A DNA stretch of 36,987 nt from Candidatus Komeilibacteria bacterium CG11_big_fil_rev_8_21_14_0_20_36_20 (GTDB taxonomy: Bacteria > Patescibacteriota > Patescibacteriia > UBA1558 > GWA2-36-10), in contig PCWQ01000012.1 of NCBI GenBank assembly GCA_002787405.1, forward strand, positions 39,471-76,457. The letters run 5' to 3'. Below the pieces are notes generated by a model. That model did not search any database. It saw only the letters and a list, made by a program, of their open reading frames with translations, and was not told the DNA's origin. The first letter of the stretch is position 1; each line of letters begins with the position of its first letter. The position numbers were made by a program, and so were the translations under genes. This document shows positions 1-36,987 of the stretch, one piece after another.

Positions 1-549
1 AACCAGGTCGTCGATATGGACTCTTGGACCTGATCAGCCTGTTATCCCCGGAGTAACTTTTATCCGATGAGCTTCCGCCGTCCTATTTCGTACGGTCGGA
101 TCACTAACTTCTGCTTTCGCAACTGCTCGAGTTGTAGCTCTTGCAGTAAAGCTGGCTTATGCGTTTGCACGACCACTCCTATTTCCATCAGGAGCTAGCC
201 AACCTTTGTAAACGCCTCCGTTACATTTTGGGAGGCAACCGCCCCAGTTAAACTACCCGTCAGATACTGTTCTTATCCCGGATAACGGGATTAAGTTAGA
301 TTTAAAAATATACAAGGGTGGTATCTCAAGGTTGACTCCGCCCCAACTAACGTCGGGGTTTCAAAGTCTCCCACCTATCCTGAACAAATATATCCTTAAA
401 TCAATATCAAACTATAGTAAAGCTTCACGGGGTCTTTTCGTCTAGCTATGGGTAACGAGCATCTTTACTCGTCTTGCAATTTCGCCGAGTCCTTCCTTGA
501 GACAGTTTCCAAGTCGTTATGCCATTCGTGCAGGACGGAACTTACCCGT

Positions 550-590
<41 letters not shown>

Positions 591-1962
591 GCGTTCATCC
601 GCGCTTCAGTTCACCCCGGAAAGGGATCCCCTTAACGTTCGGACACTGGCCAGGCATCAGCCCCTATACATCAGCTTGCGCTTTAGCAGGGACCTGTGTT
701 TTTGATAAACAGTCGCTTGGAATCTTTCGCTGCGGCCCTCTTGCGAGGGCAGGCCTTATTCCGAAGTTACGGCCGCTGTTTTGCCGAGTTCCTAAAGGAA
801 GGTTCTCTCGTCCACCTGAGGATACTCTCCTCACCCACCTGTGTTGGTTTGCGGTACAGTTACTACTATCTTAACTCTAGAGGTTTTTCTTGGTGATTTT
901 TCATTTTTCGTTAATCTTAACCGAAGTTGCGATCTCCTGACTGTTTTCGCGCTTAATGTTTTCCGGATTTTCCTAGAAAACACGCTACTCACAGCCAACG
1001 TTCATAACCGAATAACGCGAAAAAATTCAAACCACGTCTCCCCATCAAAAAATAGCAGTAGGGCAGGAATATTAACCTGCTCATCCATCGACTACGCCTT
1101 TCGGCCTCGCCTTAGGATTGCCTAACCCTGGGATGATTCACATTGCCCAGGAAACCTTGGGTTTGCGGTGTCCAGGATTCTCGCCTGGATTTTTGCTACT
1201 TATGCCAACATTCTCACTTCTATACACTCCACAACACCTTCCGGTACTGCTTCAATGCATATAGAATGCTCCTCTACCACTCTCTTGTAAAACAAGAAAA
1301 TTCTCATCTTCGGTACTAAGTTTAGCCCCGTTACATTTTCGACGCGAAGCAACTTGACTAGTGAGCTATTACGCTTTCTTTAAAGGATGGCTGCTTCTAA
1401 GCCAACCTCCTAGTTGTATAAGTTACAACACCATCTTTCACACTTAACTTAGATTTAGGGACCTTAGATTGAGATCTGGGCTGTTTCCCTTTTGACCAAT
1501 GAAGCTTAGCCCCCATGGTCTGACTCCCGCAAAATACGTAATGGCATTCGGAGTTTGATTAGAATGAGTATGGACGCAATGCCACCCCACTCCATCCAGT
1601 GCTCTACCACCAAAACTTAATTTACGAGGCTAGTCCTAAAACTATTTCGAGGAGAACCAGCTATTGCCAGGTTCGATTGGAATTTCACCTCTTACCACAA
1701 CTCATCCCCTAGTATTACACGGCTAGTGGGTTCGGGCCTCCACGACATATTACTGCCGCTTCACCCTGGTCATGGCAAGCTCACCTGGTTTCGGGTCTAG
1801 TACATACAACCTACAAAATTAAATCTTATTCCAATAAAATTGGAATAGGATTTAAAATTGTTACGGACTATTCATCCTCGCTTTCACTTCATCTTCCTCC
1901 CAAAGGAGTTAAATAAGCTGTATGTAGCTAACTCGTTGGCTCATTCTTCAATAGGCACGCCG

Positions 1963-2091
1963 TCACCTATCGACTCACTCCTCACTTAGTTCGTCTTTCG
2001 CTCAAGGTCTCCGACCCCATTATAATAAATGGGGGCTGAAAGCCCTGAGCGAGCTTGGAACAAAGTGACAAGCGAGTCGAAGGGCTCCGAC
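1963..2091 (-). repeat. Helix 25 expansion of 23S rRNA built from palindromic repeat
   Basis: Where E. coli has a short hairpin of about 25 nt (helix 25, around nt 536-559) this gene carries about 130 nt. It holds a clean hairpin (CCCCATTA/TAAATGGGG, about 2016-2035) and a palindrome-like tract with CTGAGCGAGCTTG and CAAGCGAGTCGAAGGG (about 2043-2084). The flanking core resumes at once on both sides (CTCCTTGTAAG and ATGGTTTCAG). Helix 25 is a known site of intervening sequences in Salmonella 23S rRNA; whether this one is excised cannot be told from sequence. Confidence 0.7.
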
Positions 2092-2136
2092 TCCTTGTAA
2101 GTATATGGTTTCAGATACTATTTCATCCCCTTCTCA

Positions 2137-2178
<42 letters not shown>

Positions 2179-2521
2179 ATCATCAAAAGTATTTAGTCTT
2201 AGCGCATAGTGACGCTAAATTCCCACAAAGTTTCACCGGCTTCGTGGTACTTAAGAAATCTAGCTCATCTTATTGCTATCTTTCACTTACAGGACTTTCA
2301 CCTTCTTTGGCTCCCGCTTTCCATCGGAATTCTGTTAAATAACAATAATTATGCTCTGGATCCGCAAACTCCAAAATGCTAGCTTCTTATAACCCTCTAT
2401 ACAGCGTTAGACTTGCGATCATTTCCCTATTTTCTCCCAAGCTAAGCTTGGTTAAAAATAGATTATCTTATATAGAGTTTAGACTCTTCCCGTTTCGCTC
2501 GCCACTACTCAGGGAATCGAG

Positions 2522-2575
2522 ATACTAATAAAAATTAATGATAAACTAGTTACCAATAATTTTTATTAGTATATT
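2522..2575 (-). other. AT-rich hairpin expansion in 23S domain I
   Basis: Relative to E. coli (around nt 220) about 50 nt is added. It is a long stem, ATACTAATAAAAATTA against TAATTTTTATTAGTAT, with a loop of about 18 nt. The AT-rich stem suggests an rRNA expansion segment rather than an inserted gene. Confidence 0.6.
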
Positions 2576-2972
2576 AATTCTTTCTTTTCCTTCGGCTACT
2601 AAGATGTTTCAGTTCGCCGAGTTGTCTCCAATTAGCCTATGAATTCAGCTAATGGTTTCCGCTCTTCCAGCGGAAGGGTTTCCCCATTCGGAAATCTCCG
2701 GGTCAAAGGTTGCTTATCACCTCACCGAAGCTTATCGCAGATTGCTACGTCCTTCATCGTCTTTTGATGTCAAGGCATCCACCATATACCCTTGTTAGCA
2801 ACCACCAAAAATTCTGAAAACTTTTGGTGAATTTTATTATTTGATTTAAATGTAATCTTTTTACAAATTACAAAGATGCTCATAAACATTATTTGATAAT
2901 GTCTTATTCAATTGTTAATGTTCTCCCCACCTACCATAATGTGACAATTGAGCAGGGGCCTTAACAGGCACT

Positions 2973-3024
2973 AAGTAGTTTTTTATAAAAACCGCGTCAA
3001 GCCTGTCTTTATAAAAAACTACTT
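2973..3024 (-). promoter_or_regulatory. Probable 23S promoter bracketed by a 17-bp inverted repeat
   Basis: Perfect 17-bp arms (AAGTAGTTTTTTATAAA at 2973-2989 and its complement at 3008-3024) flank 18 nt. Read on the minus strand, the loop holds TTGACG, followed after 17 nt by TACTTA, which overlaps the second arm. This is the only promoter-like element between the 3150-3623 gene and the 23S 5' end. The 23S therefore seems to have its own promoter, as expected for an unlinked gene, followed by a leader of about 170 nt with a small hairpin (ACATTAT/ATAATGT, about 2886-2902). Confidence 0.45.
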
Positions 3025-3050
3025 GCTGACTATTAATTTTTGAGGTCCTA

Positions 3051-3073
3051 AAAATCCGCTTAAAGCGGACTTT
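3051..3073 (-). terminator. Terminator after the Pyr_excise gene
   Basis: The stem TCCGCTT/AAGCGGA is followed on the minus strand by TTTTT. It separates the gene at 3150-3623 from the 23S promoter region. The rest of 2804-3149 is rRNA leader and AT-rich spacer with no gene. Confidence 0.6.
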
Positions 3074-3149
3074 ACACAAAAATAAATTTTGCCCAAAATC
3101 CTTTAAAACTTATCCTTGTTTAATTGTCTACTCATTATTTTTTTGCTGC

Positions 3150-3623
3150 TCATATTAGCGTCAATATTATATAGGAAAAATCTAAGCTTGTCAAATATGA
3201 AGCAACCGGCCAAAAATAGGGTAAATTTTTAGATACGTGCCAAGTAAATTGACCATAATAATGGCTATTTTTCCGTAATAAATTAGATTTATGGCTATCG
3301 TGAAACCTTTGACATCCTAAAAAAGGCGGTTCTGACTTTTTGACAAATAAAGCATTAAAACTAGCAATTTTATCATAACAACTGTCTGCAAAACCTCTTT
3401 TTCCCCACTCCTGACAAATTTCTAAGCCATAATCCACTAAATTTGCTTCATAACCGCGCCACATTTTCACAGCCGGATGATTAAGCCAAGCACCGCTTTG
3501 GTTATAATAACCAGTCAAAGCCCGCAAAATCTGCAAAGTCTCCACTCTTTGTTTACCTAAACGTTTATTATCTAAACAAAGAGCAGTTTTTCTAAAAGAT
3601 TTATATGGTAAAAAAGTCTGCAT
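3150..3623 (-). CDS. Pyr_excise-family protein (MSMEG_6728-like)
   Basis: 157 aa. The N-terminus MQTFLPYKSF followed by LDNKRLGKQRVETLQILRAL, then NHPAVKMWRGYE and YGLEICQEW, is the signature of the cytoplasmic family that Pfam groups with pyrimidine-dimer DNA glycosylases (Pyr_excise). The family core ends at the motif LPYFWP near residue 138; the last 18 residues here are an unshared tail. Unlike T4 endonuclease V there is no Thr2 nucleophile, so a glycosylase activity should not be assumed. The start is ATG without a clear Shine-Dalgarno; a weak TTGAGA/TATAAG pair just upstream would put the transcript start at or beside the ATG. It lies 21 nt downstream of the 3D-domain gene and may share its transcript. 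Confidence 0.75.
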   Translation of the reverse strand: MQTFLPYKSFRKTALCLDNKRLGKQRVETLQILRALTGYYNQSGAWLNHPAVKMWRGYEANLVDYGLEICQEWGKRGFADSCYDKIASFNALFVKKSEPPFLGCQRFHDSHKSNLLRKNSHYYGQFTWHVSKNLPYFWPVASYLTSLDFSYIILTLI

Positions 3624-3644
3624 TTGCCCTTATATCAAACAAAA

Positions 3645-4139
3645 TTACAAAATCTCAACCTTTAAAAATTTTACGCCAAAATTGACAGAATCCTGTTTTT
3701 CAGGCATCCAAATATCTAAATGATAATAATATCGCTCATTCATACGATCTTCTACTACAAACTCTTGATCGCCATACATATCTGGGAAACGAATGACTGT
3801 GCCTTTAGATAGAAAGTTGGTAGCCACAATCCCTTCCCTAACTTGCGTACCAAAAGCAGTAATAAAAGGAGTGTCGTCAGTTTGAGCTGGCTCACTATTA
3901 TAAGCCGTTACTGTCAAAAACATGGTTCGTCTGGCTTTTCTAAGCTTAATTTCTGGTAAAGTAGGGCCATTATAATAGCTTTTTATGGCTTCAATTGATT
4001 CTGGCCCAGTTATTAAATCACTGGAAACTTGAGATTTAGTTATATTTGGACAACTAAAAATTAGCATAATTAACAATAATAATACTGGTTTTAAGCGAAT
4101 CTTAGCTAAATTCTTAATTTTATCTATCTTTTCAGACAT
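3645..4139 (-). CDS. Secreted 3D-domain protein
   Basis: 164 aa. A charged N-terminus precedes a hydrophobic segment (residues about 17-31), so it is exported or membrane-anchored. Residues 73-164 form a 3D domain (MltA/RlpA-like double-psi barrel): VTAYNSEP, TDD at 87-89, ATN, KGT, then VVEDRMN and HLDIWMP supply the conserved aspartates (D88/D89, D131, D142). Such domains occur in peptidoglycan lytic transglycosylases and resuscitation-factor-like proteins. No other catalytic domain is attached, so the role is inferred as cell-wall related. It has its own promoter and a hairpin in its 5' leader. Confidence 0.8.
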   Translation of the reverse strand: MSEKIDKIKNLAKIRLKPVLLLLIMLIFSCPNITKSQVSSDLITGPESIEAIKSYYNGPTLPEIKLRKARRTMFLTVTAYNSEPAQTDDTPFITAFGTQVREGIVATNFLSKGTVIRFPDMYGDQEFVVEDRMNERYYYHLDIWMPEKQDSVNFGVKFLKVEIL

Positions 4140-4154
4140 ATTATCAAAATTAAA

Positions 4155-4176
4155 AAATCCCTACATGTTGGGATTT
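4155..4176 (-). promoter_or_regulatory. 5'-leader hairpin of the 3D-domain gene
   Basis: AAATCCC/GGGATTT with an 8-nt loop, followed on the minus strand by TTTTTTAATTTT. It lies between the promoter (4186-4214) and the ATG at 4139, so it would form at the very 5' end of the mRNA. It looks like a terminator or attenuator, or a stabilising 5' stem. No Shine-Dalgarno is visible before the ATG. Confidence 0.45.
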
Positions 4177-4185
4177 CATATTTAT

Positions 4186-4214
4186 ATGATAGCACAGATA
4201 CTATATTTTGTCAA
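4186..4214 (-). promoter_or_regulatory. Sigma70-type promoter for the 3D-domain gene
   Basis: TTGACA (4209-4214) and TATCAT (4186-4191) with a 17-nt spacer on the minus strand. The predicted transcript begins about 40 nt before the ATG. It is back to back with the promoter of the DsbA-like gene. Confidence 0.7.
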
Positions 4215-4238
4215 TATAATTATTAATTTAATAATAAT

Positions 4239-4267
4239 TTGAATAATCTCGAAAAAGTTGCTATAAT
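4239..4267 (+). promoter_or_regulatory. Sigma70-type promoter for the DsbA-like gene
   Basis: TTGAAT (4239-4244), 17-nt spacer, TATAAT (4262-4267). The leader is about 60 nt and ends in a purine-rich AGAAAGGAAA before the ATG at 4336. Confidence 0.75.
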
Positions 4268-4335
4268 AGTTTAGCTTTTGTTTAAAAAATTAATTTTGAG
4301 GATTTTCAAAAATCTTCTAGAGAAAGGAAAAATAT

Positions 4336-5097
4336 ATGGAAGAATCTTCCAAAAAAAATAAGGGTACTATAAATAATATGAACCCAAAATCCGCTTTTAA
4401 AGCGGGTATGTTAGTAACCTTAGGTGTTGTGTTCGCTATTGGTTTCTTTATTCTGCTGGGTGTAATGATTAAAAAAGAAGCCAACAATGAGACAACTAAC
4501 CTCAATGGTAACGCTAATGCTAACACATCCAACGTTAATGAAAATCAACCTTCTAATAACATCAGCTTACAAGCCATAGATGTTAATAAAGATTGGATTA
4601 GGGGTAATAAAACTGCTAAAGTAAGTATTGTCGAATTTTCTGATGTTGACTGTCCGTATTGCCAAAAATTTCATAACACTATGCAGGAAATTATGGACAA
4701 CTATGGTGACGACATCAATTGGGTCTATCGTCATTTCCCATTACCTTCTTTGCATCCTGACTCGCCAAAAAAATCAGAAGCGATTGAGTGTATTGGCGAA
4801 CAAGGTGGCAGTGATAAATTTTGGGAAATTTTAGATATTGCCTACGAAGAACAACCAACTTTAAGCCAATATCCTAGTTTAGTCAGCGAACTTGGTTTAG
4901 ACGTTAATCAATTCCAAGACTGTTTAGATTCCGGAAAATATACCAGCAAAGTACAACAACACTCTCAGTGGGCCCAACAAGCCGGAGCGCAAGGCACTCC
5001 TTATAGTGTAATTGTTTCTGGTAACACTCTTATCCCTATCCCTGGCGCTTTACCTTTCTCCACTATCCAGCCGCAATTAGATGCTTTGGTAAAATAA
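4336..5097 (+). CDS. Membrane-anchored DsbA-like thiol-disulfide oxidoreductase
   Basis: 253 aa. One N-terminal transmembrane segment (about 25-46) is followed by an Asn-rich linker (50-75) and a thioredoxin-fold domain facing outward. The active site CPYC is at 106-109 and the cis-proline loop GTP at 220-222. VEFSDVDCPYC and the YRHFPL stretch are typical of the DsbA/BdbD-like group often used in CPR and Gram-positive bacteria to oxidise exported proteins. Two further cysteines (about 152 and 196) could form a structural disulfide. The gene stands alone, with its own promoter and terminator. The donor that re-oxidises it (a DsbB/VKOR-like protein) is not in this window. Confidence 0.88.
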   Translation: MEESSKKNKGTINNMNPKSAFKAGMLVTLGVVFAIGFFILLGVMIKKEANNETTNLNGNANANTSNVNENQPSNNISLQAIDVNKDWIRGNKTAKVSIVEFSDVDCPYCQKFHNTMQEIMDNYGDDINWVYRHFPLPSLHPDSPKKSEAIECIGEQGGSDKFWEILDIAYEEQPTLSQYPSLVSELGLDVNQFQDCLDSGKYTSKVQQHSQWAQQAGAQGTPYSVIVSGNTLIPIPGALPFSTIQPQLDALVK

Positions 5098-5113
5098 ATT
5101 ACAAAATTTAGAT

Positions 5114-5148
5114 AAAAAATCCCTTACTTTCCACTTAAGGGATTTTTT
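5114..5148 (+). terminator. Terminator after the DsbA-like gene
   Basis: AAAATCCCTT/AAGGGATTTT stem with an 11-nt loop followed by T's, 17 nt after the stop codon. Confidence 0.85.
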
Positions 5149-5173
5149 GATTAAATAATTATTATAAATATAT

Positions 5174-5202
5174 TTGAGCGTTTTGCTTAATAATGATAAA
5201 AT
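5174..5202 (+). promoter_or_regulatory. Promoter of transketolase operon giving a leaderless mRNA
   Basis: TTGAGC (5174-5179), 17-nt spacer, TAAAAT (5197-5202). Only six bases separate the -10 box from the ATG at 5209, so transcription should start at the A of the start codon. No Shine-Dalgarno is present. Confidence 0.7.
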
Positions 5203-5208
5203 TACTAC

Positions 5209-6033
5209 ATGAAGCAATCAGTAAAAGAACTTAAGAACACCGCTAATCTAATTCGTCAAGATATTATTAAAATGCTCGCTCGAGCCGGCTCAGGACATCC
5301 AGGCGGTTCTTTAGGTCTAGCTGATATTCTGACCGTCCTTTATTTTTCTGTTTTAAATCATATTCCCAGTCAGCCGAATAATCCTCGTCGAGATCGTTTA
5401 ATTTTATCTAATGGCCATGTTTGTCCAGCGCTTTATGCTACTTTGGCCAGAGCTAGATATTTTCCTCTAGTTAAATTAAAAACCTTGCGCCAAATAAACA
5501 GCCAACTACAAGGACATCCGCATAATCTTTCTTTGCCCGGCGTTGAAACTAGCAGTGGCCCCTTAGGGCAGGGCATCTCCCAAGCGGTAGGCATGGCTTT
5601 AGCTGGTCAAATGGATAAAGGAGATTACTCTATTTTTTGTCTGACCAGCGATGGCGAACATGACGAAGGACAATTATGGGAAGCCGTAATGACCGCAGCT
5701 AAATATCAATTGGGTAACTTAATTAATATTGTAGATCGCAATAATATTCAAATTGATGGTTACACTAAAGACATTATGCCACTAAAACCACTCAAACAAA
5801 AATATTCGGCTTTTGGTTGGCAGGTAATGGAAATGAACGGACATAATCTAAAACAAATAATTAGTGTTTTAAATAGAGCCAGACGCGTAAAAAATAAACC
5901 AGTGGTAATAATTGCTCATACTGTCTTGGGTAAAGGTGTAGATTTTATGGAAAACAAATTTATCTGGCACGGTCAAGCGCCCAATCAAAAAGAAACAACT
6001 AAAGCTTTGCAACAATTATCCCATCAACCTTAA
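5209..6033 (+). CDS. Transketolase, N-terminal (TPP-binding) subunit
   Basis: 274 aa. Transketolase split into two polypeptides, as in archaea and many CPR bacteria. The pyrophosphate-binding half is here: GSGHPGGSLG near 27-36, SSGPLGQGIS, and the metal/TPP motif SDGEHDEGQLWEA followed by NLINIVDRNN. It exchanges two-carbon units among sugar phosphates in the non-oxidative pentose phosphate pathway, together with the next gene, which starts 3 nt after its stop. The start is fixed by the promoter: the -10 box ends six bases before this ATG. Length is normal for the family. Confidence 0.93.
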   Translation: MKQSVKELKNTANLIRQDIIKMLARAGSGHPGGSLGLADILTVLYFSVLNHIPSQPNNPRRDRLILSNGHVCPALYATLARARYFPLVKLKTLRQINSQLQGHPHNLSLPGVETSSGPLGQGISQAVGMALAGQMDKGDYSIFCLTSDGEHDEGQLWEAVMTAAKYQLGNLINIVDRNNIQIDGYTKDIMPLKPLKQKYSAFGWQVMEMNGHNLKQIISVLNRARRVKNKPVVIIAHTVLGKGVDFMENKFIWHGQAPNQKETTKALQQLSHQP

Positions 6034-6036
6034 TTT

Positions 6037-7005
6037 ATGTTAGCTAAAAATTTATATCAACCAGAAAAATTAGAAAAAAAATCATGCCGCGATGGTTATG
6101 GAGATGCTCTTTTAATTTTGGGTAAAAAAAATAAAAATGTCGTTGTTGTTTCAGCTGACTTAGCCGAATCAACTCGCGTCCATCACTTTGCCAAAAAATT
6201 TCCCCAAAGATTCATTGAGGTTGGCGTGGCTGAACAAAATATGCTGGGTGTGGCTGCCGGCTTAGCTTTGTCTGGTAAAATTCCTTTTGCTTCCAGCTTT
6301 GGCGTTTTCAGTCCGGGGCGTAATTGGGACCAATTGAGAATTAGCGTCTGTTATAGCCAAGCTAATGTTAAAATTATTGCTTCACATACTGGTTTATCGG
6401 TCGGCGCTGACGGAGCCAGCCACCAAGCTCTAGAGGATCTAGCTATTACCCGCTGTTTACCAAATTTGATTATCTTGGCGCCGGCTGATTATTTAGAAAC
6501 AAAAAAAGCAACCATCGCAGCCAGCCAAATTAAAGGGCCGGTCTACTTACGCTTTGCTAGGCACGATAGCCCAGTTTTCACTGTTCCTAAAACACCATTT
6601 AAAATCGGGCGAGCCAATATTCTAATAAAGGGTAATGACATCACTATTATCGCCTGCGGTCCCCTGGTCTACGAAGCAATCTTAGCGGCCAAAGAACTAG
6701 CCAAGCAAAAAATCAAGGCTGAAGTTATTAACAACCACACCATTAAACCACTCGATAACGCCACTATTTTAAAATCTGTCCACCAGACCAAATGTCTAGT
6801 CACCGTCGAAGATCATCAGGCCAATGGCGGTTTAGGAAGTGCTGTAGCTGAAATGCTAGCTAAAAAATATCCTGTGCCAATTGAAATGATCGGCGTCCAA
6901 GATAGTTTTGGTGAATCCGGCACAGTTGAACAATTATGGAAAAAATATAAATTAACTCATCCTTTTATTATTAAAGCTGCTCTAAAAGTTTTAAAAAGAA
7001 AATAA
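6037..7005 (+). CDS. Transketolase, C-terminal (pyrimidine-binding) subunit
   Basis: 322 aa. It supplies the pyrimidine-binding and C-terminal domains. FIEVGVAEQNM (Glu66 is the residue that activates the TPP aminopyrimidine), ASSFGVF, SHTGLSVGADGASHQALED and the C-terminal VTVEDHQANGGLGSAV are standard. It starts 3 nt after the N-terminal subunit, with no strong ribosome-binding site, which suggests translational coupling and 1:1 production. It is followed after 1 nt by the sugar-phosphate isomerase. Confidence 0.93.
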   Translation: MLAKNLYQPEKLEKKSCRDGYGDALLILGKKNKNVVVVSADLAESTRVHHFAKKFPQRFIEVGVAEQNMLGVAAGLALSGKIPFASSFGVFSPGRNWDQLRISVCYSQANVKIIASHTGLSVGADGASHQALEDLAITRCLPNLIILAPADYLETKKATIAASQIKGPVYLRFARHDSPVFTVPKTPFKIGRANILIKGNDITIIACGPLVYEAILAAKELAKQKIKAEVINNHTIKPLDNATILKSVHQTKCLVTVEDHQANGGLGSAVAEMLAKKYPVPIEMIGVQDSFGESGTVEQLWKKYKLTHPFIIKAALKVLKRK

Positions 7006-7006
7006 T

Positions 7007-7975
7007 ATGTTAGAAGCAATTAAAAATTTTCCCCGGCAATTTACCTACCGACCAATTATAAAAAATAAAAAAAATTATAAAAAAGCCAAGCGCTTTATAC
7101 TGCTCGGTATGGGTGGCTCACATCTAGCAGCTGATCTAATTAACAATTGGGAAGATACTTCAAATTTTATATTGATTCACAAGAACTACGGTCTACCCAA
7201 TATTCCGGACAAAGAACTAGGACAGCATCTAATTATCGCCAGTTCATATTCCGGCAATACCGAAGAGGTGGTAGACGGTCTTAAGAAAGCCCTACAAAAA
7301 AAATATAAAATTATTGTCATTGCCACTGGAGGCAAATTGATTGCTCTGGCTAAAAAATATAAACTGCCTTACATTCAAATGCCAGCTACCGGTATCCAGC
7401 CACGTTCAGCTCTGGGATTTAGCTGTCGAGCGCTACTCAAAGCTATCGGCCAGCCGCGAGCTCTAAAAGAAACTGCATCTTTAGCTCAGAAATTAAAACC
7501 GGCTAAATATCAAAAAAGAGGACAAAAAATTGCCAAGCAATTAAAAAACTACCTTCCCGTTATTTATTCCTCTGACAGAAATATCAGCTTGGCTTATAAT
7601 TGGAAAATAAAATTAAATGAAACCGGCAAGATCCCTGCCTTCTACAATGTTTTCCCTGAATTAAATCACAATGAAATGAACGGCTTTGATCCGGTTGATC
7701 AGACCAAAAAATTATCGCGTCCATTTTATTTTATTTTTCTGCAAGATGATTATGATCATACCAAGGTAATCAACCGCATGGCTGTTTTATCCAAAATGTA
7801 TCGACAAAAAGGTCTACCCGTACAATCTATAAAACTAAACGGCGCGAACAAATGGCTAAGAATATTTTCCAATTTATTGCTGGCGGACTGGGTGGCTTAT
7901 TATACAGCGCTCAATTATAAAACTAACCCCGAACAAGTGCCGATGGTGGAAAAATTTAAAAAATTAATAAAATAA
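7007..7975 (+). CDS. Bifunctional phosphoglucose/phosphomannose isomerase
   Basis: 322 aa. Two SIS domains of the archaeal/CPR PGI-PMI family. GMGGS (34-38) and SSYSGNTEE (79-87) bind the sugar phosphate. Glu205 (LNETGK) and His221 (ELNHNE) align with the catalytic pair known in the Pyrobaculum enzyme. It interconverts glucose-6-P or mannose-6-P with fructose-6-P. It is the last gene of a tight three-gene operon with transketolase, so the operon feeds fructose-6-P in and out of pentose phosphates. It ends against a palindromic element. Confidence 0.9.
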   Translation: MLEAIKNFPRQFTYRPIIKNKKNYKKAKRFILLGMGGSHLAADLINNWEDTSNFILIHKNYGLPNIPDKELGQHLIIASSYSGNTEEVVDGLKKALQKKYKIIVIATGGKLIALAKKYKLPYIQMPATGIQPRSALGFSCRALLKAIGQPRALKETASLAQKLKPAKYQKRGQKIAKQLKNYLPVIYSSDRNISLAYNWKIKLNETGKIPAFYNVFPELNHNEMNGFDPVDQTKKLSRPFYFIFLQDDYDHTKVINRMAVLSKMYRQKGLPVQSIKLNGANKWLRIFSNLLLADWVAYYTALNYKTNPEQVPMVEKFKKLIK

Positions 7976-8054
7976 ATACCCCCTCTGTCCTAAGGGACAT
8001 CTCCCCCTAACTTAGGGGGAGAAAAACTTGGCAAAGGCCGGGTAGAGGGGGTAT
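7976..8054. repeat. Multi-stem palindromic element acting as two-way terminator
   Basis: An outer stem (AATACCCCCTCT against AGAGGGGGTATT) encloses two inner hairpins, GTCC/GGAC and CTCCCCCT/AGGGGGAG. It fills the whole gap between convergent genes, so it can end transcription both ways. Nested GC-rich palindromes in an AT-rich genome, of the TACCCCCTCTGTCC type, resemble MITE/REP-like repeats. An analogous structure sits at 36829-36905. Confidence 0.65.
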
Positions 8055-8459
8055 TTATTTTATTTTAAAAGTTAAATACTTGTTGCCGAAAAAATTCCAA
8101 AAAGTAACAATGGTTGTAGAAATAATTTTGGCATAAATATACCATAACCCAAATTTTTCTACCCCAATATACATAATATGATTATTTAACAAAATGCCCA
8201 AGATAGCAATGATAAAAAATACCGGTAATTGTTTATTTTGATTGCCGCTGGAACGAAAAGTCCACCGGCGATTAAGATTATAATTAAAGAAAGCAGCCAG
8301 AATAAAAGAAATAGTGGCCGAAAGCAAATAATAGAGTTTAAAATACTCCGTCAAAATATAAAGAACGCTAAAGTCGATAATTGCAGCTGAAATACCCACC
8401 GAAGAGTATTTCATAATTTGTTTCCTATTATCACAGGCAAACCTCCAGATAAATTTCAT
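8055..8459 (-). CDS. GtrA-like membrane protein
   Basis: 134 aa with four hydrophobic segments (about 18-38, 42-60, 78-95, 103-124). It carries the GtrA hallmarks KYSSVGISAAIIDFSVLY, a central FNYNLNRRWTFR and a C-terminal WNFFGNKYLTF. GtrA-family proteins help move or flip lipid-linked sugars for surface polysaccharides. It follows the UXS/glycosyltransferase fusion by 27 nt on the same strand, which fits a sugar-export role. Confidence 0.85.
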   Translation of the reverse strand: MKFIWRFACDNRKQIMKYSSVGISAAIIDFSVLYILTEYFKLYYLLSATISFILAAFFNYNLNRRWTFRSSGNQNKQLPVFFIIAILGILLNNHIMYIGVEKFGLWYIYAKIISTTIVTFWNFFGNKYLTFKIK

Positions 8460-8486
8460 AGAATTTTATTTTTGTTTTGATTAAAA

Positions 8487-10052
8487 TTATAGACGCGAAC
8501 TTAAAATTTCTAATTCCTGAAACTGTTCTTTGGTTCTCTTAGCCAAATAATCCCAACCCCTTTTCAAATCAACCACCTGGATGTTTTGATAATCCTCCAA
8601 CCAAGCCAGTTGCTGTTGAGTCAGCTCTCCCACAATCTGCAAATTGTTAGCTTTTTTAAAAATGATACGGTACAGAGGTTTAAATAATTTACGGCGAATT
8701 GATGTAGCTTTTTGATAAATTTTTCCTTCATAGAGACTCAACAAAAGGGCCCGGCGCGAAAATAAAGAAAAAATAACGGCTGACAGCGATCCATAGCTAG
8801 CCATAATTCCCCAAACCACCTGATAATCCTTTTTTTTATTTAGCTGCAATATCTTAAAAGGTGCTAATAGGGGTAGTAAATATTTATCCAAGGCGTTGCC
8901 AAATCCTAAACGATAAACTGTTACTCGTCCGATTTTTTCTTGATCGGACAATCCTTTCTTCATCCGAGCGACAATTAAATCAAAATCATAGCCAGTCAAT
9001 CTATTGGTCATCTCTTTGACCGTCAATTCCGCCGGACCTTCCAGAGGATAATAACTCGGCGCACAAATTACTATTTTGGTTTTATTTTTCAACCTCTCTT
9101 GAAAATCACTAATGGTGTTAATTAATCCTCCTTTAAAATCAATGGTCGGCTGCCAATCCATTAAAGATTTAGCGCGGGCAATATCTGGGCATCTTTGTTT
9201 AGGATCTCCTAATCGTTCCGGGATCAAATCATAGTCAAGGTGGACGATCTTGCTTTGGCTTTTTGTATAATTTTTGATATCTTCGGCTAAGCTCTGAATT
9301 GTCCGCTCATCTGGATTACCTAAATTAATCGGCCTCATTCCAATTTTTTCCGACGGCAAAGCCATCATTTTATCTAGAGCAATGATTAAATCATCAATAT
9401 ACATAAAGCTACGGGATTGTTCGCCGCTACCATACACAGTTATATCATCAGTTAATAAAGCTTGTAAGATAAAATTAGAAATTACCCGACCATCATTAAA
9501 CATCATCCGCGGTCCGTAAATATTAAACAAACGAATAATGCGAACATCAACGCCGTATTGATCATGGTAATCCTTGCATAAAGATTCAGCCGCCCGCTTG
9601 CCTTCATCATAGCATGACCGCTTACCTAAAGGATCAACATTACCGAAATATTTTTCGTTTTGCGGATGCTCTAAAGGATCGCCGTAAACCTCTGAGGTGG
9701 AAGCCTGCATTATTTTGGCATTATACTTGCGAGCCATGTCCAGCATATTGCGCATGCCGTCCACACTGGTTCTTAAAGTCAAAACCGGATCAAACTGATA
9801 CTGTAAAGGGCTGGCTGGACAAGCTAAATTATATATTTCATCAATCTGTTCAAATTTTTGTTTAAGCGGCTCAATAATATTGTGCTTAATGAGTTTGAAA
9901 TTCTGATTGTCTAAAAAGGAGACAATATTCTCTTTTTTGCCGGAAAAAAAAGAATCCACGCAAATCACTTTGTGGCCTTTATTTAAATGGTGCCCACACA
10001 AATGTGACCCAATAAATCCTGCTCCGCCGGTAATTAAAACTGTTTTTTGCAT
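8487..10052 (-). CDS. UDP-glucuronate decarboxylase-like epimerase fused to a half glycosyltransferase
   Basis: 521 aa from the ATG at 10052; upstream in-frame residues lack homology, so this start is preferred. Residues 1-315 are an extended short-chain dehydrogenase: GGAGFIGSH at the N-terminus, STSEVYGDP, the YxxxK motif in SCYDEGKRAAES, RLFNIYGPRM and SFMYIDDL. This matches UDP-xylose synthase, which makes UDP-xylose from UDP-glucuronate. The remaining about 200 residues begin KIVICAPSYYPLEGPAEL and look like the acceptor-side Rossmann domain of a GT4-type glycosyltransferase. The donor-binding second domain is absent. The substrate of the enzyme half is supplied by UDP-glucose dehydrogenase; a short candidate lies at 28561. 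Confidence 0.8.
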   Translation of the reverse strand: MQKTVLITGGAGFIGSHLCGHHLNKGHKVICVDSFFSGKKENIVSFLDNQNFKLIKHNIIEPLKQKFEQIDEIYNLACPASPLQYQFDPVLTLRTSVDGMRNMLDMARKYNAKIMQASTSEVYGDPLEHPQNEKYFGNVDPLGKRSCYDEGKRAAESLCKDYHDQYGVDVRIIRLFNIYGPRMMFNDGRVISNFILQALLTDDITVYGSGEQSRSFMYIDDLIIALDKMMALPSEKIGMRPINLGNPDERTIQSLAEDIKNYTKSQSKIVHLDYDLIPERLGDPKQRCPDIARAKSLMDWQPTIDFKGGLINTISDFQERLKNKTKIVICAPSYYPLEGPAELTVKEMTNRLTGYDFDLIVARMKKGLSDQEKIGRVTVYRLGFGNALDKYLLPLLAPFKILQLNKKKDYQVVWGIMASYGSLSAVIFSLFSRRALLLSLYEGKIYQKATSIRRKLFKPLYRIIFKKANNLQIVGELTQQQLAWLEDYQNIQVVDLKRGWDYLAKRTKEQFQELEILSSRL

Positions 10053-10074
10053 TATAATTATTTCAAATCCTAGT

Positions 10075-10103
10075 ACTATATATTCTGCCCTAAATAAAGT
10101 CAA
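10075..10103 (-). promoter_or_regulatory. Promoter of the UXS-glycosyltransferase fusion
   Basis: TTGACT (10098-10103), 17-nt spacer, TATAGT (10075-10080) on the minus strand. The leader is about 17 nt. It overlaps the intergenic end of the methyltransferase gene and supports the ATG at 10052 over the longer reading. Confidence 0.65.
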
Positions 10104-10111
10104 TAGTCAAA

Positions 10112-10642
10112 TTAAACTTTATAAAAATAAATCTTTGTTTGGCTATTATTGATATCAATTATTTTGTCTGGCTGGACATCTTTTATTTGGTCAGCCAAAA
10201 TTATTACGATGGTTCCTAGTTTAGTTTCCTGTTTAATTTTCTGCCAGGCCTGCTGGACTGCCTGATCTACTAAAAACATATAAATAATGTCTGCTTGACT
10301 TAAATCTGCTTTTAGAAAATTCTGAAATTTTATCTTTACTTTAGATTTCTTAAATTTTGTCTTTAGCTTTGTATAACCGCAAAGCAACGGAGATAATTCA
10401 AAACCAACTAAACTAGCCGACTGATATTTTTCTGCTTGAAACAAAAACTCAGCTGTGCCGCAACCAAGTTCATAAATATTGGAATTAGAATTTATTTTTA
10501 AATTTTGAAATATTAAAGTTAATCGTTCTTGACTGGATTTTACATGAGGCACACGTACTATTAGCCAGACAATAATATTATAAAGCAAAAACAAAAAAGC
10601 TAGCAATAAAATTATTATTAAAATGTAAGTCGAATTAATCAT
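10112..10642 (-). CDS. Membrane-anchored class I methyltransferase (FAM173-like)
   Basis: 176 aa. A single N-terminal transmembrane segment (about 5-30) precedes a small Rossmann methyltransferase fold. Motif I is YELGCGTAEFLF (about 58-69), the acidic end of strand 2 is VGFELSP, and the later KADLSQADIIYMFLVDQ replaces the usual NPPY. This arrangement resembles the FAM173/ATPSCKMT group, which methylates lysine on membrane proteins; the substrate here is unknown. It has its own promoter and is predicted to be leaderless. Confidence 0.7.
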   Translation of the reverse strand: MINSTYILIIILLLAFLFLLYNIIVWLIVRVPHVKSSQERLTLIFQNLKINSNSNIYELGCGTAEFLFQAEKYQSASLVGFELSPLLCGYTKLKTKFKKSKVKIKFQNFLKADLSQADIIYMFLVDQAVQQAWQKIKQETKLGTIVIILADQIKDVQPDKIIDINNSQTKIYFYKV

Positions 10643-10649
10643 TGGGTTT

Positions 10650-10677
10650 ATTATAGCTTTTATTTTAAAAATCTCAA
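10650..10677 (-). promoter_or_regulatory. Promoter of the methyltransferase gene, leaderless
   Basis: TTGAGA (10672-10677), 16-nt spacer, TATAAT (10650-10655). Seven bases lie between the -10 box and the ATG at 10642, so the mRNA should start at or next to the start codon. Confidence 0.65.
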
Positions 10678-10683
10678 AGAAAA

Positions 10684-10709
10684 AATCGGGAACATGCTTG
10701 CTCCCGATT
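10684..10709 (-). terminator. Terminator of the small decayed gene
   Basis: AATCGGGA/TCCCGATT stem followed on the minus strand by TTTTTTC. It ends the transcription unit that starts at 10998-11026. Confidence 0.75.
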
Positions 10710-10747
10710 ATTGATTACAATTTGATAAATTCTAATTTTGAAAACAT

Positions 10748-10942
10748 TTAGCATAAATCGCTTGCTTTTACTCTGATCCTATAAGTATCGCCGTCAAATT
10801 CAACTCAGAAATCAATACCCTTAGGAAGATCAACAGCGTGACGTATTTTATTCTCGGATTAACAATCTGCTTTCTTTAATAGTCCGAAAATATAGTTAAA
10901 TGTTGTTTCCTCTCCGGCTTGCATTATTTTTGGTATCGGCAT
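10748..10942 (-). pseudogene. Small protein gene with two in-frame stops
   Basis: An ATG at 10942 is preceded by AGGAGAATTAAT, a good ribosome-binding site, and a strong promoter. The frame encodes 27 residues (MPIPKIMQAGEETTF...LKKADC), then TAA (10859-10861). The same frame continues with 17 protein-like residues (SENKIRHAVDLPKG...), a TGA (10805-10807) and 18 more (VEFDGDTYRIRVKAS...) before a final TAA. Sensible coding text on both sides of each stop suggests a roughly 64-aa gene that has decayed, or a 27-aa product plus remnant. No family was recognised. The rest of 10643-11060 holds only its promoter and terminator and that of its neighbour. Confidence 0.55.
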
Positions 10943-10997
10943 ATTAATTCTCCTATTCTTTTAGTGCCTATGAAAATAACAACTTTAATGACCCTTG

Positions 10998-11026
10998 ACA
11001 CTATCCTATTTAAATAATTTTGTCAA
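10998..11026 (-). promoter_or_regulatory. Strong promoter of the small decayed gene
   Basis: TTGACA (11021-11026), 17-nt spacer, TAGTGT (10998-11003), followed by a leader of about 50 nt and AGGAG. Confidence 0.65.
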
Positions 11027-11060
11027 TAATATACAAACAAAAAGGTAGCTGTTTTTTATA

Positions 11061-11645
11061 CTAACTACCTTTTTTCATAATTGCAATTACCGCTACCGTG
11101 CCGTTGCCAACCACTCCGTTTACAATCGGAAAAACTAGTTTGGCATAATCTCCATGAAAATCCATAAGATTAGCCGCGATAAGAAACAAATAAGCAGTCA
11201 CTCCCAAAAGCCATGGCAATGGTTTTTCTTTTAATCCGTTTTGTACCAAACCTCTTACGGTCGGATAAAATGAAATAAGTAAAATCACTTGCAAACAAAG
11301 ATTGGAAACGGTAGCATCAGTGAGTTTCCACAAGATACCAATAGAGAATGTCAGAACCAAAACTACCTTCTCTGTCTTGCCTAGAGGAGCGAATTTCTTC
11401 AAGGTGACAAAATAAACCAGCATGATTGCCAGCAGCACTGGCACAATTATTGCCAAAAAACTTTCAAAAAAATTTCCGACCATTCTGGAATAGGTTGCGC
11501 TATTCAACAGCATAACCGCCAGCCAAATAGACCAAGTAGCTGGATTGGGTATGGAATGACCATTCTTAGTCTGCAAAAAATAACTGACATAAACAGGGAT
11601 AATAATCAGCCCTGAAATCAGACCTAAAATTTCATTTATCTGCAA
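11061..11645 (-). CDS. Polytopic membrane protein, PQ-loop-like
   Basis: 194 aa with about seven hydrophobic segments. The first repeat reads IPVYVSYFLQTKNGHSIPNPATWSIW, and a second appears near VILLISFYPTVRGLVQNG. A proline-glutamine or similar turn inside paired three-helix bundles recalls PQ-loop/SemiSWEET-type transporters, but the match is loose and no substrate can be named. The start is TTG at 11645, chosen because AGGAG lies five bases upstream and no in-frame ATG follows. It lies 69 nt downstream of rarA on the same strand. Confidence 0.55.
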   Translation of the reverse strand: MQINEILGLISGLIIIPVYVSYFLQTKNGHSIPNPATWSIWLAVMLLNSATYSRMVGNFFESFLAIIVPVLLAIMLVYFVTLKKFAPLGKTEKVVLVLTFSIGILWKLTDATVSNLCLQVILLISFYPTVRGLVQNGLKEKPLPWLLGVTAYLFLIAANLMDFHGDYAKLVFPIVNGVVGNGTVAVIAIMKKGS

Positions 11646-11714
11646 TAGTCTCTCCTAATTTATTTTAATTTAATATTCTAAATTATCAAAGATTAACACG
11701 TTTATATAACCAAG

Positions 11715-12920
11715 TCAATCCGACAAATATTTATGATTTTTTATTTCTTCGGGAAAATACTGTTGCTCCTCGCGGTAGTCATAATTAGGACTGTATTTAT
11801 AATCCTTGCCGTAGCCCAAGTCTTTCATTAGTTTTGTTGGGGCATTGCGGATATGCAAAGGCACCGGCAAATTACCGTATTTTTTAACATCAGCTTGAGC
11901 CCGGCCATAGGCCACATAAAGACTATTTGATTTTTTACATTTGGCCATATAAACCACGGCTTGAGCCAAAATAACATTGCATTCGGGCAGACCCAAAAAA
12001 GAACAGGCCTGGTAAGCGGCTGTAGCTTGCTCTAAAGCGCGAGAATTAGCCGATCCAATGTCCTCGGAGGCAAATCTAACTAAGCGGCGGGCTACATACA
12101 AAGGATCCTCGCCGGCTTCCAGCATCCGTGCCAACCAATACAAAGCAGCATTAGCGTCCGAACCGCGCATTGATTTATGCAGAGCCGAAATAATATTATA
12201 ATGCTCTTCGCCATCTTTGTCATAGAGCAGATGCGATTTTTGAAAGGCCTCTTTGACCAAATCCAAATCAATTTTTTGGCTAATGGATCCGGCATATTCC
12301 AAAACATTGAGCGCCACCCGGGCATCACCGTTACTTAAGCTGGCAATAATGTCTTTGGCTTTATCTGTTATTTTAAGCTTTAATTTTCCTAATCCGTTTC
12401 CTTTGTCTGTTAAAGCACGGTCAATAATAGCTCGAATATGCTCGGGGTTTAATCTATCTAAGACAAAAATGTGGCAGCGCGATAATAAAGCGCCGCGCAC
12501 TTCAAAGCTGGGATTTTCCGTAGTGGCGCCAATAAGAACAATGGTTCCTTTTTCAACATGAGGCAGAAGCGCGTCCTGCTGAGCTTTGTTCCAACGGTGA
12601 ATTTCATCAATAAATAAAATTGTCTGCTTGTTTATTTTTTTATTTTGCTCAGCTCGGGAAATTACCCGACGCAAATCAGCCACCCCACTGGTTACAGCCG
12701 AAATTTGAATAAAATCGGAATTAGTCTGATTGGTAATAATATAGGCCAAAGTGGTTTTACCTGATCCAGGCGGCCCCCAAAAAATCATCGGCGGCACCCG
12801 GTCGCCAGTAATGGCCCGACGCAGCAGTTTGCCCTGACCGACAATCTTGTCCTGACCCAAAAAATCCTCCAAATCACGAGGTCTTATTCTATCAGCTAAA
12901 GGTGAAGTGTTAATAGCCAT
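11715..12920 (-). CDS. rarA: Replication-associated recombination protein A (AAA+ ATPase)
   Basis: 401 aa. RarA/MgsA family: PLADRIRPRDLEDFLGQ at the N-terminus, Walker A GPPGSGKT (49-56), Walker B ILFIDEIHR (101-109), sensor-1 region GATTENPSFEV, and the family-specific tail with YARRLVRFASEDIG and YKYSPNYD. It acts at stalled replication forks. The length is slightly short of the usual 430-450. The promoter puts the transcript start at the ATG itself. Confidence 0.95.
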   Translation of the reverse strand: MAINTSPLADRIRPRDLEDFLGQDKIVGQGKLLRRAITGDRVPPMIFWGPPGSGKTTLAYIITNQTNSDFIQISAVTSGVADLRRVISRAEQNKKINKQTILFIDEIHRWNKAQQDALLPHVEKGTIVLIGATTENPSFEVRGALLSRCHIFVLDRLNPEHIRAIIDRALTDKGNGLGKLKLKITDKAKDIIASLSNGDARVALNVLEYAGSISQKIDLDLVKEAFQKSHLLYDKDGEEHYNIISALHKSMRGSDANAALYWLARMLEAGEDPLYVARRLVRFASEDIGSANSRALEQATAAYQACSFLGLPECNVILAQAVVYMAKCKKSNSLYVAYGRAQADVKKYGNLPVPLHIRNAPTKLMKDLGYGKDYKYSPNYDYREEQQYFPEEIKNHKYLSD

Positions 12921-12926
12921 AAGATC

Positions 12927-12955
12927 ATCTTAGCAAGCGGCGGTGAAAAATTCAA
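12927..12955 (-). promoter_or_regulatory. rarA promoter, leaderless
   Basis: TTGAAT (12950-12955), 17-nt spacer, TAAGAT (12927-12932), six bases before the ATG at 12920. No Shine-Dalgarno. Confidence 0.65.
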
Positions 12956-12962
12956 ATATAAT

Positions 12963-12990
12963 AAAAACAACCCCTGTGGGTGTTTTTTTA
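12963..12990 (-). terminator. Terminator downstream of the TrmB-like gene
   Basis: AACACCC/GGGTTGTT stem on the minus strand followed by TTTATT; on the plus strand it is followed by seven T's. It lies about 150 nt after the TrmB-like stop and just upstream of the rarA promoter. The spacer 12991-13136 holds no gene. Confidence 0.6.
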
Positions 12991-13136
12991 TTTCTTTAGT
13001 TCCGATAGTCTACCTTGGCTCCTGGCAAATGCTGGAGCTGGACAATATCTTCTATCAGAACTTATTTTCAATCTGATTATAGTGAATTTTTTATACTTAA
13101 TTTATAGTATCTCTCATAATCATTTTAATTAATAAG

Positions 13137-13889
13137 TTAACTATTTTTAGCTGTTGCCCAGAGTAGATTAAATACTTGTTTCATAAAAGATGCTAATTCT
13201 TTACTTTCAATAATAAAACCAAAGTTTTCTTTTTCGGAAGATATAACTGATATTTTATTATCATAAATTTGAATTAAAGTTGAAAACTCAAAACTTTTTG
13301 GTAAAAATTTTACCTCTCTTAAAACCATTTTATCTGAAGCAAAAAACTCCCAATCTCTTTTTTCTTCAGATTTATCAGTTAACTGTCGTAAATTTTTCCT
13401 TATAATTTTCCTATCTCGTCTTTTCTCAATAAAATGTCTAGCATAAACCCTACCAAAACGTTCTAATACATTTACAATTGGTGAAAATGTATAAATAACT
13501 ATATCTTGGTAATTCAAAATATCTTCGAATACTTTTTTAATACCGTTTTCACCATCATAAAATGTTATTTTAGGTTTAAATTTAGTAGATGAGAAATGCT
13601 CTAATAAATCAGGTAAACAGCTCTCCGCTGTTTTTTTCTTTTCTTCAAACAAATTAATAATTTTATTAGGGTCTAAAGCAACATAATTTTTTGTTTTATG
13701 CTTTAAATCTATTTCAATTAAACCATCATTAGTTAATTCATCTAGTATTTTATAGGTGGTTGTACGCACTATGTCTGATTTTTTTGCAATTTGCTTAGCC
13801 GTAGCAGAACTTAATTCTAAACAAGTCAAATAAATCTTTGCTTTTTTATTACTAAAACCTAGTTTTTCTAGTAATTCTTTAGTTTCCAT
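13137..13889 (-). CDS. TrmB-family transcriptional regulator
   Basis: 250 aa. Residues 1-75 are a TrmB-type winged helix: LLEKLGFSNKKAKIYLTCLEL, TAKQIAKKSDIVRTTTYKILDEL and a wing with GLIEIDLKHKTKNY. A short coiled segment leads to a C-terminal domain of about 150 residues like those in one-component TrmB regulators, whose ligands are unknown. It is divergent from the radical SAM gene at 14062, with inverted repeats between them, so it probably regulates itself and that gene. Confidence 0.8.
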   Translation of the reverse strand: METKELLEKLGFSNKKAKIYLTCLELSSATAKQIAKKSDIVRTTTYKILDELTNDGLIEIDLKHKTKNYVALDPNKIINLFEEKKKTAESCLPDLLEHFSSTKFKPKITFYDGENGIKKVFEDILNYQDIVIYTFSPIVNVLERFGRVYARHFIEKRRDRKIIRKNLRQLTDKSEEKRDWEFFASDKMVLREVKFLPKSFEFSTLIQIYDNKISVISSEKENFGFIIESKELASFMKQVFNLLWATAKNS

Positions 13890-13893
13890 AATA

Positions 13894-13989
13894 AATTGTC
13901 TATAAATTATAACAATATAAATATACGTTTTTAATACTATTTTGTCAATGTTTTGTCTATTTTAGACAAATATGTCTAAAAATATAGAC
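13894..13989. promoter_or_regulatory. Operator cluster and TrmB-like promoter
   Basis: A perfect inverted repeat TTTGTCTA-TTT-TAGACAAA is at 13952-13970. A second weaker copy with arms GTCTA/TAGAC is at 13974-13989, and a related near-palindrome beginning TTGTCTATAA is at 13894-13913. On the minus strand TTGACA (13943-13948) with TATATT after 17 nt forms the regulator's promoter. The first repeat sits just upstream of its -35 box and the third lies between the promoter and the start codon. Repeated TGTCTA half-sites suggest a dimeric repressor, most simply the adjacent TrmB-like protein. Confidence 0.6.
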
Positions 13990-14061
13990 TATTATTAGTT
14001 TTTGATATATTTTTTTAAATTAATAGTTTGTACATTACAACTCAAATAAGGAGACGATGAA

Positions 14062-15420
14062 ATGAAAAACACATTTGATTGTTATATTGGCATACTGTCC
14101 AACGGAGAAATGCATTCTTTGTCTTCGGCTAAAATGGCTGCTCCCTTAGGACAGTTAGTTTTGGCTACTAAGGTGAATCAGATCAATGAAATACCAGCTA
14201 GGGTATATAATCTGGAAATTTCCAGTGAAGAGGATGTCAAAAATGACATTTTATCTTTAATTGGGGCTAGTAATAGTCCTTTGGCAAGTTTAACTTTATC
14301 TGCTGGTAATGTTTTTAACTCTTTAAAGTTAGCTGTTTGGCTTAAGTCGTTAGGTTGTACAGTTATCGTTGGCGGTCCAGAAGTCACAGAACTTAGTGCT
14401 AGTCATTATGCTAATTTATCAGCAGTTGATGCGGCAGTAGTGGGTAATGCTGAAAGCTTGATTTGTTGCCTAGTTAATGATGGGCTACAACAAGAATTGC
14501 CCAATCTATTCACCAAAGAGATTATTCCTGCTATTCAACATTTGCTTTTGGATTTTCAAAAAATCTCTGTTAATTATTTTTTATTGTTTGAATTATCAAA
14601 ACACGCTGGAGTCAGTATTCTATGGGGAAGTGATTGTCATTTAGCCAACAAAAGATGTTTTTTTTGCTCAAGGCAAAAGAAAGGGATTGGTTTTCGCGAT
14701 GAAAATCTAGTCTGGCAAGAGCTGGAAATTCCTTTACAGCATGGTATACATAAGTTCTATAACACAGCGGATACAATTGCCCGAAAACCAAAACAATTTC
14801 AACGATTTGTTGAGGCAAGGCCAGACAATTTCAAAAATACTATTCAAAAAGTATTTATCAATGCTACTCAAGTCAATGATGAAATTACTGGGTACTTACA
14901 TAGATTAAATGCTTGGACAGCAATCGGCATTGAGTCTTTAACTAGAGTAGAATCTTCTGGTAAAGGAAAAACTAACACCGATGACAATTATCGTGCCATT
15001 GATATTCTTGCTAAAAATAACGTCGATATGATTCTTACTTTTATTTTGGGTTTGCCGAATGAAAGTACAGAATCAATGCGTCGTGATGGTGAAAAGCTTC
15101 TAAGAATAATAGAAAAATATGGCAATCATATTGTTACCGTTACAGTTTCTCCTTTATTAATTACTATTGGGTCAAAAGCCTTTGAACGGTTTTACGATGC
15201 TTGCAATAGTAGCTTGCCGATTCGTCATCAAGGTGAATTCTACAATCCTTTATCTTGCTCGACTTTATATTTTAACAAGTTTTGTAGTGTTACCGAAGAT
15301 GATATCATTCGACAAATCTGTTATTTACAGATGGAAATAGCAAATATTAATCCAAACATTGTATTTGATTCAAAAGGCCTAGATCCTGAAAAGTACTTTA
15401 ATATTAAAACCTCAATTTAA
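14062..15420 (+). CDS. B12-binding-like/radical SAM protein with CX6CX2C cluster motif
   Basis: 452 aa. Residues about 1-140 resemble a cobalamin-binding Rossmann domain (LAVWLKSLGCTVIVGGPEVTE), though no DxHxxG motif is seen. A radical SAM core follows: SILWGSDC at 185-192, then C199 and C202, so the cluster cysteines are spaced CX6CX2C instead of CX3CX2C. AIGIESL and ILTFILGLPNES match the GxxES and glycine-rich loops of B12-radical SAM proteins. The product is unknown. The start is supported by AAGGAG eight bases upstream. It is divergent from the TrmB-like regulator and ends in a terminator that contains its stop codon. Confidence 0.7.
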   Translation: MKNTFDCYIGILSNGEMHSLSSAKMAAPLGQLVLATKVNQINEIPARVYNLEISSEEDVKNDILSLIGASNSPLASLTLSAGNVFNSLKLAVWLKSLGCTVIVGGPEVTELSASHYANLSAVDAAVVGNAESLICCLVNDGLQQELPNLFTKEIIPAIQHLLLDFQKISVNYFLLFELSKHAGVSILWGSDCHLANKRCFFCSRQKKGIGFRDENLVWQELEIPLQHGIHKFYNTADTIARKPKQFQRFVEARPDNFKNTIQKVFINATQVNDEITGYLHRLNAWTAIGIESLTRVESSGKGKTNTDDNYRAIDILAKNNVDMILTFILGLPNESTESMRRDGEKLLRIIEKYGNHIVTVTVSPLLITIGSKAFERFYDACNSSLPIRHQGEFYNPLSCSTLYFNKFCSVTEDDIIRQICYLQMEIANINPNIVFDSKGLDPEKYFNIKTSI

Positions 15421-15435
15421 AATTGAGGTTTTTTA
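15406..15435 (+). terminator. Terminator overlapping the stop codon of the radical SAM gene
   Basis: A perfect 13-bp stem AAAACCTCAATTT/AAATTGAGGTTTT (15406-15418, 15420-15432) followed by TT. The TAA stop (15418-15420) lies at the tip of the hairpin, so the last codons double as the terminator's left arm. The spacer 15436-15510 holds no gene. Confidence 0.8.
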
Positions 15436-15510
15436 ATACTCCTAATACAAAAATACACCTATTATGGCGAATTAGTTCCGATAGGCTACCCCTTACCAAC
15501 TGATAAGGGC

Positions 15511-15586
15511 TGGAGCGGGTAAGGGGAATCGAACCCCTATCTTCAGCTTGGAAGGCTGACATAATAAACCATTATACTATACCCGC
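15511..15586 (-). tRNA. tRNA-Gly (UCC)
   Basis: Cloverleaf on the minus strand: acceptor GCGGGTA, anticodon loop CTTCCAA with anticodon TCC, T-loop TTCGATT. CCA is encoded (15511-15513). It is the last of a minus-strand cluster Phe-Pro-Gly. Confidence 0.95.
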
Positions 15587-15589
15587 TAA

Positions 15590-15666
15590 TGGTCGGGGTG
15601 GCGAGACTCGAACTCGCGGCCTCATCGTCCCAAACGACGCGCGCTAGCCAACTGCGCCACACCCCG
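15590..15666 (-). tRNA. tRNA-Pro (UGG)
   Basis: Acceptor CGGGGTG/CACCCCG, anticodon loop TTTGGGA with anticodon TGG, T-loop TTCGAGT, encoded CCA (15590-15592). It is 3 nt upstream of tRNA-Gly. Confidence 0.95.
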
Positions 15667-15762
15667 ACTACGCTCTACGCTTTGCTCCGAGCTTCGTCGG
15701 GCACAGCCCGCTTATTAATAGAAAGTGGCCATGCCAACCGAAGCTCCGATAGGAGCATAGGT

Positions 15763-15837
<75 letters not shown>

Positions 15838-15889
15838 AAGTTAATAATATATTTTAATATTCCTTGCCAATGCCTGATTTCAAATATTT

Positions 15890-16255
15890 TTACCACTGCC
15901 TGTCCCGAGCGAAGTCGAGGGAAGCTACCGTGGCTTGATAATTAATTTTATTTTCTATTTTTCTTGTTTCTTTTATCTCTATCAATGTAAAACTGATCTT
16001 TGCTCCAATCTCTTTTTCTAAATCTATATCAAATATTCCAGCCAGATGCAATGCTCTCAAAACAACATCTCCTAACTCTTCGGCTACACTATCTCTGCCT
16101 TTCATTTTCCCCTTCCTATATGCCTCTAATACCTCTGAAATTTCAGCATGTAATAAAGCTAATTTTTCACCAAAGATAATCTCATCTGGCTTAGTACCCC
16201 AATTTTTTTCTTGGGCTAAATCCAAAATTAATTTTTATAAATCTTTTAGGTTCAT
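15890..16255 (-). pseudogene. Broken MazG-like nucleotide pyrophosphohydrolase
   Basis: The body is MazG-like: WGTKPDEIIFGEKLALLHAEI, SEVLEAYRKGK and AEELGDVVLRALHLAG carry the EExxE/ExxD helices that bind Mg-NTP. Such enzymes hydrolyse non-canonical NTPs. The natural ATG appears to be at 16255 (MNLKDL), but codon 7 is TAA (16235-16237), probably a former CAA. A TTG at 16225 could restart. The C-terminus is also odd: the last about 10 residues come from a palindromic repeat (15897-15925), and a plausible family-like ending lies in another frame. Confidence 0.65.
15897..15925. repeat. GAGCGAAGTCGA-type palindromic repeat
   Basis: GTCCCGAGCGAAGTCGAGGG forms an imperfect palindrome and is related to the GAGCGA...GTCGAAGGG tract in the 23S helix 25 expansion. 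It supplies the 3' end of the MazG-like reading frame. Confidence 0.5.
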
Positions 16256-16277
16256 ATTTTTAAGGCAAGCTGACTGT

Positions 16278-16294
16278 TGGGCATGAGAGGACTT
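16278..16294 (-). pseudogene. 3' fragment of a second tRNA-Ile
   Basis: Seventeen bases match the 3' end (T-loop end, T-stem strand, acceptor, discriminator A) of the intact tRNA-Ile with one difference. Its T-stem partner AGAGG survives, but the T-loop is interrupted by a GC-rich palindrome (CCCGC...GGCGGG). CCA is not encoded. Confidence 0.6.
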
Positions 16295-16351
16295 ACCCGC
16301 CACAAGCGGATCCCGCTTTGCGGGAAACCTCTCAATGATATGAGTCCACAC

Positions 16352-16428
16352 TGGTGGGCATGGGAGGACTTGAACCTCCGACCCCTACATTATCAGTGTA
16401 GTGCTCTGACCAGCTGAGCTACATGCCC
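16352..16428 (-). tRNA. tRNA-Ile (GAU), intact
   Basis: Acceptor GGGCATG/CATGCCC, D-arm GCTC...GAGC, anticodon loop CTGATAA with anticodon GAT, T-loop TTCAAGT, encoded CCA. All arms pair. It lies between fragments of another tRNA-Ile copy. Confidence 0.95.
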
Positions 16429-16458
16429 GCTAGTATGGGCTCACATGTATTTAAAAGT

Positions 16459-16508
16459 CGACCCCTACATTATCAGTGTAGTGCTCTGACCAGCTGAGCT
16501 ACATGCCC
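16459..16508 (-). pseudogene. 5' two-thirds of a second tRNA-Ile
   Basis: Fifty bases identical to the first 50 of the intact tRNA-Ile (acceptor 5' strand through anticodon arm and variable loop), offset by exactly 80 bp. The T-arm and 3' acceptor are missing. Confidence 0.9.
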
Positions 16509-16625
16509 AACAGTCAGCTTGCCCTAGTTTAATTTTATTATGGCGTGGCCCCGCTTACACGGATGACCAATTACCTACCCTTAAATAAATTATTAACTAT
16601 ATATAAATATACAACAACAGAAAAG

Positions 16626-16654
16626 ATAATACCAGAAAAAATGGTTTTTGACAA
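16626..16654 (-). promoter_or_regulatory. Candidate promoter for the tRNA-Ile region
   Basis: TTGTCA (16649-16654), 17-nt spacer, TATTAT (16626-16631) on the minus strand, about 110 nt upstream of the first tRNA-Ile sequence. The remaining 16524-16839 is AT-rich. A 60-codon plus-strand frame there has no ribosome-binding site or family resemblance and is not called. Confidence 0.5.
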
Positions 16655-16839
16655 GGGTAATATCTCTAAAATTAATGAATTGCCCCAACTATTAAACTAT
16701 CAAAAGGCAGCGATAGTCAACCCCTAAAGATTGCAATTTTGTTTAATATTATTGACAATAAAAGTTATTTGTTGCAAAATTATCTATGAAATCTTAATTA
16801 AATAAGTTTGAACTTTAAAATCCTGAAAGGAAGTTTAAT

Positions 16840-17967
16840 GTGAAAATTCCTCAATTAAAAATTGGTAATAATATGGTATTTAAAAATCCCTTTGGTTGCG
16901 GTGCTATGGGAGTGGGCTTATCAAATGGTGATTTACCATTGGCTGTACTTAAAAATGGTTGCTTTGCGACCATGTCTTCTATAGGACTCTGCGAATTCGA
17001 TGTTAACGTACGTACTTATGAGGATGCTTCAAAAGAAGCGTTTATAGAAGAGATCGAACGCTTCCAGAGATCAGCCGATGATCATTTGGCCGAACTTTTA
17101 GCAATTAATGTTATGGGTAAATTAAGTAACACGCCCAGTCTGATTAAAGCTGCCGTTGATAAAGGCATTAAAATGATTGTTTATGGTGCTGGCCTGCCTA
17201 ATAAGTTGCCAGAGATAGTTGATGATCCCAGTGTTAATAAAGTACCAATTGTCAGCTCAGCAGACGCCGCTGTATTAATTCTCAGAATGTGGCAAAGACG
17301 TTACCCATTGGATGGAGGCACTTTTATTGCGCCGGATGCTTTTATTTTAGAAGGTCCTCTGGCTGGTGGCCATATTGGTTTAACTCGAGAACAAATTCTT
17401 CATCCGGAGAAGTATTCTTTGGAGATTATCTTAGGTGAATTGTTAGAGGCTATTCGTCCCTACGAACAGATTCTTGGTCGGAAGATACCGGTTATTGCGG
17501 CAGGTGGCATTTGGTCTGGTGCTGATATTGCACGCTTTTTATCTCTTGGCGCCTCTGGTGCGCAATTAGGCACACGTTATCTTGCCACTTATGAATGTCC
17601 AGCTAAGGATAATCATAAGCAATCCTTAATTGACCTTAAAGCAGAAGACATCGTTATTATTGATTCGCCAGTGGGATTACCTGGTCGTGTTGTGCGTAAT
17701 GAAGTTGTCATTAAAGCTGAGAAAAATGAAGTTGCAATACGTTGCCCTTATCGTTGTATTACCACCTGTAAGGTTAAGAAAGCGGGGTTTTGCATTGCCC
17801 ATGCTTTAAAAAGTACTCAGAAAGGAGCACTTGAAGATTCGTTAATTTTTATTGGAGCCAATGGCTGGCGCATTGATAGGATTATATCCGTTGCAGAATT
17901 GACGGAAGAATTAATTGCCGGAATTGAAGCTTCGCCACTAACACTCCCTAAAGAAAGGTATATTTAA
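16840..17967 (+). CDS. Nitronate monooxygenase / FabK-like FMN oxidoreductase
   Basis: 375 aa TIM-barrel flavoprotein. NPFGCGAMGVGLS at the N-terminus, LEGPLAGGHIGL (FMN and catalytic His region), VIAAGGIWSGADIARFLSLGASGAQLGTRYLAT are diagnostic of the 2-nitropropane dioxygenase/FabK superfamily. The C-terminal part carries a cysteine set (CPYRCITTC...GFC) seen in one subfamily. It could oxidise nitronates or act as an enoyl reductase-like enzyme; sequence alone does not decide. Start is GTG at 16840, supported by AAAGGAAG eight bases upstream; the overlapping ATG at 16838 runs into TGA at once. TTGACA at 16754-16759 may be part of its promoter. Confidence 0.8.
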   Translation: MKIPQLKIGNNMVFKNPFGCGAMGVGLSNGDLPLAVLKNGCFATMSSIGLCEFDVNVRTYEDASKEAFIEEIERFQRSADDHLAELLAINVMGKLSNTPSLIKAAVDKGIKMIVYGAGLPNKLPEIVDDPSVNKVPIVSSADAAVLILRMWQRRYPLDGGTFIAPDAFILEGPLAGGHIGLTREQILHPEKYSLEIILGELLEAIRPYEQILGRKIPVIAAGGIWSGADIARFLSLGASGAQLGTRYLATYECPAKDNHKQSLIDLKAEDIVIIDSPVGLPGRVVRNEVVIKAEKNEVAIRCPYRCITTCKVKKAGFCIAHALKSTQKGALEDSLIFIGANGWRIDRIISVAELTEELIAGIEASPLTLPKERYI

Positions 17968-17974
17968 ATGAATT

Positions 17975-18007
17975 GGCTGCGTGATTCAAAATTACGCGGC
18001 CTTTTTG
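17975..18007 (+). terminator. Terminator after the flavoprotein gene
   Basis: GGCTGCGTGATT/AATTACGCGGCC stem with a 4-nt loop followed by TTTTT, right after the stop codon. Confidence 0.85.
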
Positions 18008-18085
18008 TACATAAAATTCTTCAAACTCATCTCTAAATTTAATAGCTTATCTTTTATTTAGCTTCTAATCTTAAACTTTGTCTGC

Positions 18086-18091
18086 TATACT
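18086..18091 (+). promoter_or_regulatory. -10 box of msrA, leaderless
   Basis: TATACT ends six bases before the ATG at 18098. A -35 is weak. The spacing matches the other predicted leaderless genes here. Confidence 0.5.
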
Positions 18092-18097
18092 AAAATC

Positions 18098-18589
18098 ATG
18101 AAAGAAGATAATAGAAAAATTGAAACTGCTATCTTTGCTGCTGGTTGTTTTTGGGGAGTAGAAGAATTATTTCGTGCTACAAAAGGAGTTTTAAAAACCA
18201 CAGTCGGCTATACAGGCGGGCATACTAAACAACCAAGTTATGAGACTGTCTGTTCTGATCAGACCGGCCATGCCGAAGCTGTCAAAATTGATTTTGATTC
18301 CCAAATGATTGCTTACAAAAAATTATTAGATATTTTCTGGCAAAATCATAATCCCACCACTTATAACCGCCGGGGACCTGATATTGGTAGCCAGTATCGC
18401 TCGGCTATTTTCTACTCTACTGACCAGCAAAAACAGCTGGCTGAAAAATCCAAAAAATTATTAGAACAATCAAAAAAATATACAAATAAAATAATCACCA
18501 AAATTTTACCAGCTGCAAAATTTTATCCAGCCGAAGAATATCACCAGAAATATCTTTATAAAAAAGGTTTAAAAAATTGTCATCTTTAA
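18098..18589 (+). CDS. msrA: Peptide methionine-S-sulfoxide reductase MsrA
   Basis: 163 aa. The catalytic motif GCFWG has Cys17. VGYTGG, YETVCSDQTGHAEAV, FWQNHNPTTYNRRGPDIGSQYRS and a C-terminal PAEEYHQKY complete the family signature. It reduces the S-epimer of methionine sulfoxide in proteins. A distal cysteine (Cys161) may serve in resolving the disulfide. It starts the msr operon and is followed after 3 nt by the msrB fusion. No signal peptide, so it is cytoplasmic. Confidence 0.96.
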   Translation: MKEDNRKIETAIFAAGCFWGVEELFRATKGVLKTTVGYTGGHTKQPSYETVCSDQTGHAEAVKIDFDSQMIAYKKLLDIFWQNHNPTTYNRRGPDIGSQYRSAIFYSTDQQKQLAEKSKKLLEQSKKYTNKIITKILPAAKFYPAEEYHQKYLYKKGLKNCHL

Positions 18590-18592
18590 ATT

Positions 18593-19645
18593 ATGTCAGA
18601 AGATAAATGGAAAAATGAATTAACTCCTGAACAATATCAAATCCTACGCCAGAAAGGCACAGAAGCAGCTTTTTCTGGTCAGTATTATCAAACTAAAGAT
18701 AAAGGTAAATATAGTTGCGCGGCCTGCGGAGCAGATCTTTTCTCTTCCGATACCAAATTTGATTCTGAGACTGGTTGGCCCAGCTTTGATCAAGCTATCC
18801 CCAAAGCCATTAAGCTTATTCCTGATAATAGCCATGGCGTGCAGAGAACTGAAGTGGTTTGTGCTAAATGTGGCTCACATTTAGGCCATGTTTTTAATGA
18901 CGGACCTACTCAAACCGGCCAACGTTACTGCATCAATTCAATTTGTTTAAATTTAAAAAAAGAAAAAATGAACAACAAAATAAAATCAAATAATATTCTT
19001 TTAATTATTGTTAGCTTGATCATGATCGTCGGTTTAAGCTATTATTTTTCTACGATATATAACTCAAGCCATCTAGATATTATAGAAATTAATGAATATG
19101 AAGGTCAAGATTTGTCTTCCATAAATGATTTTCGAGAAAATTCTATTAAAGGCCCCCAATATATTAATAAAAATAGCTATCAGCTAGAAATAAAGGGCCT
19201 AGTAGAGAATCCAGAAAGTTTTACCTATGATGAAATAATCAATAATTTTCCCAGCCAGAAAAAAGTTGTTAAATTGAATTGTGTTGAGGGCTGGAGTGTT
19301 ACTATCCTCTGGGAAGGGATTGTGCTTCGTGATTTATTTGATCAAGTTAAACCAACGGACCAAGTTAAAACTATAATTTTTAGAGCCGTTGATGGCTATT
19401 CAACTTCTTTCCCTCTAAGTTATTTTGATGATCATGATATTTTAATGGCCTACAAAATGAATGACACTGTTTTACCGCCAGAGCGAGGGTTTCCATTTCA
19501 ATTAGTGGCGGAAAGTAAGTGGGGCTATAAATGGATCAAGTGGATTACAGAAATTGAATTTTCAGCTGATGAAAATCTTCAGGGTTACTGGGAACAGCGG
19601 GGCTATTCAGATAGCGGTAACTTAGATCAATCATTTTTAGATTAA
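18593..19645 (+). CDS. MsrB fused through a membrane helix to a molybdopterin (YedY/MsrP-like) domain
   Basis: 350 aa. Residues 1-122 are a complete MsrB: zinc cysteines CAAC (42-45) and CAKC (90-93), GWPSF, HLGHVF and catalytic Cys113 in RYCINS. Residues about 134-152 form one membrane helix. Residues 160-345 match the sulfite-oxidase/MsrP fold: LNCVEGWS with Cys230 as molybdenum ligand, [17 protein letters not shown] and [10 protein letters not shown]. MsrB would be cytoplasmic and the Moco domain outside. ATG at 18968 begins the second part exactly where MsrB normally ends, but lacks a good ribosome-binding site. The frame is continuous, so one fused protein is the simplest reading. Moco synthesis genes are not in this window. 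Confidence 0.85.
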
Positions 19646-19650
19646 AAAAT

Positions 19651-19869
19651 ATGAAAATTTTAAAAAAAATTATTCACTGGCTATTATTAATTGCTTCAAT
19701 TATTTTAATTATCTCCGGTTTTGGTATAACCAAATTTCAAACAATTGAAAAAATCACTTTTGGCTGGTTAAATAAAAGCTTAGCTTTTCAACTACATAGT
19801 TGGTTAGCCATTCCTTTTATTATTATTCTGATACTGCATATTTTCTTAGTTAATCATCGAAAAGAATAA
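19651..19869 (+). CDS. Two-helix cytochrome b-like protein
   Basis: 72 aa. Two membrane helices (about 8-25 and 47-66) carry histidines at 9, 49, 63 and 69. The pattern HSWLAIPFIIILILHI resembles the heme-binding helices of small cytochrome b561/DUF4405-type proteins; two copies would make a four-helix heme b bundle. It begins 5 nt after the MsrB-MsrP-like fusion, the position MsrQ (YedZ) has next to MsrP elsewhere, so it probably passes electrons to the outer molybdopterin domain. Heme binding is inferred. Confidence 0.65.
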   Translation: MKILKKIIHWLLLIASIILIISGFGITKFQTIEKITFGWLNKSLAFQLHSWLAIPFIIILILHIFLVNHRKE

Positions 19870-19876
19870 TTAAATT

Positions 19877-20497
19877 ATGAAATTTTATTTATTTTTAATT
19901 ATTACTATAATAATATTATCTGGTTGCCAAAAAAACATTTTTGATAATTGTAACCAAACTGAAACCTGCCCAGTTAATATAATAATAGAAGATAAGATTG
20001 CTGAAAAAATTTTAGTAGAACCGGTTACAGAATTTAAAACACGGATCACTAAAAAACCTTTTGGTATATATATCACTCCGGAAAATTCACCGATCCAACC
20101 AGAAAGATTTCAAGGTTTTCACACCGGGGTTGATGTGGAATATGAAGATGTTAATTCAGATGTGCCTGTTTTTACCATCACCGACGGTCAAATAATTTTC
20201 GCTGATTGGGTCAATGGCTACGGTGGCGTCGTTGTTATTAAACATAATATTGAAAATAAAGATTATCTAGTGATTTATGGTCATCTTAATCCTGATTCAC
20301 TACCAATAGTCAATGGCCAAATTCAAAAAAAAGAACAAATTGGAATTTTAGGCAAAAATAAAACCAACGAAACCGATGGTGAAAGAAAACATCTTCATTT
20401 TGCGATTTACACTAAAGATGATTTAAATTTACGCGGTTATGTCCAGACTCAAGACGAATTAAAAAACTGGGTTGATCCTCTCCAATTTTATCCTTAG
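19877..20497 (+). CDS. M23-family peptidase-like lipoprotein
   Basis: 206 aa. A lipobox LSGC places the lipidated cysteine at 17. Residues 75-205 are a LytM/M23 domain: zinc ligands H82 and D86 (HTGVDVE), catalytic-region GYGGVVVIKH, YGHL (H136) and HLHF (H172/H174). Full zinc motifs suggest an active endopeptidase on peptidoglycan cross-links. It is 7 nt after the cytochrome-like gene, probably the end of the msr operon. Confidence 0.85.
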   Translation: MKFYLFLIITIIILSGCQKNIFDNCNQTETCPVNIIIEDKIAEKILVEPVTEFKTRITKKPFGIYITPENSPIQPERFQGFHTGVDVEYEDVNSDVPVFTITDGQIIFADWVNGYGGVVVIKHNIENKDYLVIYGHLNPDSLPIVNGQIQKKEQIGILGKNKTNETDGERKHLHFAIYTKDDLNLRGYVQTQDELKNWVDPLQFYP

Positions 20498-20543
20498 ATT
20501 TTAAAAATTCTCTAAAATAATTTTATTTAACACAAAACTTTAG

Positions 20544-21358
20544 TCATTCTGCCCTCCCCACAATAATATCTATGAGTTTTAAATGCTTAATAATATCCCC
20601 CGAACGATTTTGTGTGTTTTCTATATGATTTTGATGATCAATATATTCACATATTCGTCTTACTAAGGCTCTAAGAAACAATTGATCAATGTCTTGGATA
20701 TCTTTACATAGATCAATAATTGATTCATCAGTGCCTTCGTACACAAGCGCGTCAATAACCATTATAGCGATTGCAAAGTCTGCAGACCTCCAATACGGAC
20801 TAAAATCAATTATTGCAGGCGTAAGCTTACTACTAAATAATATATTTCAGTGCCCCAATCACCATGAATAAGCTGGTTTGGCAGGTAATTTTTTTGAGAA
20901 GACTAAATATTCTTTGTAGAGGTTTATTTGTTAGTTCAAAATCAGGAAGTGGTAGTTCTCCCCAAGCAATTTTATCTGCAACTGACCATACATCCTTCCT
21001 TTTTTCAAAAAATGTGGGCTTTGATATCCCAATTAAAGCTTTGTGAAATATTTTGCTTATTTTGATAGCCTCGGTATAGTTGCCATCCTCATGTTTTCCT
21101 TCAACAAACCTATTTACTGTCCATCCATTAAAAACCCACGAACCATCTTTAGTAGAAATTGGCTTAGGAGCACGAAATTTATCACTAACAAGATTATTAT
21201 ATATATCCGCTATCCATGATGCTTCAACTATATTTCAATACAATATCATCAGTGCGATAGCATGTGCCTTGGCCATCAGTTAAACGAACTGGTTCTCCTG
21301 AAACACCAAAAGCTTTTAAAATATCTTGACTTGGAAAATTATATTTATTTTCTTTCAT
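20544..21358 (-). pseudogene. TIGR02569-like phosphotransferase, three frameshifts
   Basis: The pieces join into one kinase-like protein on the minus strand. Frame A from ATG 21358 reads MKENKYNFPSQDILKAFGVS...LTDGQGTCYRTDDIVLKYS and stops at 21224-21226. Frame B continues VEASWIADIYNNL...VWSVADKIAWGELPLP. A shift near 20893 gives LPNQLIHGDWGTE, and another near 20853 gives NILFSSKLTPAIIDFSPYWR...VIDALVYEG. HGDWG and IDFSPYW are the phosphotransferase-type catalytic and metal motifs; the text matches the TIGR02569 family best known from actinobacteria. Each break looks like loss of a single base, two of them in A-runs. Confidence 0.75.
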
Positions 21359-21430
21359 GTTGATATCATAGCTAAAATTAGATTATATGTAAATAATAGT
21401 TTATTTTTTTATTTATTAAAATTCTCAAAT

Positions 21431-21464
21431 AAAAAATCGCCGAATCAAAGTTGGCGGTTTTTTA
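21431..21464 (-). terminator. Terminator of the 16S rRNA transcript
   Basis: CCGCCAA/TTCGGCG-type stem followed by ATTTTTTAT on the minus strand, about 105 nt after the 16S 3' end. Between them lie two processing-type hairpins, GGATAATA/TATTATCC (21534-21552) and ACTTGAT/ATCAAGT. There is no spacer tRNA and no 23S downstream. Confidence 0.7.
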
Positions 21465-21568
21465 TTTTAACAACTTAGAAGTGACAGCTTTTAGCCAAAA
21501 TCATCTACTTGATAAATCAAGTAAATATCGACAGGATAATAAAATATTATCCTTATTATACTCCTTAG

Positions 21569-23053
<1,485 letters not shown>

Positions 23054-23313
23054 AATCGAGCTAAGCTCGAAAAATATAGAATTTGAGTCTTGTGACTCAA
23101 TAAAAATAAAAAATTCAAAGTAAATTGACTAAAAGCTCATCACTTCCAAGTTGTCAATTTATGATATTTTATTGTTAAATAACATTTTCGAAATTTAAGA
23201 AAAAACAGGAATGTCCTATAAATTAAGACGCTTCTGTCTTTCCTTAAGTGCAACTCTCAAATTTTTAATTAGCTACGTTTGCTTTTAATATTAGTTTAAT
23301 ATTTAAATGCTCT

Positions 23314-23345
23314 ATTATACTAAAGGAAAATGATGGAATTGTCAA
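23314..23345 (-). promoter_or_regulatory. 16S rRNA promoter
   Basis: TTGACA (23340-23345). A -10 is either TAGTAT (23317-23322, spacer 17) or the overlapping TATAAT (23314-23319, spacer 20). The leader is about 260 nt, AT-rich, with small hairpins (for example GAGTCTTGTGACTC and CGAGCTAAGCTCG) and no gene. Confidence 0.65.
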
Positions 23346-23356
23346 GGGCAAAGGAA

Positions 23357-23384
23357 AAAGCGCCCATATAAATATGGGCGCTTT
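23357..23384 (-). terminator. Perfect palindrome upstream of the 16S promoter
   Basis: AAAGCGCCCATAT/ATATGGGCGCTTT with a 2-nt centre, followed on the minus strand by TTCC after the stem's T's. It probably ends transcription from the trmD operon, now 1 kb away because an IS3 element lies between. Confidence 0.6.
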
Positions 23385-23390
23385 AAAAAA

Positions 23391-23572
23391 CACGTAGAGC
23401 GGCTGAAGATCATGGCCTTAATCCCAAAACAATATACAACTGGCTAGCCAAAGGAGTAAACTCTCTACCCAGCTGGCATGAAGTAGCCAAGCTTAAAAAA
23501 GAAAAACAAATGCTTTTAGAGCTGGTGGGAGAAATAACTGTTAAACTATCTCAATCCCAAAAAAAGAGCTAG
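23391..23572 (+). pseudogene. IS3 orfA, 5' end missing
   Basis: About 60 codons remain. RRAAEDHGLNPKTIYNWLAKGV is the recognition part of an orfA helix-turn-helix, followed by a leucine-zipper-like helix (KLKKEKQMLLELVGEITVKL). An in-frame TAA just upstream and the lack of a start show that the 5' half is gone. The frame stops at TAG 23570-23572, after the slippery run CCCAAAAAAAGAG (about 23556-23568), where a -1 shift would join orfB. Confidence 0.75.
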
Positions 23573-23574
23573 CA

Positions 23575-24411
23575 GTGGATAAAGATAATAAAAAAACATT
23601 GGCTAAAATGCTAGGCGTATCCAGACAACTTCTCTACTACGATCATCTACAGCCTAAGAAAGATTGGTTGCTCAAAACAGAGATAGAAAAAACTTTAAGA
23701 AATAATCCCAGTTATGGCCATAAAAAACTAGCCAAACACTTGGGTGTAGGCAAAAACAGAGTACTACGAGTAATGAAGATATATGGTATTAAGCCATATA
23801 GGAGAAAAGATAAGAAATTTAAATATATTAAGGCTAAAAAAGATAAGATATTTAATAATCTATTGTTATCTAACTACCCTGAATACCCTAACCATATTTG
23901 GGCTTCTGACTTTACCCATATAGCCAAGTATAATAATAAGTGGGTATATCTGGCGACAATACTTGACCTTTACACCAGACAGATAGTTGGCTTTAGTGTA
24001 TTATTAAATCACAGCGTTCAACTGGTAATTAACGCTCTGATGATGGCAGTGTCTAATAATAATATCCCTAAGATTATCCACTCAGACCAAGGCAGTGAGT
24101 ATGCCAGCAGGGATTACTCTGCTATCTGTACTAGATTAGGAATCAAGCAATCAATGTCTAACCCTGGCTCGCCTTGGGAAAACGGTTACCAAGAATCCTT
24201 TTACGACAAGTTTAAGATAGATTTAGGAGATCCTAATAGATTTGTTAGTTTAGGAGAGCTGGTATATAATATCTACCAACAGATATATTACTACAACCAT
24301 TCTAGAATTCACTCTGCTCTGGATATGGCACCAGTTGAATATGCCCAATGTTTTATCCTTAACAAACAACTAAATAGTATAACTAATTCGTTTCATAGAA
24401 TTGGTGTCTAA
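23575..24411 (+). CDS. IS3-family transposase orfB
   Basis: 278 aa from GTG 23575. HTH-like region NPSYGHKKLAKHLGV precedes an rve integrase core: WASDFTH (D112), IIHSDQGSEY (D171), WENGYQESFYDKFK (E207), then YNHSRIHSALDMAPVEY. The catalytic triad is complete. Normally expressed as an orfA-orfB fusion by -1 frameshifting; because orfA is truncated, a functional transposase is unlikely. It lies opposite to trmD and the 16S. Confidence 0.92.
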   Translation: MDKDNKKTLAKMLGVSRQLLYYDHLQPKKDWLLKTEIEKTLRNNPSYGHKKLAKHLGVGKNRVLRVMKIYGIKPYRRKDKKFKYIKAKKDKIFNNLLLSNYPEYPNHIWASDFTHIAKYNNKWVYLATILDLYTRQIVGFSVLLNHSVQLVINALMMAVSNNNIPKIIHSDQGSEYASRDYSAICTRLGIKQSMSNPGSPWENGYQESFYDKFKIDLGDPNRFVSLGELVYNIYQQIYYYNHSRIHSALDMAPVEYAQCFILNKQLNSITNSFHRIGV

Positions 24412-24452
24412 AAAAACGGTACCTTGCAAATATTTAAAATTATAAATAATAA

Positions 24453-25121
24453 CTATTTTCTTTGTTTAGTTTGTTTACTTCGCCATTTTTTTATTTCCCC
24501 ATGATTGCCAGATAAAAGCACTTTTGGGACTTTTAATCCCCTAAATTCTTCAGGTCGAGTATATTGAGGATATTCAATGTTAAATTCTTTAGTTTGCTTG
24601 TTATATTCAGAAAAAGATTCTTCCTGCACTGATTCTGTTTTGCCTACTACGCCTGGCGCCAATCTAGCTACAGAATCTACTACACAGGCTGCCGCCAGCT
24701 CACCTCCGGTGAGAACAAAATTTCCCAAAGAAATTTTTTGATCAACAAATTTATCAATACGGGCATCAATGGATTCATAATGTCCGGCAATTAGAATCAA
24801 TCTTTTGTATTTAGCTAATTGCTTAATTTTATTTTGATCTAGTATTTTGCCTTGAGGAGATAATAAAATTACTTGCGTGTTTTTGCTTTTTGTTTTATAA
24901 ATTTTTTTTAAAGTTTTATAGACCGGTTCTATTTGAATAACCATGCCTGGACCACCACCATAAGGAGTGTCGTCCACTGTTTTTCTTTTATCAGTGGCTT
25001 GATCACGAATATCATGAGTCTTGATAGTAATTAATTTTTTCTTTTGGGCCTTAGCTAAAATAGAAGAATTAAAATAACTATCTAAACTATTAGGAAAAAT
25101 TGTTAAAATATCAAATTTCAT
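24453..25121 (-). CDS. trmD: tRNA (guanine-N1)-methyltransferase TrmD
   Basis: 222 aa from ATG 25121 (MKFDILTIFPNSLDSYF); in-frame residues upstream lie inside the aminotransferase gene. SPOUT knot motifs are present: YGGGPGMV, LLSPQGK, LIAGHYESIDARI and LGNFVLTGGELAA, plus EYPQYTRPEEFRG at the C-terminus. It methylates G37 of tRNAs reading CCN, CUN and CGG-type codons. Slightly short but complete. The start is 1 nt after the aminotransferase stop, so translation is probably coupled. No rimM or rplS accompanies it. Confidence 0.95.
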   Translation of the reverse strand: MKFDILTIFPNSLDSYFNSSILAKAQKKKLITIKTHDIRDQATDKRKTVDDTPYGGGPGMVIQIEPVYKTLKKIYKTKSKNTQVILLSPQGKILDQNKIKQLAKYKRLILIAGHYESIDARIDKFVDQKISLGNFVLTGGELAAACVVDSVARLAPGVVGKTESVQEESFSEYNKQTKEFNIEYPQYTRPEEFRGLKVPKVLLSGNHGEIKKWRSKQTKQRK

Positions 25122-25122
25122 A

Positions 25123-26313
25123 TTATTGATTATTAAATGCTTCAATGCCAAGTTTTAATATTTTCATAGCGTCAATTAAATCATCTGTATTAAGGACATA
25201 GGCGATACGACATTCATCAAGGCCTTTGCCTGGCGTGGCATAAAATCCTGCGCCCGGCGCCACCATTACTGTTTTATTGTCTACAGAAAATTCTGTTAAC
25301 ATAAATTTAACAAAATTCTCAGCGTTGGAAATCGGCAGTTTAACCATCGCATAAAATGCTCCGGCTGGCTTTTGACAAACCACGCCCTTAATATTCATCA
25401 CTCCCTCAAAAACAATGTCGCGTCGCTTTTTATATTCACTGATAATTTCTGGTAAATAATTTGATCCTAATCCCAAAGCAGCCACGGCACCAAATTGCTC
25501 TAACACTGGCGCAGATAATCTTGCTTGCCCTAACTTAATAGCGGCACTGTGAATCTTTTTATTTTTAACTACTAAATTACCTATACGGGCCCCGCAAACA
25601 GAAAATCTTTTACTGATTGAATCAGCCATTATTGTCAGATCATCTACGCCTGGAAAATCAAAAATGGAAATCGGTTCGCCTTCAAAAACAAATTCGCGAT
25701 AAGCTTCGTCAGAAATAATAAAGATCTTATGATCACGAATTAAATCCACTAACATCTGCATTTCGCTTCTAGTAAAAACTGTACCTGTAGGATTATTTGG
25801 ATTACAGATTATAATGCCCCTAGTCTTAGAATTAATAGCTTTTTCAATAACTTCGCGTGGCGGTAAATGAAACCCATCCTCAACTTTAGTTTCAATAGGA
25901 ATTAAATTAATTCCTGCTTGAGTAGCCAGACCATTGTAATTTGTGTAAAAAGGCTCAAAGACAATAATATTATCACCAGGATCAGTAATTAATAAAAAAG
26001 AAAACAAAATTGCTTCTGAACCACCAGTAGTGGCTACAATATGCTCCGGCTCTATGACCAGATTATTTCTCTGATAATAACTAGCTAGCACTTCTAAATA
26101 TTCTTTTTCTCCTTGAGAATCACCATAGGCCAAAACTTTACTAGAATAATTTTGAATGGCCTGCCAAAATTCTGGTGGAGTTTCAATATCGGGCTGGCCG
26201 ATGTTTAAATGATAAACCTGAACGCCTTTTTGTTTGGCTTCTTTGGCAAAAGGAATAAATTTCCTAATAGGAGACTCCTGAATTTTATCAGCTCGATTTG
26301 ATATCTGAGGCAT
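25123..26313 (-). CDS. PLP-dependent class I aminotransferase
   Basis: 396 aa fold-type I aminotransferase, aspartate-aminotransferase-like. NIGQPDIETP near 37-46, TTGGSEAI (95-102), NPNNPTG (171-177; N174), DEAYREFVF (D202, Y205), SISKRFSVCGARIG (Schiff-base K235) and a late arginine region (DECRIAY). The substrate is not certain; aspartate/alanine-type is most likely. It lies within the minus-strand rpsP-to-trmD series, 32 nt after the glycosylase and 1 nt before trmD. Confidence 0.92.
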   Translation of the reverse strand: MPQISNRADKIQESPIRKFIPFAKEAKQKGVQVYHLNIGQPDIETPPEFWQAIQNYSSKVLAYGDSQGEKEYLEVLASYYQRNNLVIEPEHIVATTGGSEAILFSFLLITDPGDNIIVFEPFYTNYNGLATQAGINLIPIETKVEDGFHLPPREVIEKAINSKTRGIIICNPNNPTGTVFTRSEMQMLVDLIRDHKIFIISDEAYREFVFEGEPISIFDFPGVDDLTIMADSISKRFSVCGARIGNLVVKNKKIHSAAIKLGQARLSAPVLEQFGAVAALGLGSNYLPEIISEYKKRRDIVFEGVMNIKGVVCQKPAGAFYAMVKLPISNAENFVKFMLTEFSVDNKTVMVAPGAGFYATPGKGLDECRIAYVLNTDDLIDAMKILKLGIEAFNNQ

Positions 26314-26345
26314 TTTTTATTTTATTTAAATTCCGTAGGACAAAA

Positions 26346-27314
26346 TTAAAGACGAGTTTCTTTTTCCAGCCAAGGTATGTTCTCATTTCTTCTTCTCCAA
26401 AATAAATCCTCCCAAATATAATGAACTGCTAATTGTTTATATTGTCCAAATTTTTCAAAATATTTCAAAAGTTTTTTAATAGCTACTGGATTTTCCGGAT
26501 CTTTATTAAAAAATAACTTAGAATAGATTTTTTGCTCCCATGGCGAAATATGATTAAAAAAATCCCAGTGGTGAAAAACATCAAATAAAATATACCACAC
26601 CGTTGCTGGACCAACTCCATAAAGTTTTAAAAGTTCATTCATTTGTGTTTCTCTGCTTTGTTTTCTCAGCTCTGTTTCATTAATCAACCCCTTTGCAAAC
26701 TGACTATCAATTTTTTTGATTGACTTGGATCGATACCCTACCTTAAGAGCGCGTAATTTCTTATCACTAACTTTTTGTAATGCCCCAGGATTCCAAAAAC
26801 ACCATAATTTTTTATTATCAAATTCAAGTAACTGTCCGTAATTTTCAAGCAAGGTCTGAAACATTTGGGCAGATCTTTTAATAGAAGCGTTTTGTAAAAC
26901 TATGCCTATAATTAAATATTCAAACAATGAACTAGGGTGCCCCGGACGCATGCCTCGCCATTTTGTAATAATCGGCCCTAAAAGTTTATCGCCTTTAAAC
27001 TGCTTGTAAAAACCCTTCAAATCAAGCTTAAAATTATAGGCATATTCAACTTCATTTATTAGACTATTAATAAAACTTCCGCTTAATTTTTTATGTGCAT
27101 AAATCTTTACTTCTACCAAGGGATCGATAATCTTGCCTTTATTGATAAACTTTAACCCTAATGGTGTTTTTTGCCAATTCCAAGTCTGCCAGCGAATACC
27201 AGATTTCCATAGATTATCACTGGAGGTAAAATGATCTGGTTTATAAAAGGTGGAGTCAAAGTCAAATGGTTTTATTGGTTTGACTCTAACTGTTTTTTGG
27301 AGTTTTAATTTAAT
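26346..27314 (-). CDS. HhH-GPD DNA glycosylase, AlkA-like, with probable AUU start
   Basis: The conserved part includes KWRGMRPGHPSSLFEYLIIGIVLQNASI, a helix-hairpin-helix (LLKLYGVGPATVWYIL) and FFNHISPWEQKIYSKL. Reading upstream of the first allowed start (TTG 27119), the same frame continues for 65 codons with clear AlkA-N-like sequence (KPFDFDSTFYKPDHF, SGIRWQTWNWQKTPLGLKF) and reaches ATT at 27312-27314 (then KLKLQKTVRVKP). No ATG, GTG or TTG lies between the upstream TAG and that point. The protein is then 322 aa. It probably removes alkylated bases. No Shine-Dalgarno precedes the ATT. Confidence 0.75.
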   Translation of the reverse strand: MKLKLQKTVRVKPIKPFDFDSTFYKPDHFTSSDNLWKSGIRWQTWNWQKTPLGLKFINKGKIIDPLVEVKIYAHKKLSGSFINSLINEVEYAYNFKLDLKGFYKQFKGDKLLGPIITKWRGMRPGHPSSLFEYLIIGIVLQNASIKRSAQMFQTLLENYGQLLEFDNKKLWCFWNPGALQKVSDKKLRALKVGYRSKSIKKIDSQFAKGLINETELRKQSRETQMNELLKLYGVGPATVWYILFDVFHHWDFFNHISPWEQKIYSKLFFNKDPENPVAIKKLLKYFEKFGQYKQLAVHYIWEDLFWRRRNENIPWLEKETRL

Positions 27315-27370
27315 AAATTTTTTATTATTATTTATATTAACTTTAAGATACTACAAAATTTAATTAAAAT

Positions 27371-27397
27371 AAAGCCCCCCGCATTGCGGGGGGCTTT
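27371..27397 (-). terminator. Terminator after khpA
   Basis: Perfect AAAGCCCCCCGC/GCGGGGGGCTTT with a 3-nt loop, followed on the minus strand by ATTTTAATT. It separates rpsP-khpA from the glycosylase-trmD genes. Confidence 0.9.
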
Positions 27398-27410
27398 AAA
27401 ATATAATAGT

Positions 27411-27722
27411 TTATAATTTTAGATCGTCAACGTCAGAACTTTCAGATGTGCTTTTTTCAGCTCTAGGAGCCCGACCTTCCTTTTCCGGTTCGTAAACTTT
27501 TAAGTTAACGTAAGAATTGTTTTTATTGCCGACAATCCTTAAAAGGGTGCGAAGAGATCTAGCAGTCTGACCTTGTTTGCCAATAATTTTACCCATCTCT
27601 TCTGGGTTGACTTTTAAGGTCAAAAGTACGCCTCTTTCGTCGATTTCCCGTTCAACTACCACGTCTTCCGGTTTATCAACTAGTTCTTTAACAATTGTTT
27701 CTAAAAATTCTTTGTCTTGCAT
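27411..27722 (-). CDS. khpA: KH-domain RNA-binding protein KhpA
   Basis: 103 aa. A single KH domain (residues about 1-78) with the loop GKIIGKQGQTARSLRTLLRIV. The C-terminal 25 residues are charged and disordered. KhpA proteins bind RNA and usually sit between rpsP and rimM/trmD; the link to rpsP is kept here (130 nt), with a separate promoter. No clear ribosome-binding site. Confidence 0.92.
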   Translation of the reverse strand: MQDKEFLETIVKELVDKPEDVVVEREIDERGVLLTLKVNPEEMGKIIGKQGQTARSLRTLLRIVGNKNNSYVNLKVYEPEKEGRAPRAEKSTSESSDVDDLKL

Positions 27723-27782
27723 GTCTTTTTGGTTAATGATTTATCTTATAAGTTATTTTCTTTAACAGAAACAACTTAAGCA

Positions 27783-27811
27783 AGTATATAATAATTTATT
27801 ATCAAGGTCAA
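27783..27811 (-). promoter_or_regulatory. Promoter of khpA
   Basis: TTGACC (27806-27811), 17-nt spacer, TATACT (27783-27788) on the minus strand, leader about 55 nt. Confidence 0.65.
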
Positions 27812-27851
27812 ATGATAGTCAGTTATATTTTAAAAGATTAAAATGCAAAAG

Positions 27852-28322
27852 CTATTTTTTCTTTTCTTCTGGCTCGTCTTTAATTGGAATATCTTTTGTT
27901 GATTCTTCAACTTTTTCTTCTTTAACTTCAGATTTTTCCACCTTATCTTCCTTTGTGTCCTCTGGTTTAACTCTTTCATCTTCAACCTTACTATCTTCGG
28001 CCTTGGCTTCTGATTTTTTACTTTCTTTTTTATCTTTTTTATCTTTCCTTTTCTGACTAATAGAAACTGATTTCGCTTTTTTTACATCTTTTAAAAGACC
28101 CTCTTTGATCAGTAAATTATGAACTGTGTTAGAAGGTTGAGCTCCTACGGACAGCCAATGTTCCACCCGCTCGGCTTTTAAAATCATTTTTTTAGTATGA
28201 GGATTATAATCACCTAATATTTCTAAACAATCACCATACATATCCTTGGTTTTTTCGGAAACAACTACCCGATACATGGGTCTTTTCTTCCGACCTATTC
28301 GCGCTAATCTGATAGCTAGCAT
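27852..28322 (-). CDS. rpsP: Ribosomal protein S16 with long charged tail
   Basis: 156 aa. Residues 1-85 are a normal bS16: MLAIRLARIGRKKRPMYRVVV, DMYGDCLEILGDYNPH, AERVEHWLSVGAQPSNTV and LLIKEGLL. Another about 70 residues of Lys/Glu/Asp/Ser-rich sequence follow (KKESKKSEAKAED and so on), with no fold expected. Tails of this kind occur on ribosomal proteins of some CPR and other bacteria. It is first in the rpsP-khpA pair and has its own promoter. Confidence 0.95.
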   Translation of the reverse strand: MLAIRLARIGRKKRPMYRVVVSEKTKDMYGDCLEILGDYNPHTKKMILKAERVEHWLSVGAQPSNTVHNLLIKEGLLKDVKKAKSVSISQKRKDKKDKKESKKSEAKAEDSKVEDERVKPEDTKEDKVEKSEVKEEKVEESTKDIPIKDEPEEKKK

Positions 28323-28366
28323 ATCTGCCCTTAAATTAAATGGTTAAAATGTTTTTAGTGAATTTT

Positions 28367-28395
28367 ATGCTACTACATTTACTATGTTTTGTCAA
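28367..28395 (-). promoter_or_regulatory. Promoter of rpsP
   Basis: TTGACA (28390-28395), 17-nt spacer, TAGCAT (28367-28372), leader about 40 nt. Confidence 0.65.
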
Positions 28396-28455
28396 GAAAA
28401 TAGAACTTGCCTAGTATCAAAACCTTGGGGGTCGGTATGCCTCACGCAGCTGCTA

Positions 28456-28484
28456 TTGACACTGGCTTGCTGTTGGGATATAAT
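28456..28484 (+). promoter_or_regulatory. Perfect consensus promoter with inverted repeat over the -10
   Basis: TTGACA (28456-28461), 17-nt spacer, TATAAT (28479-28484): an exact match to the sigma70 consensus. CTGTTG (28471-28476) and CAACAG (28488-28493 region) form an inverted repeat across the -10 box, a possible operator. Confidence 0.75.
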
Positions 28485-28512
28485 GAGCAACAGATAAAAA
28501 TACTACCGTAAA

Positions 28513-28540
28513 ATAAGCACTTTAGGTGCTTTAAAATTTT
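28513..28540 (+). promoter_or_regulatory. Leader hairpin with T-rich tail
   Basis: AAGCAC/GTGCTT with a 5-nt loop then TTAAAATTTTT, about 25 nt after the predicted transcript start and 20 nt before the ATG at 28561. It could be an attenuator or the end of a very short RNA. Confidence 0.4.
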
Positions 28541-28560
28541 TCTAAAATTAAACTAAAAAA

Positions 28561-29406
28561 ATGGATCAAAATTTAACTATTGGCTTTATTGGACAAGGTT
28601 ATGTCGGCAAAAACTACGCCGATGTCATTGAAGAAAGAGGATATGATATTATTAGATATGATGATACTGACAAATTTATCCAAAATAAAGATAAGCTGAA
28701 AGACTGTGATATTGTCGTTGTAGCCGTGCCTACACCAACTACACCTCAAGGATTTGACAGCAGCATTGTCGAAAAAGTTTTGAATTTAGTTGGGAAAAAT
28801 AAAATAGCTGTTGTTAAATCAACTATTAAATTAGGAACTACCGCCAGATTAAACGAAATGTATCCGGACATTGATATTATGCATTCTCCCGAATTCTTAA
28901 CAGCTTTTACTGCCGCCAATGACGTTAGAACTCCCAGCCGAAATATTTTAGGTATAGAAGATATTAATAATCCTGAACTGGTTGAAAAAGCAAAGACAGT
29001 AATGAAAGTTTTTCCTAAGGCGCCTTATGAATTAATCACTCAAGCAGAAAATGCAGAATTGATTAAATACGGTGGCAACTGTTGGTTCTATTTCAAAGTA
29101 GTCTTTATGAATATTTTATATGATTTAATTGAACAACATGAAAAGATAGATTATGCCACCATCAGAGAAGCTTTAGCTAAAGACCCACGCATTGGTTATT
29201 CTCATTTAGATGTTTTACACCAAGGCGGCAGAGGAGCTGGTGGCGCTTGTTTTATCAAAGACTTTGAAGCTTTTATTGAAATGTTAAAAGAAACTGGGCT
29301 AGATAAACAAAGAGATACCTGTGAAAATGTACGAAATATCAATTTGCATTATATGCGCAGTACAGGAAAAGATCCTGATTTACTTAAAGGTGTTTACGGT
29401 GAATAA
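28561..29406 (+). CDS. Short UDP-glucose/GDP-mannose dehydrogenase-like protein
   Basis: 281 aa. N-terminal NAD domain IGFIGQGYVGKNYA (7-20) and AVPTPTT; central domain with AENAELIKYGGNCW (Lys169) and the catalytic cysteine in GRGAGGACFIKDFEAF (Cys230). The C-terminal sugar-nucleotide-binding domain found in true UGDH (400-450 aa) is absent. It may be a minimal enzyme or an altered one. If active it would make UDP-glucuronate, the substrate of the decarboxylase-like gene at 8487. No Shine-Dalgarno is visible. Confidence 0.8.
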   Translation: MDQNLTIGFIGQGYVGKNYADVIEERGYDIIRYDDTDKFIQNKDKLKDCDIVVVAVPTPTTPQGFDSSIVEKVLNLVGKNKIAVVKSTIKLGTTARLNEMYPDIDIMHSPEFLTAFTAANDVRTPSRNILGIEDINNPELVEKAKTVMKVFPKAPYELITQAENAELIKYGGNCWFYFKVVFMNILYDLIEQHEKIDYATIREALAKDPRIGYSHLDVLHQGGRGAGGACFIKDFEAFIEMLKETGLDKQRDTCENVRNINLHYMRSTGKDPDLLKGVYGE

Positions 29407-29421
29407 ATATTTATAAACTTT

Positions 29422-29449
29422 AAACTCCCGCCTTTTGGTGGGAGTTTTT
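29422..29449. terminator. Two-way terminator between UGDH-like gene and hutH
   Basis: AAACTCCCGCC/GGTGGGAGTTT with a TTTT loop, T-rich on both sides. It fills the gap between convergent genes. Confidence 0.85.
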
Positions 29450-29460
29450 ATATCCCTCAA

Positions 29461-31011
29461 TTAAAGTAAGTTGCCAAATTTACTTTGATAAATTTCCAAT
29501 ATCCGACCTTCTTTAAAGTCAGGACGCAAAGATTCTAAATCAAGATATAAGATTCTATCGTCTTCCAAATGAGGCACTTTTTCACGAATACAATCATGGA
29601 CTAATCTAGTGCCAGCGGCCATATCTTGCTCTCCTCTATATTCCACCGCTTGAGCGGCTAACATAGCTTCAATGGTTAAAATATCAAAAACATTATTAAT
29701 AATTTCCTGACATTGACGAGCGGCAATGGTACCAAAACTAACATGATCTTCCTGATTGGCTGAAGTAGGAATAGAATCAATACAAACCGGATGGGCCAAA
29801 ACTTTATTTTCTGCGACCAAAGCAGCGGCCGTATACTGAGCAATCATATAGCCGTTATTTAATCCTCCCTTGTCTTTATCAATTAAGAAAGAAGGCAATC
29901 CTTCGCTATTGTTGGAATCAACCATTTTAGCTATTCGTCTTTCGGAAATATTACCCAGCTCTGAAATAGCCATACTTAAAAAATCCATAGCTAAAGATAT
30001 GGGCTGACCGTGAAAATGTCCGGCTGATAGAGCATTATGATCATCGGCAAAAATTAAAGGATTATCGGTTACTGAATTTATTTCCGTTTCAATAATTTTT
30101 TTCACATAAGCTAATGCATCTTTGGAAGCACCGTGTACCTGCGGGGAACAACGCAAAGAATAAGAATCCTGAATTCTCTCTGGTTGATTATAACTAGCAA
30201 TAATTTTACTGCCTTGGCAGATCTGACGAATATTACTAGCGCAAATCAACTGTCCTTGATGAGGCCTTAATTGGTGCACTCTTTCCTCAAAGGCGGTAAT
30301 AGTACCAGCTAATCCTTCCAAACTTAAAGATAAAATTAAATCATAAGATTGAGAAATAACCTCTGCATTAGTTACATTCAAACAAGCAATAGCGGTCATA
30401 AAAGAAGTACCGTTGTTCATCGCTAACCCTTCCTTGGCCTCCAAGACCAGAGGGTTAATATTATTTTTTTCCAGAACCGACTGGCATTTTTTTCTCTGAC
30501 CACCTTCAATTACTTCACCTTCTCCCATCATCACCAAAGCCAAGTGAGATAGAGGGGCTAAATCACCTGAAGCGCCGACCGAACCCTTGGCAGGAATACA
30601 AGGATAAATACCAGAATTAAGTAATTGCACTAAAGATTCTATTAACTCCAGCCGAACCCCTGAATTACCATGTGATAATGAATTTAGACGAATTAAAATA
30701 GCCGCCCGAACCACTTCTTCAGAAAAATAATCTCCGGTGCCAATAGCATGGCTACGAATTAAATTTTTCTGCAGATTTTTAACTTCCTCGGCGGCAATAA
30801 ATTTATTTTTAAACATACCAAAACCGGTAGTCACTCCATAAACTGCTTTTTTATCCCTCACAATGTTCTCTACTACTGCTCTGGACTTTAAAATTTTGTC
30901 TTTAGCCTTATTAGATAAAACAACTTTAATCTTTTTATTTTTAGCAATTTTGACTACATCCCTAATCCCCAGGGGATGTTCGCCGATTTGTAATTGATTT
31001 TCTGTCTGCAT
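29461..31011 (-). CDS. hutH: Histidine ammonia-lyase
   Basis: 516 aa, full length. The MIO cofactor triad Ala-Ser-Gly is at 147-149 (GSVGASGDLAPLSH). YGVTTGFG (Tyr58) and the selectivity pair Ser87-His88 (IRSHAIG) are of the histidine type rather than tyrosine or phenylalanine type. It converts L-histidine to urocanate and ammonia. No urocanase or imidazolonepropionase gene is near, so the pathway seems to stop at urocanate here. It has its own promoter and is divergent from the racemase-like gene at 31159. Confidence 0.93.
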   Translation of the reverse strand: MQTENQLQIGEHPLGIRDVVKIAKNKKIKVVLSNKAKDKILKSRAVVENIVRDKKAVYGVTTGFGMFKNKFIAAEEVKNLQKNLIRSHAIGTGDYFSEEVVRAAILIRLNSLSHGNSGVRLELIESLVQLLNSGIYPCIPAKGSVGASGDLAPLSHLALVMMGEGEVIEGGQRKKCQSVLEKNNINPLVLEAKEGLAMNNGTSFMTAIACLNVTNAEVISQSYDLILSLSLEGLAGTITAFEERVHQLRPHQGQLICASNIRQICQGSKIIASYNQPERIQDSYSLRCSPQVHGASKDALAYVKKIIETEINSVTDNPLIFADDHNALSAGHFHGQPISLAMDFLSMAISELGNISERRIAKMVDSNNSEGLPSFLIDKDKGGLNNGYMIAQYTAAALVAENKVLAHPVCIDSIPTSANQEDHVSFGTIAARQCQEIINNVFDILTIEAMLAAQAVEYRGEQDMAAGTRLVHDCIREKVPHLEDDRILYLDLESLRPDFKEGRILEIYQSKFGNLL

Positions 31012-31034
31012 AATATTATAAATTAATTAATTTA

Positions 31035-31064
31035 AGTATAACTAAAAAAACTCAAGATAGTCAA
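31035..31064 (-). promoter_or_regulatory. Promoter of hutH
   Basis: TTGACT (31059-31064), 18-nt spacer, TATACT (31035-31040), short leader to ATG 31011. It is back to back with the racemase promoter. Confidence 0.6.
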
Positions 31065-31070
31065 TCTCTA

Positions 31071-31099
31071 TTGACAAAATAATATTAAGTCACTAAACT
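31071..31099 (+). promoter_or_regulatory. Promoter of the racemase-GNAT operon
   Basis: TTGACA (31071-31076), 17-nt spacer, TAAACT (31094-31099). Leader about 52 nt with AAAGGAGA before ATG 31159. Confidence 0.7.
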
Positions 31100-31158
31100 A
31101 AATATCGTAAAATGTACCCTAAAAAACCCTTAAACAACCTAAACAAAGGAGACAAAAG

Positions 31159-31986
31159 ATGGAACTCCATCAATTGAAACACAATCTTTTCGTCATCACT
31201 GCTGCTGGCGGAAATGCCACTGCTATCAGGATTCTTAACTATGCTCTGGATAGAGCTGGTTATGAAAAATTCGGACGACAGATGATGTCAGAAACAGAAT
31301 CAGATGGCGTAGAACAATGCGGATTTTTGATTCCAGATGACAATCGCTTTGAGATGAGCGGCGGTGAATTCTGCGGCAATGCTGCTCGGGCTGTGGCTAT
31401 TTTATTTAGCCAAATTAAAGGCGTCGACGAAGTAGAATTTACCATGTCCGGTTTTTCCGGCAAAATACGCGGACAAGTCACCCACTTGGAAGGCAACAAT
31501 TACCAAGTTGTCTGCACTTTTGAGGGTATGTCAGTGGAGAGCAAATCTATCACAGCTAACAATCAACCGGCCCATCTGGTTGACTTGGGAGGCATTGTCC
31601 ATGTCATCATTGAAGGTAAAATGCCAGAAAATTATGAAGAGATCCACCGGCAAATCACTTCTGAATTAAAGCTGACTGAAAGAGATGCGGTCGGAGTTTG
31701 CTGGATCTCAAGATCACCAGACAGTATTGAGATGCACCCAGTAGTTTGGGTAAAAGGCATCAACTCCTTTTTCTATGAAACTTCATGCGGATCCGGCACA
31801 ATTGCCGTGGGGAAAACCACCAATGGTAGTTCCATTATCCAACCTTCTGGCCAATCAATTCAGGTTGAATTTACTGATTCAGCGGTTGTTTTGGAAAGTG
31901 ACATGGCCATCACTAAAGAAGGTGGTGTTTCTTGGGATCACCTGGATTATTGTTCAAATCAACCGCCAACCTATTACACTCACTAA
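31159..31986 (+). CDS. DapF/CntK-like two-cysteine amino-acid racemase
   Basis: 275 aa. Cofactor-independent racemase fold with the two catalytic cysteines: Cys72 in SGGEFCGNAARA and Cys210 in ETSCGSGTIAV. The N-terminus TAAGGNATAI and the block EQCGFLIP...FEMSGGEFCGNA resemble CntK, the histidine racemase of staphylopine synthesis, more than diaminopimelate epimerase, which begins with HGLGNDF. The substrate is therefore an open question, with histidine a fair guess given hutH next door. No staphylopine partner genes are present. It is followed after 33 nt by a GNAT gene. Confidence 0.78.
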   Translation: MELHQLKHNLFVITAAGGNATAIRILNYALDRAGYEKFGRQMMSETESDGVEQCGFLIPDDNRFEMSGGEFCGNAARAVAILFSQIKGVDEVEFTMSGFSGKIRGQVTHLEGNNYQVVCTFEGMSVESKSITANNQPAHLVDLGGIVHVIIEGKMPENYEEIHRQITSELKLTERDAVGVCWISRSPDSIEMHPVVWVKGINSFFYETSCGSGTIAVGKTTNGSSIIQPSGQSIQVEFTDSAVVLESDMAITKEGGVSWDHLDYCSNQPPTYYTH

Positions 31987-32019
31987 AGATTCCATTATTT
32001 CTGAAAAAGGAGATTACTA

Positions 32020-32595
32020 ATGCATCCTGAAATTCAATTTTTAGAGGTTGATCAAGATTTTGATCCTTCGCATCATCGGGGATTTATCCATCTTTATAAG
32101 ACCGCTTTTAGTGAAGCACCTTATTTTGAAACCTATACCGATGAAGATGTTACTAATGATGTCTGGAATCCCCATCTAAAAGATGGCTGTATTGTTGTGG
32201 CAGTTCAAAACGGAACCGTAGTTGGCTTTGGTTGCGCTATGCAAGCTGATAAATGGATTCACGATAAAAATTTTCCGGAATTTCTCAAACATAACGCGGA
32301 TAAACTACCCGCTTCGCCTGAACAGATTTGTTTGATGACTGAAATAGCCGTCTCGACCGAACATAGACGTAAAGGTATTGGCACAGATTTGGTAAAGAGT
32401 CGCTTTGAATGGGCGCGAAAAAAAGGCTACACTCATTACATAATGCGTACTGCTGCTAAAAGATCTAATTCGGCGTCCCTTTATCAAAAGCTGGGAGGAA
32501 AAATAATCGAGGATTTAATCCAAGATGTCTCGGCTCATGCTGAAGAAGTACAATCTCAAAGTACAGAAAGGATTTATATTGGTGGTGAGATTTAA
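32020..32595 (+). CDS. GNAT-family N-acetyltransferase
   Basis: 191 aa. The acetyl-CoA-binding motif A is TEIAVSTEHRRKGIGTDLV (about 107-125); motif B follows with SNSASLYQKLGGK. It transfers an acyl group from acyl-CoA to an amine; the substrate is unknown. AAAGGAG lies eight bases before the ATG. Placed after an amino-acid racemase-like gene and before an AstE-like deacylase, it may act on the same amino acid. Confidence 0.88.
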   Translation: MHPEIQFLEVDQDFDPSHHRGFIHLYKTAFSEAPYFETYTDEDVTNDVWNPHLKDGCIVVAVQNGTVVGFGCAMQADKWIHDKNFPEFLKHNADKLPASPEQICLMTEIAVSTEHRRKGIGTDLVKSRFEWARKKGYTHYIMRTAAKRSNSASLYQKLGGKIIEDLIQDVSAHAEEVQSQSTERIYIGGEI

Positions 32596-32614
32596 AATCA
32601 AATTACACCATAAG

Positions 32615-32643
32615 AAAGGAACGTTAACAAGACGTTCCTTTTA
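32615..32643 (+). terminator. Terminator after the GNAT gene
   Basis: AAAGGAACGT/ACGTTCCTTT stem with a 7-nt loop, T's following. Confidence 0.85.
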
Positions 32644-32724
32644 AATTTGACATTGTATATTTTTGATGAAAGAATATTTCAATCTAGCACCTTTAAACCA
32701 TAATGCTAAACTACAGGAAAAAAT

Positions 32725-33570
32725 ATGCACTTATCTAACGACCCTACTATCATTACTCTCAATTGACCTAGACCTGGATCAACTGTCAGTATAATGGCTG
32801 GCGTGCATGGCGATGAACCTTGCAGAGTGGAAGCGCTACGGGAAATATTAAAACTTATCGATGATAAAAAAATAATTATCCATCGGGGAACTGTGCATAT
32901 AATTTTTGCTCATTTACCGGCCATTGCTCGCGACCTTCGCCACATCGAAATGAATCTCAACCGGGCTTTCCGTCCGGACAACTTACTCTCAAACCTGGAA
33001 CTAGCTTCCTATGAAAGAAAGCGGGCGCTTGAATTAATGCCCTATCTTCAAAAAAACAATGCCCTTTTAGATATCCATTCAAGCAGCTCTAAGAAAAGCA
33101 TACCTTTTATCATTTGCGAACCACACTCCTTTGACTTAGCCGGTCAATTACCTTTTCCTATAATCTCGCACGGCTGGGATGAGATAGAAAAAGGAGGGAC
33201 TGATTATTATGTTAATCGGCAGGGAGGTAAAGGCCTCTGTATAGAAGGCGGCTATCATTATGATCCTCAAGCCAGTGGTCGTGCCTTAAATGCCGCCAAA
33301 ATATTTCTTTCTCTACTCCTATCAACCGCCCCCTCTTACCCCGCCAAACAGCAATGGCAAAGAATCATTCATGCCAACTTTATCTATGTGACAAAAATTA
33401 ATTTTAAATTGACACAAAATTTTGCGGATTTCCAACCAATTAAAGCAGGCCAATTAATTGGCTATGATGGAGATAAGGAAGTAAGAGCTCAAGAAGATGG
33501 CGTGATAATTTTCGCCCACAATCGCACTGGACCAAAAAAAGAGGCCTTTATTCTAGGCCTTGAACAATGA
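32725..33570 (+). pseudogene. AstE/AspA-like zinc deacylase with in-frame UGA near the start
   Basis: The M14-like fold is clear: MAGVHGDEP (zinc His and Glu), EMNLNRAF, LLDIHSSSS (third zinc ligand) and CIEGGY (catalytic Glu). Such enzymes release amino acids from N-succinyl or N-acetyl forms. A good ribosome-binding site (CAGGAAAAAAT) precedes ATG 32725, whose frame reads MHLSNDPTIITLN, TGA (32764-32766), PRPGSTVSIMAGVHGDE. Family members usually have glycine where the TGA is, so a GGA-to-TGA change is likely. ATG 32794 could restart but would lose the first strand. The gene ends in TGA just before a terminator, so TGA is a normal stop here. Confidence 0.7.
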
Positions 33571-33578
33571 TTCCCTTA

Positions 33579-33616
33579 CCCTGTTGACCATAGCCAACAG
33601 GGTTGTTTTATTTTTT
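33579..33616. terminator. Terminator between AstE-like and VanX-like genes
   Basis: CCCTGTTG/CAACAGGG stem with an 8-nt loop followed by TTGTTTTATTTTTT on the plus strand. Confidence 0.8.
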
Positions 33617-34294
33617 AAAATCTAAAATAGAATAAAGAGATTTTTGGTGGCCGTAAAAAGCGGCCCATTCTTTATCACCGTAAGAAAAATGCCACCATTC
33701 TCCATAAAAAGGCGCAAAATTTTCTTTCAGCATTAAATCATGTAGCAATTGACGATTTTCTTTTTGTGCTTGAGATATATTTTTAGCAAAGGTTTTAATT
33801 TTGTCCGAATCAGTAAAATCACCAATCATGGTGCCCATATCCAAATCACCCTGACTAGAAGTAATGGTTAAATCAATTGCTCCACCGACCACATGGCCAG
33901 CTACTTCAGGAGCAGCTACAAAATTATGGGTTAAACCCTTGCTTTGCTCTGGAGATAAATTAGGATTTTGTAAAGTCAGTTCTTTTTTGCGTTTATCAAA
34001 ATATTTTTTTTGAATATCAGGATGACGATAACCATAGACAATCTTCAAACGATAATCTTGGTTAATTTTTTTTAAAGCCAAATTAACCTTATTCAATTTT
34101 TCGGCCACGGAAGATCTAACATATATTTCCTCACCAGCAATAGACTTCATGTCTTGCTTTTCATACTGACAGTCAATATTAGGATAAATTTTATTCAAAC
34201 TAACTAAGGGTTCTTGATTATCCCCCGCTTCTATTTGAATTAAATCCTGATAACTTAAAATTTTTCTACTCATTTCTTTTGCTATAAATTTCAA
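33608..34294 (-). CDS. D-alanyl-D-alanine dipeptidase, VanX-like (M15)
   Basis: 228 aa. Zinc motif AGHVVGGAIDL (His134, Asp141) and GEWWHFSYGD (Glu199, His202) match VanX/DdpX peptidases; YGYR (Arg90) matches the substrate arginine. It splits D-Ala-D-Ala or trims peptidoglycan peptides. No signal peptide is seen, which suits a cytoplasmic dipeptidase recycling wall peptides. ATG 34273 is a second possible start. No vanA/vanH genes are nearby, so a resistance role is not suggested. Confidence 0.85.
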   Translation of the reverse strand: MKFIAKEMSRKILSYQDLIQIEAGDNQEPLVSLNKIYPNIDCQYEKQDMKSIAGEEIYVRSSVAEKLNKVNLALKKINQDYRLKIVYGYRHPDIQKKYFDKRKKELTLQNPNLSPEQSKGLTHNFVAAPEVAGHVVGGAIDLTITSSQGDLDMGTMIGDFTDSDKIKTFAKNISQAQKENRQLLHDLMLKENFAPFYGEWWHFSYGDKEWAAFYGHQKSLYSILDFKK

Positions 34295-34323
34295 ATATAA
34301 TCAATCATAACATCTTTTTTACT

Positions 34324-34354
34324 ATAAAAAAAGTCCGCCCAGTTAGACGGACTA
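34324..34354 (-). terminator. Terminator after the HAD gene
   Basis: AGTCCG/CGGACT stem with a 10-nt loop and TTTTTTT on the minus strand, 20 nt after the HAD stop. Confidence 0.8.
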
Positions 34355-34374
34355 TGCACGAAGCTAGACTTGTT

Positions 34375-35187
34375 TCACAATTGAGCTATTTTCTCTAATA
34401 AATACTCGGTTCCTTGAGTAATGTTGCAATCGTTAGGCGCTATCAGATCTGGGCGACAATTTCTTTTGTAGCTATTTTTGGCATTGCCTACTGCACACTG
34501 CACTACTGCTTCATCTTCTAAAAAATCACTGTCACTATCACCAATCATATAAATCTGATAACCGGAAAATTGTTCCTTGACCCAGGGAAGGGCTTGCTTT
34601 TTGCTGGCACCATTATTATGTAAGACCAAAATACCATATTCATCATTCTTATCAATTAAAATATCAGTCAGACCTTCTTCTTGAGCTAATGATAAGATGA
34701 AATCTGCTCTGGTAGCACTAAAATCAGGATCAATGATTAGCTGACTCTTGACCAGCCGGCGAAAATGACAAGAAAAACTGACACGTCGCAAAGAATTAAT
34801 AATTATCCAATAGCTATCTAAGGAATCAATTAAAGTCGTTCTTCTGGTAAATTCCGCGGGATCACAAGCAAGTAAATTTTCTTCCGGATACTGCTCACAA
34901 CCTCTAAAAAGTACTTTTTTAAAAAAAGCTGCCCATAGCTCTTTGTCCCTTAGCCAACTAACTGAGTGGTAATTTACCACCCCACCCAATTCAGCTATAA
35001 TCGGACCATTCATTCTCCAAGCTGAAGCTAACCTTTTCAGCCGAATCATAGGAGAATCAGAGTTGAGGCCAACTAATAGATTATCGCTTTGAACACTCTC
35101 TATTATTTTAGCCAAACTGGGACTGGTTATCTGATACTTAACATCAACAATGGTCTTATCTACATCGCATAAAACTAACTTCTTCAT
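34375..35187 (-). CDS. HAD-superfamily hydrolase, Cof/sugar-phosphatase-like
   Basis: 270 aa. Motif I is DVDKTIVD (8-15; nucleophile Asp8), motif II is in GLNSDSP, and motif IV is MIGDSDSDFLED (near 215). The cap between them is about 130 residues, as in Cof-type or sucrose-phosphatase-type enzymes. The substrate is probably a small phosphorylated metabolite; it cannot be named. The start is supported by AGAGGAAAG before the ATG. Confidence 0.82.
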   Translation of the reverse strand: MKKLVLCDVDKTIVDVKYQITSPSLAKIIESVQSDNLLVGLNSDSPMIRLKRLASAWRMNGPIIAELGGVVNYHSVSWLRDKELWAAFFKKVLFRGCEQYPEENLLACDPAEFTRRTTLIDSLDSYWIIINSLRRVSFSCHFRRLVKSQLIIDPDFSATRADFILSLAQEEGLTDILIDKNDEYGILVLHNNGASKKQALPWVKEQFSGYQIYMIGDSDSDFLEDEAVVQCAVGNAKNSYKRNCRPDLIAPNDCNITQGTEYLLEKIAQL

Positions 35188-35229
35188 TACTTTCCTCTCT
35201 GCTAGAATTTAAATGAACTATCTGCTCCA

Positions 35230-35257
35230 ATATTAACAAAATAGTATCTCCTGTCAA
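35230..35257 (-). promoter_or_regulatory. Promoter of the HAD gene
   Basis: TTGACA (35252-35257), 16-nt spacer, TAATAT (35230-35235), leader about 35 nt. Confidence 0.6.
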
Positions 35258-35265
35258 TCAAAAAG

Positions 35266-35294
35266 AAAAAGGCCCGTCCGTAGACAGGCCTTTA
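35266..35294 (-). terminator. Terminator of the hisS-tRNA-His unit
   Basis: AAAGGCCTGTC/GACGGGCCTTT with a 4-nt loop, followed on the minus strand by TTCTTTTT, 8 nt after the tRNA. Confidence 0.85.
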
Positions 35295-35300
35295 AACAAA

Positions 35301-35374
35301 GGGGTACGATGGGATTTGAACCCACGACACTCTGATTCACAGTCAGATGCTCTAGCCAACTGAGCTACGTACCC
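35301..35374 (-). tRNA. tRNA-His (GUG) without encoded G-1 or CCA
   Basis: Acceptor GGGTACG/CGTACCC, U8, D-arm GCTC/GAGC, anticodon loop CTGTGAA with anticodon GTG, T-loop TTCAAAT, discriminator C73. The base before G1 is T (35375), not the G that most bacteria encode as G-1. CCA is also not encoded, unlike the other four tRNAs here. It begins 6 nt after the hisS stop, so both are probably on one transcript. Confidence 0.95.
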
Positions 35375-35380
35375 ATCACT

Positions 35381-36733
35381 CTACTGACAGTATATGGTCA
35401 TTACCGCAACCAAGTTTGTTAAACTAATTGACTTTTGTTCTCCGGTCTGCATTTCTTTGAGCTTTACCCTACCTGATGATGCTTCATCACTACCATAGAT
35501 TAAGACAAATGGAATGCCCTTCTTATTGGCATAACCCAATTGTCCTCTTAAGCTATCCTCCTTGCCTAGATAAACTTCAGTCCTGAGACCACCTTCTCTT
35601 AAAGATGAGGCTATCTGAATATAATCTGCGCTCAGATTCTTGTCAATAGAGGTTACCAGAATCTGCGATCCAATCACAGAAATTTTATCTAAGTAGCCCA
35701 ATGCGCCGAGCACATCAATTAATCGGTCAATACCGAATGAAGCGCCCGTCGCCGGCAACTCAATGTTGCCGAAACGACTAACAAGTCCGTCAAAACGACC
35801 GCCTGAACAGATGCTACCTAATTCAGGTTTCTTGGTCAGCATGGTTTCGAAAACCGGACCAGTATAGTAGTCTAAACCACGGGCTACTGAAAGATCGATC
35901 TTCCAATTATTAGGATTAATTCCAGTGGCCTTAAGAAACTTATAAAGGCCCTTTAATTCCTCCAACCCTTCTTGAGCTTCGGGAATCTCTCGCATTAAGG
36001 TGTCTAACTCGGAGATAATCTCCTCGCTATCGCCCTGAAGTGATAAAAACTCAACGATTTTATCAACTGATTCCTGGCTAAGTCCAGGATTTTCAAAGTG
36101 ACCCTCGAATTCTGGTTTGGCCTTTAATGCTTGTATGACTCCCCCCAAACCAATCTTATCCAACTTGTCCATGATCCTTAGGACCGGGACGAGTTTATCT
36201 GGATTAAAACCAGCATAAAAAGGCAGGGCATTTAAAATTTTCCGAGTATTAACCCGAATGAGAAAATCATTAATACCTAAAGCCATCATAACATCGTAAA
36301 TGATGTTAATAATTTCAACATCAGCTAGGATGCTATCTGGCCCCAGAATATCAAAGTCAAGTTGATCAAAGCCACGGTAGCGACCTCTTTGGGCTTTTTC
36401 TCCACGCAAAACCGTACCGAGTTGATACCGCTTAAACGGTTTGATAAGCTCAGGATATTGGGCCATTACTCGTGCCAGAGGGACGGTTAAGTCAAAACGC
36501 ATGGCTAACTTTTCTCCGCTTCCAGCGATCTGAAAAATATTCATATTGAAATCCGGATTATTACCTGTTAGTGTTTCCTCAAATTCCACAATTGGGGTCT
36601 CCAGAGGGAGAAATCCGAATCTCTCATAGACATAAATGATCTGTTCGATCAACCAGCGTTTTTTGGCAGCCATTTCCGGCAACAGATCTCTAAAACCAGA
36701 AGGCAGACCGGCTTTAATTGTTTTCGCGCCCAT
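35381..36733 (-). CDS. hisS: Histidyl-tRNA synthetase
   Basis: 450 aa class II synthetase. PSGFRDLLP near the N-terminus, motif 2 PFKRYQLGTVLRGEKAQRGRYRGFDQLDFDILG (about 99-131, given in part as key residues R110, E112, R117, R120), HisA motif ARGLDYYTGPVFE, motif 3 GASFGIDRL, and an anticodon-binding C-terminal domain. The QLDFDI form of motif 2 is closer to the archaeal/eukaryal-like branch than to E. coli. AAAGGAG precedes the ATG by six bases. It is directly followed by its own substrate, tRNA-His. Confidence 0.97.
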   Translation of the reverse strand: MGAKTIKAGLPSGFRDLLPEMAAKKRWLIEQIIYVYERFGFLPLETPIVEFEETLTGNNPDFNMNIFQIAGSGEKLAMRFDLTVPLARVMAQYPELIKPFKRYQLGTVLRGEKAQRGRYRGFDQLDFDILGPDSILADVEIINIIYDVMMALGINDFLIRVNTRKILNALPFYAGFNPDKLVPVLRIMDKLDKIGLGGVIQALKAKPEFEGHFENPGLSQESVDKIVEFLSLQGDSEEIISELDTLMREIPEAQEGLEELKGLYKFLKATGINPNNWKIDLSVARGLDYYTGPVFETMLTKKPELGSICSGGRFDGLVSRFGNIELPATGASFGIDRLIDVLGALGYLDKISVIGSQILVTSIDKNLSADYIQIASSLREGGLRTEVYLGKEDSLRGQLGYANKKGIPFVLIYGSDEASSGRVKLKEMQTGEQKSISLTNLVAVMTIYCQ

Positions 36734-36789
36734 AATTAACTCCTTTGTTCTATTCTAAATTATTGTAAAGTACTGTTTAAGAATTATAG

Positions 36790-36819
36790 ATATTAACACA
36801 ATAACTCATTATTTGTCAA
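36790..36819 (-). promoter_or_regulatory. Promoter of hisS-tRNA-His
   Basis: TTGACA (36814-36819), 18-nt spacer, TAATAT (36790-36795), leader about 50 nt. No T-box-like specifier or antiterminator is evident. Confidence 0.6.
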
Positions 36820-36828
36820 ATGTAAAAC

Positions 36829-36905
36829 ACCCGCTCTAAAACCCTTAAATCCTACCCCTTTAACGCAGGGGGGCTTAACCCCCTCACAGCCGGAAAGGGT
36901 TTAGA
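36829..36905. repeat. Multi-stem palindromic element, probable terminator
   Basis: Outer arms CACCCGCTCTAAAACCCTT and AAGGGTTTAGAGTGGGTG pair almost fully; inside are CCCCTTTAACGCAGGGG and GGGCTTAACCCCC hairpins. On the minus strand it is followed by TTTTAC and then the hisS promoter, so it probably ends the gene at the right edge. Its layout resembles 7976-8054. Confidence 0.6.
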
Positions 36906-36918
36906 GTGGGTGTTCTGG

Positions 36919-36987
36919 CTAACCAGCTAATTCATCGGCCTTATCAAAATTAATAGACAAAAGCTTTGAAATACCATCATCATTCAT
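36919..36987 (-). CDS. C-terminal end of an unidentified gene, cut by window edge
   Basis: The minus strand is open from the edge to TAG at 36919-36921, reading NDDGISKLLSINFDKADE and LAG. It ends just before a terminator-like element. An ATG coincides with the last three bases, so a 22-residue gene is formally possible, but the end of a longer gene is likelier. Too short to name. Confidence 0.4.
   Translation of the reverse strand: MNDDGISKLLSINFDKADELAG

Follow-up and report, generated by a model that had tools for sequence, protein, structure and literature searches.

The tRNA-Ile gene of a genome of the Candidatus Komeilibacteria order, Patescibacteria (G000; 978 kb, 23 contigs, 97% complete), lies nested between the two halves of a second, broken tRNA-Ile. 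This nest, located in the stretch of 36,987 nucleotides analysed here (the window), is probably, with a likelihood that we put at about 0.6, the ORF-less product of a SegB-like process in which nucleases drive the splitting and regeneration of tRNA genes, a process recurring in Ca. Komeilibacteria and, more thinly, in other Patescibacteria. The same architecture is present in further genomes, the broken copies keep a constant side and strand with respect to the intact gene, and they are associated with one clade of GIY-YIG genes, remnants of which are also found in G000.

On the minus strand, the nest (16523-16264) consists, in this order, of a 5' half-tRNA-Ile, a spacer, an intact tRNA-Ile, a second spacer, and a 3' half-tRNA-Ile. 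The 5' half (16459-16508) comprises nucleotides 1-50 of the tRNA, matches the intact copy at 50/50 positions, and ends in GGTCG at the border between the V-loop and the T-stem, a breakpoint shared with the tRNA-Ile of genomes G001 and G008 and with a tRNA-Gly of G000. It is followed by spacer 1 (30 nt, 16429-16458), the intact tRNA-Ile(GAU) with its encoded CCA (16352-16428, detected by ARAGORN), and spacer 2 (18 nt, 16334-16351). The 3' part of the broken copy (16279-16333) holds the T-arm and the acceptor strand; its CCA has decayed to ACA, and its T-loop contains a double GC hairpin (TCCCGCAAAGCGGGATCCGCTTGTGGCGGG, 16296-16325). A first-pass annotation of this DNA had described a 50-nt half, a 30-nt spacer, an intact tRNA-Ile with CCA, and a final half whose T-loop is interrupted by a GC palindrome, and each of these elements lies where it had been placed. 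A covariance-model scan, also suggested there, recovers the intact tRNA-Ile with 76.2 bits (Rfam).

The two outer halves are closed by a 22-bp inverted repeat with perfectly matching arms, of which G000 holds no further copy. As had been noted, this stem adds 15 flanking bases to the acceptor pairing: the left arm (16523-16502) unites 15 nt of the outer leader with the 7 nt of the acceptor 5' strand, and the right arm (16285-16264) the 7 nt of the acceptor 3' strand with 15 nt of the trailer, so that the outer acceptor stem contributes 7 bp and the outer leader/trailer stem 15 bp. A comparable stem surrounds the inner tRNA: a leader arm in spacer 1 (16446-16433) pairs with a trailer arm in spacer 2 (16351-16338) at 13 of 14 positions, two of them as G-U. 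The nest is thus a hairpin-borne intact tRNA within a split tRNA that has such a stem of its own. The 264-nt minus strand of the nest folds with -131 kcal/mol (z = -8.7), and none of 200 dinucleotide shuffles was equally stable. Leader/trailer stems around tRNA-Ile are retained despite sequence change in seven genomes (that of the window and those with loci L008, L015, L018, L019, L020, and L021); as a general tRNA feature of these genomes, they are unsupported (p = 0.27, to be read as a guide to effect size). The exact pattern of the 5' half had no match across the searched collection of named genomes, and in phage records the only matches were ordinary tRNA-like stretches.

The intact tRNA-Ile belongs to an Ile-Phe-Pro-Gly tRNA cluster that is conserved, with tRNA-Ile inside, in the 17 genomes checked, including that of the window. 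Ahead of the nest there is a promoter-like site (TTGTCA-17-TATTAT with an extended -10, TGGTATTATC; 16626-16654, minus strand), and the corresponding motif, CTTGCCAAAA...TGGTATTATC, is found directly upstream of the single-copy tRNA-Ile in relatives. Both the conserved position and the promoter-like match suggest that the intact gene is an ordinary, syntenic and functional member of the cluster, one that the nest has moved about 200 nt away from its promoter, and it would be the expressed copy. The tRNA cluster and protein genes separate the 16S (21569-23053) and 23S (1-2805) rRNA genes of the window, which share a strand and lie about 18.8 kb from each other.

The adjoining tRNA-Phe retains a trace of a nuclease gene. 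Reading the minus strand, a 5' fragment of tRNA-Phe with a GC hairpin in its D-arm (AGCT^CAG; 15892-15934) is followed by a 54-nt GIY-YIG gene remnant that corresponds to the 3' end (15838-15891, reading KYLKSGIGKEY*) and by the intact tRNA-Phe(GAA) (15763-15837, ARAGORN). The remnant aligns to a GIY-YIG ORF of G006 with a score of 31, compared with 9 for the best of 2000 shuffles, and this homologous ORF is complete in G006, where it likewise lies between a broken and an intact tRNA-Phe. The interval between tRNA-Ile and tRNA-Phe (15890-16225 in the window; L006, L018, L009, L010) holds, in the same place, a MazG-like or a GIY-YIG ORF depending on the genome. G000 has further GIY-YIG ORFs at other tRNAs: the one at Gln is truncated, the one at Ser is interrupted, and that at Asn is intact. 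Neither of the two spacers at Ile, of 30 and 18 nt, contains a recognisable GIY-YIG sequence, the only remnant in the window being that at tRNA-Phe, so that the assignment of the Ile nest to this process rests on its architecture and company rather than on a direct trace.

A search of related genomes for the arrangement, as proposed in the first-pass annotation, revealed that nests recur. In G008 there is one at tRNA-Ile, whose broken copy shows the breakpoint mentioned above and carries hairpins in both its D-loop and its T-loop, and there are others at Leu-CAA and Asn; in the latter, a TCCCGC/GCGGGA hairpin has taken the place of the anticodon arm and bears the inner tRNA at its tip. G016 has a nest at Asn, G023 one at Met with a GIY-YIG ORF inside, and G064, from elsewhere in the phylum, one at Thr; Cys in G057 and Val in G063 are probably nests as well. 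In the Met nest of G023 (L232), the 5' and 3' broken copies share about 27 tRNA positions and the same hairpin, resembling a long target duplication. The sequences of G008 Leu and G064 Thr, in which inner and outer copies differ, point clearly to the origin of the outer halves: these pair at 7/7 acceptor positions with each other and at only 4-6/7 with the inner tRNA, which indicates that they are one split gene and not two copies of the inner one. The Ile half-copies of G000 and G008 each resemble the intact copy of their own genome, which suggests either independent origins or concerted evolution. Certain 3' matches at tRNA positions 46-77, which looked like conserved halves, proved to be the T-arms of the adjoining tRNA-Pro.

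Broken copies are far from restricted to nests. Partial copies on the same strand within 700 nt were found for 48 of 153 tRNA entries, compared with 11 on the opposite strand, and those upstream are 5' parts of the tRNA and those downstream 3' parts (p = 2e-6; as the surveys share loci and the genome sampling is non-random, this and the other p-values are guides to effect size and not exact probabilities). The tRNA parts of broken and intact copies are 97-100% identical; their leaders are mostly unrelated. GC hairpins are present in most broken copies, where they favour a handful of positions. At least eight copies have a hairpin of the TCCCGC..GCGGGA type in place of the T-arm, right after GGTC(G) (Gly in G000; Ile in G001; two Asp, Gly, two Ala, and Val in G008; the Asp copies of G403 likewise). 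Only six TCCCGC hairpins are present in 754 kb of G000, at least four of them within broken tRNAs (Ile, Gly, Ser, and, by reading, Pro), a rarity that rules them out as a genome-wide REP family.

Several of these copies deserve separate mention. Upstream of the intact tRNA-Gly(GCC) of G000, a full-length copy (L062, contig C4, 1408-1480) is identical to it at 49 of 50 positions over nucleotides 1-50, the lone mismatch turning the anticodon GCC into GCT, and its 15-nt T-arm is swapped for a 15-nt hairpin, TCCCGCGTTGCGGGA. Downstream of an intact tRNA-Asp in G403 (L163), its 3' end occurs in three tandem copies of 45 bp, nearly identical to one another, that each carry TCCCGCTCAGCGGGA instead of the T-arm. 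Broken copies of Tyr and Thr from different genomes (L227, L255, L146) have their anticodon loop split at TG^TAAA by one and the same double hairpin, CCACCGCC..GGCGGGGTGCCGC..GCGGCA. The open frame of a GIY-YIG gene crosses a broken-tRNA hairpin in L011 (about 1693-2010, with the peptide LPAGRQG) and, running into a 3' broken copy, in L236, so that hairpins can become coding. These hairpins may be scars of repair, elements in their own right, or changes that block the tRNA folding of the broken copy.

The company of GIY-YIG genes was surveyed throughout the order by means of PF01541 matches over the cut-off, and 92 ORFs were examined. Forty-four of them are located at 300 nt or less from a tRNA, all co-oriented with it, and wherever the nearest tRNA lies within 1000 nt the orientation is again the same in every case. 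Among comparable ORFs of G000, used as a control, 8.6% are near a tRNA, without strand preference (p = 9e-23, again indicative of effect size). The tree of these proteins separates a tRNA-associated clade, with 42 of 63 members near a tRNA, from another with 2 of 29. Hardly any variation is seen in the alignment at the Y, YIG G, R, H, E, and K positions. The order broken tRNA, GIY-YIG ORF, intact tRNA of the same type, or its mirror image, recurs at Gln, Lys, Tyr, Pro, Ser, Trp, and other tRNAs, and a Ser array (L242) reads broken-GIY-broken-GIY-intact. Amplified tRNA segments accompanied by truncated nuclease genes are thus represented by the Phe and Gln remnants and by the array of L242. In a wider but smaller sample of the phylum, 9 of 29 GIY-YIG ORFs are near a tRNA, eight of them co-oriented, and broken copies are found again.

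Homing endonucleases cleave cognate alleles and are preferentially inherited. By analogy with phage SegB, it is postulated that small free-standing GIY-YIG endonucleases of a single clade reside at tRNA genes and cut them, and that recombinational repair of the cut would regenerate one intact tRNA among the pieces of the old gene. Of the broken original, a 5' piece would persist upstream of the intact tRNA, or a 3' piece downstream of it, or the two together, and the nuclease ORF between the pieces would later be eroded or lost, leaving an ORF-less nest like that at Ile, which presumably once housed a nuclease. Since tRNAs are essential and exist mostly in one copy, no outcome that lacked a working gene would survive, which would account for the inner and the outer tRNA being of the same type. 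The first-pass annotation had thought of a mobile element or a duplication; such a process is indeed likely, and what was missing there is the context of half-tRNAs and GIY-YIG genes. Several observations count against nuclease-driven splitting: about half of the GIY-YIG ORFs of the order lie away from any tRNA, no nuclease is located near many of the broken copies, the GC hairpins are unaccounted for by homing as it is known, and broken and intact copies are for the most part preceded by unrelated sequences, contrary to what simple tandem duplication predicts. A bolder proposal is offered tentatively, and we would not give it even odds: Patescibacteria would harbour undescribed tRNA-splitting elements, in which a GIY-YIG clade invades essential single-copy tRNA genes, the insertion brings or regenerates a tRNA of the same type, and a GC hairpin typical of the site disarms the original by replacing or interrupting one of its arms. 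Under this proposal, tRNA genes would pass through continual cycles of splitting, nesting, and erosion.

The polarity of the broken copies would also follow from any partial tandem duplication, since a gene that breaks internally is bound to leave its 5' part upstream and its 3' part downstream. Without any nuclease, these loci could have arisen by slippage or template switching at tRNA genes, on account of their own DNA hairpins, the GIY-YIG genes having just settled in dispensable DNA, and both the many breakpoints at stem bases and the clear tandem units with duplicated spacers (Thr and Asp in G008, Ser in G017, Asp in G403) are in line with it. This explanation is nonetheless considered doubtful, because it leaves the strict same-strand association with one GIY-YIG clade unexplained; moreover, the nuclease ORFs sit between broken and intact copies, and leaders are mostly unrelated next to nearly identical tRNA parts. 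It is improbable that the hairpins themselves are mobile, with palindromes or hairpin-borne tRNAs inserting into or replacing tRNA arms and the intact tRNA as cargo. The exact replacement of the T-arm after GGTCG in Gly, Ile, Asp, Ala, and Val copies and the inner tRNA-Asn at the hairpin tip in the anticodon-arm position of G008 would fit such an element, for which the inverted-repeat replacement by IS1272 offers a precedent (PMC5678879); the scarcity of TCCCGC hairpins in G000, the lack of a shared transposase (a Y1 transposase is present in G000 and absent from G001, G008, and G012), and the inner tRNA being always of the outer type speak against it.

A maintained function of the 260-nt nested transcript, in tRNA processing or as a decoy, would agree with the very stable fold and with the stems kept in seven genomes, and yet it is very improbable: most relatives carry a single tRNA-Ile without a nest, which rules out a nested function conserved across the family, the outer copies lose arms, T-loop, or CCA, and the leader/trailer stems are not general. 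The processing device envisaged in the first-pass annotation finds nothing in its favour beyond these ordinary stems. The assembly chimera also raised there, or a collapse of repeats, deserves almost no credence; G000 is indeed a draft in 23 contigs, but the same architecture recurs in independently assembled genomes from unrelated projects.

A nuclease encoded on the chromosome that keeps splitting and rebuilding essential single-copy tRNA genes would exert a strong influence, so far unrecognised, on how tRNA genes evolve in a very large group of bacteria. It would also provide a way, open to testing, in which tRNA genes become disrupted and tRNAs replaced. Counts of tRNAs and "pseudo-tRNAs" in these genomes call for cautious reading.

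Among known systems, split and permuted tRNAs of the archaeal type are joined from halves, via a bulge-helix-bulge, into the sole copy of a tRNA; an intact tRNA-Ile is present here, and such joining would not be needed. No Rfam family of self-splicing group I introns reached the gathering score in the window. REP/RAYT elements comprise many dispersed palindromic copies mobilised by a Y1 transposase, unlike the six hairpins of G000 and the patchy occurrence of that transposase. Mitochondrial repetitive hairpin elements (PMC2800124, PMC7813641) are, as here, short GC hairpins located within and near RNA genes, with stems better conserved than loops; those described here concentrate in broken tRNA copies and are rare elsewhere in the genome. 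With the transposition of IS1272, these loci share the replacement of a hairpin rather than an insertion with target duplication, although no IS element or transposase is seen at the sites. As at integrase att sites in tRNA genes, the tRNA is regenerated and a displaced fragment is left. However, the Ile nest has no integrase or recombinase gene between its tRNA repeats, nor room for one, and instead of the single displaced 3' (or 5') end, present as a direct repeat, that integrase elements leave, both halves are kept around a complete copy, with inserts of tens to hundreds of nucleotides across the sites; the earlier view that this is not a standard att site holds.

The disrupted tRNA-Thr of Caldiarchaeum (PMC3293823) likewise shows, on one strand, a 5' tRNA fragment, a mobile-element gene, and a complete copy. 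It differs in being archaeal, in its recombinase/pNOB8-type integration with a 1.8-kb insert and the gain of an intron, and in having no nested 3' half. A search of open-access papers found no report of GIY-YIG genes with tRNA genes in the CPR. In phages T4 and T6, SegB is a free-standing GIY-YIG homing endonuclease of tRNA clusters (PMC13096335, PMC2988022), and that of T6 cuts within tRNA genes and drives the tandem amplification of tRNA together with a C-terminally truncated segB (PMC13096335). In contrast with SegB, the loci described here are on bacterial chromosomes, the regenerated tRNA has broken copies of its own type at its sides, these copies contain GC hairpins, and the putative nucleases have about 80-100 aa, cleavage being attributed to them by analogy. 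Shared with SegB are the GIY-YIG domain, independence from introns, the location beside tRNA genes of many isotypes, and the tandem amplification of tRNAs with a truncated nuclease gene. Free-standing GIY-YIG nucleases that dwell among phage tRNA genes are documented, and SegB (PMC13096335, PMC2988022), together with the archaeal tRNA fragment accompanied by a recombinase (PMC3293823), is the nearest relative in the literature of the elements proposed here.
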